From assembly GCA_937995655.1 (NCBI GenBank), contig CALKJI010000011.1:62001-126000 (forward strand): a stretch of DNA of 64,000 nucleotides. Direction: 5' to 3'. The first letter of the stretch is position 1; every line of letters starts with the position of its first letter. This stretch comes from an uncultured Pseudothermotoga sp. GTDB taxonomy: Bacteria > Thermotogota > Thermotogae > Thermotogales > DSM-5069. The translations under genes were made by a program, and so were the position numbers. The notes below the pieces were generated by a model. That model was not told where the DNA came from and searched no databases. It saw nothing but the letters and a program-made list of their open reading frames with translations. Below are positions 1-64,000 of this stretch, one piece after another.

Positions 1-481
1 CTACGGAAGAATGTAGTTGGTAACTTTTTCCACCAACATTCTTACCAAGTGTGTAAGATATTACGCCCATGGCCGGACTTGAAAAGATACATTGGTCTAA
101 ATGACCAATTTCTATAGATTTGTTGTATGACCCACCGATCTCCTCTATGCTCAGAACTAAGATACCATTTGAGAAGTTCAGAGAGTATTGAAGTTTTGCC
201 GCTGATCCATAGATACCATAAGAGCCCTTGGAGAATGGAACCGTTGCCACGAAGGTTAATGAATTGTTCCCAACATTCAGACCTTCTATCGTGGGACCAG
301 CCTTCGAAAGCTCACGACGAAGTATTGAATCAACTTTGGCAAGTTGATCTCTAACGTTCGTCCTCTGAATTACAATCTCAGAGTTTCTCATCACTTGGGT
401 ATATATAAAGACTGAGATCCCAGTTACAACAAAAATGAGAATTGAGACTACCAACAGTTCGATCACTGTAAAGCCCTTCAC
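1..481 (-). CDS. Type IV pilin-like / pseudopilin protein (3' end beyond window)
   Basis: Minus-strand reading frame that is open from a GTG at 481 to the window edge; the ORF track missed it because its stop lies outside. The N-terminus reads V-KGFTVIELLVVSILIFVV, a prepilin peptidase site (G|F with Glu at +5) followed by the usual hydrophobic helix. This is the class III signal of type IV pilins and type II secretion pseudopilins. About 160 residues are visible, with a short basic leader (VKG). The remainder is a globular periplasmic domain I cannot assign to a named pilin. A GAAGGGA ribosome binding site precedes the GTG, and an extended -10 promoter lies about 45 bp upstream. It probably belongs to a transformation or secretion pilus; neighbouring pilus genes would lie off the left edge. 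Confidence 0.85.
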   Translation of the reverse strand, partial: MKGFTVIELLVVSILIFVVTGISVFIYTQVMRNSEIVIQRTNVRDQLAKVDSILRRELSKAGPTIEGLNVGNNSLTFVATVPFSKGSYGIYGSAAKLQYSLNFSNGILVLSIEEIGGSYNKSIEIGHLDQCIFSSPAMGVISYTLGKNVGGKSYQLHSSV

Positions 482-485
482 GTCA

Positions 486-519
486 TTCCCTTCTTTTGTT
501 ATCGTTCCCTTCTTTTGTT
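486..519. repeat. Tandem 15-bp direct repeat in pseudopilin leader
   Basis: TTCCCTTCTTTTGTT occurs at 486-500 and again at 505-519, offset 19 bp. On the coding (minus) strand each copy reads AACAAAAGAAGGGAA and so carries a GAAGGGA Shine-Dalgarno-like motif. Only the copy nearer the GTG is correctly placed to initiate. It may be a local duplication of the ribosome binding region. Confidence 0.7.
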
Positions 520-524
520 GCAAT

Positions 525-552
525 ATTATATCACATAAATATGTTTTTTCTA
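525..552 (-). promoter_or_regulatory. Extended -10 promoter of the pseudopilin gene
   Basis: Read on the minus strand, TGATATAAT (TG-n-TATAAT, -10 hexamer at 525-530) is preceded by TAGAAA at 547-552 with a 16-bp spacer. The transcript would begin about 40 bases before the GTG start. Confidence 0.55.
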
Positions 553-584
553 ATTATGTGAATAGTGATATTTTAATACAGGAT

Positions 585-628
585 GCATTCAAAAGCATAC
601 TCAAGCATAAGTGAGCATAAAATTGCAT
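585..628. repeat. Five GCAT cores at exact 10-bp intervals
   Basis: GCAT occurs at 585, 595, 605, 615 and 625. The outer copies share TGCATTCAA and the inner ones share AGCATA. Every copy lies on the same helical face. The array sits between the two divergent promoters, roughly 30 bp beyond the pseudopilin -35 and 60 bp before the plus-strand -35, which suits an activator or repressor binding array. No regulator is identified. Confidence 0.6.
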
Positions 629-686
629 TCAAGGACCACATTATCTTTCATCTGTTTTCAGAGTCGAAGGGAAATATTTTTCAGAA

Positions 687-715
687 GTGACAGAAACTGT
701 GTAAATTGATATACT
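687..715 (+). promoter_or_regulatory. Sigma-70-like promoter for the P-loop protein gene
   Basis: GTGACA (687-692), a 17-bp spacer and TATACT (710-715) match five of six consensus bases in each hexamer. The predicted start site lies about 30 bases before the GTG initiation codon at 751. Confidence 0.6.
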
Positions 716-750
716 ACCATAGGAATTAAATTCTTCAGGAGGTGAATATT

Positions 751-2085
751 GTGCGCAGAAAGGTTATCATCATGGGTGCAGCAGGAAGAGATTTTCACAA
801 CTTCAACACATATTTCAGAGACAACGAAGATTATGAAGTAGTAGCTTTCACGGCAACGCAGATACCCGACATCGAAGGTAGGGTTTATCCATCTCAGCTG
901 GCTGGAAGACTCTACCCGAATGGAATACCCATCGAATCTGAGACGAACTTGGTTGAGCTTATCAAAAAATATGACGTGGATGAGGTAGTGCTTGCTTATA
1001 GTGATTTACCACACCAGTATGTCATGGAAAAAGCGGCCTTGGTAACCTCTGCTGGTGCTGATTTCAAACTCATGGGACCAAAGCATACGATGATCAGAGC
1101 CAAAAAACCTGTCGTCGCAGTTTGTGCTGTAAGAACTGGCTGTGGAAAAAGTCAGACTACAAGGAGGGTTCTTGACATACTAAGATCCAAGGGATTGAAG
1201 GTAATCTCTATAAGACATCCCATGCCCTATGGAAACCTTGTTGAACAAAAAGTACAAAGATTTGCCACGTATGAAGACCTTGACAGATATAACTGTACAA
1301 TTGAAGAGAGGGAGGAATATGAACCACACATAGACAGAAAGTCAGTTATCTACGCCGGGGTTGACTACCAAGCAATTCTCAATAGTGCAGAATCAGAAAA
1401 TCCAGATGTGATCCTTTGGGATGGTGGAAACAATGACTTTCCATTTTACAAACCAGACCTTCTAATTGTTGTTGCCGACCCACACAGACCTGGGCATGAA
1501 GTTACATATTACCCAGGCATGACGAATCTGTTGATGGCAAACGTTGTGATCATAAACAAAGAAGAAACAGCCGATCCACAGGGAATAGAAATCGTAAGGA
1601 GGAATATTGAGAAGTGGAATCCAAAGGCGATCGTGATAGATGCGAGTTCACCCATATTTGTGGAAGATTACTCAGTGATCAAAGGCAAAAGGGTGCTAGT
1701 TGTTGAAGATGGTCCAACTCTAACACATGGAGAAATGAAGTATGGTGCAGGTTTTGTTGCCGCCAAGAAATTTGGAGCCTCACAGATCATAGACCCAAGG
1801 CCATTTGCAGTGGGATCGATAGTGGAAACATATAGGAAGTACAACCACTTGGATTTGATTCTCCCTGCAATGGGATATGGTGAAAAGCAGATCAAAGAAC
1901 TTGAAAAAACGATTAATTCAGCGGATGCAGATCTTGTCATCATAGGAACACCGATAGATCTTAGAAGAGTTATGAAACTGAACAAGCCCGCAGTGCGTGT
2001 AAAATATGAATTACAGGAAATCGGAAAACCAGATCTTGAGGATGTCTTGAGCAATTTTGTCAAAGGATTGGGAAAGATTATTTGA
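751..2085 (+). CDS. P-loop NTPase related to cyclic 2,3-diphosphoglycerate synthetase
   Basis: A 444-residue cytoplasmic protein. An N-terminal Rossmann-like region (VIIMGAAGRDFHNF) precedes a Walker A motif, AVRTGCGKSQTT, near residues 127-138. The order matches the cyclic 2,3-diphosphoglycerate synthetase-like GTPase family, which is widespread in Thermotogae and archaea; archaeal members make the thermoprotectant cyclic 2,3-DPG. Whether this bacterial copy has that activity is not shown. The ORF track starts at a GTG (742) that lies inside the AGGAGGTG ribosome binding site; GTG 751 is 8 bases past that site and is preferred. It has its own promoter and is followed by about 230 non-coding bases and a strong terminator. 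Confidence 0.75.
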   Translation: MRRKVIIMGAAGRDFHNFNTYFRDNEDYEVVAFTATQIPDIEGRVYPSQLAGRLYPNGIPIESETNLVELIKKYDVDEVVLAYSDLPHQYVMEKAALVTSAGADFKLMGPKHTMIRAKKPVVAVCAVRTGCGKSQTTRRVLDILRSKGLKVISIRHPMPYGNLVEQKVQRFATYEDLDRYNCTIEEREEYEPHIDRKSVIYAGVDYQAILNSAESENPDVILWDGGNNDFPFYKPDLLIVVADPHRPGHEVTYYPGMTNLLMANVVIINKEETADPQGIEIVRRNIEKWNPKAIVIDASSPIFVEDYSVIKGKRVLVVEDGPTLTHGEMKYGAGFVAAKKFGASQIIDPRPFAVGSIVETYRKYNHLDLILPAMGYGEKQIKELEKTINSADADLVIIGTPIDLRRVMKLNKPAVRVKYELQEIGKPDLEDVLSNFVKGLGKII

Positions 2086-2314
2086 CGATGAGTTGCCTGT
2101 ATTTTTCTTGAACTAACTTACGCTTTAACCTGTCTATAAAGATAGGAAAGAATATTAGACAATTTTGGTCTTAGTATTTCGTTAACACAAACGTTTTCAC
2201 ATAGGAACTTAAACTGATAGTGTTTGTAACTTGAAACCATTACAATCTAGTTAGAAAGTGAAAAGTAAAGAGAAACCCCCCTATCCCCCTTGAGATACAC
2301 CCCCCACGGCTTTG
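2086..2314. other. Non-coding gap between convergent genes
   Basis: About 230 bases without a credible reading frame. It is AT-rich, becoming C-rich near 2275-2307 (CCCCCCTATCCCCC), and ends in a strong plus-strand terminator. It is either a long 3' untranslated region of the upstream gene or the site of a small RNA. I found no convincing promoter inside it. Confidence 0.4.
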
Positions 2315-2340
2315 GCGGGCTTTAGAGCCCGCATTTTTTT
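2315..2340 (+). terminator. Rho-independent terminator
   Basis: GCGGGCT-TTAG-AGCCCGC (2315-2332), a perfect 7-bp stem with a 4-base loop, is followed by a run of seven T. The T run overlaps the end of the convergent miaB gene. Confidence 0.85.
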
Positions 2341-3631
2341 ACAGTTCTCCGTGCAAAGGTCCGGCGGTGGTTCGAATAACCCTTACGATAACCTCATCAC
2401 CTAAAGAGAGGTTTTTCCCTGGGAAGATGACTATTTTGTTTCTCATGTCTCTGCCATAGTAAAGACCGTCTTTTGTGGTTCCTTCAACGATGACTTCCAC
2501 TTGCTGATTGAGGTATCTTTCGTTCAATTTTCTGTTTATCTGCTTTTGAAGTTCAAGTAATTCATTGAGCCTTCTTGCTTTTTCTTTTCTGTTCACATCA
2601 TCTTTGAAATATTTACTAGCAACTGTGCCTTCGCGTGGTGAGTACACGGCAAGGTTTAGACGTTCAAACTCAATGGTTTTGACCAACTCGACAGTCTCAT
2701 TGTGATCTTCTACAGTCTCTGTTGGAAAACCGACTATTACGTCACTACTTATGGAAACATCTTTTACCTTATCTCGAATCTTTTTCACTAAATGAACGTA
2801 CTGTTCTTTAGTATATCTACGATTCATTAGTCTTAGAATACGATTGCTACCCGACTGAATAGGAATGTGAAATGACTTTGCCGCTTTTGGGTTCTTGGCG
2901 ATAGTTTCGATGAGTTCATCGGTGATCTCCGTGGGATAAGAGGTCAGAAACCAAATTCTCTTTATCTGTTCAAACTCACTGGCACGTTCGATCAATCTCG
3001 CCAAGTTTGTTCCATCCTTCAAATCTTTGCCGTAGGCATCTACATTTTGACCCAAGAAGGTGATTTCCTTTACACCGTCTTGTATAAGCTTTTTTATCTC
3101 GTCTAATATATCATCCATAGGTCTACTTTTTTCTCGGCCTCTCGTGTAGGGAACAACACAATAGGTACAAAACCTGTTGCATCCATGAATGATTGTTACC
3201 CATGCATGGTGTTTGGCGGATCTGAGTCTTGGTAAATCGGAGTTTATAGAGCAAACCGTGTCTGTCAAAAAAACGATCTTTTCACCCTTAACGGCTCTAC
3301 TCAGAACATTCCATATTTCACTCACTGATCTTGATCCAATTACAAAATCTGCGCCTAGGTCAAGAAGCCTTTCTGCCTCGAGATTTGAGCCGCATCCTGC
3401 TACGCCTATTATTTTCAATCGACCTTGTTTTTTGAGTTTCACAAGTTGCCCAAGCTCTGAATGATACTTATCCTGAGATTTTTGACGTACAACACAGGTG
3501 TTTAGAATAGCGATATCTGCCCCCTCCAAAGAATAAACTATCTCAAACCCATTTCTCAGTAAGATACCTGACATTATTTCGGTGTCGTTAATATTCATCT
3601 GACAGCCGTAAGTCTTAAAGAATACCCTCAT
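2339..3631 (-). CDS. miaB: tRNA-2-methylthio-N6-isopentenyladenosine synthase MiaB
   Basis: A 430-residue radical SAM methylthiotransferase that adds a methylthio group to i6A37 of tRNAs reading UNN codons. The N-terminal UPF0004 domain supplies three cluster cysteines (C10 in KTYGCQMN, C46, C80). The radical SAM motif CNRFCTYC gives C151, C155 and C158. A TRAM RNA-binding domain occupies roughly residues 365-430. TYGCQMN separates it from RimO and MtaB. It follows rpsB on the same strand after 36 bases that hold an attenuator-like hairpin. I see no good Shine-Dalgarno sequence before its ATG. Confidence 0.95.
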
Positions 3632-3645
3632 TTTATTATGAAAAC

Positions 3646-3663
3646 AGGGGGCTTACACCCCCT
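3646..3663 (-). terminator. Hairpin after rpsB, probable terminator or attenuator
   Basis: On the minus strand AGGGGG-TGTAAG-CCCCCT is followed by GTTTTC. It closes rpsB and lies only 14 bases before the miaB start, so read-through would be needed to express miaB from the rpsB promoter. Confidence 0.65.
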
Positions 3664-3667
3664 TTTC

Positions 3668-4477
3668 TCATTCCTCCTCTTCAAGTTCTCCTTCATCAAA
3701 AAGATCTGAAATATCAAGGGAGTCTTTTTCTTTCAATTCACTCTGAGGTTCAAGCTGTTCAATGGCACTTTCGGCAGGTTGTTCAGCGAAAGAAATGCCT
3801 TCCTTTCCCTCGAGATAGGCTTCGGCGATCTTAGAGGTAATCAACTTTATAGATCTGATAGCATCGTCGTTGGCTGGTATCACATAATCTACTGGTTCTG
3901 GGTCACAGTTCGTATCAACTATACCTATGACGGGTATACCCATGGAATTTGCTTCTTCGACGGCTATTCTCTCTTTCCTTGGGTCGATGACATAGATTAT
4001 ATCAGCTGGTCTGTCCATGCCCTTCAAACCGCCCAAATTTTTGCTTAGTTTTTCAAGGACTTTTCTCAACCTGCTCTGTTCTTTTTTTGGCAATTTGGCA
4101 AGTTCACCGCTTGCTTCCATTTGTTCAAGTTCAATCAGTCTGTCGATTCTTGGCTTGATAGTCTTGAAGTTGGTGAGCAGTCCACCGAGCCAGCGGTTGT
4201 TAACGTAGAAACAGCCACACCTTTCTGCTTCTTCCTTTACGACATGTTGAGCTTGCTTCTTAGTCCCAACAAGGATCATAGTTGCTCCCTCGCTGGCTCT
4301 GGATCTAACAAATTCACAAGCCTCTTCGACGAGCTTCAGAGTTTTTTGAAGATCGATGATGTAGATACCTTTCCTTGCACCATAAATATAAGGACCCATC
4401 TTTGGATTCCATCTTCTTGTGCGATGACCAAAGTGGACTCCAGCTTCGAGTAGTTGTTTCATGGTGATAACTGGCAT
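3668..4477 (-). CDS. rpsB: 30S ribosomal protein S2
   Basis: A 269-residue protein with the S2 signature from the start ([19 protein letters not shown]) and the conserved [11 protein letters not shown] and [14 protein letters not shown] segments. It binds the 30S head-body junction and is needed for S1 and mRNA binding. The C-terminus extends past the usual fold into a Glu/Asp-rich tail (DEGELEEEE). The ATG is preceded by AGGAGGTG. The usual partner tsf (EF-Ts) is not next to it: miaB is downstream and udk diverges upstream. Confidence 0.97.
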
Positions 4478-4610
4478 TCAAACACCTCCTGATTTGGTTG
4501 AATCTTCCGTCCTTCTCATCTCTCTTGCCGACCCACCTGGGCACCGAGGCTCGAGATCAAAGGACGTGCTTTTTCAAAAGCGTATATATTATATCGTTTA
4601 TTGTTAATTT
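4478..4610 (-). promoter_or_regulatory. rpsB promoter region and structured leader
   Basis: Reading toward rpsB, the segment contains a TATAATATATA box near 4580-4590 in very AT-rich DNA, with only a poorly spaced TTGATA upstream. A GC-rich leader of about 80 bases follows (around GCCTCGGTGCCCAGGTGGG) before the ribosome binding site. The leader could fold and serve as an S2 autoregulatory site, as known for rpsB leaders in other bacteria. I could not match it to a named motif. Confidence 0.4.
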
Positions 4611-4668
4611 TCGTATCAAATCATTGTAAAAATAAAAATCTGGTATTATTTTACAAGGAGGTGGATCT

Positions 4669-5283
4669 TTGCTCCTCATTGGTATAGGTGGGGGAACAGG
4701 CTCTGGAAAAACAACCGTCGCACACAAGATCATACAGAGAGTCGGTGCAGACAAATGTGTTCTTCTACCAATGGACAATTACTACAGAGATATGAGTCAT
4801 CTTGCATTCGAAGAAAGAAAGAAGATCAACTATGACCATCCTGATGTAATAGAGTATGAACTCTTGCAAGCTCACCTTGAATCATTACTGAAAGGTACGC
4901 CTGTTGAGATTCCCACGTACGATTTTGTAACTTACGTTAGAAAACCAGAAACACTTTATTTTCCTCCCAAGAATGTGGTTATCGTAGAAGGAATCTTCGC
5001 TTTGTATTATGACCACATTTACAAACTGTATGGTTTGTCCGTTTATGTTGATGCAGAGAGTGATATAAGGTTCATTCGTAGACTCAATAGAGATGTTCGA
5101 GAAAGAGGAAGAACGATGGAATCTGTTATTGATCAGTATCTACAAACAGTAAAACCAATGCACGATGCCTACGTCGAACCTACAAAGAGAAGAGCGGACA
5201 TAATAGTACCAAAGGGCGGGTACAATGATAAGGCTGTTGAGGTAGTTGTAAACTATATTTTCAAGAAAATGGAGTGTTCTTGA
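4669..5283 (+). CDS. udk: Uridine kinase
   Basis: A 204-residue cytoplasmic P-loop kinase phosphorylating uridine (and cytidine) with ATP or GTP for pyrimidine salvage. Walker A GGGTGSGKTT lies at residues 7-16; PMDNYYRDM and the YDHPD substrate-binding segment follow, as in the Udk family. It starts at TTG behind AAGGAGGTG. The TGA stop overlaps the ATG of the next gene (TGATG), indicating translational coupling. Length is typical for Udk. Confidence 0.92.
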   Translation: MLLIGIGGGTGSGKTTVAHKIIQRVGADKCVLLPMDNYYRDMSHLAFEERKKINYDHPDVIEYELLQAHLESLLKGTPVEIPTYDFVTYVRKPETLYFPPKNVVIVEGIFALYYDHIYKLYGLSVYVDAESDIRFIRRLNRDVRERGRTMESVIDQYLQTVKPMHDAYVEPTKRRADIIVPKGGYNDKAVEVVVNYIFKKMECS

Positions 5284-7721
5284 TGAAGAAAATCACTCTG
5301 TTTTTTCTTTTGCTTTCTTGTTCAATCCTAGCTTCGGGAAAGTTCAACTTGATAAGGACCTTGTGGATTGATATCGCTTATCAAAACGGTCTGGAAAGAC
5401 ATGCTCTGACCCTTTATCAAAAAGCCGATGATATATATCAGAAAATCTCGAAGGAATTTGGCTTTACTTTGACTCCTAGACCTGTAGTTTATTTGATCGA
5501 CAAAACAGATGTGGCAAATGGTTATGCAAATCCTCTGAACAATATCATCGTGATATACCCAAACGAAATCAACCCTTATGTTTTCACACCCAACTACGAA
5601 GAGTGGGTAAGTTTCTGTTTTGCTCATGAGCTGACACATTTATTCTTAGCAAATTCATTTGCACCATATATTTCATTCGCCTCTGTGTTTGGTCATGCGG
5701 TAGCAGCAGCAATTCAGTCTCTCTTAACTCCTTTGTATCTTCACGAGGGACTTGCAATATATTATGAAACATTGCTTTCGAACTCTGGTCGCGGCAGAGA
5801 TAAGCTTTTCAGAGAATACATGGAAAAAGCTAAGGGTACTGATGTGGGCTTGAGATACGCATCTTCTTTGAATACTCGCAGGTGGTTACCTGGCGGATCA
5901 GCTTATGTTCAGGGTTTCTCGTTGTTGGATTCAGTCGAAAAAAGTTACGGCCACGATAAAGTGGTGGAATTGGTAAAAAGGTTTACTCGAGATCCTCTGG
6001 CTGGTTTTTATAGAGCATTGAAGAACACCTCAATAGAAGACGATTTCAAGGACTGGTTGACCAGAGTACCATCAAACGGCGAAAAGATCTCGGAGATACT
6101 CCTACGCGCAAGTAAATTGGACATAAATGCCTGGAGGGTTTATTACATTTCAGAGAAATACAATGGTGAGGAAGCAATTTACTATTACGATACTTTTACG
6201 CAAGAGCACATAAAACTCTTCGATGTAAACAATGTCGCTTCATTTTCCATCAGCAGAACTAGGATGGTAGCACTCGCAAGGTATGTTGAAGAAGGAAACT
6301 CGATCAAATCTCGATTGTACCTTTATAGTGGTACAGTAAAGGACCTTGGTATTGACAAGGTCGTTGATCTGTCGTGGATGAATGATTTTGAGCTTGCAAT
6401 GATCAGGCAAGACGAAGACGGAAAAAGGTTCATCGATATTTATGATTTGAGAGATAGAAAACTGAGAAGAATTTTTGGACCGGATAAATATATCGTTCCA
6501 ATTCAAATAACCGCTTCTGGTGGTAGTATTGTCTTTACAGCAAAGGTGAATGGACAGATGGATTTGTTTATGATAAACGAGGAAAAAAAGGTAAAGAGGC
6601 TTACCGATGATGGTTGTTCGAAATTATCACCAAAGCTTATTTCAAATGAGTTGTATTTCTGTGCAGATTATTCCCATAATTTCGATCTATATCTGTTGGA
6701 TATCAATAGCGGGAAGCTCACTAAAATGAATTTGGAAGGTTCGATCAGTAGTGTCATCCTCAATAATTTAGCTTACTCATTCAAAGTTGTCCCTGGTGGT
6801 TTTTCTATTTACAAAGAGCAAATAAATCCAGAAAGTAAGAGTACCTTTGAATTTCAGGACTTTGAACCATCGGCGATGGAACTTACAAGATTAGAAAATG
6901 CAGAGAATTACTATGATTCCATGAGACTCAGATTTGTCTTGCCTTTTCCCTATCTATCCTTTAATTCAGGGAAACCGGATTATGGAGCTGGGCTCGCTTT
7001 AGGGCTTTGGGACGATTTGATGGATTCATACGTGGTCTTTGGATGTGTATGGTCTTGGGAAAAATGGTTAGCTAAATTCGTGACCAAATCGCAATCTGGT
7101 TCATCGCTGAGTATTCAGTTCGATCAGAAGAACGATGTCTTTACACTTACAACTGAGCTTGATATACCATTTTACATAAATAAGGGTTTGATGGATGAGA
7201 AATTTGATCTGATTTTGGGTATGAACGTGGATCAGACATTATCTGTAAGACCAAAGTTGAGGGTCGTCTATCTCTTGGGTAGGATTGGCGGTAGGTTGCA
7301 TCAAATAAGCTTCCCAGATGTTATGCTCTGGTCCGATATTTTCCCAGATATTGGTATTGGTTTTGCGAAAGCTTTCCTCTTGAAAGACATCGTCTTTAGA
7401 TTTTACGGCCAGGTGAAACTTTCAGATCTGCAGTATGGCGCTGATATGGTTATTCCTGGTCCTTCAATTGATATTGGCTCTATAGATGGCTTCTGGGCAA
7501 TCGATAGTGTGAATTTCTCACCTGGTTTTACTGTAAAAATCAGCGAGGCACAGAATAACTACAACATATGGTTGAAAACAACCCTTAACTGTCATGTGAT
7601 TTACCAAGTCCCTGTTCCTTTATCTTTTACCGTCGGAATTAGAGATGGCAAAGGCTATCTAAGTTTTTCCATAGAAAACATAATGAGCTTTTTTGAACTA
7701 GAGAATTTTTTGAAAAAGTGA
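5283..7721 (+). CDS. Exported gluzincin-like peptidase with TolB-like propeller and beta-rich C-terminus
   Basis: An 812-residue protein. A signal peptide (KKITLFFLLLSC, cleavage probably near residue 20) leads into a gluzincin zinc-peptidase domain: HELTH at 115-119 gives two His ligands and the catalytic Glu, and LHEGLA near 153-158 supplies the likely third ligand. From about residue 270 to 540 are repeats like those of WD40/TolB propellers (for example NGQMDLFMINEE). The last 250 residues alternate hydrophobic strands like an outer-membrane or surface beta domain. I infer a surface protease tied to the outer envelope. ATG 5283 is chosen over the track GTG because it overlaps the udk stop and follows GGAG. 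Confidence 0.65.
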   Translation: MKKITLFFLLLSCSILASGKFNLIRTLWIDIAYQNGLERHALTLYQKADDIYQKISKEFGFTLTPRPVVYLIDKTDVANGYANPLNNIIVIYPNEINPYVFTPNYEEWVSFCFAHELTHLFLANSFAPYISFASVFGHAVAAAIQSLLTPLYLHEGLAIYYETLLSNSGRGRDKLFREYMEKAKGTDVGLRYASSLNTRRWLPGGSAYVQGFSLLDSVEKSYGHDKVVELVKRFTRDPLAGFYRALKNTSIEDDFKDWLTRVPSNGEKISEILLRASKLDINAWRVYYISEKYNGEEAIYYYDTFTQEHIKLFDVNNVASFSISRTRMVALARYVEEGNSIKSRLYLYSGTVKDLGIDKVVDLSWMNDFELAMIRQDEDGKRFIDIYDLRDRKLRRIFGPDKYIVPIQITASGGSIVFTAKVNGQMDLFMINEEKKVKRLTDDGCSKLSPKLISNELYFCADYSHNFDLYLLDINSGKLTKMNLEGSISSVILNNLAYSFKVVPGGFSIYKEQINPESKSTFEFQDFEPSAMELTRLENAENYYDSMRLRFVLPFPYLSFNSGKPDYGAGLALGLWDDLMDSYVVFGCVWSWEKWLAKFVTKSQSGSSLSIQFDQKNDVFTLTTELDIPFYINKGLMDEKFDLILGMNVDQTLSVRPKLRVVYLLGRIGGRLHQISFPDVMLWSDIFPDIGIGFAKAFLLKDIVFRFYGQVKLSDLQYGADMVIPGPSIDIGSIDGFWAIDSVNFSPGFTVKISEAQNNYNIWLKTTLNCHVIYQVPVPLSFTVGIRDGKGYLSFSIENIMSFFELENFLKK

Positions 7722-7724
7722 GCA

Positions 7725-7733
7725 TGTTATAAT
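7725..7733 (+). promoter_or_regulatory. Extended -10 element upstream of glgA
   Basis: TGTTATAAT matches TG-n-TATAAT exactly and lies just after the stop of the previous gene, 20 bases before the glgA ATG. There is no good -35. It would give a very short leader for glgA-galT. Confidence 0.45.
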
Positions 7734-7753
7734 TTTCAAAAAGGGGTGATCAT

Positions 7754-9214
7754 ATGAGAATAGCAATGGTTTCTTATGAAGTTTATCCTTTTGCAAAGGT
7801 TGGTGGACTTGCAGACGTTGTAGGTTCTCTCCCAAGAGTTATAGAGAAACAGGGGGTTAGGGTTACCGTCTTCATGCCATATCATAAAATTGTTCAGAAA
7901 AATTGTTCCAAGCTTGGTCTACAAGTGGAATCTGTCGCCAAATCTATACCAGTGCCAAATTTGCAAACTTCCGAGAAATTCGATCTTTACAAAAGTCGTG
8001 TACCAGACTCCAACTGCACCGTTTACTTTATAGCAAATGACTATTATTTTTCCTCTGAAAACGTTTATGAAGGACCTGATTTGGCAGAACAATCAATCTT
8101 TTTCTCGAATGCTTCCTTGGAGGCAATGAAACATCTCTCGGAGACCTTTGATTTGGTTCACGCACACGATTGGCAAACTGGATTGATACCCGTGTACCTC
8201 AGAACGCTGTACAGAACAGACCCGTTTTTCGCGAAGACCGCGAGTGTTTTCACAATTCATAATTTGGGGTACCAAGGTATTTTTAACCCAAGATACATCA
8301 AATTTGCCGGTTTACCAAGTTATTTATTCAACATCGATGGGCTTGAATTTTATGGACAGATGAATTTCTTAAAGGGTGGCATTCTTTTCAGTGACGTTGT
8401 AACGACGGTAAGCCCCACCTATGCACAAGAGATTCAAACTGAGCAATTTGGTGAGAAGTTGGATGGAGTTTTGCGTCTTAAGGCTGAAGATCTTTACGGA
8501 ATATTGAATGGAATAGACTACAATGAATACAACCCAGCAACTGACAAGAGAATATATGCAAATTACGATCTTGAGCATATTGAAGATAAAAAAATCAATA
8601 AAAAAGAACTGCAAAAGGAACTTAAATTGCAAGTTAGAGAAGACACAGCCTTGATCGGCATGATAAACAGACTCGTTGATCAGAAGGGACTGGATCTTGT
8701 TGAAAAAGTGATTGACTATGTGATGATGTTTGATGTTCAGTTTGTAGTTCTTGGGACGGGTGACAAAAAATACGAAGAGTTATTCGGAAACCTTGAGAAA
8801 AAGTACCCTACTAGATTCTCGAGTAACATTAAGTTTGACATAGACCTGGCACAGAAAATCTATGCAGCAAGTGACATGTTTTTAATGCCATCCAGGTACG
8901 AACCGTGTGGACTGGGCCAAATGTACAGTTTGAGATATGGTACGATACCCGTGGTACGCTATACAGGCGGTCTTGCCGATACTGTCAAAGAATATGATCC
9001 GAAGACCAAAGATGGGAACGGGTTTGGTTTTCGAGAATATGATGCAGCCCATCTTCTGGAAGCAATTGCAAGGGCTGTGTATTACTTCAAGAACGAGCGT
9101 GACGATTGGCTACGAATAATCAAAAATGCCATGAATACTGACGTTTCATGGGATAAATCTGCAAGGCAGTACGTAAAGATCTACCAAGAGGCTCTGAAAA
9201 AGAGAAAATTCTGA
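7754..9214 (+). CDS. glgA: Glycogen synthase (ADP-glucose type, GT5)
   Basis: A 486-residue glycosyltransferase that extends alpha-1,4-glucan chains from ADP-glucose. The N-terminal nucleotide-sugar motif KVGGLADVVGSLP is the GT5 hallmark. HAHDWQTGLIP and the C-terminal RYEPCGLGQMYSLRYGTIP donor-binding segment follow the expected order. Length is close to the roughly 480 residues usual for bacterial GlgA. It sits 13 bases before galT, and the two likely form a sugar-nucleotide/glycogen unit. No glgC or glgB is nearby. Confidence 0.95.
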   Translation: MRIAMVSYEVYPFAKVGGLADVVGSLPRVIEKQGVRVTVFMPYHKIVQKNCSKLGLQVESVAKSIPVPNLQTSEKFDLYKSRVPDSNCTVYFIANDYYFSSENVYEGPDLAEQSIFFSNASLEAMKHLSETFDLVHAHDWQTGLIPVYLRTLYRTDPFFAKTASVFTIHNLGYQGIFNPRYIKFAGLPSYLFNIDGLEFYGQMNFLKGGILFSDVVTTVSPTYAQEIQTEQFGEKLDGVLRLKAEDLYGILNGIDYNEYNPATDKRIYANYDLEHIEDKKINKKELQKELKLQVREDTALIGMINRLVDQKGLDLVEKVIDYVMMFDVQFVVLGTGDKKYEELFGNLEKKYPTRFSSNIKFDIDLAQKIYAASDMFLMPSRYEPCGLGQMYSLRYGTIPVVRYTGGLADTVKEYDPKTKDGNGFGFREYDAAHLLEAIARAVYYFKNERDDWLRIIKNAMNTDVSWDKSARQYVKIYQEALKKRKF

Positions 9215-9227
9215 GGAGGACTGGCCA

Positions 9228-10229
9228 ATGCCCGAGTTCAGAAAGGATCCCGTTTTAAAGCGTTGGGTGATAATAGCAACTGAGAGAGCAAAGAGACCGC
9301 ATGATTTTGTGAGACCTAAGGTAGAGGAAAAACCTGCCTTCTGTCCATTTGATTACGGTAATGAACATACGACTCCACCTGAGATTCTTGCATTCAGACC
9401 AGTCGATACTACGCCAAATTCACCGGGCTGGTGGGTAAGGGTCGTACCAAACAAATTTGGTGCAGTTAATCCAGAGCTCCAAGCCAAAAGATATGGTGTT
9501 GGTATGTTTGATGCAATGGATGGCTTTGGATATCATGAAGTGATCGTTGAAACTCCAGATCACAATACTCATCTTGCGTTGATGGATTACAAGCAAGTTG
9601 AAGAAGTTATTTGGGCTTACAAACAAAGGTATGAGACGATTGCAGAGGATAGAAGGATTCAATACGTTCTCATCTTTAAGAACCATGGTCGAGATGCTGG
9701 TGCTTCTCTGCAGCATCCTCACAGCCAATTGATAGCTATTCCAATAGTTCCAAAGAGGGTTCAGGAAGAAATGAGTGGCTCCCAGGAGTATTATTCTTAT
9801 AAAGAACGATGTGTTTTCTGTGACGTCATTGATCAGGAAATGCAAAGGCAAGAAAGGATAGTTGAAGAGAATGATGATTTTGTGTCGCTCGAACCGTTTG
9901 CAGCACGTTTTCCCTTTGAGACTTGGATTATTCCAAAACAACACATGAATAACTTTGGTGATGTCTCAGAAAAACAAGTTAAAGCTTTCGGCAAAATTTT
10001 GAAAAACACACTTTACAGAATATATAAAGCACTTGATAATCCACCTTACAACTTCATGTTGCATACATCGCCGACCAATGGTGAAGGTAAAAATTACTAT
10101 CACTGGCACTTGGAAATCGTGCCCCGTTTGACAAACGTGGCAGGATTTGAGTGGGGCTCGGGTTTCTATATAAACCCAGTTCCACCTGAAGAGGCGACAA
10201 AATATTTACGGACAGTTGAAATACCATGA
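9228..10229 (+). CDS. galT: Galactose-1-phosphate uridylyltransferase
   Basis: A 333-residue HIT-superfamily enzyme of the Leloir pathway exchanging UMP between UDP-glucose and galactose-1-phosphate. The active-site triad HPHSQ lies at about 163-167; the first His is not the nucleophile in GalT, the second is. A CVFC pair near 195-198 and the C-terminal HWHLEIVPR segment also fit the family. It could alternatively act on ADP-sugars, as some related enzymes do. A GAGGAGG site precedes the ATG. Confidence 0.88.
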   Translation: MPEFRKDPVLKRWVIIATERAKRPHDFVRPKVEEKPAFCPFDYGNEHTTPPEILAFRPVDTTPNSPGWWVRVVPNKFGAVNPELQAKRYGVGMFDAMDGFGYHEVIVETPDHNTHLALMDYKQVEEVIWAYKQRYETIAEDRRIQYVLIFKNHGRDAGASLQHPHSQLIAIPIVPKRVQEEMSGSQEYYSYKERCVFCDVIDQEMQRQERIVEENDDFVSLEPFAARFPFETWIIPKQHMNNFGDVSEKQVKAFGKILKNTLYRIYKALDNPPYNFMLHTSPTNGEGKNYYHWHLEIVPRLTNVAGFEWGSGFYINPVPPEEATKYLRTVEIP

Positions 10230-10243
10230 AATTATGGTAAAAT
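10216..10243 (+). promoter_or_regulatory. Promoter for spoVS
   Basis: TTGAAA (10216-10221), a 16-bp spacer and TAAAAT (10238-10243) with an extended TG dinucleotide (TGG-TAAAAT). The -35 lies inside the end of galT. The transcript would start about 30 bases before the spoVS ATG. Confidence 0.6.
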
Positions 10244-10281
10244 TCCTTTGTACAACACTTACTCCAAGGAGGATTGGTAGG

Positions 10282-10554
10282 ATGGAGATTTTGAAGGTTA
10301 GCTCAAGTTCAAATCCGAACAAAGTGGCGGGGGCCATTGCTGGCGCGTTGTCGAAGGCAGACAAAGTCGAAATCCAAGCTATTGGTGCGGGTGCAGTTAA
10401 CCAGGCTGTGAAAGCTATTGCGGTGGCAAGAAGGTTTTTGAATGAGGGTGGGAAGGATATCTACATGATTCCTGGTTTCATCGAAGCTCTGATCGATAAT
10501 GAAACAAGGACTGGGATGTCCTTCAGGGTTTTTGTAACACAAAAACAGTCCTGA
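10282..10554 (+). CDS. spoVS: Stage V sporulation protein S (SpoVS) homolog
   Basis: A 90-residue Alba-like protein with the characteristic N-terminus MEILKVSSSSNPNKVAGAI, the GAGAVNQAVKAIA segment and the C-terminal RTGMSFRVF. In Bacillus, SpoVS affects septation and coat assembly. Homologs in Thermus and Thermotogae occur in non-sporulating hosts and probably bind nucleic acid. The track start (10216) is wrong: ATG 10282 follows AAGGAGG, and the longer frame would cover the promoter. The gene is 4 bases from the next small gene. Confidence 0.93.
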   Translation: MEILKVSSSSNPNKVAGAIAGALSKADKVEIQAIGAGAVNQAVKAIAVARRFLNEGGKDIYMIPGFIEALIDNETRTGMSFRVFVTQKQS

Positions 10555-10558
10555 TCAG

Positions 10559-10801
10559 ATGGATGATGTCCTACAAGAGATAGTTAAGGCTTGTGTTGAA
10601 GATCAGAGAATCTTTCAGATCGTTCAGACTGTTGCAAAAATGACAGAACAAGAGAGAGAACATTTTGAGTCAAAGGTGAAAAATTATTATCTGAGTAGGA
10701 CAGATCAGGAAGATTTGCAGGCTTACGAGTTCTATACTTTCATACTCAGAGAATCAAACGCACAGAGGATAGTGGAAATTGTTTCATCAAGAGGACTTTG
10801 A
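10559..10801 (+). CDS. Small acidic helical protein of unknown function
   Basis: An 80-residue protein I do not recognise. It is charged and predicted to be mostly helical (MTEQEREHFESKVKNYYL), without signal peptide, membrane segment or cysteine pairs. The start ATG is 4 bases past the spoVS stop, so the two are almost certainly cotranscribed and coupled. That placement hints at a joint role with SpoVS but gives no mechanism. Confidence 0.7.
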   Translation: MDDVLQEIVKACVEDQRIFQIVQTVAKMTEQEREHFESKVKNYYLSRTDQEDLQAYEFYTFILRESNAQRIVEIVSSRGL

Positions 10802-10842
10802 GTTTAAATATTTTTATAATTCACTCAGAGTCATTGCAGATG

Positions 10843-10851
10843 TGGTATAAA
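10843..10851 (+). promoter_or_regulatory. Extended -10 element for tRNA-Gly and rpsO
   Basis: TGGTATAAA matches TG-n-TATAAT at five of six hexamer positions. Transcription would begin within about two bases of the tRNA 5' end, so little or no leader would need trimming. Confidence 0.45.
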
Positions 10852-10859
10852 TGTTTTGT

Positions 10860-10934
10860 GCGGGCGTAGCTCAATGGTAGAGCATCAGCTTCCCAAGCTG
10901 AGGGTCGCGGGTTCGAGCCCCGTCGCCCGCTCCA
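10860..10934 (+). tRNA. tRNA-Gly (anticodon CCC)
   Basis: A complete cloverleaf: acceptor GCGGGCG/CGCCCGC, D-arm GCTC..GAGC, anticodon stem TCAGC/GCTGA with loop TTCCCAA, T-loop TTCGAGC, discriminator U and encoded CCA. The anticodon CCC reads GGG. It is followed directly by the rpsO leader, so it may share that transcript. Confidence 0.95.
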
Positions 10935-10990
10935 GACCCTAACTCGGGTATGGGCTTGGACCCTATCTGGGTTAGCGGATTACTTGCGAT
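10935..10990 (+). promoter_or_regulatory. Structured rpsO leader (possible S15 binding site)
   Basis: CTAACTC (10939-10945) can pair with GGGTTAG (10969-10975), one G-U included. Inside it GGGT (10946-10949) pairs with ACCC (10960-10963), while GGG 10952-10954 offers an alternative partner for CCC. Competing pairings just upstream of the ribosome binding site fit S15 feedback control, known for rpsO in several bacteria by different structures. Confidence 0.45.
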
Positions 10991-11002
10991 GGAGGTGCGA
11001 TT

Positions 11003-11266
11003 GTGGATCAAAAGGAGAAGCAGCAGATCATTGAGCAATTCAGAATCAACGAGAAAGACACTGGTTCGATCGAAGTTCAAGTGGCCATCTTGACAGCAAG
11101 GATCAAACATTTAACAGAGCATTTGAAAGCACATCCAAAGGATTTTCATTCAAGGCGTGGCTTGATGAAGATGGTTGGAAGACGTAGGAAGTTTCTCAAG
11201 TACCTGAGAAAGGCAAATCCTGAGTCATACAGAACACTGATTGAGAAATTGAGTCTGAGGAAGTGA
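11003..11266 (+). CDS. rpsO: 30S ribosomal protein S15
   Basis: An 87-residue primary 16S rRNA-binding protein with the typical segments [19 protein letters not shown] and [17 protein letters not shown]. It starts at GTG behind GGAGGTG. The rpsO-pnp order is widely conserved, and an intergenic hairpin here separates the two. The upstream leader can form alternative hairpins that may mediate autoregulation. Confidence 0.97.
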
Positions 11267-11286
11267 AAATTGAAAAGACAAGAAGG

Positions 11287-11306
11287 GCGGGCATCTGCCC
11301 GCTTTT
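11287..11306 (+). terminator. rpsO-pnp intergenic hairpin
   Basis: GCGGGC-ATCT-GCCCGC (11287-11302) followed by TTTT. The short T run suggests partial termination or an RNase processing signal before pnp. Confidence 0.75.
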
Positions 11307-11333
11307 AGTTTCTTAGAAGTAGAGGTGATTCGA

Positions 11334-13466
11334 TTGAGGATATGGAAACGTGAGATTGCTGGAAGGGAATTTCGTGTTGAGCACGGAAAGCTTGCAAAAC
11401 AGGCAAATGGTGCTGTTATGGCACAGATAGGCGAAACAACAGTTCTTGCAACGGTTGTCATGGCTGATTCTGCCACGGAAGGTATCGATTTTGTGCCACT
11501 GACCGTCGAATTTCAAGAACGTTTTTATGCCGCTGGAAAGATACCGGGTGGTTTCGTCAAGCGTGAAGGTAAGCCAAGTGAGATGGCTATTTTGTCGGCA
11601 AGAACAATTGACAGACCTATCAGACCGCTTTTTCCGAAGAATCTTCGAAACGAAGTTCAAGTTGTCGTGACCGTGATTTCGGCCGATATGGTTAATCCAC
11701 CTGATATAGTAGGTGTCCTTGCTACTTCGCTAGCCCTGAACATCTCTGATGTTCCCTTTGATGGTATTGTTGCAGCCGTCAGAGTTGGGTTGATAGACGG
11801 TGAAGTTGTTTTCTTTCCTACTGAAGAACAGCTACAGAAAAGTTTACTTGACATAGTGGTTGCTGGTACAGAAGATGCCATAACAATGGTGGAAGGAGAA
11901 GCCAAAGAAGTAAGTGAATCACAGATGGTGGAGGTTTTGTTCAAGGCACATAGTGTCATCAAGCAGATAATTGATTTTCAAAAACAGATTCTGTCAGAAT
12001 TCAGTGTTACAAAAGTCTGCTTAGAAGAAAAACTTTTACCTGAAGAGATCGCCAATGATTTTGATTCAGTGATTGATGAAAATGAATTGAGGAACAGACT
12101 CCTAACACAGGGCAAAAAGACCCGAAGTGCAGCTTTAGATGAGTACTTTGAAAAGATTTACAGCAGCTTGAAAGAGAAATATGGCGTAGAGAAAGTTGAG
12201 GAACTTTCAGTGCTACTTAGAGGCGCTTATGAAGATAAGCTGAAACACAAGATGAGAAGAATCATAGTAGAAGAAGGTATAAGACTTGATTTAAGAAATC
12301 CAAAGCAGATAAGACCAATAACTTGTGAAGTTGGTTTACTTCCAAGAGTCCACGGCTCAGCCCTTTTCACCAGAGGAGAAACACAGAGCCTTGGAATAGT
12401 TACGCTCGGTGCACCGATGGATGAACAGATTATTGATTCTTTACTCGAAGAGGGAACGAAAAGATTCATGCTTCATTACAATTTTCCACCCTTTTCAACT
12501 GGTGAAGTCAAGCCTTTGAGGGGTCCAAGTCGGCGTGAGATCGGTCATGGCTATCTGGCTGAGAGAGCGCTCAAGTTCATTCTTCCAAAGGAAGATGATT
12601 TTCCTTACACGGTGAGAGTAGTTTCGGAGATACTTGAATCAAATGGTTCATCTTCTATGGCAACGGTTTGCTCTGGTTCACTGGCGTTAATGGATGCAGG
12701 AGTGCCAGTGGCAAAACATGTTGCAGGTGTCGCTATGGGCCTAATATTGGAAAGGGATGCTGAAATAGTCTTGACAGATATACTTGGTGCCGAGGATCAC
12801 TGGGGAGATATGGATTTCAAGGTTGCCGGTACTAAAGATGGTATAACTGCATTCCAGATGGATTGCAAAGTCTCTGGTGTATCGAGAGACCTTCTAGAAA
12901 GAGCTTTGAATCAAGCAAAAGAGGCGAGGTTGTACGTCCTTGAAAAACTCTATGAAACGATTGATAGGCCCAGAGAAAGATTATCTAAATATGTACCTGT
13001 CATCAAAGTGACAAGCGTTGATCCATCCAGGGTTGCCGAAATAATAGGACCCGGTGGTAGGGTTATCAAAGGCATCATAAAAGACTATGACGTTAAGATA
13101 TCTGTTGATGACCTCACTGGAAAAGTAAGTGTCATTGGTGATGACCAAGCAAAGGTCGATGCCGCAATTAGACAGATAAACAGCATTGTGAAAGAAATAA
13201 TTATCGGTGAAATCTTTGAGGGGAAAGTAACTCGTACCGAGCCATTTGGTGTTTTCGTAGAAGTTGCACCAGGAAAAGTTGGATTGCTGCACCAGAGCAA
13301 GCTTGTAAGCAATCTCAAGTCGATCAAATTGGGTGATATCTTGAAAGTTAAGGTAAGTAATATCGATAACAGTGGTAGATTCCAACTTGAGGAAATCCCA
13401 ACTGATCAAGCACAAGATCAGTCGAAGCAGCACAGACCTTACAGAAAAAGTAAGAGAGAAGAATGA
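11334..13466 (+). CDS. pnp: Polyribonucleotide nucleotidyltransferase (PNPase)
   Basis: A 710-residue trimeric 3'-5' phosphorolytic exoribonuclease. Two RNase PH domains are visible ([20 protein letters not shown] in the first, [18 protein letters not shown] in the second) with the helical linker between them. A KH domain ([12 protein letters not shown]) and a C-terminal S1 domain ([15 protein letters not shown]) follow, then a basic tail. Start TTG 11334 is preferred: AGAGGTGA lies 5 bases upstream, whereas the track GTG at 11325 is inside that site. Confidence 0.97.
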
Positions 13467-13487
13467 ATAATGTGAAAGAGCTTATAG

Positions 13488-13516
13488 TGCCAGCTTTTCT
13501 AAGGCTGGCATTTTTT
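13488..13516 (+). terminator. pnp terminator
   Basis: TGCCAGC (13488-13494) pairs with GCTGGCA (13504-13510) across a 9-base loop and is followed by six T. Confidence 0.85.
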
Positions 13517-13533
13517 GTGGAGGTCGATGTATT

Positions 13534-14763
13534 TTGAAGATAGAAGAGAAGCAGATAGGTTCCAATAGAGTCTATTACTTGCCTGTGAAGGGTGTTAAAA
13601 CTCTGTCAGTAGCCTTTGTTGTCCCAGCAGGTTCAGTACACGAAGATAGAGATTTTGCTGGTACCGCACACTTGTTAGAACATGTTGTCTTCAAAGGTAC
13701 AAAGAACTATGACGAATTTTCTTTAAAGTATGACCTGGAAGTTGTGGGGGGTAGTTTGAATGCCTTCACAACTAAGGATTTTACGGTGTATTATGCACGT
13801 GTTCCCTATTCTCATTTTGAAAAGGCTATAGATATTCTTAGTGAATTGGTATTCAATCCTCTCATTAAAGATGACTCGGTAGAACTTGAGAAATCTGTAG
13901 TCACAGAGGAGATTAAATCTTTCAACGAGGATCATGTCAGTAGAGTGCAAGATCTTTTTGCAGAGAGCATTCTACAAGAACCATATTGTCGACCAGTGAG
14001 TGGATATGAATACACTGTTGCAAAACTTAATTCAGCTGTTTTGAGAGATTTTCACTCCAAAAGGTACGGCAACTTGAGGATAATTGCTGTTGGAAAGATA
14101 ACCAAGGCTTTAACCGAGAAACTTGAAAATGCTGTAAAAAACTTCGATAAGGGTGTTGAAGAGTATGATATTCGAGTCAGTTTTAAGAATGTTTCACGTG
14201 CCTTCGAGGCAAAAAATGATCTGAGCCAGATACATGCAGTTACTGGGCTTCCAATGGATTTTGGGTTAGAGAGCAAAGAATATCCTGCTTTCCTTGTTCT
14301 GAACACTTTGCTTGGCAGTGGCATGAGCTCCATGTTCTTCACTAAAATCAGAGAAAAGCTTGGACTCGTTTATGACATAGATTTGTTGAGTCACGTGTGG
14401 AAAAATAGTTCCTTGATAGGAATATATGCTTCAACAAGCCTTGAAAAGTTCAAAAGGTACGTGCAAGAAGTGAATAGAATTTTTGACGATGCATTCATCT
14501 CTAAGAATTATTTCGATTATGGTAAAAAAAGATTGATGGGGAAACTTCAAATGGTTACGGAAAGCGTTCCGGCAATGTTCGGTTATATTTTAGAGTTCCT
14601 CTTGGCTAAAGTAGAGCCTTTTGACCTGGAACATGTACTCAAGAGAGTCGAGTCTGTGAAATATAGAGACGTTCAAAAAATATGGCAAGAACTTTGTAAA
14701 AGTGAATGGCACTGGTCATTGCTGATACCAAAAGGAAGTGAGGAGTTAGTCAAAATTATATGA
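13534..14763 (+). CDS. M16 family zinc peptidase
   Basis: A 409-residue processing-peptidase-type protein. The inverted zinc motif HLLEH (residues 46-50) gives two His ligands and the catalytic Glu; VVTEEIKS near 122-129 supplies the third ligand. The second half is the usual inactive M16 repeat, with GSGMSSMFFTKIREKLGLVY. Length fits the single-polypeptide bacterial M16B class. TTG start, GGAGG 10 bases upstream. Position after pnp is common in bacteria. The stop overlaps the next start (ATGA). Confidence 0.92.
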   Translation: MKIEEKQIGSNRVYYLPVKGVKTLSVAFVVPAGSVHEDRDFAGTAHLLEHVVFKGTKNYDEFSLKYDLEVVGGSLNAFTTKDFTVYYARVPYSHFEKAIDILSELVFNPLIKDDSVELEKSVVTEEIKSFNEDHVSRVQDLFAESILQEPYCRPVSGYEYTVAKLNSAVLRDFHSKRYGNLRIIAVGKITKALTEKLENAVKNFDKGVEEYDIRVSFKNVSRAFEAKNDLSQIHAVTGLPMDFGLESKEYPAFLVLNTLLGSGMSSMFFTKIREKLGLVYDIDLLSHVWKNSSLIGIYASTSLEKFKRYVQEVNRIFDDAFISKNYFDYGKKRLMGKLQMVTESVPAMFGYILEFLLAKVEPFDLEHVLKRVESVKYRDVQKIWQELCKSEWHWSLLIPKGSEELVKII

Positions 14764-15806
14764 ATGGACAGATTGTATGGAAGAAGGTCGATTCACTTGT
14801 ACCCGGAGACACCTCAATGGAGACTGTGAGAACCAGAAATGATCAGCCTCCCTTAGTCCATTTGGGACAGGTTGTTACGCAAGAGGTCATAGAAACTCTC
14901 AAGGCGAATGATGTGAAGTATCTATGGGTACAAATTTCACAAATCACCCCTCCCGTTGTGAATCCACAAAAAATCGAGAAGTTAAAAGAAGAAATGAAAG
15001 ACATCTTCCAGAGCGCGGTAGAAAAAATGCAAGTGAACAAGAATGAGATCAGAAATCTTTCCAGCGAGATTGTGAATGATATAGTGAAAAACTATTCCGA
15101 TAAGATATCTTTAATCTTTTTGATTCAACAAAACGATGAAGAATATACATATATTCATGAAATTCACGTTGGAATGATATCGGTATTGATAGGTGTAGAG
15201 ATTGGAATGAAAATAAATGACCTGTCACGATTAGCCTTTTCGTCTATAATCCATGACATCGGTAAGATCATGGTTCCAAAGGAAGTTTTGTATGCGCCGA
15301 GGAAGTTAACAGAAAAAGAATTCGAGATGGTGAAAAAACATGTAGAGTACGGTGCCAAGATATGTGAAAAGTCCAATGTAGAGGACCCCAGGATTATAAG
15401 CGGTGTGAGGGATCATCATGAAAAACTCGACGGAACAGGATACCTAAGAGGATTGACGAAGGACCAATTGGGCTTGGAACCAAGAATTATAGCGATCGCA
15501 GATGTCTACGATGCCTTGATTGCAAATCGCTCATATAAACCCTCCTGGTCACCATATAAAGTTGTTTCAGAACTGGTAAAGATGGCATCTTTCAATAAAC
15601 TTGATAAGGAATTGGTTCAAGCTTTTGTTTCTGTAGTCGGACTTTACCCAGTTGGGACCACAGTCCTTCTCAGCAATGGTGAGAAGGCAATCGTTACTGG
15701 AAATACAATGGGCCACAAAACCCGGCCCATTGTTAGAGTTGCCAGTGGAGAATATATAGATCTTGCTGAGGAAAAGAAACTTTCAATCGTTCAGGTTTTG
15801 GATTGA
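14760..15806 (+). CDS. HD-GYP domain protein (probable cyclic di-nucleotide phosphodiesterase)
   Basis: A 348-residue cytoplasmic protein. An N-terminal region of about 110 residues (PPLVHLGQVVTQEVIETL resembles DUF3391-type regions) precedes an HD-GYP domain. H165-D166 lie in IIHDIGKI, and the second motif RDHHEKLDGTGYL ends in GYL instead of the classical GYP. Such enzymes usually hydrolyse c-di-GMP; the altered motif leaves specificity open. It is coupled to the M16 gene by an ATGA overlap, and its last 16 bases overlap the convergent focA. Confidence 0.88.
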   Translation: MNGQIVWKKVDSLVPGDTSMETVRTRNDQPPLVHLGQVVTQEVIETLKANDVKYLWVQISQITPPVVNPQKIEKLKEEMKDIFQSAVEKMQVNKNEIRNLSSEIVNDIVKNYSDKISLIFLIQQNDEEYTYIHEIHVGMISVLIGVEIGMKINDLSRLAFSSIIHDIGKIMVPKEVLYAPRKLTEKEFEMVKKHVEYGAKICEKSNVEDPRIISGVRDHHEKLDGTGYLRGLTKDQLGLEPRIIAIADVYDALIANRSYKPSWSPYKVVSELVKMASFNKLDKELVQAFVSVVGLYPVGTTVLLSNGEKAIVTGNTMGHKTRPIVRVASGEYIDLAEEKKLSIVQVLD

Positions 15807-16597
15807 ACACTGGGTTTGTAATAGCTTAGATAGTAGAAAGCCGTTACAAAGATACCGGGTCCAACTATATTTCCAAGTGTGGCTCCGATGATATTCTTCC
15901 AGAAACCTGTCCAGTTCAAAGTTTCAGGGCCAAAATTCGAGGCAGCCTTTATGAAAAGACCTATCGGTATCAAAGACATATTGGCAACACTGTGCTCAAA
16001 GCCTATGGCAACGAAGGTCATTATTGGGAAGAATATACCCAATATTTTGCCTTCAACAGTATCAGCAGCTATTGCGAGTATCACAGCCAAGTCAACGAGT
16101 ATATTGCACAATATACCTCTAAAAAAGATTGCATTGAAGCTTAGAGTAACTTTGGCATTGGCAACGGAGATCGCAGTTTTTCCAAAATCATTTACCGCTT
16201 GTCCAACACCCCAGAGATTTGTTTGAACAAGCATCCAGGCGATCAAGAGTGAGCCAATAAGGTTAAAGAAATACACAACTAACCAGTTCCTTAACATCTG
16301 CCTCAGTGTTATCTTCTTTGCGTACAGCGAGGTCAACATGAGGACATTCCCCGTGAAGAGTTCGGCGCCAGCTATGACAACAAGCATGAGGCCCACCGTG
16401 AAGAACGCCCCTCCAAGGACTTTCTTCAGACCGTAAGGTTCTACCTGCGTCATCGCTGTGAGTGCCATGATACCACCAAAGCCTATGTACATGCCTGCAA
16501 GGATACCAAGAAGTGCCATCTGGACGATGCTTAGTTTCGCCTTTTTCACAGACACTTCCTCTACGATGGTCTTTTGAATCTCAACAGGTGATTTCAT
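15791..16597 (-). CDS. focA: Formate/nitrite transporter (FocA/NirC family)
   Basis: A 268-residue inner-membrane channel of the FNT family with about six hydrophobic segments and typical sequences GMYIGFGGIMAL, FTGNVLMLTS and GFEHSVANM. FNT proteins pass formate, nitrite or hydrosulfide; the formate dehydrogenase operon argues for formate. ATG 16597 overlaps the fdhD stop (ATGA) and lies 6 bases past AGGAGG, so it is preferred to the GTG six bases upstream. It is the last gene of the fdhA-mobA-fdhD-focA operon. Confidence 0.92.
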   Translation of the reverse strand: MKSPVEIQKTIVEEVSVKKAKLSIVQMALLGILAGMYIGFGGIMALTAMTQVEPYGLKKVLGGAFFTVGLMLVVIAGAELFTGNVLMLTSLYAKKITLRQMLRNWLVVYFFNLIGSLLIAWMLVQTNLWGVGQAVNDFGKTAISVANAKVTLSFNAIFFRGILCNILVDLAVILAIAADTVEGKILGIFFPIMTFVAIGFEHSVANMSLIPIGLFIKAASNFGPETLNWTGFWKNIIGATLGNIVGPGIFVTAFYYLSYYKPSVQSKT

Positions 16598-17280
16598 TGA
16601 CACACCTCCTTTATCCTTTGAGGGTTAGTGTATATGTTCATTCTGTTTTCTCTCACAAATCCTATGAGGGTAAGATTGAATCTTTCGGAAAATTCAATTG
16701 CACTGGACATGACTGGTGCTTTCGATGCCAGTATTTCAATACCTGCTAAGACACACTTAAGACACATCTCCAAAGGGAGTCTTCCACTACTCAAAAGTAT
16801 CTTTTTTGTGGGATCTACGTTGTTTTTGACAAGCCAGCCTACAACTTTATCGACTGCGTTGTGCCGACCGATATCTTCAAATTTGACGAGGCATTTACCA
16901 TCTGCCGTGTAAAGACCAGCCAGGTGAACGGCACCAGTTTGTTTGTGCAAAGTGTTATTCAAAAGATCCTTCATTGAATTTACTATCGTTGATGCATCGA
17001 CGAAGGTTTTGAAATCAAGAGATTTTGGTTGGACCTTTTCAGATTTTGAAATATTCAAGTGCACACTTTTTAAATCTGAACTGAAAGTCCATTCGATGGG
17101 TCTTAAGCCACTGTATAAAAGCCTCCCGATGGCTAATTCTTCTAAATCCGTTGCGTAACAATGCATTTCTTCAACAAAATGGTTGCTCACATAGAATTCA
17201 ATTAAGCTATCTTCAATTATTTGATCCTCTATTATTTGGTAGCTTCCATCGATCTTTACCTTGTAGACTCTTCTGAACAC
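16594..17280 (-). CDS. fdhD: FdhD-like accessory protein lacking the usual CXXC loop
   Basis: A 228-residue protein of the FdhD family, which passes sulfur from a cysteine desulfurase to bis-MGD of formate dehydrogenase. The family core is clear: KQTGAVHLAG near 113, EDIGRHNAVDKVVG at 135-148, LLSSGR and LIGFVRENRMNIYT. The persulfide-carrying CXXC of E. coli FdhD, expected just before KQTG, is absent; residues 82-112 have no cysteine. A different CXXC (C173-C176, EMCLKC) sits after the SSGR motif. GTG start behind AGAGGTGA. It overlaps mobA by 25 bases and focA by 4. Confidence 0.88.
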   Translation of the reverse strand: MFRRVYKVKIDGSYQIIEDQIIEDSLIEFYVSNHFVEEMHCYATDLEELAIGRLLYSGLRPIEWTFSSDLKSVHLNISKSEKVQPKSLDFKTFVDASTIVNSMKDLLNNTLHKQTGAVHLAGLYTADGKCLVKFEDIGRHNAVDKVVGWLVKNNVDPTKKILLSSGRLPLEMCLKCVLAGIEILASKAPVMSSAIEFSERFNLTLIGFVRENRMNIYTNPQRIKEVCQ

Positions 17281-17837
17281 ACTGTCACCTCTAAGGAGAT
17301 TAGATCTGACTTAGTGTTTACATTGATAAAACTCTGCCTCCAGTTGGATATCTTTTCAAAGAAATCTTCTTCCAAGTATAATACTCGTGATCGATTGAAG
17401 GCTGCACGAAAGGAATTATCTGCAAGCCTCATGGACCATCTAAGGTTTTCTTGAATTCTTTTGTTATAAATGGCATGCAAAGGATGGAGGCCGTCGGCTA
17501 ACTTGGGTACAAGAGCATCTATATCTCGTTTTTCGAATAATTGGCACATAGACCTCAAAACCTCTGGCATGATTAAAGGCATATCGCATCCGACGACAAA
17601 TACATGATCATCAAGTATCTCAAGTGCCGTTAGGACACCGCCTAGAGGACCAGCAGTGTAATGATCCTCTATGAACTTCATCTCTTTGTATGGCTTGCCA
17701 ACTAGTATAACTTGTTCAAAGACCCTGCTCAATCTCTCAAAAACATGCTCTATCATAGGCTTTGTTTGTAATAGGTATTCACTCTTGTCCTCCCCAAATC
17801 TCTTTGATTTGCCACCGTTTAAGATGACACCAATCAT
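17256..17837 (-). CDS. mobA: Molybdenum cofactor guanylyltransferase
   Basis: A 193-residue nucleotidyltransferase that joins GMP to molybdopterin to make the MGD cofactor. The family start LNGGKSKRFGEDK gives the GTP-binding loop, and GCDMPL near residue 79 holds the metal-binding Asp. TAGPLGGVLTALE is also typical. It overlaps the end of fdhA (ATGA) and the start of fdhD. Its position directly downstream of fdhA supports MGD supply to that enzyme. The specificity (GTP rather than CTP) is inferred from context. Confidence 0.9.
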   Translation of the reverse strand: MIGVILNGGKSKRFGEDKSEYLLQTKPMIEHVFERLSRVFEQVILVGKPYKEMKFIEDHYTAGPLGGVLTALEILDDHVFVVGCDMPLIMPEVLRSMCQLFEKRDIDALVPKLADGLHPLHAIYNKRIQENLRWSMRLADNSFRAAFNRSRVLYLEEDFFEKISNWRQSFINVNTKSDLISLEVTVCSEESTR

Positions 17838-20527
17838 GCTTTTTCGACTCTCACAGCTGTCACTTTGAAGTTTGGTATCTTGGCTATAGGATCCAGGGGT
17901 TCAGCTAATGTAAGTTCGTTTATAGGGGTCTCATAGAAATGGAAAGAACTGAAGATAGTCCTTGGTGGCACTTTTTCAGTGATTTTCACAATACCTTTCA
18001 CCTTTCCGCGTCTGGAAGTAATGTATATTTCTCCTTTGTCTTTAACACCAAGCTCTTGAGCATCAACTGGATTCATTTCAACGTACGGTGTGTTAAGATA
18101 TTTCGAAATGGTACTTCTTCTTGTCATGGTACCAGTATGGAAGTGGAATAGTATGCGACCCGTTGTGAGATAGAATGGATATTCTTCATCTGGGAGTTCA
18201 GGCGGTTCACGATACTCAACGACATGGAACTTTCCAAGCCCATCAGGTCCAGTGAATTTACTAGTGTGCAATATTGGTGTACCTTCATCTTCAAGAGTTC
18301 TACAGGGCCACTGTAGACCTTTGATTTTTATCCTCTCATGGGTGATTCCCCCATAAATAGGTGTGAGGGATCTGATCTCTTCCATTATTTGAGAAGGTGA
18401 ATCATAATTCATTTCATAACCAAGTCTCTTGGACAGTTCCATGATGATTTGCCAGTCAGGTTTACTTTCTCCAACTGGCTCAAAAGCCTTTCTTACAAGC
18501 TGGACGCGCCTTTCTGTGTTGGTAAAAGTTCCATCCTTCTCCAGGAAAGAAGCAGCAGGTAATACCACGTGGGCATGTTTATTTGTCTCGTTCAAAAACA
18601 TATCCATGGAAACAAAAAAATCGAGTTTTGATAGAGCTTCATCGACCAAAGACGCATCAGGATCTGAAAGCCTTGGGTTTTCTCCCATGACCACAAGGGC
18701 TTTTATCCTTCCTTCCAAAGCCGCGTGAATCATCTCGACAACCGTCAATCCAACCTTCGCAGGGATCTTTGTTTGCCATGCCTTTTCGAATTTCTCAATC
18801 ACTTCGGGTGATGTTACTTTCTGATAACCCGTCAAAACATCTGGTAATGCCCCCATATCGCAAGCACCCTGAACATTGTTTTGTCCACGCAGTGGATTTA
18901 CTCCTGCTCCTTCTTTTCCAAGATTACCTGTTGCCATAGCAAGATTGGCAATTGCAAGAACATTATCTGTTCCATGTTCATGTTGGGTTATGCCCATTGA
19001 ATATACGATCGCTGCTCTTTGAGCTTTAGCGTAAAGTCTGGCAGCTTCGATGATCTTTTCTTTTGGAACATTCGTTATCTTTTCTACATACTCAGGTGTG
19101 TATTTTTCAACTGCTCTCTTCAGTTCTTCAAAACCAGTTGTTCTGTTGGATATAAACTCTTTATTTACTAAATCCTCTTTGATGATGACATGTAGTAAGC
19201 CGTTGAAGAGCGCAACGTCGGTACCAGGCCTTTGCCTCAACCAAAGGGTTGCATAGTTGACAAGTTCAATCTTTCTTGGATCTGCAACTATGAGTTTTGC
19301 ACCTTTTCTAACAGCTTTCTTTATCCTTGAGCCATACACAGGATGTGCTTCCGTTGTGTTTGAGCCTGTAACAAGGATTACTTGTGCTTGTAGTATATCT
19401 TTGAGATTATTGGTCATTGCACCACTACCAAAGGCACGGGCAAGTCCTGCAACAGTGGAGGCATGACACAATCTGGCGCAATGATCGACATTTGGTGTCT
19501 TCAAAACTGCTCTTGCAAATTTTTGCATCAAATAGTTTTCTTCGTTTGTACACTTTGCCGAAGAGAGCACTCCTACGCTTTCACTGCCATATTTTTCTAT
19601 AACCGATTTCAAACCATTGGCTGCATAATCTAAAGCCTCTTGCCAACTCACTTTGACAAATTCACCATTCCTTTTTACGACCGGCTCTTTTAACCTCGCT
19701 GGATCGTTTACAAAATCCAGACCAAACTTACCCTTAACACAGGTAGCTATTCCATCGTTGACATCTGGATTGATCGCTGAACCATACACTCTTACAACCT
19801 CTTTTTTCTCCTTATCGACAAAAACATCTATTTGGCAACCAACGCCACAATAAGGACACGTTGTAGTTGTCTTATCAGTTTCCCACCACCGTGCTTTACC
19901 AATCGCCGGTTTCTCAACTATTGCACCAACTGGACATACCGTGGCACACTGCCCACAAAAGACACATTCACTTTCTTTCAGAGGCATGCCAAAAGCGGGT
20001 TGCGGGAGTGTTTCGTACCCTCTTTCAACCATTGAATAAATTGACATATTTTCTATCTCATCACACACCCTTACACACAGTTGACATTGGATACATTTAT
20101 TCAAATCTCGCACAATGAATGGATCCGCATCATCTAAAGGTAATCCCCTCAGTTCCACTTCTTGGGTAGGTATCTTGATATTGTATTGGTAAGCGAGTTC
20201 TTGAAGTTTACAGTTTCCATTTGCATCACAGGTCATGCAATCATTTGGATGAACTTTGAGTATCAAATAGAGATTCGTTTTTCTGGCTGAAAAGACTCTC
20301 TGTGTTGATGTGTACACCCTCATTCCGTCAAAGACCTTCGTCGTGCAGGCAGTCTGTAGATTTCTCATTCCTTCAACTTCCACAGCACAGATTCTACAAG
20401 CACCTACAGGTTCAAGCGCAGGATGATGGCATAAAACAGGAATTTCGATACCATTCTCCATGGCAACATCATATATGGTCTGTCCTTGCTTTGCTTCAAA
20501 AGATTTCTCATTTATGAAGATTATCAT
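17834..20527 (-). CDS. fdhA: Formate dehydrogenase catalytic subunit with NuoG-like iron-sulfur N-terminus
   Basis: An 897-residue molybdenum/tungsten oxidoreductase. Domains in order: [2Fe-2S] ferredoxin (C33, C44, C47, C61), a NuoG-type His-Cys cluster site (HPNDCMTC), two 4Fe-4S motifs (CIQCQLC, CVFCGQC), then the cofactor domain with its cluster (C224, C227, C231, C263). The metal ligand is Cys354 in DHCARLCHASTVAGLA, where E. coli FdhF has selenocysteine; the neighbouring catalytic His355 is present. It likely oxidises formate and passes electrons to a soluble partner, perhaps NADH- or hydrogenase-linked subunits encoded elsewhere. First gene of its operon, with AGGGGGTG before the ATG. 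Confidence 0.92.
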   Translation of the reverse strand: MIIFINEKSFEAKQGQTIYDVAMENGIEIPVLCHHPALEPVGACRICAVEVEGMRNLQTACTTKVFDGMRVYTSTQRVFSARKTNLYLILKVHPNDCMTCDANGNCKLQELAYQYNIKIPTQEVELRGLPLDDADPFIVRDLNKCIQCQLCVRVCDEIENMSIYSMVERGYETLPQPAFGMPLKESECVFCGQCATVCPVGAIVEKPAIGKARWWETDKTTTTCPYCGVGCQIDVFVDKEKKEVVRVYGSAINPDVNDGIATCVKGKFGLDFVNDPARLKEPVVKRNGEFVKVSWQEALDYAANGLKSVIEKYGSESVGVLSSAKCTNEENYLMQKFARAVLKTPNVDHCARLCHASTVAGLARAFGSGAMTNNLKDILQAQVILVTGSNTTEAHPVYGSRIKKAVRKGAKLIVADPRKIELVNYATLWLRQRPGTDVALFNGLLHVIIKEDLVNKEFISNRTTGFEELKRAVEKYTPEYVEKITNVPKEKIIEAARLYAKAQRAAIVYSMGITQHEHGTDNVLAIANLAMATGNLGKEGAGVNPLRGQNNVQGACDMGALPDVLTGYQKVTSPEVIEKFEKAWQTKIPAKVGLTVVEMIHAALEGRIKALVVMGENPRLSDPDASLVDEALSKLDFFVSMDMFLNETNKHAHVVLPAASFLEKDGTFTNTERRVQLVRKAFEPVGESKPDWQIIMELSKRLGYEMNYDSPSQIMEEIRSLTPIYGGITHERIKIKGLQWPCRTLEDEGTPILHTSKFTGPDGLGKFHVVEYREPPELPDEEYPFYLTTGRILFHFHTGTMTRRSTISKYLNTPYVEMNPVDAQELGVKDKGEIYITSRRGKVKGIVKITEKVPPRTIFSSFHFYETPINELTLAEPLDPIAKIPNFKVTAVRVEKA

Positions 20528-20551
20528 CTGAGCACCCCCTTTTAATAAAAA

Positions 20552-20582
20552 ATTATACTAAATAATGCAACTTTCTTGTCAA
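20552..20582 (-). promoter_or_regulatory. Promoter of the formate dehydrogenase operon
   Basis: On the minus strand TTGACA (20577-20582) and TATAAT (20552-20557) are both perfect hexamers, but the spacer is 19 bp, longer than ideal. Such long spacing often requires an activator. The same -35 region reads TTGTCA on the plus strand, toward yqeY. Confidence 0.5.
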
Positions 20583-20626
20583 CTCTTTTTTTAGCGATGT
20601 TGTATAAAAGAAAGGGAGGTGTGAAA

Positions 20627-21073
20627 ATGACTTTAAAGGAAAGGTTATCTCAAGATTTGAAGGAAGCTATGAAGAGTAAGGACGAGACTAGGGTTCGTAC
20701 AATAAGACTTTTAATAGCTGAAATTAAAAATTTCGAAGTTGAAAAAATGGGTCAAGCAAATGATGAAGAGGTCTTACAGGTCATGTCAAAAGAAGTTAAA
20801 AAGAGACTTGAATCGATTGAAATGTACAAACAAGCAAGCAGAGAAGATCTCGCTGCTGAGGAAGAAAATGAGCTCAAGGTTATCAAATCTTATATGCCTG
20901 AACAGATGAGCGAAGATCAAATAAGAGAGTTGGCAAAGCAAGTTATAGAGCAACATAACCTCTCAAGCCCAAAGGATATGGGAACGGCGATGAAATTGAT
21001 AATGCCTCAGGTGAAAGGAAGGGCCGACGGCAAAATGGTGAATAAGATTGTTCAAGAATTATTGGGAGGTTAG
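20627..21073 (+). CDS. yqeY: GatB/YqeY domain protein
   Basis: A 148-residue cytoplasmic protein of the YqeY family (TLKERLSQDLKEAMKSKDE at the start, MGTAMKLIMPQVKGRADG near the end). The fold matches the tail domain of GatB, which recognises tRNA, so a tRNA-related role is suspected but unproven. ATG 20627 lies 6 bases past GGGAGGTG; the longer track start lacks any such site. The gene is 5 bases upstream of mnmE, and the two likely form an operon. Confidence 0.9.
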   Translation: MTLKERLSQDLKEAMKSKDETRVRTIRLLIAEIKNFEVEKMGQANDEEVLQVMSKEVKKRLESIEMYKQASREDLAAEEENELKVIKSYMPEQMSEDQIRELAKQVIEQHNLSSPKDMGTAMKLIMPQVKGRADGKMVNKIVQELLGG

Positions 21074-21078
21074 TTTCT

Positions 21079-22431
21079 TTGACCGATACAATTGCTGCAA
21101 TCTCAACACCAAAAGGTATTGGTGCAATTGCAATCATAAGAATGAGTGGCGATGATTCCTGGCAGATTTGTCAGAGCATACTTATAAACAAATTGAAGAT
21201 AGAGCCAAGGAAGGTATTTCATAATTTTATAAAAGATCTTGACGGTACTGTACTCGATGAGGTAGCAGTTGTATTCTTTAACAAACCACATTCTTATACA
21301 GGTGAAGACATGGTTGAGATAATGTGTCATGGTGGTTTGGCTGTAAGTCAAGCGATCTTGGACCTCTTATTGAATAAGGGTGCAAGACTTGCAGATCCAG
21401 GTGAATTCACAAAAAGAGCATTCTTGAACGGGAAAATCGATCTGACAAAAGCAGAGGCTATTAAACAAATCATCGAGGCGCCTTCGAAGGTATCTGTTAA
21501 ATTAATTGCGAACAATCTACTTGGAGGATTAGCTGATGCAGTAAAAGAATTGAGAGAAGTACTTCTAAGTTTTCTTGCAAAGATCGAGGTAGAATTTGAC
21601 TATCCCGATGAGGTCTTCACAGAGAAAGAGATCTTGCTGAATGACCTGATGAAAGCCGCCGGTTTTGTTGAAAGACTGCTGGAAAATGCTCAGAATAGGT
21701 TAGTTTTGTCATCTGGCATTAAGATCGTGATCGTAGGTAAACCGAACGTGGGAAAGTCCTCCCTGCTGAATGCACTCGTCAGAGAAGATCGTGCCATTGT
21801 CACAGAAATACCTGGTACCACTCGGGATTTGATCGAGGTTCCAGTAACAATCGGGGGAATACCTTTCGTTCTCGTTGACACAGCCGGTATCAGAGAGTCA
21901 CAAGATAAAGTGGAAAGGATTGGTATAGAGAGAGCTATAAGAGCAGCCTCGGAGGCTGATCTGATACTGTTTGTCCTTGATGCAACTACACCAATAGATG
22001 AAGATGATCTTAGAGTCCTAAAACTGATAAGGGAAAAAAGATACTTAGTAGTGATAAACAAGATTGATGCCAATGATTTAGTCGACAGGGAAATGCTAAG
22101 AAATGTGCTCAATACAGACATTCATACTGTAACGGTATCTGCGCTTTTCAAAGAAGGCATTGAAGAAGTGGAGAGGCAGATAATAAAATCTGTATCCGAT
22201 GTAGTTCACGACACTCATGGTTATATAACTACAGAAAGACAATACGAACACTTGTCAAGCTGTAGGCAAAGTATAAGGGATGCCCTGAGGGACTTTGAAA
22301 AGGGAACCACCTTGGATTTGGTTGCTCAAGAAATAAGGACTGCCATTACCGAACTTGATCTTTTACTTGGAACAAATTACACAAAGGATCTGATCGAGAG
22401 AATTTTCAAAGATTTTTGTGTTGGAAAATGA
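21079..22431 (+). CDS. mnmE: tRNA modification GTPase MnmE
   Basis: A 450-residue GTPase that works with MnmG to form the 5-substituent of U34 in tRNA. The N-terminal folate-binding domain begins TDTIAAISTPKGIGAIAIIR. The inserted G domain has GKPNVGKSSLLNAL (Walker A), DTAGIRES and NKID. The C-terminal helical domain ends in the catalytic FCVGK, equivalent to the family CIGK. TTG start behind GGGAGGTTAG. A bidirectional terminator separates it from convergent hup. Confidence 0.97.
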   Translation: MTDTIAAISTPKGIGAIAIIRMSGDDSWQICQSILINKLKIEPRKVFHNFIKDLDGTVLDEVAVVFFNKPHSYTGEDMVEIMCHGGLAVSQAILDLLLNKGARLADPGEFTKRAFLNGKIDLTKAEAIKQIIEAPSKVSVKLIANNLLGGLADAVKELREVLLSFLAKIEVEFDYPDEVFTEKEILLNDLMKAAGFVERLLENAQNRLVLSSGIKIVIVGKPNVGKSSLLNALVREDRAIVTEIPGTTRDLIEVPVTIGGIPFVLVDTAGIRESQDKVERIGIERAIRAASEADLILFVLDATTPIDEDDLRVLKLIREKRYLVVINKIDANDLVDREMLRNVLNTDIHTVTVSALFKEGIEEVERQIIKSVSDVVHDTHGYITTERQYEHLSSCRQSIRDALRDFEKGTTLDLVAQEIRTAITELDLLLGTNYTKDLIERIFKDFCVGK

Positions 22432-22433
22432 TA

Positions 22434-22458
22434 AAGAGGGGGATCAGCCCCCTCTTTT
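22434..22458. terminator. Bidirectional terminator between mnmE and hup
   Basis: AAGAGGGGG-ATCAG-CCCCCTCTT forms a 9-bp stem with T-rich flanks on both strands (TTTT on plus, TTTAT on minus), positioned to serve both converging genes. Confidence 0.85.
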
Positions 22459-22461
22459 GAA

Positions 22462-22734
22462 TCACTTAACCTTCTCTTTCAATGCTTTGCCAGGTTTGAA
22501 TTTGGGGACTTTTCTTGCCGGAATTGTGATAGGTTTCTTAGTCTGTGGATTGACACCTTTTCTGGACGCAGCTTTTCTGACCTCGAAGCTTCCAAAGCCA
22601 ACTAGCTGAACCTTCTCGCCCTTGGCAAGTGCATCGGTAACTGATTCAAAAACCATGTCTACTACTTTCTTGACATCTTTCTTCTTAAGTCCCGCTTTCT
22701 TGGTTACCTTGTCGACAAGCTCCTTCTTGTTCAT
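22462..22734 (-). CDS. hup: DNA-binding protein HU
   Basis: A 90-residue nucleoid protein with the full HU pattern: MNKKELVDKVTKKAGL, the GFGSFEVR turn and the DNA-clasping arm near GVNPQTKKPITIPA. It bends and compacts DNA. Thermotoga HU is known for unusual DNA protection. Basic and lysine-rich as expected. GAAGGAGGGG precedes the ATG. The leader contains a perfect hairpin next to the promoter. Confidence 0.97.
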   Translation of the reverse strand: MNKKELVDKVTKKAGLKKKDVKKVVDMVFESVTDALAKGEKVQLVGFGSFEVRKAASRKGVNPQTKKPITIPARKVPKFKPGKALKEKVK

Positions 22735-22763
22735 CCGTTATCCCCCTCCTTCTGTAGGGTTCT

Positions 22764-22780
22764 GGGAGATATGATCTCCC
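22764..22780 (-). promoter_or_regulatory. Perfect palindromic hairpin in hup leader
   Basis: GGGAGAT-ATG-ATCTCCC, a 7-bp perfect inverted repeat with a 3-base loop, lies between the hup -10 and its ribosome binding site. It could be an operator or an mRNA-stabilising 5' hairpin. Confidence 0.6.
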
Positions 22781-22790
22781 TCTTGCAAGA

Positions 22791-22820
22791 ATAATAGCAC
22801 TTTTTGGAGGGTCATTTCAA
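22791..22820 (-). promoter_or_regulatory. hup promoter
   Basis: On the minus strand TTGAAA (22815-22820), an 18-bp spacer and TATTAT (22791-22796). The start site would lie a few bases upstream of the GGGAGAT hairpin. Confidence 0.55.
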
Positions 22821-23003
22821 GTCGTATATGATCAAAGGTGAAAAATCATAGGTTAATGTCAGTAAAATAACGATACAGACTAATCTTTCGAAATGAATCG
22901 ATAAGAAAAAGCGCGTTTCAAGATGATTCTGAAAGTAAAAACTATCTCTTAACACTTTTCGTGGTATTATTAATTGAAAATGAACTATTTGGGAGGGCTT
23001 TCC

Positions 23004-24305
23004 ATGAAAAAGGCTTATGTAATGTTTGTTCTGTTACTTACTCTGTCTTTGTTTGCAGTTACACAGTTTGTACCAGCGGAGTATGATCAGTTGATGCTTA
23101 TGAAGAATAACGGGGATCATTACTCGCTGGCTAAGAAGGTGCAAGTGATAGATATTCTAATGAATGGTCTTGGAATCGAAGCGATGATACAGGGATTACT
23201 GGCAACTTCGTTGATTCAATATGGTGCTACAACAGATCAATTCAACGATCTTTTGAGCAGGGACGCTCTAATTGTTATGTCAGGGCAAGAGATAGCCGCG
23301 GTTTTGGGACCATCGAAGTATTCATCTAAACTCCTAAAGGCAGTTTCCGCGTTACTAGGGCCACAGATGTACGTTGCGCAGAATGGTGATTATATTTTAA
23401 TTTCAACTAATTCCGAGTTACTCAAGAGATGTCAAAAAGGTGGGGGAAAGGTACCGACCGAAGTTGAAAAACTCTTTTTTGATCCTACTGTGTGGGTAGT
23501 TGCTTTTTCACCGAGAATGGTTGTACAGGATGCGATTTTTACAATGCAAACTACAGTAAAGGTACTCAAGGACAGACTGGTTGGTGAATCAGTGACCTAT
23601 GCTCAGAACGAGAAAGCCACCATGCTTTTAAAAGATATGAAACCATCAAAGAACTTTGAATTGTACAAGGACCAAAATATTGGTGGAGAGATATTTGTAT
23701 TTGGAAATGTGTCTAATTTTTCCTCCTTAGGTGCCTTGTATCAGACCGTGAATTTTTCCGATTTGATTTCAAAGATTCCTGTGCCAATGATGGCGACAGA
23801 CACGGAAATGGTCCAGCAACAGTTCGAACAGTTGATGAGACTCTCAAACAAATTATCGGGCCAAGTGGCTCTCTCAATGAAAGTTAGCAATGTTTTAGAA
23901 AATCTTCTCTCACCGCAGCAGAGCCAGGGGAACCAAAAGCCTGTTGATCCAATTATTTATGCTGTAGTGGGTGGCAACGTGAAACTTGAGGAACTTCAAC
24001 AGGCTTTGAAAGGTCAGATAAAGACATCCAAAAATCTTCGATATCTTGATTTAGATGGTATCTATGTGACCAGTGATGATGGAAAAATCAGGTTTTACTC
24101 CTCTATCCCCAGTGAATTTTCAAATCAAAGGGGTTCTTTTGACAAGATCGTGAAATTGTATGATCCGCAAAGTATGCCTATCTTTGTATGCGCGGATTTT
24201 GCACCGATTTTAGAGAAGTTGCTGGGTATGAACGTCGATTCCCTCTTTGTTCTGACGAGCGCAGTGGATGACAGAGCTTTCACTGTAAATTGGTATCTCA
24301 AATGA
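23004..24305 (+). CDS. Exported protein of unknown function
   Basis: A 433-residue protein with a clean signal peptide (KKAYVMFVLLLTLSLFAVT) and no later membrane segment. It has no motif I recognise. The body contains alternating hydrophobic segments, a Gln-rich linker around PQQSQGNQKPVDP, and paired substrate-binding-like halves, loosely like DUF3352-type exported proteins. ATG 23004 follows GGGAGGG; the track start upstream has no site. It lies 12 bases before ppdK with no terminator between, so both may be on one transcript. Confidence 0.7.
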   Translation: MKKAYVMFVLLLTLSLFAVTQFVPAEYDQLMLMKNNGDHYSLAKKVQVIDILMNGLGIEAMIQGLLATSLIQYGATTDQFNDLLSRDALIVMSGQEIAAVLGPSKYSSKLLKAVSALLGPQMYVAQNGDYILISTNSELLKRCQKGGGKVPTEVEKLFFDPTVWVVAFSPRMVVQDAIFTMQTTVKVLKDRLVGESVTYAQNEKATMLLKDMKPSKNFELYKDQNIGGEIFVFGNVSNFSSLGALYQTVNFSDLISKIPVPMMATDTEMVQQQFEQLMRLSNKLSGQVALSMKVSNVLENLLSPQQSQGNQKPVDPIIYAVVGGNVKLEELQQALKGQIKTSKNLRYLDLDGIYVTSDDGKIRFYSSIPSEFSNQRGSFDKIVKLYDPQSMPIFVCADFAPILEKLLGMNVDSLFVLTSAVDDRAFTVNWYLK

Positions 24306-24317
24306 GGAGGTGCTGTG

Positions 24318-26978
24318 ATGACAAAGAAGTTGGTTTATTTCTTCGCAAAGGGATCAGCCGAAGGTAAGGCTGACATGAAAGATATTCTTGGTGGTAAGGG
24401 TGCAAACCTTGCCGAGATGACAAACCTCGGTATACCTGTTCCGCCTGGTTTCACAATTTCTGCCGAAGTGTGTCGGTACTTCTATCAAAACAATCGTACC
24501 TATCCAGAAGGTTTGAAAGAAGAAGTCTCTAGGGCAATGAAGATGCTTGAGCAAGTCACCGAAAAGGGCTTTGGAGATCCGAGCAAACCGTTACTTGTTT
24601 CTGTGAGATCGGGCGCTGCTATATCGATGCCTGGAATGATGGACACCATTCTCAACCTTGGTTTAAATGACAAGACAGTCGAAGGCCTTGCCAAAATGAC
24701 CAACAATCCTCGATTTGCTTACGATGCTTACAGGAGATTTCTTCAGATGTTTGGCGATACTGCCCTTGGTATGCCAAAAAGTAAGTTCGAGAACGCACTG
24801 GAAGAGATGAAGAAGGCAAAGGGAGTTAAACTCGATGTCGAGCTCGACGAGAAAGATTTGAGAAAACTCGTTGAGATTTACAAAGATATATATAAGGAAG
24901 AAAGGAAAGAATTTCCACAGGATGTAGAAAAACAGCTCTGGTTTGCCATCGACGCAGTCTTTGGGAGTTGGATGAGTGATAGAGCAATCAAATACAGAGA
25001 GATAAACAACATAAGAGAAGATCAGATGCTTGGAACGGCTGTTAATATCGTGGCAATGGTTTTTGGAAATATGGGTGAGAAATCTGGAACAGGCGTTGCT
25101 TTCACTCGCAATCCAAATACTGGTGAAAATATTGTCTATGGAGAGTTCTTACAGAATGCCCAGGGTGAGGATGTTGTCGCTGGTATCAGGACCCCTCTAC
25201 CACTTTCAGAACTCAAGAGATTGATGCCCTCTGTGTACGATGAACTAATTGAGATAATGAAAAAACTGGAAAAGCATTACAAAGATATGCAAGATATAGA
25301 ATTTACAATCGAGGAAGGTAAGCTCTACATGCTTCAGACAAGAAGTGGTAAGAGAACCTCTCGTGCTGCCATAAAGATCGCTGTTGACATGACGCACGAA
25401 GGACTCATCACAAAAGAAGAAGCTGTAATGCGCGTCAAAACAGAGGATGTTGAAAGAGTCCTACACCCAAGATTTGATGAAAAAGCAAGGGCTTCTGTCC
25501 CAGTTATAGCAAAAGGGTTACCTGCTTCTCCTGGTGCGGCGACTGGAAAGGTCATTTTCCACGCTGCGAAAGCCGAAGAGTTAGGGCGAGCCGGTGAGCA
25601 AGTTATCCTTGTTAGACCTGAAACAAGTCCTGAGGATGTTGGAGGTATGGCCTTTGCGCAAGGCATTCTTACTTCAAGAGGTGGAATGACTTCTCATGCA
25701 GCTGTCGTTGCGCGTGGTATGGGTAAGCCTGCTATAGTGGGTGCCGAAACGATAGAAGTAAAAGAAGAGGAAGGATTTTTCAGAGTGAACAAAACGATCG
25801 TCAAGGAAGAAGAATGGATTTCAATAGATGGATCTACCGGTGAAATATTACTTGGAAAGGTGCCAACTATCAAGCCCGTAGGGCTGGAGGGTGAAGTTGC
25901 CGAATTACTCGAGTGGGCAAATGAAATTAGAAGATTGGGTGTTAGAGCGAATGCAGATATACCAAGAGATGCTGAGGTTGCAAGGAAGTTTGGAGCAGAA
26001 GGCATCGGTTTGTGCAGAACTGAACATATGTTCTTTGAAAAGGATAGAATACCAAAAGTGAGAAGAATGATCGTTGCAAAAACTAAGGAAGAAAGGGAAA
26101 AAGCGCTTTCTGAACTTTTGCCTCTTCAGAAGGAAGACTTCAAAGGTCTATTTAAAGCCATGGCTGGTTATCCCGTCACAATAAGACTTATCGATCCTCC
26201 ACTTCACGAGTTTCTACCCCATGATGACGAGCAAATAAAGGTCACAGCAAAGGAGCTGGGAATATCAGAGAAAGAGTTAAAAGATGTTGTCGAGTCTTTG
26301 AGTGAATTGAACCCGATGCTTGGTCACAGAGGTTGTCGTTTAACAATAACATATCCAGAGATTGCTGTAATGCAGACAAGAGCTATCATCGGAGCTGCGA
26401 TCGAATTGAAGAAAGAATCAAATCTCGATGTCATTCCTGAAATAATGATACCCTTGGTAGGGCATGTGAATGAACTTGTCTTTCTTAAGAAGATAATTAA
26501 AGAAGTCGCAGACCAAATGATAGAAGAATCTGGTGTGAATATCGATTACAAAATTGGAACTATGATCGAAGTTCCAAGAGCGTGTGTTACAGCCGATGAG
26601 ATTGCAAAGGAAGCAGAGTTCTTCAGCTTTGGTACAAATGATTTGACTCAGATGACCTTTGCCTTCAGTCGTGATGATGTTGGAAAGTTCTTGCCAGAAT
26701 ATTTGCAAAAAGGTATTCTTGAACATGATCCATTCAAGTCTATAGACCAAATCGGTGTTGGAGCTCTTGTGGAGATGGGAACTAAAAAAGGAAAATCAAC
26801 AAGAGCCAACCTCAAAGTTGGAGTTTGTGGTGAACATGGCGGAGATCCCAAATCCATTCATTTCTTCCACAAAGCTGGACTTGATTATGTTAGTTGCTCT
26901 CCTTACAGAGTACCTGTAGCAAGACTTGCTGCAGCTCAAGCGGTACTTGCCAGTAAAGCAAAGAGAACTGAAGATTGA
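24318..26978 (+). CDS. ppdK: Pyruvate, phosphate dikinase
   Basis: An 886-residue enzyme interconverting pyruvate, ATP and Pi with PEP, AMP and PPi; in anaerobes it often runs toward pyruvate, conserving energy from PPi. The N-terminal ATP-grasp domain starts GGKGANLAEMTNLGIPVPPG. The central swivelling phosphohistidine domain has GGMTSHAAVVARGMGKP. The C-terminal PEP domain has GIGLCRTEHMF and the catalytic GVCGEHGGD. Length is typical. ATG 24318 is 7 bases past GAGGAGG, preferred to the GTG immediately before it. Confidence 0.97.
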   Translation: MTKKLVYFFAKGSAEGKADMKDILGGKGANLAEMTNLGIPVPPGFTISAEVCRYFYQNNRTYPEGLKEEVSRAMKMLEQVTEKGFGDPSKPLLVSVRSGAAISMPGMMDTILNLGLNDKTVEGLAKMTNNPRFAYDAYRRFLQMFGDTALGMPKSKFENALEEMKKAKGVKLDVELDEKDLRKLVEIYKDIYKEERKEFPQDVEKQLWFAIDAVFGSWMSDRAIKYREINNIREDQMLGTAVNIVAMVFGNMGEKSGTGVAFTRNPNTGENIVYGEFLQNAQGEDVVAGIRTPLPLSELKRLMPSVYDELIEIMKKLEKHYKDMQDIEFTIEEGKLYMLQTRSGKRTSRAAIKIAVDMTHEGLITKEEAVMRVKTEDVERVLHPRFDEKARASVPVIAKGLPASPGAATGKVIFHAAKAEELGRAGEQVILVRPETSPEDVGGMAFAQGILTSRGGMTSHAAVVARGMGKPAIVGAETIEVKEEEGFFRVNKTIVKEEEWISIDGSTGEILLGKVPTIKPVGLEGEVAELLEWANEIRRLGVRANADIPRDAEVARKFGAEGIGLCRTEHMFFEKDRIPKVRRMIVAKTKEEREKALSELLPLQKEDFKGLFKAMAGYPVTIRLIDPPLHEFLPHDDEQIKVTAKELGISEKELKDVVESLSELNPMLGHRGCRLTITYPEIAVMQTRAIIGAAIELKKESNLDVIPEIMIPLVGHVNELVFLKKIIKEVADQMIEESGVNIDYKIGTMIEVPRACVTADEIAKEAEFFSFGTNDLTQMTFAFSRDDVGKFLPEYLQKGILEHDPFKSIDQIGVGALVEMGTKKGKSTRANLKVGVCGEHGGDPKSIHFFHKAGLDYVSCSPYRVPVARLAAAQAVLASKAKRTED

Positions 26979-26983
26979 ATTTG

Positions 26984-27006
26984 GAGGGGCTTTCGCCCCT
27001 CATTTT
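26984..27006 (+). terminator. ppdK terminator
   Basis: GAGGGGC-TTTC-GCCCCTC (26984-27001), 7-bp stem, followed by ATTTT. The downstream methyltransferase starts only 11 bases later, so some read-through is likely. Confidence 0.8.
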
Positions 27007-27016
27007 GGTGGTTTTT

Positions 27017-27610
27017 ATGGAACATTACTATGTTGAAAATCCAAAGAGTGAGTTAAAGGTTAAAAGAGCCGTTTTCAAGCTTAAAAACAACAGAACATAT
27101 CATTTTCAGACGCCTTCGGGCGTCTTCAGTTTCGGTGGAATCGATAAAGCAACCAGAATACTCATCGAACACGCTGTTATCAGTGGGAACAGGTTGCTCG
27201 ACCTCGGATGTGGTTATGGTGCAATCGGAATTGTGTTAAAGGGTGAGTATCCTGATCTTGAGGTCTTCATGAGCGATGTTAACTCAAGGGCAGTGGAATT
27301 TGCAAGGATCAATGCTAAGAACAATAATGTAGAGGTCATCATAAAACATGGTGCATTCTTTGATCCTTGGCAGAACGAGACGTTTGATGTGATCTTGATG
27401 AACCCTCCTATGGCTGCCGGTAAGAGAGTTGTTCTCCGACTGATCGGTGAATCATTTGAACATTTGAACGAAAAAGGTTCCCTGCAGATTGTTGCCTATC
27501 ATAATAAAGGTGGCAGCTACATAAGAAGAGCGATGATGGATATCTTCAGAAATGTTGAAGACCTCTACAAAGAGGGCGGAGTAAGAATATATAGATCGAT
27601 AAAGGTGTGA
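27017..27610 (+). CDS. RsmC-like class I methyltransferase
   Basis: A 197-residue SAM-dependent methyltransferase of the RsmC/RlmG group. The entry segment HFQTPSGVFSFGGIDKATRIL precedes motif I LLDLGCGYGAIG (60-71), and MNPPM (128-132) is the base-amine methylation motif. Related single-domain proteins methylate guanine in rRNA, but the target here is unknown. The ribosome binding site is weak (GGTGG). It is followed after 3 bases by the first ECF ATPase, so the three genes probably form an operon. Confidence 0.85.
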   Translation: MEHYYVENPKSELKVKRAVFKLKNNRTYHFQTPSGVFSFGGIDKATRILIEHAVISGNRLLDLGCGYGAIGIVLKGEYPDLEVFMSDVNSRAVEFARINAKNNNVEVIIKHGAFFDPWQNETFDVILMNPPMAAGKRVVLRLIGESFEHLNEKGSLQIVAYHNKGGSYIRRAMMDIFRNVEDLYKEGGVRIYRSIKV

Positions 27611-27613
27611 AAG

Positions 27614-28300
27614 ATGCTACGGATAACTAATTTGAGTTTCGAATACAAATCCAAAATGGCACTCAGTAATATAAATCTTCTGATTCATGATGGTGATTTT
27701 TTGCTCCTTACTGGTGCAAACGGTTCGGGGAAAACTACACTTTTGAAGATACTGTCCGGATTGTTGCCAATCCAAAGTGGCAGGATATTTCATAATACTG
27801 AGGAACTTTCCCAGAAAGATTTGAAAATGTTGTGTGGATATGTCTTTCACAATCCAGTGAATCAAATAATTGGTTCAACGGTGGAAGAAGATGTAGCTTT
27901 CGGCCTTGAAAACATGGGAATAGCAAGAATTATGATGCATGAAGAAGTTGAAAAGATCCTTCGTAAGTTTGAACTCTACAAATTTAGGGATGAAGATCCA
28001 ATGAATTTATCGGCAGGTCAAGCACAGAAGCTGGTAGTCGCTTCGATAGCTGTTTTGAAGCCAAAATACTTGTTCTTGGATGAACCAACTTCAATGCTTG
28101 ATGACAAAGGATGTCAACAGGTTAAGGAGGTTATTCAGTTGTTGAATAGAATAGGTGTTGCTATCGTGATATCGACTCACGAAATACACCTGTTCGCTGA
28201 TCTTGCAAAGAGGATTGTGCACCTCTCTAACGGGAGAATAGATTTTGATGGATCGATTGCTGACTTTATTAACTCTGACATAGATGATGTGGAAGAATAG
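27614..28300 (+). CDS. ECF transporter ATPase (first copy)
   Basis: A 228-residue cytoplasmic ATPase of the energy-coupling-factor type that drives uptake of vitamins or metal ions. Walker A GANGSGKTT lies near 34-42, the signature LSAGQAQKL near 135, Walker B YLFLDEPTSM near 155. FHNPVNQIIGSTVEEDVAFG is the typical Q-loop region of EcfA/CbiO. The gene pairs with a second ATPase 12 bases downstream. No substrate-binding or T component is intact nearby. Confidence 0.9.
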   Translation: MLRITNLSFEYKSKMALSNINLLIHDGDFLLLTGANGSGKTTLLKILSGLLPIQSGRIFHNTEELSQKDLKMLCGYVFHNPVNQIIGSTVEEDVAFGLENMGIARIMMHEEVEKILRKFELYKFRDEDPMNLSAGQAQKLVVASIAVLKPKYLFLDEPTSMLDDKGCQQVKEVIQLLNRIGVAIVISTHEIHLFADLAKRIVHLSNGRIDFDGSIADFINSDIDDVEE

Positions 28301-28312
28301 GGTGAAAACACC

Positions 28313-28969
28313 ATGTTTCAAATTGAATTAGAAAGTGTAAGTTTTTCTTACGATGATTCGAAAGTACTCTTAAAGGACATAAACATGTCAGTAAGTCGCC
28401 GCGATTTTGTTTTGATCACGGGTGATAACGGCACAGGTAAATCAACGCTTCTGAAGATAATCGCGGGAATCTTGAAACCAAAATCTGGATATGTGAAGAT
28501 CGACGGTAATTCTATATACGAAGATAAGAATTATTTTAGGAAAATAGGTTTTGTCATGCAGTACGCGGAAGATTCTTTTTTCTGTGATACGGTCTTCGAT
28601 GAAATTGCATTTGCGTCGAAAAACTTTGGGTTCGTTGATATTCAAAAGCGCGTGATGAACGCCATCAAGTTGACTGGAATAGATGAAGAGCTTCTTTACA
28701 AGAGTCCTTTTGAACTATCGAGTGGAGAGGCTCGTCGTGTTGCGATCGCATCGGCAATAGCCCATGAGCCCTTTTTCTTGATACTCGATGAACCATTTGT
28801 AGGTTTAGATAAACGTGGAAAAGAGTGTCTAACATCGATTTTAAAAAAATGGAAGGACACTCAAAGGGCCGTCATAATAGTTTCCCACCAACGAAAGTAC
28901 TTGACTAACCTTGCAAATAAAATATTCAAGCTTGAAGCGGGCAAACTTTTGAATGCTGATTCTCTTTGA
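28313..28969 (+). CDS. ECF transporter ATPase (second copy)
   Basis: A 218-residue partner ATPase: Walker A GDNGTGKST near 37-45, Q-loop MQYAEDSFFCDTVFDEIAF, signature LSSGEARRVAIAS, Walker B FLILDEPFVGLD. The divergence from its neighbour fits a heterodimeric EcfA-EcfA' pair. Normally an ecfT gene comes next, but here only a short hydrophobic fragment follows (see next entry). Function would then depend on an EcfT encoded elsewhere, as in group II ECF systems. Confidence 0.9.
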   Translation: MFQIELESVSFSYDDSKVLLKDINMSVSRRDFVLITGDNGTGKSTLLKIIAGILKPKSGYVKIDGNSIYEDKNYFRKIGFVMQYAEDSFFCDTVFDEIAFASKNFGFVDIQKRVMNAIKLTGIDEELLYKSPFELSSGEARRVAIASAIAHEPFFLILDEPFVGLDKRGKECLTSILKKWKDTQRAVIIVSHQRKYLTNLANKIFKLEAGKLLNADSL

Positions 28970-29067
28970 TTGAAAATGCACCAACCTTTCGTCTTATCAA
29001 ACTCTTGACATGGATCGTAATTCTTTCACAAGTAAGAAGATGTATCTTAGTGCTTGTGAATTTTTAA
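28966..29067 (+). pseudogene. Possible decayed EcfT start
   Basis: A TTG overlapping the stop of the second ECF ATPase (TTGA) opens a 33-codon frame: MIENAPTFRLIKLLTWIVIL, then QVRRCILVLVNF and TAA. Its hydrophobic stretches after a Pro-rich lead resemble the first membrane helix of EcfT proteins, at the place where ecfT is usually found. No in-frame continuation exists, and the rest up to 29112 is non-coding. This is a weak resemblance and may be chance. Confidence 0.25.
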
Positions 29068-29112
29068 ATGAGTTCAATCAGATAGTGTTTGTTGATCATT
29101 CCAACAGTAAGT

Positions 29113-30087
29113 TCATTTATTATCATAGAGATGACAGGCTACAGTATGCATTGAAGCTATTTCTTCCAGTTGTGGCTCAATCTCGCCGCATATCTTCATT
29201 GCGTAGGGGCATCTTGTCACGAACCGACAGCCTTGTGGTGGGTTTATAGGACTTGGCACGTCTCCTTTCAGAACCATTTTCTGCCGTTTCATTTTTGGAT
29301 TTGGTACAGGTACTGCCGAAATCAACGCCTTTGTATAGGGGTGTAATGGATTGGAATAAAGCTCTTCACCTTCAGCAACTTCGACCATCTTTCCAAGGTA
29401 CATGACACCAATTCTATGAGATATATACTTGACGACATTCAATGCATGAGATATGAACAAGTAAGCCACACCAAGTTTTTGTTGTAGATTTTCGAGCAAT
29501 TTCAGTATCTGACTTTGTATCGAAACGTCCAATGCCGATACTGGTTCGTCACAGACTATCAAATCAGGCTCAGTCGAAAGAGCCCTCGCTATGCAGATCC
29601 TCTGTCTCTGACCCCCAGAAAATTCGTGAGGATATCTGTTGATGTGTTCTGGCGAGAGCCCAACCATATCTAGTAATTCTTTCACCCTCTTTTCAAGATC
29701 TCTCGAACTGATAATTCTGTGATAGACCATAGCCTCACCTACAATGTCTTTTACCGTTAACCTTGGATTTAATGAGCTATAAGGGTCTTGAAAGATAATC
29801 TGCATCTTCGGACGGAGTTTTCTCAACTCTTTTTCTTTCACGTTTGTTATATCTATACCTTTGAAGATCACCTTACCGCTCGTTGGTTGTACCAGTTTCA
29901 AGACACACCTACCAACGGTTGTTTTTCCACAGCCACTTTCCCCTACAAGGCCAAAGGTTTCACCTTTTTCAATGTGGAAAGTCACACCATCAACGGCTTT
30001 CACATCTGCAATGTTTTTTTGAAAAATGCCACCCTTTATAGGGAAGTACTTCACAAGGTCTTTTACTTCAACTATGTTGGTGGTCAT
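29113..30087 (-). CDS. Peptide ABC transporter ATP-binding protein (DppF/OppF type)
   Basis: A 324-residue cytoplasmic ATPase. Walker A GESGCGKTT lies near 49, signature SGGQRQRI near 160, Walker B DLIVCDEPVSALDVS near 180. The C-terminal oligopeptide-type extension (GCRFVTRCPYAM) carries the Cys motif typical of OppF/DppF. It is the last gene of the minus-strand transport operon, 4 bases after its DppD partner. It powers import with that partner as a heterodimer. Confidence 0.92.
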   Translation of the reverse strand: MTTNIVEVKDLVKYFPIKGGIFQKNIADVKAVDGVTFHIEKGETFGLVGESGCGKTTVGRCVLKLVQPTSGKVIFKGIDITNVKEKELRKLRPKMQIIFQDPYSSLNPRLTVKDIVGEAMVYHRIISSRDLEKRVKELLDMVGLSPEHINRYPHEFSGGQRQRICIARALSTEPDLIVCDEPVSALDVSIQSQILKLLENLQQKLGVAYLFISHALNVVKYISHRIGVMYLGKMVEVAEGEELYSNPLHPYTKALISAVPVPNPKMKRQKMVLKGDVPSPINPPQGCRFVTRCPYAMKICGEIEPQLEEIASMHTVACHLYDNK

Positions 30088-30091
30088 CCTT

Positions 30092-31075
30092 TCACTCCTC
30101 TGGGCTAGAGCCTCTCAGGAAACATCTGATCCTCCTATTTGGACTAATATTCACCAACGCAGGCATCTTTTGACTACAGATTTCTATGGCTTCATCACAC
30201 CTTGGGTGGAATCGACATCCAGGAGGCATTTCGATGGCGTTAGGAACATTACCTTCAATAGTGTGAAGCGGCTGTTTTCCCGGTTCGAGTTTGGGTATCG
30301 ACTTGAGTAAACCGATCGTATATGGGTGCAATGGATTGTCGAACAAATCTATACAAGGAGCCTCTTCAACTATCTGACCAGCATACATTACAAGCACTCT
30401 GCTACACATTTCTGCTATCACACCAAGGTCATGTGTAATCAATAAAACACTCATTCCAAATCTTTCTTTGAGTTGTGTTACCAGATCGAGTATTTGAGCT
30501 TGAACTGTCACATCAAGTGCTGTTGTTGGTTCATCTGCTATCAAAAGTTTTGGGTTACACGATAAAGCCATCGCTATCATTGCCCTTTGCCTCATCCCAC
30601 CAGACATCTGATGAGGGTAATCGTTAAAACGTTTTTCAGGATTTGGAATGCCAACAATCTTTAGCATCTCGATAGCCTTTTTCTTTGCCTCATCTTTACT
30701 AACGTTCTGATGCACAACAATTGCCTCAGCTATCTGCTTGCCAACCGTTATCACTGGGTTGAGCGAGGTCATTGGTTCCTGAAAGATCATAGACAGTACG
30801 TTACCTCGAATCTGTCTCATCTCGTTCTCTGGTTTTTCAAGCAGATTGACACCATCAAAGAGGATCTTACCTGATGTAATCTTTGCTGGTGGCATTGGTA
30901 ATAACCTCATAATCGCAAGTGAGGTTACAGATTTTCCACAGCCAGATTCACCAACCAAGCCGAGAACCTCTTCCTTTCCTATTGAAAAGGTCACATGATC
31001 AACTGCATTTACTATTCCCTCGCTTGTAAAGAACTTTACAGAGAGATCTTCGACCTCAAGTATCCTTTGATTCAT
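30092..31075 (-). CDS. Peptide ABC transporter ATP-binding protein (DppD/OppD type)
   Basis: A 327-residue ATPase with Walker A GESGCGKSVT near 42-51, signature SGGMRQRAMIAMAL and Walker B KLLIADEPTTALDVT. The C-terminal extension GCRFHPRCDEA is the usual OppD Cys-containing segment. It starts directly at the end of the NlpC/P60 gene and precedes dppF-like by 4 bases. Substrate is a peptide by family, possibly a muropeptide given the embedded endopeptidase. Confidence 0.92.
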   Translation of the reverse strand: MNQRILEVEDLSVKFFTSEGIVNAVDHVTFSIGKEEVLGLVGESGCGKSVTSLAIMRLLPMPPAKITSGKILFDGVNLLEKPENEMRQIRGNVLSMIFQEPMTSLNPVITVGKQIAEAIVVHQNVSKDEAKKKAIEMLKIVGIPNPEKRFNDYPHQMSGGMRQRAMIAMALSCNPKLLIADEPTTALDVTVQAQILDLVTQLKERFGMSVLLITHDLGVIAEMCSRVLVMYAGQIVEEAPCIDLFDNPLHPYTIGLLKSIPKLEPGKQPLHTIEGNVPNAIEMPPGCRFHPRCDEAIEICSQKMPALVNISPNRRIRCFLRGSSPEE

Positions 31076-32215
31076 CTACTCACCACCGTGAAGAATTCTT
31101 CGCGCACCGATATATTTTTTATCAAGACTCTCTGAATAATCAGGACTGGCAGGATCAAAACTGTTGATCGACACGCCGTTACTCCCAGAATGAATGTATT
31201 TCAAATCGCCGATATAGATGCCCACGTGTGATGGACCAGGCTTGTAAGTTTGAAAGAACACTAGATCTCCTGGCCGTAAATCTTTTCTGTTTTCAATCAC
31301 CTCTCCTTGTTCAAATTGCATATCTGCATCTCTTCTCAAAAAGTATCCAGCCATCTTAAAACAAAATTGAGTAAAGCCAGAACAATCAAAACCAAAGGAT
31401 GTGGTGCCAGCCCACAAATAAGGAAGACCAAGGTGTTGTTTGGCTAAACTGATTATGTAGGATGCGTCCTTCTTTGATGAAAAGACCTCTTCTCGCGAGT
31501 TGAAAAAGGCAAGGTTTGTACTTTTCATGTAGACTTTTTTCTTTTCCGGTAGCTGTACCAATGTCCATTGATCATCAGCTTCTAGGAAAGGCAAGATTGT
31601 ACCTTGCACAATCTTTTGTTGTAATAACGTCCTGTCTGTCTCACTGTAAATTTCGGCAAATCTACCTATCACCAAAACGAATTTGTTAGAGAGATAGTCG
31701 TTCAAATCTCTTTTATCTATAATCCAAAGATTTTGGTCGTCGATCCAGCCAAGATATGAGTCTTCCATTTGAACAAAATACCAGCTATCACTTTGTTTCA
31801 AAAGTTTGACTATTTCACCCATTCTCGCTTGTGTTACAGCATTCTTTTGTGAAACTTTTCTTGGTCCATCCATCAAGTTCACCACGGGAACCTTCACTAT
31901 GGCAAAGACCTTTTCACCAAGAGAATCTTGTGGTAGGAGCGTCACTTTGTCTTCCACAGGGATTTTTAGAGTCTCGGTCAGTGTTAAGATCAATTCATCT
32001 TTCAAACTCTGGTCATTTGTTTCGCCAAATAAAACTATCTTTGAGTCTGAGAAGTCAACACGAACTGTAAAAACCTTTTCTCTTGTGTCGATTTTCATCA
32101 TGCTTTTGAAATCTTTAACTACTTGATTTGCCTTTTCTAATAAATCCATCCTTCCATCACTCCCAAAGATCATTACTGTCGTTACCAAGAACAAGAGAAT
32201 CGATTTCTTCATCAT
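31076..32215 (-). CDS. Exported NlpC/P60 endopeptidase with SH3-like domains
   Basis: A 379-residue protein with a signal peptide (MMKKSILLFLVTTVMIFG). Two bacterial SH3-like segments span about 105-165 and 180-235. The NlpC/P60 cysteine peptidase domain follows with the catalytic set C278 (FGFDCSGF), H330 (SHVGIYIG) and H342. The arrangement resembles Bacillus YkfC, a gamma-D-glutamyl-L-diamino-acid endopeptidase acting on cell-wall peptides. Here it sits inside a peptide ABC operon, between the permease and ATPase genes. Substrate is inferred from that context. The ATG at 32215 and the next ATG are both possible starts. Confidence 0.88.
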   Translation of the reverse strand: MMKKSILLFLVTTVMIFGSDGRMDLLEKANQVVKDFKSMMKIDTREKVFTVRVDFSDSKIVLFGETNDQSLKDELILTLTETLKIPVEDKVTLLPQDSLGEKVFAIVKVPVVNLMDGPRKVSQKNAVTQARMGEIVKLLKQSDSWYFVQMEDSYLGWIDDQNLWIIDKRDLNDYLSNKFVLVIGRFAEIYSETDRTLLQQKIVQGTILPFLEADDQWTLVQLPEKKKVYMKSTNLAFFNSREEVFSSKKDASYIISLAKQHLGLPYLWAGTTSFGFDCSGFTQFCFKMAGYFLRRDADMQFEQGEVIENRKDLRPGDLVFFQTYKPGPSHVGIYIGDLKYIHSGSNGVSINSFDPASPDYSESLDKKYIGARRILHGGE

Positions 32216-32231
32216 GGCTTTCTCACTCCAT

Positions 32232-33113
32232 TTATTGCTTCAATCTGGGATCGAGTGCGTCACGAAGCCCATCTCCCAATAGATTGAAAGCAAAGGTTGT
32301 CAACATGAGTACAATACCTGGCCAGACGGCATACCACGGTTGAATTCTCAAATACGAACTAGCTGACCTTATCATATTACCCCAACTTGGTGTTGGTGGG
32401 AGTATTCCAAGTCCCAAAAAGGAAAGCCCTGCTTCTGCCAAAATGGAGCCGGGAATTCCTATAGAAACAGAAACTATAATTGGTCCCATGCAATTGGGAA
32501 GGATGTGCTTTACGATGATTCTGAAATCTGACAGTCCTTGAGCTTTTGCCGCCTCGACAAACTCTGTTTCTTTCAGCGCAATCACTTGACTTCTAACTAA
32601 TCGAGCCTTTCCAGCCCAACCTATTATAGATAAGGCAATAAACATGTTCACAATACCTGGCCCGAGTGCAAACATCATGCCTATGTAGAAGAGCAAGTCT
32701 GGAAAGGCAAACAACATGTCGGCAACTCGCATCATGACCATATCTATCGCGCCACCATAGTAACCAGCCAATGCACCTATGAGAACACCAATCAAGGTAG
32801 TTATGATTTGCGTCACAACACCAATCATTAAAGAAACTCTGGCGCCATAAAGCAGACGCGAGAAGATATCTCTCCCATATTCATCTGACCCCAGTATATA
32901 AACACCATTGCTGCATATCCTTGAAGGTGAACCACTTGGTTTTAAACGATTGGGTAAATCTATTTTGTTTGGATCGGCAGGAGCGAAAAATGGTGCAAAG
33001 AGGGCAGCGAATACTATTATGATTATAAATATCAAACCAAAGATCGCCGGTTTGTTTCTTTTCAATCTCTTGTATGCATCTTTGTATAGAGAGAGAGACT
33101 TCCTTTCAGTCAC
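32232..33113 (-). CDS. Peptide ABC transporter permease (DppC/OppC type)
   Basis: A 293-residue inner-membrane permease with an N-terminal helix after a basic stretch (KRLKRNKPAIFGLI), the LGSDEYGRDIFSRLLYG segment of DppC-type proteins and the EAA loop VEAAKAQGLSDFRIIVKHILPN. About six membrane spans are visible. GTG start behind GGGGGTAAC, 12 bases after dppB-like. It forms the channel together with that protein. Confidence 0.93.
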   Translation of the reverse strand: MTERKSLSLYKDAYKRLKRNKPAIFGLIFIIIIVFAALFAPFFAPADPNKIDLPNRLKPSGSPSRICSNGVYILGSDEYGRDIFSRLLYGARVSLMIGVVTQIITTLIGVLIGALAGYYGGAIDMVMMRVADMLFAFPDLLFYIGMMFALGPGIVNMFIALSIIGWAGKARLVRSQVIALKETEFVEAAKAQGLSDFRIIVKHILPNCMGPIIVSVSIGIPGSILAEAGLSFLGLGILPPTPSWGNMIRSASSYLRIQPWYAVWPGIVLMLTTFAFNLLGDGLRDALDPRLKQ

Positions 33114-33125
33114 TTTTGTTACCCC

Positions 33126-34046
33126 CTACTTTAGGCGAATCCTTGGATTCAAAAATGCATAAGAGATATCAACAATGAGGTTACCAAGTATATAAATAAC
33201 CGCCGTGAACAAGACGACTCCTTGCACAAGTGGGTAATCCCTTTCAGATAGTGCCCAAAGCGACAGCCTTCCCAGGCCAGGTATGGCAAAAACGCTCTCT
33301 GTCAGAATAGATCCCGTCAAGAGGCCACTCAATTGCATACCAAGTATGGTCACTACCGGTATCATGGCATTTTTCAGAGCATGAATGAATATAACTGCCC
33401 TTTCACTCAAACCTTTTGCCCGAGCAGTCCTTATATAATCCTGGCGAATGACATCCAAGAGGGCACTTCTTGTGTAACGTGCTATGGATGCCGCAAACCT
33501 TGTTCCTAAGACAATGGCAGGCAATATCATGTGTTTTACACTGTAGTAACCAGATATGGGAAACCATCCCAATTTGAGACCAAAGATCAACTGCGCGATG
33601 ACTGCAACCCAGAATACTGGTGCACTTATACCAGCAAGTGCCACTATCATCATAGAGTGGTCAAAAAGCGAATACTGCTTAACTGCCGAAATAATTCCAA
33701 CGGAAACACCAAGGATAATCGCCACAAGATATGCAGAGAGGGCAAGTTTTAAGGTAGTTGGAAATGTATCACCGATCATTTTTGAAACAGGTATGCCTGT
33801 TTTAAAGGATTTTCCAAGATCTCCCCGAGCAGCATTGAATACAAATCTAAGATACTGAATGACTAAGGGATCATTTAAACCCAATTGTTCTCTGATTTGA
33901 TTTATAGTTTGGGGGTCTGCGTGCTTGCCCACCATCTCAAGTACAGGATCACCAGGAACGACATTCAAAAGTACGAAGGTTATAAGAGTGACACCTATAA
34001 CAACTGGGATTGAAAAGATCAGACGTCGAACTATGTATTGGATCAC
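33126..34046 (-). CDS. Peptide ABC transporter permease (DppB/OppB type)
   Basis: A 306-residue inner-membrane permease starting IQYIVRRLIFSIPVVIGVTLI, followed by NVVPGDPV, the DppB/OppB signature. The EAA loop YIRTARAKGLSERAVIFIHALKN is clear. It has six predicted membrane spans. It is separated from the binding-protein gene by a strong hairpin, which probably lowers its expression relative to the binding protein. Confidence 0.93.
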   Translation of the reverse strand: MIQYIVRRLIFSIPVVIGVTLITFVLLNVVPGDPVLEMVGKHADPQTINQIREQLGLNDPLVIQYLRFVFNAARGDLGKSFKTGIPVSKMIGDTFPTTLKLALSAYLVAIILGVSVGIISAVKQYSLFDHSMMIVALAGISAPVFWVAVIAQLIFGLKLGWFPISGYYSVKHMILPAIVLGTRFAASIARYTRSALLDVIRQDYIRTARAKGLSERAVIFIHALKNAMIPVVTILGMQLSGLLTGSILTESVFAIPGLGRLSLWALSERDYPLVQGVVLFTAVIYILGNLIVDISYAFLNPRIRLK

Positions 34047-34068
34047 TTTGTGACCTCCTGTTGCAATG

Positions 34069-34093
34069 ATGGGTGGGGCTATGCCCCACCCAT
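34069..34093 (-). promoter_or_regulatory. Strong intercistronic hairpin after the binding-protein gene
   Basis: ATGGGTGGGGC-TAT-GCCCCACCCAT is an 11-bp perfect stem with a 3-base loop. On the transcribed strand no T run follows, so it is more likely a processing or stability element that protects the upstream mRNA than a full terminator. Confidence 0.75.
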
Positions 34094-34097
34094 TTTG

Positions 34098-35651
34098 TCA
34101 TTGTTTGTAAGCGTACAGGTACAGAGTTATACCAGTTGGGTGAGCAATAACCCCATGTACATTTTTCTGCGTGGCAAGTAAGTATTTAAGATGGAACAAA
34201 GGTATTATGGCAACATCTTCTCTAAGGATTTTGTATTCAATCTGCCTGTACATCTCTTCTCTCTTTTGAGGATCTACTTCTATGCTTGCTTTTTCTATCA
34301 TTTCCTGTACTTCTTCGTTGTTATAACCTGAAGACATTTGATTGTCTCTTCCAAAGAAGACTTCTATGTAATTATCTGGATCGGGAATATCGGCCCACCA
34401 GTTACCGTATCCTGCAGGTATCTTTCCTTCGTTTCTCGCCTGGCGAAATGCAGCTCTTTCTATGGGTACTATCTCAAGGTCTATTCCAACCTCTTTTGCC
34501 ATCGCTTGGATGATGATGTTGGCTTGACTCAATGTATCCCCGCCAGACTGCCATGCCGTTACCTTACCTATGTTTCCAAGTTGTGCAACGATCTTTCTCG
34601 CTTCTTCAGGGTTGTAATCGTATGCGGGACCTTCACCGAGCGGATATGCTCCAGGTATACCTGGTGTAACAAAGCTTTTTGCGACAACTGCACGAGGTCC
34701 AAAAAGTGATTGAGCCATTTCTTGCTTGTTGATCGCAAGTGCCATTGCTTTTCTGAGCAATGGGTTTGACCACTTTGGATCTTTCAGATTCATTATGAAA
34801 AAGTAGGTATTCAGCGCTTCTTTTTCGATGATATTGTATTTTCCACTCTTTTTAATTCTTTCGTATTCGAGTACGGGTATTGTTACAACATCAAGAGTGC
34901 CGGCTTCAAACTCCATCAATGCCACCGTTGAATCTGGTACAATTCTGTAAACAATTGAATCCAGGTAGGGTAAGCCCGGCTCGAAATAGTACGGATTTCT
35001 CTCAAAAACAATTTCTGTATTGGGAGTGTGCGTTTTCAACCTGAAAGGACCAGTTCCAACAGGTTTGAGCCTCCAGCTTTCACCCGCAGCTTTCACAAGT
35101 TTTTCAGAGAATATACTTGCTGCCGGTACAGCGAGGTTTTGTAAAAATGGAGCATAAGGTTTTTCAAGAATGATCTGGAACTTGTAATCATCGATTTTCT
35201 TGAAGCCTTCCAGAGATGTTGATTCGCCATTTTTGAAAGCGGTAGCTCCAAGTATGGGCTCGAAGAGCCATTTGCTTGCACCCCTACCTTTCGGACTGAG
35301 CATTCTCTCAATGGTGAATTTCACATCGTCACTGGTCAGCTCGGTCTTACCGTCGTGAAATTTGATTCCTTTTTTCAGTTCGAAGGTGTAAACAAGACCA
35401 TCTTGTGAAATCTCTGGCATCTTAACGAGTAATTCTGGTTCAAGTTCAAGTGTCTCACCTTTGTACCTCACTAATGTGCTGAACAGTAGACGAGCCATAC
35501 CGTATGTTTGTAGATAAGTGTCTTCCTGTGGATCAAAGATCATGCGGTCCGATGTCCAGTAATCATAGAGTACACCACCGCGTTTTGGAGCTTGTGCAAA
35601 GATGAATACTGTCACTACGATTAATGCAAGAACCAGCAGAAATTTTCTCAC
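34098..35651 (-). CDS. Peptide ABC transporter substrate-binding protein
   Basis: A 517-residue exported binding protein of family 5 (SBP_bac_5). A signal peptide (RKFLLVLALIVVTVFIFA) ends near residue 20, without a lipobox. Family segments include TFELKKGIKFHDGKTELTSD, PVGTGPFRL and NPLLRKAMALAINKQ. In Thermotogae such proteins may bind peptides or oligosaccharides. The neighbouring NlpC/P60 and M28-like genes favour peptides here. GTG start behind GGGGGG. Confidence 0.9.
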   Translation of the reverse strand: MRKFLLVLALIVVTVFIFAQAPKRGGVLYDYWTSDRMIFDPQEDTYLQTYGMARLLFSTLVRYKGETLELEPELLVKMPEISQDGLVYTFELKKGIKFHDGKTELTSDDVKFTIERMLSPKGRGASKWLFEPILGATAFKNGESTSLEGFKKIDDYKFQIILEKPYAPFLQNLAVPAASIFSEKLVKAAGESWRLKPVGTGPFRLKTHTPNTEIVFERNPYYFEPGLPYLDSIVYRIVPDSTVALMEFEAGTLDVVTIPVLEYERIKKSGKYNIIEKEALNTYFFIMNLKDPKWSNPLLRKAMALAINKQEMAQSLFGPRAVVAKSFVTPGIPGAYPLGEGPAYDYNPEEARKIVAQLGNIGKVTAWQSGGDTLSQANIIIQAMAKEVGIDLEIVPIERAAFRQARNEGKIPAGYGNWWADIPDPDNYIEVFFGRDNQMSSGYNNEEVQEMIEKASIEVDPQKREEMYRQIEYKILREDVAIIPLFHLKYLLATQKNVHGVIAHPTGITLYLYAYKQ

Positions 35652-35705
35652 AGGTATTCCCCCCTTAAGTATGGTTTGCTTGTGTTTTTGAGAATCACAT
35701 AATAA

Positions 35706-35735
35706 AATTTATCATAAATTTACCTGGTTAGTCAA
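35706..35735 (-). promoter_or_regulatory. Probable promoter of the transport operon
   Basis: On the minus strand TTGACT (35730-35735) and TAAATT (35706-35711) are separated by 18 bp; ATAAAT at 17 bp is an alternative -10. The 176-base gap before the aminopeptidase-like gene otherwise holds only AT-rich DNA. Confidence 0.4.
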
Positions 35736-35827
35736 GCCTTCATAGTAACGATACGAAATTCATGTTGTATAAACAAAATGACATATTGGAGCCAACGCTA
35801 TGAACATGAGTTTTTCTAGTTTGAGAT

Positions 35828-37441
35828 TTAAGATTTTCTTATGAACTCATTTTTTATAAGCAGATCGAGTACATCTGCCACTTCTTTTTTGTCTATGTTT
35901 AAATAATTCGCAGCGAATGTTACACAGGCATCGTAGTCATTCAAGTATCTTGCCCCAAGATTCAATATCTCTCCTAAATCAATCATGTACCTTTTGTCGA
36001 AAGCTTCACCAACCTTGTCCAACCATTCATAACCAAGGGGCCCTGCTTTGGTTGGTCCTATTTTCGTTTTGGGTTCGACCAAAGAAAGATCAGTTTTCCT
36101 TTCAATTATCGCTTTGATCAAATTCGCTCCTGGTTGATCCTGGATGCCTAACAGGAAGGCTCTTATTCTGGAATCTGAAAGTTCTTTTATATTTCTCGGT
36201 ATGTCGTGCGAGAATCTCAAGGTACGTAAAACAGCTTCACCAACCCAACTGAACATCTTCTGATCACATTTGTCAGGTGTGTCTTCACTGGTATGATAAT
36301 ACCTATCGGGCCATTGGCCAATAAATGGTGATGGAATGCCGTAGTTTTCGAATACAATGTGGTCCGATCCACTTTTCAATTTGACCCTGAAGAACCTTCT
36401 ACTGGGAGATTCTGAGTTGATCGGTGTATAGATCATCAAGGATTCATATAGAAGTTCGTCATAATAGATGGGCAGCAAGAAAGGCGTCTCATGAAGTAAC
36501 AAAGTGGCCCCTGTTTTGGATTGATCCTCTGCGATCATGTCCAAGTTGATGACATAATTATAATCAGATTGAGTTGCATAAGGAAGGCTGCCATAGAATT
36601 CTGGTAAGAGAAGTACATCCACATCTACATTGAGTTGTTGCTCATTCAGCTCTTTGCACAAATGTAGCGCCAAGGCTGAGCCTGATGCATTATCATTGGC
36701 ACCAGGGCTTGGGTGACACAGATGTGCCACTATGCCAATCTTGGTTTTGGAATTTTTAGAGTGTCTTACTCTCAAAACTTGAACAGTACCTCTCTTTAAC
36801 TCGCTATTTATAAAAAACTTGATCCTGTAGCCTTTGTTGGTGATTTCTTTTAGAAAGTTGTATTGATTAAAGGTGAGTGAAAAACCAAAAGCTCCATAGT
36901 TACTATCTTCGAAAGTATGAGGCAAAGAAAGATAATTCACGGTGTTTGACATCTTTTCTGGAGTTCTACCTATTGATTCATCTTGAGATCTCATATAGTA
37001 CACAAGGAGGCATTTAGCTCCTAAAGTTTTTACATACTTCTTGAAGGCTTTAGATGGATTTTCATTGACCAAGACAGCTTTGGCTGTAAAATCTCCCTCG
37101 TAGTTCTCATCCACTAACTCTAGGGATAGCCAACCCTTCGTTGGATTGCTCCCAAAGAGAACGCTGGTTTTGCAGCCTCTGAAAGAATTTATGAAAACTC
37201 TTGGTTTTTCAAGCCACAGTTCAGCGTCTTTGATGTTCCAGACCATAGTTGATTCAAAATTGCCGTATCTGACACCACCTGTAGGGTATTCAAGAACATC
37301 TATATTTTTTTCACCTATGCCCCATTCTATAAGAATTTCTCTCAATCTTTCCACAAGATCTCTGTATTCTTCGCTTCCTCTTGCTCTGTGAAAGGATGAG
37401 ATAAACCTCATAGTCTCGAAAACTTCATATTGATTGATCAT
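35828..37441 (-). CDS. M28-like aminopeptidase (DUF4910/DUF2172 type)
   Basis: A 537-residue protein without signal peptide. The metallopeptidase core has AHLCHPSPGANDNASGSA, giving H240, H243 and the bridging D250, then LLPEFYGS and NLDMIAED, and YYHTSEDTPDK for the last His ligand. This matches the aminopeptidase-like domain of DUF4910 proteins. A C-terminal helical domain of about 130 residues follows. I infer cytosolic hydrolysis of imported peptides, as it is upstream of the transporter on the same strand. ATG 37441 lies 7 bases past AAGGAGG. Confidence 0.8.
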   Translation of the reverse strand: MINQYEVFETMRFISSFHRARGSEEYRDLVERLREILIEWGIGEKNIDVLEYPTGGVRYGNFESTMVWNIKDAELWLEKPRVFINSFRGCKTSVLFGSNPTKGWLSLELVDENYEGDFTAKAVLVNENPSKAFKKYVKTLGAKCLLVYYMRSQDESIGRTPEKMSNTVNYLSLPHTFEDSNYGAFGFSLTFNQYNFLKEITNKGYRIKFFINSELKRGTVQVLRVRHSKNSKTKIGIVAHLCHPSPGANDNASGSALALHLCKELNEQQLNVDVDVLLLPEFYGSLPYATQSDYNYVINLDMIAEDQSKTGATLLLHETPFLLPIYYDELLYESLMIYTPINSESPSRRFFRVKLKSGSDHIVFENYGIPSPFIGQWPDRYYHTSEDTPDKCDQKMFSWVGEAVLRTLRFSHDIPRNIKELSDSRIRAFLLGIQDQPGANLIKAIIERKTDLSLVEPKTKIGPTKAGPLGYEWLDKVGEAFDKRYMIDLGEILNLGARYLNDYDACVTFAANYLNIDKKEVADVLDLLIKNEFIRKS

Positions 37442-37588
37442 ACACACACCTCCTTGATAAATTTTACGCTTGATCTATGTCCTGTTTTCAAAGATTTGTT
37501 TTATTAGAGTTTTCTTAAAAAGTAGAACACATATCTTTCAGAATCAGACAATTATAGTGAATGGAAAAAACTGACGGAGGTGATTTGA

Positions 37589-38194
37589 GTGAATAAAACA
37601 GTGGTACTAGTTCTGGGTTTAGTCTTAGTGGCAGTCTTTAGTTTCGCAGGGGTATTTAACAAAGGCTATGGAAACATGAGGCAGATCAACAAGCAACTCA
37701 CTTACACCGAACTAATCAAGGCACTGGATCTTTCAAGGGATCAGGCAGAACAACTGCTCAACGTAACCGTAGAAACGAAAGAACAACTAAACGCCCTTGA
37801 AAAGGAATACGAGGTTTTGTTGGAGAAGTCTAAGGATATGACACTCAAGGAGCTTTCTACACAAAGACGAGCATTGAATCAAAAAAGAGCAGAAATACTT
37901 CAAGGAGCGGAAAAAAAGATCGCAGAAATTCTAAAGGTATCACAGCTTGAAAACCTCAGAAACTACTATTTCAACAAAGCTCGAGACTACTTAAACCAAT
38001 TCCAGCAAAGACAGAAATTCCAACAAACGCCAGCTAAGCCCTTTGGCAGGTCAAGAAAGACAGCTGGAAGCTTTGACCAAATACGTCAAAGAATGATGAG
38101 CAGATCTTTTGCCCAAACTCCAAATGCTGGTTTTAGGTTTGGAATACTGTTGGACGATGATTTTGAAGAAGTATTAAGATCATACCTTCAGTAG
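37589..38194 (+). CDS. Exported helical protein of unknown function
   Basis: A 201-residue protein with a signal peptide (NKTVVLVLGLVLVAVFSFA, cleaved near residue 20). The mature part is a long charged helix with heptad-like spacing (KEQLNALEKEYEVLLEKS) and a Gln/Arg-rich tail (FQQRQKFQQTPAKP). The layout is loosely like periplasmic chaperones of the Spy/CpxP class, though I see no LTxxQ motif. GTG start behind GGAGGTG; a strong terminator follows, so the gene is monocistronic. Confidence 0.7.
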   Translation: MNKTVVLVLGLVLVAVFSFAGVFNKGYGNMRQINKQLTYTELIKALDLSRDQAEQLLNVTVETKEQLNALEKEYEVLLEKSKDMTLKELSTQRRALNQKRAEILQGAEKKIAEILKVSQLENLRNYYFNKARDYLNQFQQRQKFQQTPAKPFGRSRKTAGSFDQIRQRMMSRSFAQTPNAGFRFGILLDDDFEEVLRSYLQ

Positions 38195-38212
38195 TCCCCA
38201 CCCCCTCGAGTG

Positions 38213-38234
38213 CGCCGGCGCGAGCCGGCGTTTT
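38213..38234 (+). terminator. GC-rich terminator
   Basis: CGCCGGC-GCGA-GCCGGCG (38213-38230) with a GNRA tetraloop and TTTT. The 7-bp all-GC stem is strikingly GC-rich for this genome. Confidence 0.85.
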
Positions 38235-38268
38235 CCAAATGACTTGGCTCTAGTTTCACTGGGCAAGG

Positions 38269-39159
38269 TCAATCGATTACGATCAACCCGTGTCTTCTTG
38301 CTGCTTCGATTGCTTTTAAGTACTCGTGTCGAGAGATTCCCCTTGAAAGCTCATGGTATTTTTGTGCTCTATAAGTTGGGTAATATTGAGCCATTACATT
38401 GACAGGTATTTCTTTACTTATGGATGCAATTATTGAAAACACTTTCTCTGTTTGTGCTATATCGTTTGGTAAAACAAGGTGTCTCACAAAAACACCGCGC
38501 ACAGCTACACCATTTTCTATTTTTAGTCCTCCAACCTGTTTGTACATCTCTCTCAATGCCTCTGTTGTTATCTCAACGTAATTAGAAACGCCAGAATACT
38601 TGAACGCTAAAGTATCATCTGCGTACTTAAAATCAGGCATGTAGATATCAACGATGCCATTGAGAAGTTGTAGGGTTTCGATCGACTCGTACCCACTACA
38701 ATTGTATACGATCAGTAGATGAAATCCATTCTTAACAGCGATTGATAAAGCATCGACGATCATGGCAATTTGGTGGGTTGGAGTCACCAAATTCAGATTG
38801 TGACAACCCAAGTTCTGAAGTCTCATCATGACATGGGCAAGCTGCTCAACACTCAGTCTTTCACCAGTGCAATTTTGACTTATTGTCCAGTTTTGACAGT
38901 AAACGCAGGATAGGTTACAACCACTGAAGAAAATTGTACCTGAACCCCTGTAACCAACGAGGAAACTTTCCTCACCACAGTGCGGACCATAACTTGCAAC
39001 TTGTGGCAATCTTCCAATCTTACAAGCGCCAATTTGGCCATTTAACCTGTCTACATGACATCTCCTTGGGCAGAGAGTACAATCTTTCATTTTTTGGTAC
39101 AACAGGTTCACACGTTCGTTAATGTCCTGTAAACTCAACCGAAGATACAAGGGCTTCAT
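38269..39159 (-). CDS. PflX-like radical SAM protein
   Basis: A 296-residue radical SAM protein of the PflA-homolog group (COG1313). An N-terminal cysteine cluster (CTLCPRRC, then GACKIG) precedes the SAM-cluster motif GCNLSCVYCQNW. CCYC spacing and FVRHLVLPND fit the family. These proteins are presumed activases or modifying enzymes, and no target is known; related sequences occur in the AmmeMemoRadiSam system but Memo and AMMECR1 are not adjacent. ATG 39159 lies behind GGGGTGA; the upstream ATG overlaps the -10 and is rejected. Confidence 0.82.
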   Translation of the reverse strand: MKPLYLRLSLQDINERVNLLYQKMKDCTLCPRRCHVDRLNGQIGACKIGRLPQVASYGPHCGEESFLVGYRGSGTIFFSGCNLSCVYCQNWTISQNCTGERLSVEQLAHVMMRLQNLGCHNLNLVTPTHQIAMIVDALSIAVKNGFHLLIVYNCSGYESIETLQLLNGIVDIYMPDFKYADDTLAFKYSGVSNYVEITTEALREMYKQVGGLKIENGVAVRGVFVRHLVLPNDIAQTEKVFSIIASISKEIPVNVMAQYYPTYRAQKYHELSRGISRHEYLKAIEAARRHGLIVID

Positions 39160-39175
39160 ACTGTCACCCCAGATC

Positions 39176-39181
39176 ATTATA
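39176..39181 (-). promoter_or_regulatory. -10 element for the radical SAM gene
   Basis: A perfect TATAAT on the minus strand, about 17 bases before the start codon. The -35 (TTATGC at 17 bp) is poor. Confidence 0.35.
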
Positions 39182-39322
39182 TGCTAGTGCAGTTTGGTGC
39201 ATAATTTCAAAATGTATCTTGACTGAAAAATTAAATTGTGTAAAGATAGAGATAGTAACAATCTTGTGATGTTCTGGAGTTTGACCATAGAGTCCAAAAA
39301 AAATACCTTGGAGGTGAGTGGT

Positions 39323-40084
39323 TTGGCCAAGAGTTTATTTGTTTACGTCCTTTACACAGCTGTTGTTGTCGGTGCACTCTTGCTTATCGCCGCCAACAGC
39401 ACCCCGAAGGTTTACAGAGATGGCTCATTTCAAGCAGTTTCACAGGCAGATCGTTATGGTTATGCCTGGGTGTCAGTTTCTCTGAAGGACGGAAAGATAG
39501 TTGGTGTTACAATCAAAGAATTTGACGGCCTTGGTGTGGAGAAACTTTACAATGTTTATGGGCTGAGATTTCCCTTGTTTGAGCAAATGCATAAAGAGAT
39601 GGCAAGAAGGTTTTTGGAAAAGAACACCTGGGAGGTTGATGTCTTCACAGGTGCAACCAGTTCGTCAAAGAAAATTATGGAGGCGGTCAAGTTCGCACTT
39701 GAAAGGGCAAAGAGTGATTTGGCTACAACAAAATACTTCAATGGTACTTTCATGGGAAAATCAGATCCAACGAACTATGGTTGGGGTCTGGCTTGGGTGA
39801 CGATCGAAAACGACAGAATAGTCAATGTGATCTTAGATGAGGTAACTCCACAGCTAAAAGACGGGAGACCAGTTTATGATGAAGCGAACAGACAAATCTT
39901 TGTCCTCAAATCTTCAGATTATCCATACTTTCCATACCATGAAGCCAAACAGGAAATAGCTAAACGAATCTTAGAAAAACAAACCTATAAGGTAGATACT
40001 TACACAGGTGCGACAGTGAGCTCCAATCAGTGGGCGAAAGCGGTTGAGAGAGCTCTTGAATCTGCAAAGACAAGAGAAGATTAG
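39323..40084 (+). CDS. Membrane-anchored protein with two FMN-binding domains
   Basis: A 253-residue protein. One membrane helix (residues 6-25) anchors two FMN_bind domains outside the membrane. Each ends with the flavin attachment motif: DVFTGATSSS (T112) and DTYTGATVSS (T231). ApbE flavinyltransferase attaches FMN covalently at such Thr residues in Rnf, Nqr and extracellular electron-transfer proteins. This suggests an electron carrier facing the periplasm. TTG 39323 is 6 bases past GGAGGTG; the track start is unsupported. No apbE or rnf genes are in the window. Confidence 0.85.
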   Translation: MAKSLFVYVLYTAVVVGALLLIAANSTPKVYRDGSFQAVSQADRYGYAWVSVSLKDGKIVGVTIKEFDGLGVEKLYNVYGLRFPLFEQMHKEMARRFLEKNTWEVDVFTGATSSSKKIMEAVKFALERAKSDLATTKYFNGTFMGKSDPTNYGWGLAWVTIENDRIVNVILDEVTPQLKDGRPVYDEANRQIFVLKSSDYPYFPYHEAKQEIAKRILEKQTYKVDTYTGATVSSNQWAKAVERALESAKTRED

Positions 40085-40142
40085 AATAAGCCTTGGTATT
40101 GACTCCTAAGTTGGTGCTGCAGAATTTTTAGATTTCTTGTTT

Positions 40143-40171
40143 GTGGTGGGATCACCCACCACGTTATTTTT
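40143..40171 (+). terminator. Terminator after the FMN-binding gene
   Basis: GTGGTGGG-ATCA-CCCACCAC (40143-40162), 8-bp perfect stem, followed by GTTATTTTT. It separates this gene from the molybdenum cofactor operon. Confidence 0.8.
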
Positions 40172-40219
40172 GTTGTTCAAATTCTTGTTGTTATAAAATC
40201 TATGTGGAGGTACCTAGGC

Positions 40220-42139
40220 TTGGAAAGAAAGATATACCTAAAAAAACAAGATGTTGATATGGCATTGAAGTTGTACAAGGACAGATTATATGAAGCTGGG
40301 TTTTTCACCCCAAGAACAGAAACTCTGCCAACAATAAAAGCACTTGGCAGGGTCCTCGCGAAGTCGGTTTATGCTAACAAGAGTGTCCCAACCTATAACA
40401 GTGCGGCAATGGATGGAATATTCGTGAGAAGCTGTGATACAGTTGGAGCAACCAAAACTAACCCCAAGATTCTCACCCAAGGTCAGTTCAAATTTGTGAA
40501 CACTGGTAATGTTCTGGAACCACCCTTTGATGCAGTAATAATGATCGAAAATCTTCACATAGTCGATGACAACCACATTCAAATTTTTGAATCCGTACCG
40601 CCCTTTCATAATATTCGTTTGGTGGGAGAAGACTTATGTGAAAAAGATATGATCTTTACACGATATCATCGCCTGAAGGCCTACGACCTCTCTTTGTTGC
40701 TTGCTAGCGGCGTTCTTGAAGTAGAGGTTATTAAAAAAATGAATGTACTTGTTATTCCCACGGGAGATGAAGTAGTCCCACCAGAGAGCATAGTCTATGA
40801 TGGCTTAATTCCCGAGACAAACTCCACACTCATAGCAAATTACCTGAAGGAGCTAGATGTAACTGTACACATACACCCACCCGTTCAAGACTGTTTTGAG
40901 TCCATTGTATCTGTCGTTTCGCAAGCAATTTCCTGTTATGACATGGTTCTGATAAACGCAGGCTCATCGGCGGGCAGTTTTGACTACTCCTATCATGTGC
41001 TCAGTAAGTTGGGACAAGTCATAGCTCATGGATTGAATATTCGGCCTGGAAAACCCACGATATTGGCATTGGTGAATGACAAACCTGTTATTGGTTTACC
41101 AGGGTATCCTGGCTCTTGTTTCGTGGTGCTTGAGCAGATTGTCAAGCCTATAGTTTTTGAGAAATATAAGACTTTGCCGAGTAACGAAGGCATCGTGGAA
41201 GCTATTTCGACTCGTAGGATATTTTCTTCCATTTCAGAAGATGAAATCATAAGAGTCAGTCTTTCAAAGATAAATGATAAATATGTGTTTGTACCACTCA
41301 AAAGAGGCGCTGCAACAATGGAAGCTCTCACAAAGATGGATGGGACCGTCATTGTACCAAAGGGAACCGAGGTACTGGATGAGGGCCAAAAAGTTATCGT
41401 GAAAACCTGTAAATCAATTGAAGAGATTGATAAAAACATTCTTTTCGTAGGAAGTAACGACCCACTAATATCCATTCTAGCAGATTTGATCAAAGCGAAG
41501 GATTTCACATTGAACCTGAACATAGCAAATGTGGGGAGCATGGGCGGCTTGATGGCAATCGCTAAAGGTTACGCCCACATTGGTGGTATACATTTGTTGG
41601 ATCTTGATTGTGGTGAATATAACCTTCCCTACGTGAGGAAATATTTAAAAAATTTTGTACTTGTGAAATTCATAAAGCGTAATCAGGGTCTAATTGTTCA
41701 AAAATCAAATCCAAAAGGAATAAAAGCACTTGAGGATTTAACTCGAGAAGATATAAGATTCGTTAACAGGCAGAAGGCTTCTGGTACAAGAATCTTGCTT
41801 GATTACCACCTCTCAAAACTTGGTATAGATACATCCCAGATAAGTGGTTACGACGATGAGGAGTTTACACATATAAATCTTGCCTTGAAAATAAAGAAGG
41901 GTTTGGCAGATGCAGGACTTGGAATAGCATCGGTGGCACAGATCATGGATTTGGATTTCATTCCTTTGTTTTGGGAAGAATATGATTTGTTGGTTTTGCC
42001 AGAATTTACAAAGGACTACAGATTTCAATTGATAATGAATTTGATACTTTCTGAGGAATTTCGCAACAGTGCGTTGACATGGCAAGGGTATGATCTTTCA
42101 GATGCAGGAATAGTTATTAGGGGTGATGATATTGATTAG
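40220..42139 (+). CDS. MoeA fused to a PBP-like domain
   Basis: A 639-residue fusion. Residues 1 to about 405 are MoeA-like, with SAAMDGIFV, PTGDEV, NAGSSAGSFDYS and GLPGYPGS. The C-terminal 230 residues match the PBP-like/LysR-substrate type domain (ILFVGSNDPLISILADLI, NRQKASGTRILLDYHL), found fused to MoeA in clostridia and archaea. MoeA ligates molybdate or tungstate to adenylated molybdopterin; the extra domain may sense or deliver an oxyanion. TTG 40220 lies 9 bases past GGAGG; the track ATG contains that site. First gene of a long operon. Confidence 0.88.
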   Translation: MERKIYLKKQDVDMALKLYKDRLYEAGFFTPRTETLPTIKALGRVLAKSVYANKSVPTYNSAAMDGIFVRSCDTVGATKTNPKILTQGQFKFVNTGNVLEPPFDAVIMIENLHIVDDNHIQIFESVPPFHNIRLVGEDLCEKDMIFTRYHRLKAYDLSLLLASGVLEVEVIKKMNVLVIPTGDEVVPPESIVYDGLIPETNSTLIANYLKELDVTVHIHPPVQDCFESIVSVVSQAISCYDMVLINAGSSAGSFDYSYHVLSKLGQVIAHGLNIRPGKPTILALVNDKPVIGLPGYPGSCFVVLEQIVKPIVFEKYKTLPSNEGIVEAISTRRIFSSISEDEIIRVSLSKINDKYVFVPLKRGAATMEALTKMDGTVIVPKGTEVLDEGQKVIVKTCKSIEEIDKNILFVGSNDPLISILADLIKAKDFTLNLNIANVGSMGGLMAIAKGYAHIGGIHLLDLDCGEYNLPYVRKYLKNFVLVKFIKRNQGLIVQKSNPKGIKALEDLTREDIRFVNRQKASGTRILLDYHLSKLGIDTSQISGYDDEEFTHINLALKIKKGLADAGLGIASVAQIMDLDFIPLFWEEYDLLVLPEFTKDYRFQLIMNLILSEEFRNSALTWQGYDLSDAGIVIRGDDID

Positions 42140-42644
42140 GGCGGCCGTGATCACTTTGAGTGACAAAGGCTTCACCGGCGAAAGGGAAGATCAAAGCGGG
42201 AAAATGGTAATTGAAATGCTTCAACAGATAGATGCAGTTGTTGAGTATTACAAGATCTTACCTGACGAATTTGATCTGATAAAAAAGGAGCTTTTAAACC
42301 TGTGCCAAAAGAACTTTGATCTCATAGTTACCACCGGTGGAACAGGCGTATCACCAAGAGATGTCACACCCGAGGCGACACTGTCGGTTATAGAAAAAAG
42401 ATTGTATGGAATGGAAATAGCAATGATGATAGAATCTTTGAAACAAACACCCTTTGGAATGCTCTCTCGAGCTGTCGCTGGTGTGAAAGGTCAGACGTTG
42501 ATAGTTAACCTTCCAGGTAGCCCAAAGGCAGTCCAGGAAAATTTAAAGCCCATCTTAGCTGCAATCCCACATGCTGTTGAAAAAATAAAAGGATCAACGA
42601 CTGACTGCGCAATACAGAAGACGGGGAAAGATCATGAAGATTGA
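42132..42644 (+). CDS. Molybdopterin adenylyltransferase (MogA/MoaB family)
   Basis: A 170-residue enzyme that activates molybdopterin by AMP transfer before metal insertion. The family pattern is clear: AAVITLSDKGFTGEREDQSG at the start, VTTGGTGVSPRDVTPEA and NLPGSPKAV. TTG 42132 is spaced 6 bases past AGGGGTGA and overlaps the end of the MoeA-PBP gene; GTG 42123 and ATG 42126 are too close to that site. MogA and MoaB cannot be separated by eye. It overlaps moeA by 11 bases. Confidence 0.9.
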   Translation: MIRAAVITLSDKGFTGEREDQSGKMVIEMLQQIDAVVEYYKILPDEFDLIKKELLNLCQKNFDLIVTTGGTGVSPRDVTPEATLSVIEKRLYGMEIAMMIESLKQTPFGMLSRAVAGVKGQTLIVNLPGSPKAVQENLKPILAAIPHAVEKIKGSTTDCAIQKTGKDHED

Positions 42645-43866
42645 ATTCCTAAAATTTGCTACAGTTCAAGAGGTTTATGAGAATTATATTTCAAAGATCA
42701 GACCTATAAACAGAATTCAAACCATTGAAGCGATTCAAGCTTCAGGTTATGTGTGTGCAAGGGATATCGTTTCACCAGAGAACTTGCCTGGTTTTGACAA
42801 GTCTTTGGTCGATGGTTATGCCGTCAGATCGTTGGATACAAAAGGATCCTCAGCGAACCTACCAGCCCTATTGAAAGTAGTTTTTGAAGTTAGAATCGGG
42901 GAAATACCCAGCTATAGATTGCAGCCTGGTGAAGCAGCCTGGATACCAACTGGCGGTGCTTTACCTTTTGGAGCAGATGCCGTGGTCATGGTTGAGCACA
43001 CCCAGGCATTTGACGACCTAGTGGAAGTTATGAAACCAGTTGCTGCTGGAGAAAACGTAATGAAGTGTGATGAGGACGTCAAGGTTGGCGATGTTGTATT
43101 GAAAGGAAACAAGAGGATAAGGGTAAATGATATACAACTAATTGTGCAACTTGGAATCACAGAAGTTGATGTCTACAGTCGTGCAAAGGTTGCGGTAATA
43201 TCCACCGGAGACGAGATCATTGAGCCTTGGATGAAACCTTCTTTAGCTCAGGTCAGAGACAGTAATACCTACGCCCTTGTCTTGTGGTTAAAGGATATGG
43301 GGTTTGATGCTCAAAGGGTAGGACACGTAAAGGATGATGAGGAAGCTTTATACCAAGTACTGAAAAGTTGTCTTGACAACTATGATGTTGTTGTAATAGC
43401 TGGTGGGAGCTCGATTGGTACTCGCGATCATACAGCGAGAGTGATTGAAAAACTTGGTGAGCCGGGTATTATTTATCATGGTGTTATGGTGCAACCGGGT
43501 AAACCAACGGTTTTTGCTTTGGTCGGGCAGAAACCAATCCTAGGTCTTCCGGGAAATCCTGTTTCCTTTTTTGTTAGCAGTAGATTCTTTTTACTACCTA
43601 CTTTAAGAAGAATCGAGAACGAGGATGAATTTATGCCCAAGCCTTGTGGATTGGTAAGACTCACTAGGAACGTACCATCTGTACAAGGTCGCGAGCATTT
43701 TGTAAGGGTCAAACTGAAGTTTGAAAAGGGCGATATCTTGGCAGAACCTCTTTTCAGTGAAACTGCCCATCTTTCAAACATATCTGCCGCAGACGGTGTT
43801 GTGAGGGTTCCTTCGCAAGTTGAAGGAATCTATGCGGGTCAGCTTGCTGAGTTCTACAGATTCTGA
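42634..43866 (+). CDS. moeA: Molybdopterin molybdenumtransferase MoeA
   Basis: A 410-residue protein inserting molybdate (or tungstate) into adenylated molybdopterin. Family segments in order: LPGFDKSLVDGYAV, IPTGGALPFGADAVVMVE, VAVISTGDEI, IAGGSSIGTRDHT and LGLPGNPVS. This is a stand-alone MoeA next to the MoeA-PBP fusion. Two paralogs may serve Mo and W separately, as proposed for archaeal pairs. The start overlaps the Mog gene. Confidence 0.93.
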   Translation: MKIEFLKFATVQEVYENYISKIRPINRIQTIEAIQASGYVCARDIVSPENLPGFDKSLVDGYAVRSLDTKGSSANLPALLKVVFEVRIGEIPSYRLQPGEAAWIPTGGALPFGADAVVMVEHTQAFDDLVEVMKPVAAGENVMKCDEDVKVGDVVLKGNKRIRVNDIQLIVQLGITEVDVYSRAKVAVISTGDEIIEPWMKPSLAQVRDSNTYALVLWLKDMGFDAQRVGHVKDDEEALYQVLKSCLDNYDVVVIAGGSSIGTRDHTARVIEKLGEPGIIYHGVMVQPGKPTVFALVGQKPILGLPGNPVSFFVSSRFFLLPTLRRIENEDEFMPKPCGLVRLTRNVPSVQGREHFVRVKLKFEKGDILAEPLFSETAHLSNISAADGVVRVPSQVEGIYAGQLAEFYRF

Positions 43867-43879
43867 AAGGATGAGCGCT

Positions 43880-45154
43880 ATGTTCAATCAGATATTCATA
43901 GTTGCAATCTTTTGCTTAACCTACTACTTTATACTCAGTAACAAATTTAAAACCTCTGTCATGGTTTTTTTAATGGGTTTGTTTGTGAGCTTCACGAGGA
44001 TTGTAGACAGTATGACCCTTGAAAATGTTCCAAGGTTTATTGACTTCAACACGATTGGTTTGCTCGCAGGAATGATGATAATTGTCGGTCTTCTGAAGGC
44101 AGCTGGTTTTTTTCAGTTCGTTGCAATAATGGCTGTAAAGTGGGGAAATGGAAGCATAAAAAGAACCTTATCCATAATTGCCATGGCTGTCGCTTTGCTT
44201 TCGGCTTTTTTAGATAATGTGACGACCGTTTTGATATTTGCCCCTATACTGTTTTTTATATCAGATACCGTTGGTATCGATGCAACTTATTTGATAGTCA
44301 CTGCGATCGTTGCTTCAAACGTTGGTGGAGCTGCTACAATGATCGGCGATCCTCCCAACATAATAATTGGTTCAGCAAGCAAGCTGAGCTTCACCAGTTT
44401 TATCGTTCATCTTGCACCAATATGTATTCTCATTCTCATACTGTTAGTGTTGCTGTGGTTTAGGAAAGTCCCTGCTGACAAAAGCATGGAAGATAAATTA
44501 AAACAGCTGGCTGCAACAGACCCCAAAACAGCCATTATTGATAGAAAAAAAGCAATAGCACTCTTGTGTGTTTTCATTGCAGTGATAACTGGTTTTGCGC
44601 TTCACAAAATTCTCAACTACGAAATGGCGTTGATAGCTATGGCAGGTGCCACAGTATCCCTTTTCATCTTTGGAAAGTCATTCGAAGAGGCTGCTAAGGA
44701 AATAGAATGGGATACCTTGTTTTTCTTGATAGGTTTGTTTATGATAACTTATGCTATGAGAGAGGTCGGAGTCATAGGGTATATAACAAAGGTTCTAGGT
44801 GGTATTGAGTCGCCATATTTTATTCTCACGATTCTAGTATGGCTTTCTGGTCTTGGTTCCATGTTTCTCAGTGCAGTTCCTACTACCACAGTAATGGTAC
44901 CCGTTGTTCAATCTTTGGCTCACACAGCCGTTGGCTCAACTGCATGGTGGGCACTTTCCTTAGGTGCGTCCTTTGGTGCAAATGGTACAGCGATTGGAGC
45001 CGCTGTAAATATTGTGGGTTTGTCATTACTCAAGAAATACAGCAACAAAGTTGTTAGTTTCAAGGACTTTGCTAAGAGAACGATGCTAGCGACTGTGTTG
45101 ATGCTCTCTTTGATAAACCTGTACATGATCTTGATGTATAAAATGAGTTGGTGA
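43880..45154 (+). CDS. ArsB/NhaD-type ion permease of unknown substrate
   Basis: A 424-residue inner-membrane protein with about 10-12 hydrophobic spans, of the ion transporter superfamily. Diagnostic pieces are AFLDNVTTVLIFAPILFF and GGAATMIGDPPNIIIGSA, shared by ArsB, NhaD and the P-protein group. A hydrophilic loop near 200-225 separates the two halves. Substrate could be an oxyanion, a dicarboxylate or Na+/H+. Its place directly behind moeA makes molybdate or tungstate worth testing. ATG 43880 lies 7 bases past AAAGGATG. Confidence 0.82.
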   Translation: MFNQIFIVAIFCLTYYFILSNKFKTSVMVFLMGLFVSFTRIVDSMTLENVPRFIDFNTIGLLAGMMIIVGLLKAAGFFQFVAIMAVKWGNGSIKRTLSIIAMAVALLSAFLDNVTTVLIFAPILFFISDTVGIDATYLIVTAIVASNVGGAATMIGDPPNIIIGSASKLSFTSFIVHLAPICILILILLVLLWFRKVPADKSMEDKLKQLAATDPKTAIIDRKKAIALLCVFIAVITGFALHKILNYEMALIAMAGATVSLFIFGKSFEEAAKEIEWDTLFFLIGLFMITYAMREVGVIGYITKVLGGIESPYFILTILVWLSGLGSMFLSAVPTTTVMVPVVQSLAHTAVGSTAWWALSLGASFGANGTAIGAAVNIVGLSLLKKYSNKVVSFKDFAKRTMLATVLMLSLINLYMILMYKMSW

Positions 45155-45158
45155 GACA

Positions 45159-46585
<1,427 letters not shown>

Positions 46586-46598
46586 AGGGGGATTCGTT

Positions 46599-47189
46599 TT
46601 GCATGAAAGTGTCTTGGTCGTTCCAAGCTATGAAGTTGATAGGTTAGTCAAGGGAGAAACTGGTGTGATGGAAGTAGATTTAGAACAGATCAAGAGAGTA
46701 ATTGAAGAAAAGGGAAGGTTCTTGTCCAGAGAGCTTGCAGAGTATGATGAAACTTTCAGGCAAGTGATACCATATGTGGTTATGATGCGTGAACAAAAGA
46801 TACTTCTTTTGCGCAGAACAGAGAAGCAAGGTGAAAAGAGGCTTCACAACAAATACTCAGTTGGTGTCGGTGGCCACATAAGACTCGAAGATGGACTACA
46901 ACCTTGGCAAGCATTTATAAGTGGTATGCATAGGGAAATAAACGAAGAAGTTAAGGTCGAGGTAATGAATCTTCAATATATTGGACTCATAAACGATATG
47001 GCATCAGCAGTGAGTCGTGTTCATGTTGGTCTCCTTTATGTAGCACAGGTGGTCTTTGGTGGGCTGAATGAGCCAGATATGTTTGATTACGCTTGGAAAT
47101 CCTTAGATGAATTTACCGAAATTGAAAAGAATCTAGAGGGGTGGTCATATTTAACGCTGTTGAAACTGAAAGAGCTTATGGGAAAGTAA
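46599..47189 (+). CDS. NUDIX hydrolase family protein
   Basis: A 196-residue protein with a NUDIX box spanning GHIRLEDG... to HREINEEVKV (REINEE gives the metal-binding Glu residues). The preceding region (MEVDLEQIKRVIEEKGRF) is an N-terminal extension of about 60 residues. VYVVMMREQKILLLRR-type entry and HVGLLYVAQV fit the fold. Substrate unknown. TTG 46599 is 7 bases past AAAGGGGG; the track frame extends falsely upstream through tdk. Confidence 0.85.
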   Translation: MHESVLVVPSYEVDRLVKGETGVMEVDLEQIKRVIEEKGRFLSRELAEYDETFRQVIPYVVMMREQKILLLRRTEKQGEKRLHNKYSVGVGGHIRLEDGLQPWQAFISGMHREINEEVKVEVMNLQYIGLINDMASAVSRVHVGLLYVAQVVFGGLNEPDMFDYAWKSLDEFTEIEKNLEGWSYLTLLKLKELMGK

Positions 47190-47968
47190 ATCTATATCTT
47201 GACGTGATCTCAAAGAGGAATGACGGCTACCACAATATAGTCGGGTTATTTCAAACTATCGATCTATGCGATGTGATCGAATTTCGTACAACAGATCGAC
47301 CAGGTCAAGTCATGATACAGTCCAATGTGAGGATCGAAGGAATGAATTTGATTGAGAAGGCTTTCAGAATATGCTCTGAGTACTATAGAATTGACTTTGG
47401 TATGGAGGTCAAGTTATCCAAAAGGATACCAATTGGTTCGGGTTTGGGTGGCGGCAGCTCAGACGCTGCTGCAACTCTTAGATTTCTTTCAAAGATAATC
47501 AACATACCACAAGATACACTCTTTCAAATTGCTGCGAAGGTGGGATCCGATGTACCATTTCTTCTGAGAGGTGGTACCGCCATTGTTGAAGGAAAAGGAG
47601 AAAGCGTAACATTTCTTGAACCCATAAAGGATTACACAGTGAATCTTTTTTGCCCCAAGATCAGCATCTCAACCAAGATGATGTATCAAAGGCTTGGTCA
47701 GGAAAACTATGGCAGGGGGCCTAAGCCAGTTGAAAGATTGTACGAGGCTTATAAGAATATGGATGCGCAGATGATAAGATCTTTTTCTTACAACGTTTTT
47801 CAAGATATCGTCTGTGGTGAATACCCAGAAATAAAAGAAAATCTTGACATAGCTTGGAGAGAAAATCCAATAACGGCACTGATGACAGGTACAGGCTCTT
47901 GCGTCTTCAGTGTACATGACATTGGAGGAAAACACAAATTCATAACCACTCTTTTTGATAACCGATAA
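47141..47968 (+). CDS. ispE: 4-diphosphocytidyl-2-C-methyl-D-erythritol kinase
   Basis: A 275-residue GHMP kinase of the non-mevalonate isoprenoid pathway. AYGKVNLYLDV and RNDGYHNI match the substrate site, PIGSGLGGGSSDAAATL is the ATP-binding motif, and MTGTGSCVF closes the fold. It overlaps the NUDIX gene by 49 bases. The GTG start at 47141 lies almost on the GAGGGG ribosome binding site; an AUA at 47147 would have better spacing, so the exact start is open. It ends overlapping the convergent gene by 29 bases. Confidence 0.93.
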   Translation: MVIFNAVETERAYGKVNLYLDVISKRNDGYHNIVGLFQTIDLCDVIEFRTTDRPGQVMIQSNVRIEGMNLIEKAFRICSEYYRIDFGMEVKLSKRIPIGSGLGGGSSDAAATLRFLSKIINIPQDTLFQIAAKVGSDVPFLLRGGTAIVEGKGESVTFLEPIKDYTVNLFCPKISISTKMMYQRLGQENYGRGPKPVERLYEAYKNMDAQMIRSFSYNVFQDIVCGEYPEIKENLDIAWRENPITALMTGTGSCVFSVHDIGGKHKFITTLFDNR

Positions 47969-49631
47969 CTGCTGCTCCTAAGGCACCGGTTAGAATCGGT
48001 TCTGGTGGAATTGTGATTTGGATGTCAAGGACTTTCTCAAGGGCCTTTTTTACACCTTCGTTCAATGCCACACCACCGGTCAAGACTACTGGCGGTGCAC
48101 CTTTTACCCGCTCGTACATGGCACCTATTCTTTTCGCAATTGCTTTGTGAATTGCGTAGAGTATGTCTTCTCTCTTGTGGCCAGAAGCTCTGAGTGAAAC
48201 TACCTCAGATTCTGCAAAAACAGTACAGACACTGCTGATATCTATTTCCTTGGAATGTTGTAACGACAAACCACCTATTTTTTGTAGTGGTACGTCGAGA
48301 ACATCTGCCATGACTTCGAGAAACCTACCGGTTCCCGCAGCACATTTGTCGTTCATGGCAAACTCAACGACCTTGCCATCTTCGATCTTTATTACCTTGC
48401 TATCTTGCCCTCCTATGTCAATTATTGTCCTGATCTTGGGCATGAGGAAATGAACACCCCTCGCATGGCAAGTGATCTCCGTTATTTGTTCATTTGCAAA
48501 ATCAAGTGCCGCCCTTCCATAACCAGTACAAACAAGGTAGATCCTTTCACGGGGCCTTTTGAATTTCTCAACAACATCGTTATAGAGCTTTTTTGCCGTG
48601 ACTGCCGGATAAGCTCCTGTCTTCACAACGTTCTTATACACGACTCTTTTCTCCGCGTCAATAACAGCGATTTTTGTCGTAGTCGAACCACTGTCGATGC
48701 CAACGAATAGATCAAACATTTTTTCACAACCACTCCCTTTGTTCATTGAGAATTCCATTAATGCTTGGATCCTTGTTTTGATTTGAGCATTCAGCTGAGG
48801 TGTCATGTCATTTTCTATAACAACAAATGGCATCTTGATCTTTCGCAATTCCTGTTCGTCAAAATTGTAAAAGTCACAAAATTTGATCGTGTGAAGAACT
48901 ATCATAGTAGGCTTTGTTATATTGATCAACTCCGATAAATTTCTTTTCGGGGCGAACCTCAGACACGTCAATTTTCTGTTTAGAATCCTGTATGCAATTC
49001 TTCGAAAAATATTGCTATCATCTGAGAGGTTTGAAATCATGGAATAAGCGCCCGAACAGGTTGCATTGATGACACTACCACCACTTTCTTCTATTATCTG
49101 GACTAAATTTTCTTCAATAGGTGCACCCAAGACTAAGACAACTTTGTCTTTCAACTTTGTGGAACCTACCCACTTTTGTTTGGTAATCTTTTCATAGAGA
49201 TCTCTAGCCTCACTTAGATCTTCTGATAAGGCTTTTTCCAGCAGTTGTAATTGCTTCTCGAAAATCTTTTGTGCTTGAGAGAGCTTCTGATCGCTGACTT
49301 CACCAAAAATAGATTTCAAAAATTGCCATAGTGTCTTCAGATCATTGGACAGTTCTGTTACCGCTTCGGGGGTTGAAATAACAGGGATATGTAACGGGAA
49401 AATTTTATTTGTCTGTTTTAGAAAGTCCGCAGTTCTTCTCGCTGAATCACACGAATCAATCCAAATGACTACATCGTCACTGTGAACCGAAAGAACCGAT
49501 CTTCTGCATAGTGAGCAGATATTAGGATTGAGCCTGTCGAATTCACAACCAAGGTTTTCGACTCTTTTAAAGGGTACTCCGAGTGCCACAAAGAACTCGA
49601 AAGGAACCATCGGACAATTGTATACGATCAT
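47940..49631 (-). CDS. HgdB-like domain fused to HgdC-type ASKHA ATPase
   Basis: A 563-residue two-part protein. Residues 1-295 resemble a 2-hydroxyacyl-CoA dehydratase subunit, with cysteines at 29, 39, 42, 61, 192, 223 and 252. From about residue 308 an ASKHA ATPase begins (FVGIDSGSTTTKIAVID), with IIDIGGQDSKVI and the two cluster cysteines of HgdC-type activases in NDKCAAGTGRFLE and SVCTVFAESEV. Such ATPases fire electrons into a low-potential iron-sulfur acceptor on ATP hydrolysis. The partner gene overlaps (ATGA). No acyl-CoA ligase, transferase or crotonase is adjacent, so the substrate is unknown. Confidence 0.87.
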   Translation of the reverse strand: MIVYNCPMVPFEFFVALGVPFKRVENLGCEFDRLNPNICSLCRRSVLSVHSDDVVIWIDSCDSARRTADFLKQTNKIFPLHIPVISTPEAVTELSNDLKTLWQFLKSIFGEVSDQKLSQAQKIFEKQLQLLEKALSEDLSEARDLYEKITKQKWVGSTKLKDKVVLVLGAPIEENLVQIIEESGGSVINATCSGAYSMISNLSDDSNIFRRIAYRILNRKLTCLRFAPKRNLSELINITKPTMIVLHTIKFCDFYNFDEQELRKIKMPFVVIENDMTPQLNAQIKTRIQALMEFSMNKGSGCEKMFDLFVGIDSGSTTTKIAVIDAEKRVVYKNVVKTGAYPAVTAKKLYNDVVEKFKRPRERIYLVCTGYGRAALDFANEQITEITCHARGVHFLMPKIRTIIDIGGQDSKVIKIEDGKVVEFAMNDKCAAGTGRFLEVMADVLDVPLQKIGGLSLQHSKEIDISSVCTVFAESEVVSLRASGHKREDILYAIHKAIAKRIGAMYERVKGAPPVVLTGGVALNEGVKKALEKVLDIQITIPPEPILTGALGAAVIGYQKEWL

Positions 49632-50875
49632 TCTATCATCTCCAGGAATGCCTCTATGCGTGTTCTATACTGAGCAGCAGATTGATTGGTGTGATCAACG
49701 CAGTCACCGTCTAATGACAAGAATGGTATTCCAATTTGTTCAAAGTTTTCCTTCAGTAGAGTAACGGATCCAGAGGACTGCTTGCAACCCCAATGGTTGA
49801 AATGGATTGCTCCCTTAACCTTAAAATCCTTCGCGAGCCTTAACGCGAAATCAGCTCTTCTTGAGAGATCACCTATCTGTGGGTTTTTCAAGAGTTTTTC
49901 TGATAAAGATTCTACAGGCCTTTGTGGATCCGGATTCCAGTAAAGCCAATCCCATTCAAATTCAGTTGTTGCGATCATGAATCTGGAATTTTTTGAGAAA
50001 ATATTGTACAGTTCATTGTCATAATAAGGTACCAAATGAAGCCACAACAACCTTATTCTGTTGTTATTCGTTGCATGTTCTTCCCGTTTCAGCAAAGTCC
50101 TTGCTGCCTTCAGTAATTGATTTGGTCTTAGATGAAAGGCATAGAGAACATTCACATGTTGATAGAGATCCATGAGAATAGGATTTTCACAAAGTTTTGA
50201 ATAGTATTCTCTGATTATATCAAGTGATTGCTTTTCCTCGGTGATAATTCTTTGAAGTGCTGAATAGTTGAATCTTTTCTTGAGCTGATTTTCAAGTGAA
50301 TATATGAGATTCTCAAGCTGTTTGGTCACGTAAGCTCGGTTCTGCTGGTTATCTTCGCGTGGAACATCGATCACATGAATGGGAATGGAATTTATTGAAG
50401 CATAGGTGGTGAAAGTGGGAATATTTCCGTCACACAGGATATTTGTGGTACCAACAAAGAGCGGCTTGGGTAAGATATTGAGTAAGGCTATCCCAATACC
50501 CGTTCTGTGAAAGGTGCACAGATTTCTTGAAATACCAAAACCTTCAGCTTTTGTGATTGCCAGATCTTCCAAAAACATAGAGGCAAACATTCCAGCGAGT
50601 CCCTCGGCGGAGACACAGTTTAAACCAAAAGAAAAGGCGATCTCCACTGGAAAGAACATGTTTACCCAAGCTGTCTTCTTACCATTCACGGCAGTGCAGA
50701 CTGCGTCTAATGCAAAGTAGTCCATCCAAGTGGTGAAGTCATTTCTCGCAAAGGCGACCACTCTTCTTCTTGAGAGCTCCAAATTGAGTCCTACCTTTAG
50801 CAAAATTTCTACAACTCTTGGTTTATGGAAATGTTTTCTTAAGATTTTTCCAAATCCAACACTCTTTTTACTCAT
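49628..50875 (-). CDS. HgdB-like / double-cubane-type iron-sulfur protein
   Basis: A 415-residue protein of the 2-hydroxyglutaryl-CoA dehydratase D-component superfamily. Conserved cysteines lie in NLCTFHRTG (C120), ILCDGN (C148) and FNHWGCKQSSG (about residue 350); the last motif and LSLDGDCVD are typical of HgdB and double-cubane proteins. In that family the cysteines hold a [4Fe-4S] or [8Fe-9S] cluster that the ASKHA partner reduces. ATG 50875 follows GGGGGTATCT; the longer track start is not supported. It is transcribed divergently from glmS. Confidence 0.85.
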   Translation of the reverse strand: MSKKSVGFGKILRKHFHKPRVVEILLKVGLNLELSRRRVVAFARNDFTTWMDYFALDAVCTAVNGKKTAWVNMFFPVEIAFSFGLNCVSAEGLAGMFASMFLEDLAITKAEGFGISRNLCTFHRTGIGIALLNILPKPLFVGTTNILCDGNIPTFTTYASINSIPIHVIDVPREDNQQNRAYVTKQLENLIYSLENQLKKRFNYSALQRIITEEKQSLDIIREYYSKLCENPILMDLYQHVNVLYAFHLRPNQLLKAARTLLKREEHATNNNRIRLLWLHLVPYYDNELYNIFSKNSRFMIATTEFEWDWLYWNPDPQRPVESLSEKLLKNPQIGDLSRRADFALRLAKDFKVKGAIHFNHWGCKQSSGSVTLLKENFEQIGIPFLSLDGDCVDHTNQSAAQYRTRIEAFLEMIE

Positions 50876-50902
50876 AGATACCCCCAAAGTTTGCTAAAAA
50901 AC

Positions 50903-50910
50903 AGTATACT
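50903..50910. promoter_or_regulatory. Overlapping divergent -10 elements (AGTATACT palindrome)
   Basis: AGTATACT gives TATACT on each strand, one facing glmS and one facing the HgdB-like gene. Both -35 regions are poor. The two genes have only 72 bases between their starts, so their promoters must share this segment. Confidence 0.45.
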
Positions 50911-50947
50911 ATATTTTGTGAATGCGATTGTTTATGGAGGGAAAAAT

Positions 50948-52744
50948 GTGTGTGGAGTCTTCGGAATCGTTTATAAGGAACAGAGAGAAGATCTTGGTGA
51001 AATACTGACTGACGCTGCATACAGGCTAGTTTACAGAGGTTATGACTCCGTTGGAGTCTCTGCGGTCACCAAGGACGGAAAAACAGAAATTCGTAAAGAT
51101 GTTGGGATAGTGGATGAGGTGGAGAAGAGATTGAATTTCAAAGAACTGAAAGGATTCAAAGGAATAGCCCAACTCAGATGGGCCACCTTTGGTGTACCAT
51201 CTCAAAAGAATGCGCAGCCCCATTATGATTGCGATAAGGATATGGTAGGAGCCCACAATGGTAACATAGTAAACACCGTCCAACTCAGAAAAATGTTTCT
51301 CGAGGAAGGGCACACGATCAGGAGTGAAAATGATGGTGAAATAGTTGTTCATGCCATCGAGAAATTTTACGATCAGCTTAAAGATATGAACAAGGCAATT
51401 CAAAAAGCTTCTGAACTTTTGAAAGGCGATTTTGCCTGTGTTATCACTCGTGCCGATGATGATAAGATGTACTGCGTCAAACGTGGATCATCGCTCTACC
51501 TTGGAGTCGGAAGAGACTTTGTTTGTACTTCATCTGATCTGCCATCGATCATCCCTTTGACAAGGAGAATAGTTCCATTGAAAGATGGGGAGTATGTTGA
51601 ATTCACCTGGAACAGTTTCAGCATAAGGAGTATTGAAACAGGAGAGCTAATAGAGAGGGAACCACAGATAGTTGATATATCTTCTGAGGCGACCTCAAAA
51701 TCTGGGTATGATCACTACATGTTGAAAGAGATATACGAGCAACCAGAACGAGTCTCCGCTTTACTCGAATTTTTGAAATTTGACATGGATCTGGCCAGAT
51801 ATGTGAATATCTTAGTAAAGGCAAGACATATATTCTTGGTTGGCGCCGGCAGCTCGTACCACGCTGCACTCGTTGGCAGCTATTTCTTCAACAAATTGGC
51901 GAACAGGATTGCAATACCATGTGAAGCCGGAAGATTCATCGAAAATTACGCAAATTCTGTCAAACAAGACGATGTTGTCATACTTGTTTCACAAAGTGGT
52001 GAAACAAAGGATGTGATAAATGTACTCAACAACATTGAAGGAAGAACTACGATTCTATCCATTGTAAATGTTATGGGTTCAACGGTTATGATGAGAAGTC
52101 TTCTGAACATACCTTTGTGTTGTGAAATCGAGATCTCTGTCCCTGCAACCAAGACCTTTATGAATCAACTCGCGACCTTCTACTATCTTGCTGCCAAGAT
52201 GAGTTTCGAAGATCAATTTTTGAAAGATTTAAAGACACTCCCCGATCTTGTGAGGAAAACCTTGCAGATGAGTGAAGCTCAGGTACAAGACATGATCAAT
52301 TCGCAGATAGATTTTGTAAACTCTTACATGCTTGGATATGGTCTCATGCACGGAGTTGCGCTTGAGGGAGCCTTAAAGATAAAGGAAGTTGTGTATAATC
52401 ATTTTGAAGGTCTCTTTTCATCTGAATTCAAGCATGGCCCACTTTCGTCTGTTTGTGAAAATTACCCTGTGTTCTTCATTACACACAGCTCTCAAGCAAA
52501 CATAATCATATCGCATATAAATGAAGTTACCTGTCGAAAGGGACTTGCAATAGTTCTTAGTGACGAGTCTGAGGAAATCTTTTCAAATGCAACAAAGTCA
52601 ATTGAGTATCCAAAGTGTCCTTGGTATCTTTCACCTTTTGCGGCTACGGTACCACTACAACTTTTTGCTTACCATTTATCGGTCAAGAGTGGGAAAAATC
52701 CAGATCTTCCAAGGAATTTGTCGAAGACAGTAACAGTTGATTGA
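50948..52744 (+). CDS. glmS: Glutamine-fructose-6-phosphate aminotransferase (GlmS type)
   Basis: A 598-residue enzyme making glucosamine-6-phosphate for peptidoglycan. Choosing GTG 50948 gives the required CGVFGIV N-terminus, with Cys1 as the glutaminase nucleophile; GGAGGG lies just upstream. RGYDS, HNG and SENDGE (the conserved Asp) are retained, but the common ATHG and NAHPH read ATFG and NAQPH. The sugar isomerase half keeps the Glu, His (FKHGP) and the C-terminal PRNLSKTVTVD Lys. It may be the housekeeping GlmS or a divergent paralog. Confidence 0.9.
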   Translation: MCGVFGIVYKEQREDLGEILTDAAYRLVYRGYDSVGVSAVTKDGKTEIRKDVGIVDEVEKRLNFKELKGFKGIAQLRWATFGVPSQKNAQPHYDCDKDMVGAHNGNIVNTVQLRKMFLEEGHTIRSENDGEIVVHAIEKFYDQLKDMNKAIQKASELLKGDFACVITRADDDKMYCVKRGSSLYLGVGRDFVCTSSDLPSIIPLTRRIVPLKDGEYVEFTWNSFSIRSIETGELIEREPQIVDISSEATSKSGYDHYMLKEIYEQPERVSALLEFLKFDMDLARYVNILVKARHIFLVGAGSSYHAALVGSYFFNKLANRIAIPCEAGRFIENYANSVKQDDVVILVSQSGETKDVINVLNNIEGRTTILSIVNVMGSTVMMRSLLNIPLCCEIEISVPATKTFMNQLATFYYLAAKMSFEDQFLKDLKTLPDLVRKTLQMSEAQVQDMINSQIDFVNSYMLGYGLMHGVALEGALKIKEVVYNHFEGLFSSEFKHGPLSSVCENYPVFFITHSSQANIIISHINEVTCRKGLAIVLSDESEEIFSNATKSIEYPKCPWYLSPFAATVPLQLFAYHLSVKSGKNPDLPRNLSKTVTVD

Positions 52745-52755
52745 GGAGGTGAAGC

Positions 52756-52953
52756 ATGCCAATCTATAGATATTACTGTTTTAAATGTAAAAAGGAATAC
52801 AAGATACTGATGAGCATGAGGGATGAAGATCCCAAGTGTCCTGAGTGTGGAGAAAAGATGGAAAAACAGTTGCCGAGAATCCAGATAAAAAACAGTCGTA
52901 GCTCTTCTTGCTCATCCGGTAGCTGCTCAGGCTGTAGTGGATGTTCATCATAA
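52756..52953 (+). CDS. FmdB-type zinc ribbon protein
   Basis: A 65-residue protein with the FmdB/CxxC_CXXC_SSSS pattern: PIYRYYCFKCKKEY, CPECGEK, and a Ser/Cys-rich tail (SCSSGSCSGCSGCSS). The two CXXC pairs probably bind zinc. FmdB was named for regulation of formamidase, but most members are uncharacterised. GAGGAGGTGAAGC precedes the ATG; it lies 11 bases past glmS and 25 before the Lon-like gene. Confidence 0.9.
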   Translation: MPIYRYYCFKCKKEYKILMSMRDEDPKCPECGEKMEKQLPRIQIKNSRSSSCSSGSCSGCSGCSS

Positions 52954-52978
52954 AGGTTGATTATGAGGAGTGAAAAGA

Positions 52979-55348
52979 ATGAAAGTGAAATATGAAGATC
53001 TCGTCTATAAATGTCCATATTTACCGGATTTTTCCACGAGTGCTGAACTTGAATCAACAGAAAGTTTCATAGGTCAGGAGAGGGCTAAGAAGGCTATTGA
53101 AGGAGCACTGAGAATAAATGAAAAGGGGTTCAATGTTTTTGTTGTAGGTGTGCCGGGGACAGGTAGGAGGAGTTTTATCACATCCTATCTTGAAAAACAA
53201 GCCATGAAAATGGCAACACCTAAAGACTGGGTGTACGTTTACAACTTTTCGAATCCTTCTGAACCAAAGGCAATTTCACTTGATCCTGGAAGAGGTTCAC
53301 AATTCAAAATGGACATGCAAAAACTATCAGAGGAAGTAATCGAATCTATTGAAAAAATATTTGAAAGCGAAGATTATGCGGCAAAAAAGTCTGAACTGGA
53401 AGATGACTACATGAACAAAAAAACTCAGTTGTGGGAGGAACTACAGCAGAAGGCTAAGGAACTTGGTTTCTCGGTGCAACTCACTCCGACAGGAGTTGTG
53501 AGCGTTCCGATCTATGAAGGGAAACCTGTCACCCAAGAGATACTCGATTCCCTACCCGAGGATGTAAAACAAACCTTCAATGAAAATAGCAGAAAACTTA
53601 AACATATCATTGAGGGCACTTTATATAAATCGAGAAAACTTGATAGAGAGTTCAAGGAAAAACTCAAAGAATTAGATAGGTATGCCGCACTCTTTACCAT
53701 TGGCGCACTCTTTGATGAGATGCGAAAGCAGTATGAATCAAACTACGATGTGGTTCAGTACTTGACAGATGTCGAAAATGATATACTGAACAACTTAGCG
53801 GACTTGAGGAGTGAAGAGACGGAGCTGCGACAACTTTACAAAAAAAGATACTCAGTGAACTTGATAGTGGATAATTCACACACGTTAGGTGCGCCTGTAG
53901 TTTATGAGAGGAATCCAACCTACTCCAATCTTGCAGGGAAGGTGGAATATTACAGTAAAGGTGGTGTGTTGTTTACAGACTTCACCTTTATAAAGGCAGG
54001 CGCGCTACACAAAGCAAATGGTGGTTTTCTCATACTCGAGGCTGAAAGCCTGCTCAGAAACCCATATGCATGGGAGTATCTCAAAAGGGCTTTACTTTCC
54101 GAAGAGATCACCATCGAGAATTTGGAAAGTGCTCTTGGGTTTTCAAATGTAGTCTCTCTTAAACCCCAGCCTATACCGTTGAATGTTAAGGTCTTCCTTA
54201 TCTCTTCCCCCAGACTATACTACCTGATGTATACCTACGATGAAGATGTGAGAAAGCTTTTCAGAATAAAGAGTGAATTTGACTGGGAAGTAGAAGCTGA
54301 TGAAGAGAATGTCAAGAAGTATCTTGGTTTTATTTCATCGACGTGTTGCAAATATCAACTATCACATTTAGACAAAAAAGCAATCGAAAAAGTGCTTTGG
54401 TATTCTTCAAGACTTGCCGCAGATAGAGAAAAACTTTCGGTACGATTTGGAGAAATAAGTGGATTGATAAGAGAATCCTGCAGTGTGGCTTCGCAACGGA
54501 ATGAAAAAGTGGTGCGTGAAGAGGATGTGAAAAAGGCTATAGAACAGATGGAGGAAAGAGTAAACCTGATACAGATCAAATATGATTCTCAAATAAAATC
54601 ATACGATTTGATGGTCGAAACAACGGGAAAGAAGATCGGGCAAGTTAACGGTCTGACTGTTTTGGATCTTGCTGACCATACCTTCGGAATCCCTGTGAAA
54701 ATCACAGCCAAAACTCACCTTGGTAAACCAGGTGTTGTCGATATCCATAGAGAATCAGACCTGAGTGGTAAGATTCACAGCAAGGCCGTTTTGACCATAG
54801 AAGGATTCTTTGGCGAGCGTTATGCCCAACAGACTCCACTATCAATAAGTGCTTCGATGAGTTTCGAGCAAGTATACAGCATCGTTGAAGGAGACAGTGC
54901 GTCTGTAGCGGAAGTTGTAGCACTCATAAGTGCAATAGCTAAGATACCAGTCAATCAAGAGATTGCCGTGACTGGTTCCATGAACCAGCATGGAGAAGTA
55001 CAGCCAGTTGGTGGAGTCACCGAGAAGGTCGAGGGTTTCCATAGAGCATGCAAGCTTCGAGGTTTAACGGGAAATCAGGGTGTTATCATACCAAAGACGA
55101 ATCTAAAAAATCTCATACTGAAAGAGGATGTTCTAAACGATATAAAAAACGGATTGTTCCATATCTGGGCAATCGAAAACATTGATGAAGCCATCGAGAT
55201 CTTGACAGGCCAGAAAGCCGGTAAGTTGACCCAAAGCGGCAACTATGAACGTGGATCGGTAAACGATCGAGTTGTCAAAGCTTTAAAGAAAGCTAAAGAA
55301 CTAGCCGGCGGTAAAGATAGTAGTAAAGGGAAAAAAAGAGCAAAGTGA
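52979..55348 (+). CDS. Lon-like ATP-dependent protease (AAA_32/LonC type)
   Basis: A 789-residue protein. The nucleotide loop VVGVPGTGRRSF (about 56-67) has Arg where a Walker Lys is usual, as in the AAA_32 Lon-like group. A long helical insert spans about 110-300, and HKANGGFLILEAESLLRNP is the family Walker B region. The C-terminal Lon proteolytic domain carries the Ser in GDSASVAEV and the Lys in GGVTEKVEGF. A Lys-rich tail follows. It is distinct from canonical LonA. Start ATG 52979 lies 8 bases past GAGGAG. Only 3 bases separate it from convergent tsaB. Confidence 0.9.
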   Translation: MKVKYEDLVYKCPYLPDFSTSAELESTESFIGQERAKKAIEGALRINEKGFNVFVVGVPGTGRRSFITSYLEKQAMKMATPKDWVYVYNFSNPSEPKAISLDPGRGSQFKMDMQKLSEEVIESIEKIFESEDYAAKKSELEDDYMNKKTQLWEELQQKAKELGFSVQLTPTGVVSVPIYEGKPVTQEILDSLPEDVKQTFNENSRKLKHIIEGTLYKSRKLDREFKEKLKELDRYAALFTIGALFDEMRKQYESNYDVVQYLTDVENDILNNLADLRSEETELRQLYKKRYSVNLIVDNSHTLGAPVVYERNPTYSNLAGKVEYYSKGGVLFTDFTFIKAGALHKANGGFLILEAESLLRNPYAWEYLKRALLSEEITIENLESALGFSNVVSLKPQPIPLNVKVFLISSPRLYYLMYTYDEDVRKLFRIKSEFDWEVEADEENVKKYLGFISSTCCKYQLSHLDKKAIEKVLWYSSRLAADREKLSVRFGEISGLIRESCSVASQRNEKVVREEDVKKAIEQMEERVNLIQIKYDSQIKSYDLMVETTGKKIGQVNGLTVLDLADHTFGIPVKITAKTHLGKPGVVDIHRESDLSGKIHSKAVLTIEGFFGERYAQQTPLSISASMSFEQVYSIVEGDSASVAEVVALISAIAKIPVNQEIAVTGSMNQHGEVQPVGGVTEKVEGFHRACKLRGLTGNQGVIIPKTNLKNLILKEDVLNDIKNGLFHIWAIENIDEAIEILTGQKAGKLTQSGNYERGSVNDRVVKALKKAKELAGGKDSSKGKKRAK

Positions 55349-55351
55349 TAT

Positions 55352-56011
55352 TCAATGCTGCTTTTTCTCAAAATTCATCTCGGCTATGGATTTTTGTAGA
55401 TACAATGGTTCCAGTGCCTCTGGCTCGATAATTATCTTTGACTGTGCTTGCATTAAAACTTTTGCAGCCAGGACTTCTCCCTTTATGGTTTCAAGTTCAT
55501 CAGAACAAATAATCCCAAGACCTTCAAAATAATCTTTTGCATCACCTGCGATTATGGGGTCTTTGGAGTTTCTTATATAACCTTTTGCAACTTCAATTTC
55601 TGCCACCATGGGGCTGAATATCTCTTCGCCCTGCCTATAAGATGCAAAATATACAAATCCTTCTCTTGCCTTTTTGACAACAATTATTTCACCTCGGTGG
55701 TAAGAGAAGTTTTTCGCTACGAGTTCTGTTGAAGTAACTGGGATGACCTTTTTTGAAAAAGAACAAGCCATACCCTGAATAAAAGCGATCCCTATTCTCA
55801 AGCCAGTCAAACTCCCTGGTCCTATGCCACAGCCAAAATAGTCTATGTCGTCAATAGGTTTGTTAATGCAATCGAGAAAGCCTTTCACAAGCGGTGCAAT
55901 TTTACTTGCATGCTTTTCTAAACCTTTATAGGTAAAGGTGAAAATATTTTGCTCATCTGCGTAAGAAAGGACTAAGACTTCCGATGAACTATCGAGTGCG
56001 AAGATCTTCAT
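55352..56011 (-). CDS. tsaB: tRNA threonylcarbamoyladenosine biosynthesis protein TsaB
   Basis: A 219-residue inactive ASKHA-fold partner of TsaD in the complex that makes t6A37 on ANN-reading tRNAs. MKIFALDSSSE at the start and GCGIGPGSLTGLRIGIAF, near residue 60, are diagnostic. Length is usual. It overlaps the upstream PHP gene by 4 bases (ATGA), so it is translationally coupled to an unrelated exported protein. tsaD and tsaE are not in the window. Confidence 0.95.
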   Translation of the reverse strand: MKIFALDSSSEVLVLSYADEQNIFTFTYKGLEKHASKIAPLVKGFLDCINKPIDDIDYFGCGIGPGSLTGLRIGIAFIQGMACSFSKKVIPVTSTELVAKNFSYHRGEIIVVKKAREGFVYFASYRQGEEIFSPMVAEIEVAKGYIRNSKDPIIAGDAKDYFEGLGIICSDELETIKGEVLAAKVLMQAQSKIIIEPEALEPLYLQKSIAEMNFEKKQH

Positions 56012-57726
56012 AACATTCCTCCAATGAACTCCTGTAGGTCCTGTGAATGCTCACAAGATATGAAAAAAATTGTATTCTCTATATATCTGTCAAAGAGTAG
56101 ATCACCCACTCGAAACAAAATTCTGTCAGTCTGCACAACTCTGACCTTGCTTGAAAGTTTTTCCAAAAGCTTGTTGTAGCTTTCCTCAGCTACCGAGTCT
56201 GCCAAGGCAACAAAAACGATCTTACCACCATTTTGATGATATGAGACAAGATTAGCGATCTCAAAATCGTTCAAAGCCATGGACTCAGAGAATGCTCCTT
56301 TTTTCGGCAGAGGTAGAAGAAAGTAAGACGTACTTGGAACTCTCTTCAAGTATGTTAAATTGTATTTTACCTGAAAACCTCGCTGGGTGAGATACTCCTC
56401 TAGAACTTTGAAGAAACCCCCATAGGCATTTTCATGTGATTGATCTATCATCAGTAGATCTTTCTTAATCTCTAACAAGCTAGTCTGTGCTTTGTGACCA
56501 TTCAAAAAGATGGTCACGGTGTGAGTCCCAGCTGTTAAATCTTGAAATGAGAATCTAAATTCTGTCTTTGTGCGCCCTTCAATCAATGTCTGCATCGATT
56601 TGAATTGATTTGCCACATAGACTTGCAGATCGCATTGAGCTGGCTCATAGGAACTGTTTATCAAGTCAAAGTAGATATCGGCACCACTTCCCATAGGATT
56701 TGTTCTGAGATTAACCACGTAAACGTCGCCTCGTTGGACCCAAATGGGAGCGGTGATGATCTCGTCCCAGTCACTTTGGATCACATATAGAAAGTACCAT
56801 TCGTAACCATCTACAGGTTCACAAACATACCGTGTTGTGAATTTGCCAGAATTAATTCTCCAAGTTTTCACATCGCCACTTTGAGAAACCAACGTCGCTT
56901 CAAAAAAAGGTTCATCATCTTGCAGTTCAATTTCAAAAACCAGCTGGGTTGCATCCTTGAGAATCGATCCCATCCATTGATCGTTACATTTGAAAACAAC
57001 CTTTGCCGTCCTATCTTCACTGGCGTATACCCGTCTGTTTCTCAGAGCTTCCATAATTGAATCGTAAGTAAGGGAATTTGCAATTATGACAGTTCTGGTA
57101 TCATTAGCCGAACCCCAATTTGGTCGATGATTGTCCTGATTAGCCGTCGCTCCTACGTGCCATCCTTTGTTGAGTGCAAGCTTATAGTTTGAATACATTT
57201 CTTTGGTTATGGTTCTGTTGGAAGTATTCCCATTGCCCAGTTCGATGAGGTTTATATATTGATCTGCCTCAAGGTCGTAATCAAAGTCATAAAAGTTGCC
57301 ATAGGTCACACCAGGGTGATTGAATTGAGCCAGCGCTTTGTTCTGTACGATCCACTTGTAGAGAGCTTTTAAGTCGGACTCATTTCTATCGGTCCAAGTA
57401 TCTGTCCCATAGACATTTATGTGTCCAACCCCACCAGTCCACTCAAAACCCCACAGGGCTACAAATCTACCGTTTTGTGTCTTTTCTTGGGCTATCGACT
57501 TAGTCAAAAATAGTTTGTCCTTCCCCCCAAAGGTTTGTCTAAAGTAGTAAGCATGATCTGTTATGGCTTGAACATCTACGTATTGCCTTGCATGATCGTA
57601 AGCTTGTGCTGGCGTACCTTGACCATCTGAGAAACTTGTGTGTGCATGAATGTTGGCAAAATAGAAATTGTAAGCAAAGAGCACCAAAGAACCTATTGCA
57701 AAGAAAAATGTGAATAATTTTCTCAC
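56008..57726 (-). CDS. Exported PHP-domain phosphoesterase-like protein
   Basis: A 572-residue protein with a signal peptide (RKLFTFFFAIGSLVLFA). The mature N-terminus is a PHP domain (NIHAHTSFSDGQGTP; VQAITDHAYY; FNHPGVTYG) that would bind two or three metals, like CehA-type secreted phosphoesterases. The remaining 330 residues look like beta-sandwich domains (about 260-420) and a C-terminal glutamine-amidotransferase-like fold. Substrate is unknown. GTG start behind GAGGTG. It lies 9 bases after uvrA and overlaps tsaB. Confidence 0.75.
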   Translation of the reverse strand: MRKLFTFFFAIGSLVLFAYNFYFANIHAHTSFSDGQGTPAQAYDHARQYVDVQAITDHAYYFRQTFGGKDKLFLTKSIAQEKTQNGRFVALWGFEWTGGVGHINVYGTDTWTDRNESDLKALYKWIVQNKALAQFNHPGVTYGNFYDFDYDLEADQYINLIELGNGNTSNRTITKEMYSNYKLALNKGWHVGATANQDNHRPNWGSANDTRTVIIANSLTYDSIMEALRNRRVYASEDRTAKVVFKCNDQWMGSILKDATQLVFEIELQDDEPFFEATLVSQSGDVKTWRINSGKFTTRYVCEPVDGYEWYFLYVIQSDWDEIITAPIWVQRGDVYVVNLRTNPMGSGADIYFDLINSSYEPAQCDLQVYVANQFKSMQTLIEGRTKTEFRFSFQDLTAGTHTVTIFLNGHKAQTSLLEIKKDLLMIDQSHENAYGGFFKVLEEYLTQRGFQVKYNLTYLKRVPSTSYFLLPLPKKGAFSESMALNDFEIANLVSYHQNGGKIVFVALADSVAEESYNKLLEKLSSKVRVVQTDRILFRVGDLLFDRYIENTIFFISCEHSQDLQEFIGGML

Positions 57727-57735
57727 AAGATCACC

Positions 57736-60507
57736 TCACTGTTTTCTCAAAGTTTCCGCGAGAAACCTCCCAGTATAGGACGACCGTACCTTTGCCACTT
57801 CTTCCGGGGTCCCACAGGCAACTACATAACCACCTTCGTCCCCACCTTCTGGGCCAAGATCAATGATATAGTCAGCATTCTTGATAACATCTAAGTTGTG
57901 TTCGATCACAATTACAGTATTGCCCTTATCGACCAATCTATGTAGGATACCGATCAGTTTTCTGACATCTTCAAAGTGTAGTCCTACCGTTGGCTCATCA
58001 AGAATATAAACTGTTTTGCCCGTGGCAATCTTCTTGAGTTCTGAAGCAAGTTTCACTCTTTGAGATTCTCCTCCAGAAAGTGTTGTCGCTGGTTGACCGA
58101 GTTTTATATAACCGAGTCCCACTTCTGAGAGTAAGTTAAGAGTACGAAAAATATGGGGTAGATTCTTGAAGAACTCTAATGCCTCATCGACAGACATCTC
58201 CAGAACCTCGTGTATATTCTTCCCCTTATATCTCACTTGTAAAGTTTCTTCGTTGTACCGCCTACCTTTACAGACTTCACATTCAACGTACACATCTGGC
58301 AAGAAGAGCATCTCGATTCTAACAAATCCATGACCCTGACAAGCCTCACACCTTCCCCCCTTGAGGTTGAAACTGAACCTACTTTTATCATAACCTCTCG
58401 CTTTTGCTTCGGCCGTCATAGCGAAAAGTTCCCTTATATCATCGAAAACTTTGGTATAAGTAGCCGGGTTACTTCTCGGTGTTCGTCCTATGGGTGATTG
58501 ATCTATGGCAATCACCTTGTCAACATTTTCTATACCTTCGATCTTTTCATAGGCCCCAACGGGCAACCTTGTCTTGTAGATTTCATTCATCAGGGCTGGG
58601 TAGAGCGTGTCGATTATCAATGATGATTTTCCTGAACCAGAGACTCCCGTTACACACAAAAACGTGCCCAGGGGAATTTGAACCGTCAAGTTCTTGAGAT
58701 TGTTGTGTTTTGCGCCAACAATGATTAATTTCTTACCGTTCCCGCTTCGCCGTACTCTTGGATAATCTATTTTCTTCAAACCAGCCAGATATTGACCAGT
58801 TAGAGAACCATCCGGATCTTTCATCAATTCATCTACTGGACCAGAGTAAACGACTTCTCCGCCCTTTTCGCCACCCAATGGTCCCAAATCCACTATAAAA
58901 TCAGCATTCCTGATGACCTCTTCGTCATGCTCAACCACAATCACGGTGTTACCCAAATCTCTCAGTTTCTTTAAGGTGTTTATCAGTCTAATGTTATCCC
59001 TCTGGTGCAAACCAATAGTTGGTTCGTCGAGCACGTAGGTTACTCCCGTGAGACCAGAACCTATTTGTGTTGCAAGCCTGATTCTCTGGGCCTCACCACC
59101 TGAGAGGGTATTCACAGTTCTTGAGAGCGTCAGATACCCCAGTCCGACGTCTAGCATGAATTTGAAACGCCTTTTTATCTCCTGGACCAATTCACCAACA
59201 ATCTTTTGTTCTCTATCTGTGAAGGATTCCTGAAGGTTTAAGATGAACTCGTAGGCTTTCTCTATCGTCATCTGAGTGAAATCGATTATGTTCAACCCTT
59301 TTATCGTGACTGCCAGAGCCTCTGGTTTGAGTTTTTTTCCACCGCAGACGGGGCAGGTTCTTTGCACGATGAACTTTCGTTCTATCCATTCTTTGATCTC
59401 TTCGGACTCTGTTTGGCTGTATCTCCTCTCCAGGTTATTCACAATTCCTTCGAAATCACCATAGCCGTACAAGACGGCTTCTTGAATATGCTGTGGCAAA
59501 TCCATAAAGGGGGTACTCGCAGAGCCACCCAGAGTGTGGACCAAGCGTTTTATTAGCGAAAGATAATATCCATCGTTGCGATAAGGTATAATCGCACCTT
59601 GATCTATACTCAACCTTTCGTCTACGACCAGCTGTGGATCAACCTGAAGATTGTAACCAAGTCCATGACAGTTCGGACAAGCCCCATATGGGTTGTTGAA
59701 GGAAAAGAGCTTTGGGTTTATCTCGGGAAGACCTATGTTGCAGATAGGGCACATCATATGTTGACTGAAAACCAGTTCTTCGTTTGAATCAATATCCCTT
59801 ATTTGAACAAAACCACCACTTTCACGGAAAGATATTTCTATGTCGTCAGCGATCCTATGCCTTTCGTTCTCGTTCAACTCGAGTCTGTCTATGACCAGTT
59901 TTATAGTGTGTCTTTTATTTTTATCAAGTTCTCCTACTTCCTCCAATCTAACTATTTCACCGTCGACCTCTGCTCTCACAAAACCCCTGGACAGGTAGGA
60001 AGAGAACTCTTTTTTGAAGGTACCTTTTTTATCCGTAACTATGGGTGAGAGTATGAATAGTCTGGCTAAGGGTTGGAACTTGATGAAGATCTCTTTTACG
60101 ATCTGGTCTACATCCTTTCTCTCGACTGGCCTGCCGCAAGAAGGACAGTGGGGCTCACCTATCTTTGAGTAAAGAACTCTTAGATAATCATAAATTTCTG
60201 TGGTGGTTCCAACGGTCGATCGTGGGTTGTGTGAGACGCTTTTTTGATCAATAGCGATCGCAGGAGATAGTCCTTCGATCGAATCAACATCAGGTTTTTT
60301 CAACTCTCCCAGGAATTGACGTGCATAAGTTGATAAAGATTCCAAATACCTTCTTTGACCCTCAGCATAGATTGTGTCCATTGCAAGAGTTGATTTTCCA
60401 GAACCGGATAAACCTGTAACGACTGTAATTTTATTTTTTGGGATTTCCACGTAAATGTCCTTGAGGTTGTGTACACGAGCACCCTTGATCTTTATATAGT
60501 CCAGCAT
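57736..60507 (-). CDS. uvrA: UvrABC system protein A
   Basis: A 923-residue DNA damage sensor of nucleotide excision repair with two ABC ATPase modules. The first Walker A is [15 protein letters not shown], the second [15 protein letters not shown]; signatures [12 protein letters not shown] and [12 protein letters not shown] follow. Zinc motifs CPVCGGKK and CEACQGHG are visible. ATG 60507, 4 bases past GAGGTG, replaces the track start, which runs into the terminator. It is expressed behind three tRNA genes and a terminator on the same strand. Confidence 0.97.
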
Positions 60508-60524
60508 CGCACACCTCACTGAGG

Positions 60525-60548
60525 AAAAACCCCCCAAGCTCGGGGGGT
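60525..60548 (-). terminator. tRNA operon terminator
   Basis: On the minus strand ACCCCCC-GAGCTT-GGGGGGT followed by TTTTCC, a 7-bp stem. It closes the Lys-Leu-Gly tRNA cluster; uvrA starts just 18 bases later. Confidence 0.85.
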
Positions 60549-60553
60549 ATCTT

Positions 60554-60628
60554 TGGAGCGGGCGACGGGTTTCGAACCCGCGGCCTTCTGCTTGGCAAGC
60601 AGACGCTCTACCACTGAGCTACGCCCGC
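60554..60628 (-). tRNA. tRNA-Gly (anticodon GCC)
   Basis: Acceptor GCGGGCG/CGCCCGC, anticodon stem TCTGC/GCAGA with loop TTGCCAA, T-loop TTCGAAA, encoded CCA. It reads GGC and GGU. Its acceptor stem equals that of tRNA-Gly(CCC) at 10860. Confidence 0.95.
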
Positions 60629-60632
60629 AATC

Positions 60633-60720
60633 TGGTGCGAGAGGTGGGACTTGAACCCACACGAACTCATCGTCCACTGGATTCTAAGTCCAGCGCGTCT
60701 GCCAGTTCCGCCACTCTCGC
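60633..60720 (-). tRNA. tRNA-Leu (anticodon TAG)
   Basis: An 88-base class II tRNA with acceptor GCGAGAG/CTCTCGC, anticodon stem CTGGA/TCCAG with loop CTTAGAA, a long variable arm (TGGACGATGAGTTCGT region), discriminator A and encoded CCA. Confidence 0.95.
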
Positions 60721-60722
60721 CC

Positions 60723-60798
60723 TGGTGACCCGCCCGGGACTCGAACCCGGGACCCCCTGATTAAAAGTCAGGTGCTCTTCCGGCTGAGCTAGCGGGTC
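60723..60798 (-). tRNA. tRNA-Lys (anticodon TTT)
   Basis: Acceptor GACCCGC/GCGGGTC, anticodon stem CCTGA/TCAGG with loop CTTTTAA, T-loop TTCGAGT, discriminator A and encoded CCA. It is the first tRNA of the cluster. Confidence 0.96.
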
Positions 60799-60820
60799 GT
60801 CCAGACGACAGTGCATTTTG

Positions 60821-60849
60821 ATGATATCATAGAGCTTTCTATTTTTCAA
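60821..60849 (-). promoter_or_regulatory. tRNA cluster promoter
   Basis: On the minus strand TTGAAA (60844-60849), a 17-bp spacer and TATCAT (60821-60826). The -35 covers the stop codon of csaB. The tRNA-Lys 5' end lies about 22 bases past the -10. Confidence 0.6.
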
Positions 60850-61850
60850 GTACCCAATTGACTGCGAAGAGATCTTAGGACTTTCACAAAATCTTCTTCC
60901 ATTTTTTGCGAGTCCATAAGCAAGCGTTCTTTGATGTTTAATGATTCCCCAAGCACTTTACTGGCGGCTATCACTATCTCACTGGGATTCTCACTGGTAT
61001 ATCCACTGTATCTTGGCAAATACTTTCTCATGAATCTGGTAGCCTTTGAATTGTTCACAGCAACAAAGGGCACTCCAAAGTATGCCGAGATTAGGCAACC
61101 ATGCATTCTCTGAGAAATCACTATCGCTGAAGAAGCTATATCATGAATTGGATCACTAGACAACTCAAGTTCTAAATACTGGGACAAAAGATCTTGAGAG
61201 ATCCTTCGATCCTGTGGGCTCAACGGTGCTAGGATGAACCTTCTAATTCCGAGATATTTCATCAGACTTAGTATCTGAGAGAGATCAATTGGCGATTTTA
61301 AGCAAAAGGTCGCTTGAGGTTTTTTCTCGTGATCTTGTGCAATTTTTCTTAGCGCCATTATTGCCAGATCCGTCCCCTCAATGACATTTTTACTGAATCT
61401 CTTGGCATACCTGGCGCTGATACTGTCTCTGGCTATGAGAAAAACTTTCTTACGAGAGAGGAGATACCTCAAAATTCTCCTTGAAAACTCCCGCTTGACG
61501 GGCCCCAGACTGTTCGCAAGCAATATCACCGGCTTTTTGAAGAGGAGAGATAGCATCACTATTGAGGAATAATAAATAAAACTTCTGAGACTGGTCTGAT
61601 CTTGGAATATCCCACCACCACCACATATCACATAATTGGAATGCAAAAGAGCATTCAAAACGGAAATGGGATCGAACCGATTCACCGGTCGTACGTATTT
61701 TTGTTCATAATCCTTCATTTTGTGTTTAGGGACAAGGAGGTACATATTGTCAAAACGATTGTTTCTCAGTAGATCAATTGTTGCGTGGCAAAGTAACTCA
61801 TCTCCAAGATTGTCATATCCATAGTATCCGAAAACTAAAGCACTTTTCAA
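60846..61850 (-). CDS. csaB: Polysaccharide pyruvyl transferase CsaB
   Basis: A 334-residue enzyme of the pyruvyl transferase family that adds ketal-linked pyruvate to cell-wall polysaccharide, creating the ligand for SLH-domain surface proteins. FGYYGYDNLGDELLCHATID at the start and ICGGGGIFQD, ANSLGPV and SQRMHGCLISAYFGVPF are diagnostic. Here it would help attach the outer sheath. The start is TTG behind GAGAGGGATG. It is divergent from the metallo-beta-lactamase-fold gene. Confidence 0.9.
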   Translation of the reverse strand: MKSALVFGYYGYDNLGDELLCHATIDLLRNNRFDNMYLLVPKHKMKDYEQKYVRPVNRFDPISVLNALLHSNYVICGGGGIFQDQTSLRSFIYYSSIVMLSLLFKKPVILLANSLGPVKREFSRRILRYLLSRKKVFLIARDSISARYAKRFSKNVIEGTDLAIMALRKIAQDHEKKPQATFCLKSPIDLSQILSLMKYLGIRRFILAPLSPQDRRISQDLLSQYLELELSSDPIHDIASSAIVISQRMHGCLISAYFGVPFVAVNNSKATRFMRKYLPRYSGYTSENPSEIVIAASKVLGESLNIKERLLMDSQKMEEDFVKVLRSLRSQLGT

Positions 61851-61910
61851 GGAAAAACATCCCTCTCTAAAGAATGATACATTGAGATTATATCAAATGG
61901 GAGGATCTTA

Positions 61911-62657
61911 ATGATTCAAAAGATCAATGAAAGGATATTTGTGATCGGAAGTGAAGGATCGGCAAATGTCGTCATAGTGTTGCTGCCAAAAGGTGCGATT
62001 ATAGTTGACACAACTCTGTTTCCCGAGAAGGCACAGAAAATTCGTGAATTCGTTGAAAATGTGCTGAGAAGAGAGATTCTCTTCGTCGTGAACACCCACT
62101 ACCATCCAGATCACATCTTTGGAAATATCATCTTTGAAGATAAGCAAATAATCTCTTCAAATCTCACTCGGGAAAAGGTGATGCTAATGGATGAGCGATA
62201 CTTAGAGAGTCTCCCAGTGTCTAGTAGGGTGATGCCGGCTTCGATTACATTCGAGGATGAATATAAACAAAATCAGATTTTGATCAAAAGAGTTGGCGGT
62301 CACACGCCAGATTCTTCAATAGTCTATCTTGAACAGGATAGGATTTTGATAACTGGTGACCTTGTTTTCAATGGCTTTCACGCTGAAATAGTCCAGGATA
62401 GCAACCCCGAAGAATGGTTAAATATCCTGGAAGACCTTAAGAGGTATAAGATAGATTTGGTTATACCTGGTCATGGAGATTTCCTGGATAAGAGTTGCTT
62501 GGACCAGATGAAAAGATACCTCACAAAGATACAACGTCTCATCGATGGGACTATAACTTACGCCGAAATACTTGCCGATGAGAATTTTTCAACACGAAGA
62601 TTTCCAGAACTGTTTTCCTGGGGAATTGAAAATTTGATGATTCAGCGTGCAAAATGA
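61911..62657 (+). CDS. Metallo-beta-lactamase-fold hydrolase
   Basis: A 248-residue cytoplasmic protein. The metal site is complete: HYHPDH (H63, H65, D67, H68), GGHTPDSS, TGDLVF and PGHGDF. The size and PGHGD ending fit the glyoxalase II-like or arylsulfatase-like hydrolases. Substrate is unknown. GGGAGGA lies 7 bases before the ATG. Its end overlaps the convergent LolA-like gene by 16 bases, without a terminator. Confidence 0.87.
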   Translation: MIQKINERIFVIGSEGSANVVIVLLPKGAIIVDTTLFPEKAQKIREFVENVLRREILFVVNTHYHPDHIFGNIIFEDKQIISSNLTREKVMLMDERYLESLPVSSRVMPASITFEDEYKQNQILIKRVGGHTPDSSIVYLEQDRILITGDLVFNGFHAEIVQDSNPEEWLNILEDLKRYKIDLVIPGHGDFLDKSCLDQMKRYLTKIQRLIDGTITYAEILADENFSTRRFPELFSWGIENLMIQRAK

Positions 62658-63238
62658 AAGTATACATCTACGTTGGAATTTAAAGAGATTTTATTGATCT
62701 TCATCTTTATGTATTCATCTTCGCTTTTGTTGGTTATTGTGAGTTCCTCAATCAAGCCGTCTCTTATTCTCATCTTGAAAACAACAGGTTCAGCTGATCT
62801 GCCGGCGATGAGAGTGGTTGGATTTATTGTCACGGTGTCGCCTTCGATCTGTGTTATTACAACGGGTGTCTGTATTATCTTCAAGATACTTTGAAGAATC
62901 TCCACGAAATTGATGACTGAAAGCTGGATGTTCTCCATATCAAGATACCCTGGAAATGAAGAGTAGAGACGTTTGGTCCTTGAGATATAAACGAAAGACA
63001 ACTGAGAAATGACCGATGGCTTTTTTATCAAAAAGTAAAAATCCTCAAGATTTCTTATAGCAAGATCTCCACTGATTGAGGATTCTTGAATTTGTTCCTG
63101 GTTTTTGACACGCATAACGAGCTCAAATTCAATAAAGATATCCCTGACACCGGCCAAATTCTCTACGAGGTCCAAAATGGGATTTGCTAAAGTTACAAAT
63201 GCAAAGAGTATTGTCAAGAGTATAATTGCCTTTCTCAT
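62642..63238 (-). CDS. Exported LolA-like protein of unknown function
   Basis: A 198-residue protein with a signal peptide (RKAIILLTILFAFVTLA). The mature protein has the alternating strands and the RTKRLYSSFPGYLDMENI region expected of a LolA/LolB half-barrel, which carries lipids or lipoproteins. The resemblance is by eye only. ATG 63238 overlaps the fliY stop (TGATG), which makes it coupled to a flagellar gene and is the reason for this start. Confidence 0.6.
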   Translation of the reverse strand: MRKAIILLTILFAFVTLANPILDLVENLAGVRDIFIEFELVMRVKNQEQIQESSISGDLAIRNLEDFYFLIKKPSVISQLSFVYISRTKRLYSSFPGYLDMENIQLSVINFVEILQSILKIIQTPVVITQIEGDTVTINPTTLIAGRSAEPVVFKMRIRDGLIEELTITNKSEDEYIKMKINKISLNSNVDVYFHFAR

Positions 63239-64000
63239 CAAACACCATTTGACTCCCTTATGGAATATATTCTCTGCCTTGGACTGACTATTTCAGTTAT
63301 CCTAACACCAAAATTCTCATCAATGACAACAACCTCGCCTCTTGCTATAAGCCGACCGTTAACCAAGATGTCTACAGGCTCACCAGTGAGTTTGTCAAGT
63401 TCTATGAGCGATCCTATGTTCATTTCGAGAATCTGTTTCAAGGTCATCTTCGCGCGACCAAGTTCGACTACAACCTTCAGTGGTACGTCCAAGAGTAATT
63501 CCAGTTTATCGGAGAACTCTGTCGATGACGTCACGGTAGGCTCCTCCTGCTTTGTAAACTCCTGAAATTGTACTGGTTGCACTTTAACCTTTGCCTCTTC
63601 CTTCTTTGTCCTAACTGGTTCACTTTTTTGAGGATATATACTGTCATAAATATCTTTGAAGAATAAAAAGGGTGAGAGAAGCGTCATCGTTGAAGATTTA
63701 CCGTTCTCAAGATCAAGGTTGTAGATAACACAGGTCAAGATCTGAGCTGGGTTGAAAACCAAAGGCATTTGTGATGTTCTCTTCAAGAGATTGACTTTCA
63801 TGTTCGCGATCGATACCTTTTTCTTAGTCTTTTCTGAAAGTAAAGTGGTGGTGGCACCCATCATTTGATTCATTGTTTCAGTTATAGCGCTGATTCTTAC
63901 CTCGTCGAGTTCAAAGCTTTCTGGTTCCCCCGAGCCGCCCATCATCATATCCGCTATACGAGCACCGAGAGATTGTGGAAACAGGAACATGAGATCACCT
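63238..64000 (-). CDS. fliY: Flagellar motor switch phosphatase FliY (5' end beyond window)
   Basis: About 254 residues are visible. The first part is the CheC-like domain (GARIADMMMGGSGE, then ETMNQMMGATTTLL), which removes phosphate from CheY-P. A linker with Lys/Glu/Pro repeats leads to the FliN/SpoA domain (LDVPLKVVVELGRAKMTLKQI; IGSLIELDKLTGEPVDI) that forms the motor C-ring. The frame stays open upstream of the track ATG (GDLMFLFPQ), so the true start lies beyond 64000. Confidence 0.93.
   Translation of the reverse strand, partial: GDLMFLFPQSLGARIADMMMGGSGEPESFELDEVRISAITETMNQMMGATTTLLSEKTKKKVSIANMKVNLLKRTSQMPLVFNPAQILTCVIYNLDLENGKSSTMTLLSPFLFFKDIYDSIYPQKSEPVRTKKEEAKVKVQPVQFQEFTKQEEPTVTSSTEFSDKLELLLDVPLKVVVELGRAKMTLKQILEMNIGSLIELDKLTGEPVDILVNGRLIARGEVVVIDENFGVRITEIVSPRQRIYSIRESNGV

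Follow-up and report, generated by a model that had tools for sequence, protein, structure and literature searches.

Among double-cubane enzymes, the class I benzoyl-CoA reductase BzdNO has been described as the first whose role is defined; the [8Fe-9S] ligands of its BzdN subunit are Cys36, 73, 100, 263, 293 and 327 (PMC11971306). DCCP, whose role is unknown, reduces acetylene, azide and hydrazine (PMC11971306). We compared these systems, and the (R)-2-hydroxyisocaproyl-CoA dehydratase HadBC with HadI, with a pair of overlapping genes of a heat-loving anaerobe, called A and F here, located in a stretch of 64,000 nucleotides (the window).

The archerase, the double cubane and the three-Cys active-site subunit are known parts. 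As far as the literature searched shows, the recognition of the A/F clade, the fusion of the ATPase to the double-cubane half and the conservation of the pair without acyl-CoA pathway genes are new; no paper on the fused pair was found there. Within the benzoyl-CoA reductase / 2-hydroxyacyl-CoA dehydratase superfamily, A/F is a distinct and conserved branch that is apparently undescribed; we expect that sequence databases probably hold many of its proteins under generic dehydratase names.

Organization of the A/F gene pair

The features of the locus are given in Table 1. A is one full HGD-D protein, while F joins a shortened HGD-D half to an ATPase. Both belong to the HGD-D superfamily, with PF06050 scores of 220.5 bits for A and 108.4 bits for F against a curated cut-off of 28.4, and F scored 276.4 bits against the archerase cut-off of 125.4 for TIGR00241. 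The Pfam domains of F were HGD-D (7e-31, aa 6-293) and BcrAD_BadFG (3e-68, aa 310-557), and its ATPase matched 4eht and 1hux with E-values of 4e-63 and 1e-61. The bridging Cys430 (MNDKC) and Cys469 (SVCTVFAESE) of F are in register with Cys127 and Cys166 of HgdC; both were present in seven full-length F proteins and the archerase ATP motifs were intact. Rather than being a separate homodimeric protein, the archerase of F is fused C-terminally to the HGD-D half. The reading of the earlier note, an HgdB-like gene with CTFHR, CDGN and WGCKQ motifs overlapping a partner made of an HgdB-like half and an HgdC-type ATPase with both bridging cysteines, was thus borne out by the motifs of A and the domains of F.

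Table 1. Coordinates of the A/F gene pair and its parts in the window
Feature	Position	Strand	Size and start	Description or basis
Gene A	49628-50875	-	415 aa, ATG at 50875	PF06050 HGD-D 6e-65
Gene F	47940-49631	-	563 aa	HGD-D half + archerase ATPase fusion
F aa 1-300, shortened HGD-D half	48732-49631	-		six invariant Cys, profile alignment to BzdN and DCCP
F aa 308-560, ASKHA ATPase / archerase (HgdC, HadI type)	47952-48710	-		TIGR00241, 4eht/1hux, fold match
ATGA start/stop overlap coupling A to F	49628-49631	-		sequence; GGAG just before

The 4-nt overlap was also observed in many homologous loci. An open reading frame listing stretches A to an alternative TTG start at 50887. Promoter and terminator scans gave results no better than those of shuffled sequences. 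A and F were the sole HGD-D proteins found in the host genome. Outside the window, this genome carries a 1381-aa ORF (G000:C5:155525-156991) that contains two BcrAD_BadFG ATPase domains but lacks an HGD-D match; the ORF, which is a second uncharacterised activase-type system, is also present in many Thermotogae genomes without A/F.

Cluster ligands and active-site residues

Alignments covering two phyla showed that Cys6, 39, 61, 192, 223 and 252 of the first half of F are invariant in 21 sequences and that Cys120, Cys148 and Cys364 of A (motifs LC120TFHR, LC148DGN and WGC364KQ) are invariant in 23 sequences. The loss of cysteines in close homologs, which the earlier note had named as evidence against its reading, was therefore not observed for any cluster cysteine. 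Chance is excluded by the invariance of these cluster cysteines across two phyla and by the retention of the bridging cysteines.

In a profile alignment with the sequences of solved structures, the six cysteines of F corresponded one-to-one, in order, with the six BzdN ligands, and they also fell on the matching cysteines of DCCP. HadC, a dehydratase beta subunit with a single cluster, has no equivalents of BzdN Cys36 and Cys263, whereas F has both (Cys6 and Cys192), so that F is not of the [4Fe-5S] type. The residue at Cys252+3 of F is a tyrosine, as in DCCP/YjiM and unlike BzdN. Cys120, Cys148 and Cys364 of A occupy the three [4Fe-4S] positions of BzdO (Cys95, 128 and 380) and of HadB, and Glu91 occupies the position of Glu55 in HadB, also shared with MbdO. 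At Cys148+3, A has an invariant Asn151 where BzdO has the catalytic His131, and at Cys120+3 it has an invariant His123, which among the sampled HGD-D proteins was found elsewhere only in the sister family. Glu91, like His123 and Asn151, is invariant in the A proteins of the fused-system family, and these three residues make up, with Asp149, an active-site-like conserved set. His280 of A looked specific when compared with the PDB references but is present in another HGD-D subgroup; it was therefore dropped as a family marker, while His123 held.

Judged from sequence, the ligand layout of A and F is that of class I benzoyl-CoA reductase, distributed over two genes with the activase fused. The ligand residues predict an [8Fe-9S] cluster in the first half of F and a site-open [4Fe-4S] cluster in A. 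The two HGD-D halves had been taken as alike in the earlier note, which had to be corrected: F has six cluster cysteines and A three, and this difference carries the mechanism.

Structure models

AlphaFold models of A and F were made without cofactors, from alignments of sequences of the window and related loci only, and were weak around the ligand loops of F. The model of A (pLDDT 82) best matched HadB, BzdO and MbdO, with TM scores of 0.73-0.75; its top PDB matches were 3o3m_A and BzdO (TM about 0.75), and HadB was the closest structure (TM 0.75, E 8e-16). The model of F had a pLDDT of 79 and a pTM of 0.51, which makes its domain packing unreliable. Its C-terminus resembled HadI, HgdC and MbdQ, the archerase part giving a fold match with a TM(target) of 0.84-0.91, while its N-terminus resembled DCCP and HadC.

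Phylogeny and nearest relatives

Maximum-likelihood trees of 56 and 96 HGD-D domains included PDB references together with a broad sampling of clostridial sequences. The A proteins formed one clade (support 100/98), as did the F proteins (97/93 and 98/93 in the two trees), and in both trees these clades were outside HadB/HadC, MbdN/MbdO, BzdN and DCCP/YjiM. The A clade was separate from the group containing MbdO and the partners of BzdN-like proteins (L164, L168), and the F clade was separate from that of BzdN. Placement of both proteins inside a characterised acyl-CoA dehydratase clade would have spoken against the earlier note; the trees instead put them outside HadBC, BCR and DCCP with strong support.

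The sister of A was the A subunit of an unfused clostridial B-A-activase operon (L120-L125, L180-L186). The B subunit of the same operon was the nearest relative of F in the 56-sequence tree, while the 96-sequence tree did not resolve this sisterhood, and the operon is the probable nearest unfused relative of F. These operons resemble the fused pair in their B subunit, which has six cysteines in every tabulated copy, and in the rare histidine at Cys120+3 of A, but differ from it in having three genes, a separate activase and an alanine where A has Asn151. The reading we prefer for F is that of a B subunit joined to the activase. In L120, L122 and L123, the unfused operon is located between a conserved HTH and radical SAM gene pair and a glutamine synthetase gene (glnA); glutamine synthetase and radical SAM were rejected as partners, since this arrangement is not kept in other sister loci.

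A different arrangement was seen at L128:4654-11648, where a HadB/BzdO-like subunit with a histidine at the position of BzdO His131 is clustered with an activase, a thiolase, a PaaK-like CoA ligase and a six-Cys BzdN-like subunit. This cluster is a candidate new aryl- or acyl-CoA reductase.

Distribution, neighbourhood and host pathways

The search for the fused pair covered Thermotogota and the clostridial phylum of genome G061, with an additional plasmid search for A, which gave only weak, unfused-looking matches. The system is not unique to the host genome: of 103 Thermotogae genomes, 25 had the pair. The host family accounted for 10 of these, out of 11 genomes of which the one without the pair is 81% complete; a second family accounted for 14, and one was found elsewhere. 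Families f2 and f3 of the host's order gave no full-length match among the genomes listed. Full-length F was present in 14 of 250 genomes of the clostridial phylum, with partial or broken copies in four more. All complete loci that were examined had A immediately upstream of F.

In one clostridial genome, at L118:5230-8016, an apparent insertion sequence with a 312-aa transposase-like ORF (5718-6656) interrupts F while A is intact. A second clostridial genome has F divided between frames of 103 aa and 415 aa (L109:6857-8477), either a decayed copy or a sequencing error. L049:430-3366 encodes a single chain of 978 aa with an activase and two HGD-D halves, which is an even more complete fusion of the parts found in A/F; its genome also carries the fused pair.

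The genes around A/F in the window comprise molybdopterin genes, a xer recombinase gene, tdk, ispE, glmS, lon and tsaB, of which ispE and glmS adjoin A/F; as stated in the earlier note, no acyl-CoA gene is nearby. At 40202-43866, two different MoeA paralogues, the first of 645 aa with an extra C-terminal domain, flank a MogA/MoaB gene beside an ArsB/MamN-like transporter. A conserved-neighbour search over 25 loci showed that only A and F recur across lineages. A TsaC-like gene was rejected as a partner: it overlaps F by 4 nt in three Kosmotogaceae loci but not elsewhere. This absence of a conserved partner gene suggests that A and F work by themselves or serve some general role.

Acyl-CoA dehydrogenase (PF02770) was found in one of ten host genomes and class III CoA-transferase (PF02515, HadA-type) in two, and both were absent from the genome studied here; class I CoA-transferase was found in nine. 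One host, G006, had none of the three. Since PF02770 and PF02515 are missing from most of the ten hosts, the general role of A/F is unlikely to be in a 2-hydroxyacyl-CoA route of the Stickland type, and a Stickland 2-hydroxyacyl-CoA is probably not the substrate of A/F. The earlier judgement that the substrate is unclear was supported.

Discussion

It is reasonably probable that A and F form a self-contained ATP-driven low-potential enzyme, a reductase that transfers two electrons to a substrate bound on A. The earlier note had proposed a self-contained low-potential reductase; the self-contained architecture stands, while the choice of a reductase over a radical dehydratase was too firm, since one HGD-D layout serves both. 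By homology with BzdNOPQ (PMC11971306) and HadBC/HadI (PMC11574389), from which we infer the electron path, the two-electron chemistry and the location of the active site, a ferredoxin or similar donor would reduce a [4Fe-4S] cluster between two F archerase domains, and ATP hydrolysis would drive single electrons into the [8Fe-9S] double cubane of the N-terminal half of F. Two electrons would be stored there before moving on to the [4Fe-4S](OH2) cluster held by the three cysteines of A, where a substrate near Glu91 and the family-specific His123 would undergo a two-electron reduction. Because two ATPase domains hold the archerase cluster between them, we expect a working unit of A2F2 or larger.

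Several observations go against this reading. Unfused heterodimers with the 6-Cys + 3-Cys layout are common in clostridia and some of them may be dehydratases, so that six cysteines are no proof of reductase chemistry; class I CoA-transferase is present in most hosts, and BzdO His131 is replaced by Asn151 in A. A more specific version is tentative: A/F would be a free-standing double-cubane reductase, driven by ATP and with its active site at a [4Fe-4S](OH2) cluster, that acts on a non-CoA substrate in hosts without the Stickland acyl-CoA pathway. If true, it would be a physiological double-cubane reductase outside benzoyl-CoA degradation.

A radical dehydratase of 2-hydroxyacyl-CoA or another acyl-CoA, in which the beta subunit kept an ancestral double cubane and one electron is recycled over many turnovers, is rather unlikely. 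The closeness of A to HadB in structure, the Glu55 position and the class I CoA-transferases of the hosts are consistent with it, but F kept all six double-cubane cysteines, unlike HadC, and the pathway enzymes acyl-CoA dehydrogenase and HadA-type transferase are absent from 9 of 10 and 8 of 10 hosts, respectively. None of the conserved neighbourhoods contains a CoA or 2-hydroxyacid gene, and the scores with NF052455 and NF052456 (72.2 vs 750 and 25.5 vs 700 bits) are far below the HadB/HadC equivalog cut-offs, in agreement with the position of A and F outside those clades.

The six cysteines of F and the tyrosine at Cys252+3, which match DCCP/YjiM rather than BzdN, the isolation of the A/F genes, like that of E. 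coli yjiM-yjiL, and the small molecules known to be reduced by DCCP would fit a reductase with catalysis at the double cubane of F and an accessory or structural role for A. We consider this unlikely: none of the A proteins has lost the cluster ligands or the catalytic glutamate, a pattern that fits an active site better than an accessory subunit, and A and F are two different HGD-D chains that scored 71.8 and 64.4 bits with the DCCP model NF040772 (cut-off 350 bits), whereas DCCP is a homodimer.

It is very unlikely that A/F is an electron donor or maintenance system that supplies another protein of the cell with electrons of very low potential instead of turning over a metabolite. Two standalone genes in nearly all genomes of the host family, with no conserved pathway neighbour, are what such a system would show, but the conserved Glu91, His123, Asp149 and Asn151 of A suggest substrate chemistry, and no candidate client was found. 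Aryl-CoA dearomatisation of the benzoyl-CoA reductase type, which the common cofactor-ligand layout with BzdNO would suggest, is highly improbable given Asn151, the separation of A from the MbdO / L164, L168 group and of F from the BzdN clade, and HGD-D subunit scores of about 31 bits or less against BCR equivalog cut-offs of 448 or more (TIGR03190/03191/02260).

With all electron-transfer parts in two polypeptides of cultivable thermophiles, A/F offers a compact system in which to study how ATP drives electrons to very low potentials, and makes the question of what else double-cubane enzymes reduce directly testable.

Comparison of A/F with class I benzoyl-CoA reductase (BzdNO + BzdPQ) showed that a six-Cys subunit for [8Fe-9S] (F), a three-Cys [4Fe-4S] subunit (A) and an ASKHA ATPase for electron activation are shared, whereas in F the ATPase is fused to the double-cubane subunit, which is about 70 aa shorter; the catalytic histidine of BzdO is an asparagine in A, the clades are separate and aromatic-degradation genes are not near A/F. 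With HadBC + HadI, A shares the fold, the three cysteines and the Glu55 position of the HadB alpha subunit, and the archerase domain of F is closest to HadI and HgdC. However, HadC has single-cluster ligands only, a type of beta subunit that F does not match, HadI is a separate homodimer, and the Stickland genes are missing from most A/F hosts. With DCCP + DCCP-R (E. coli YjiM/YjiL), A/F shares the six double-cubane cysteines, in F and not in A, and a standalone two-gene system, while DCCP is a homodimer with two double cubanes and A/F is predicted to be a heterodimer with only one six-Cys subunit.
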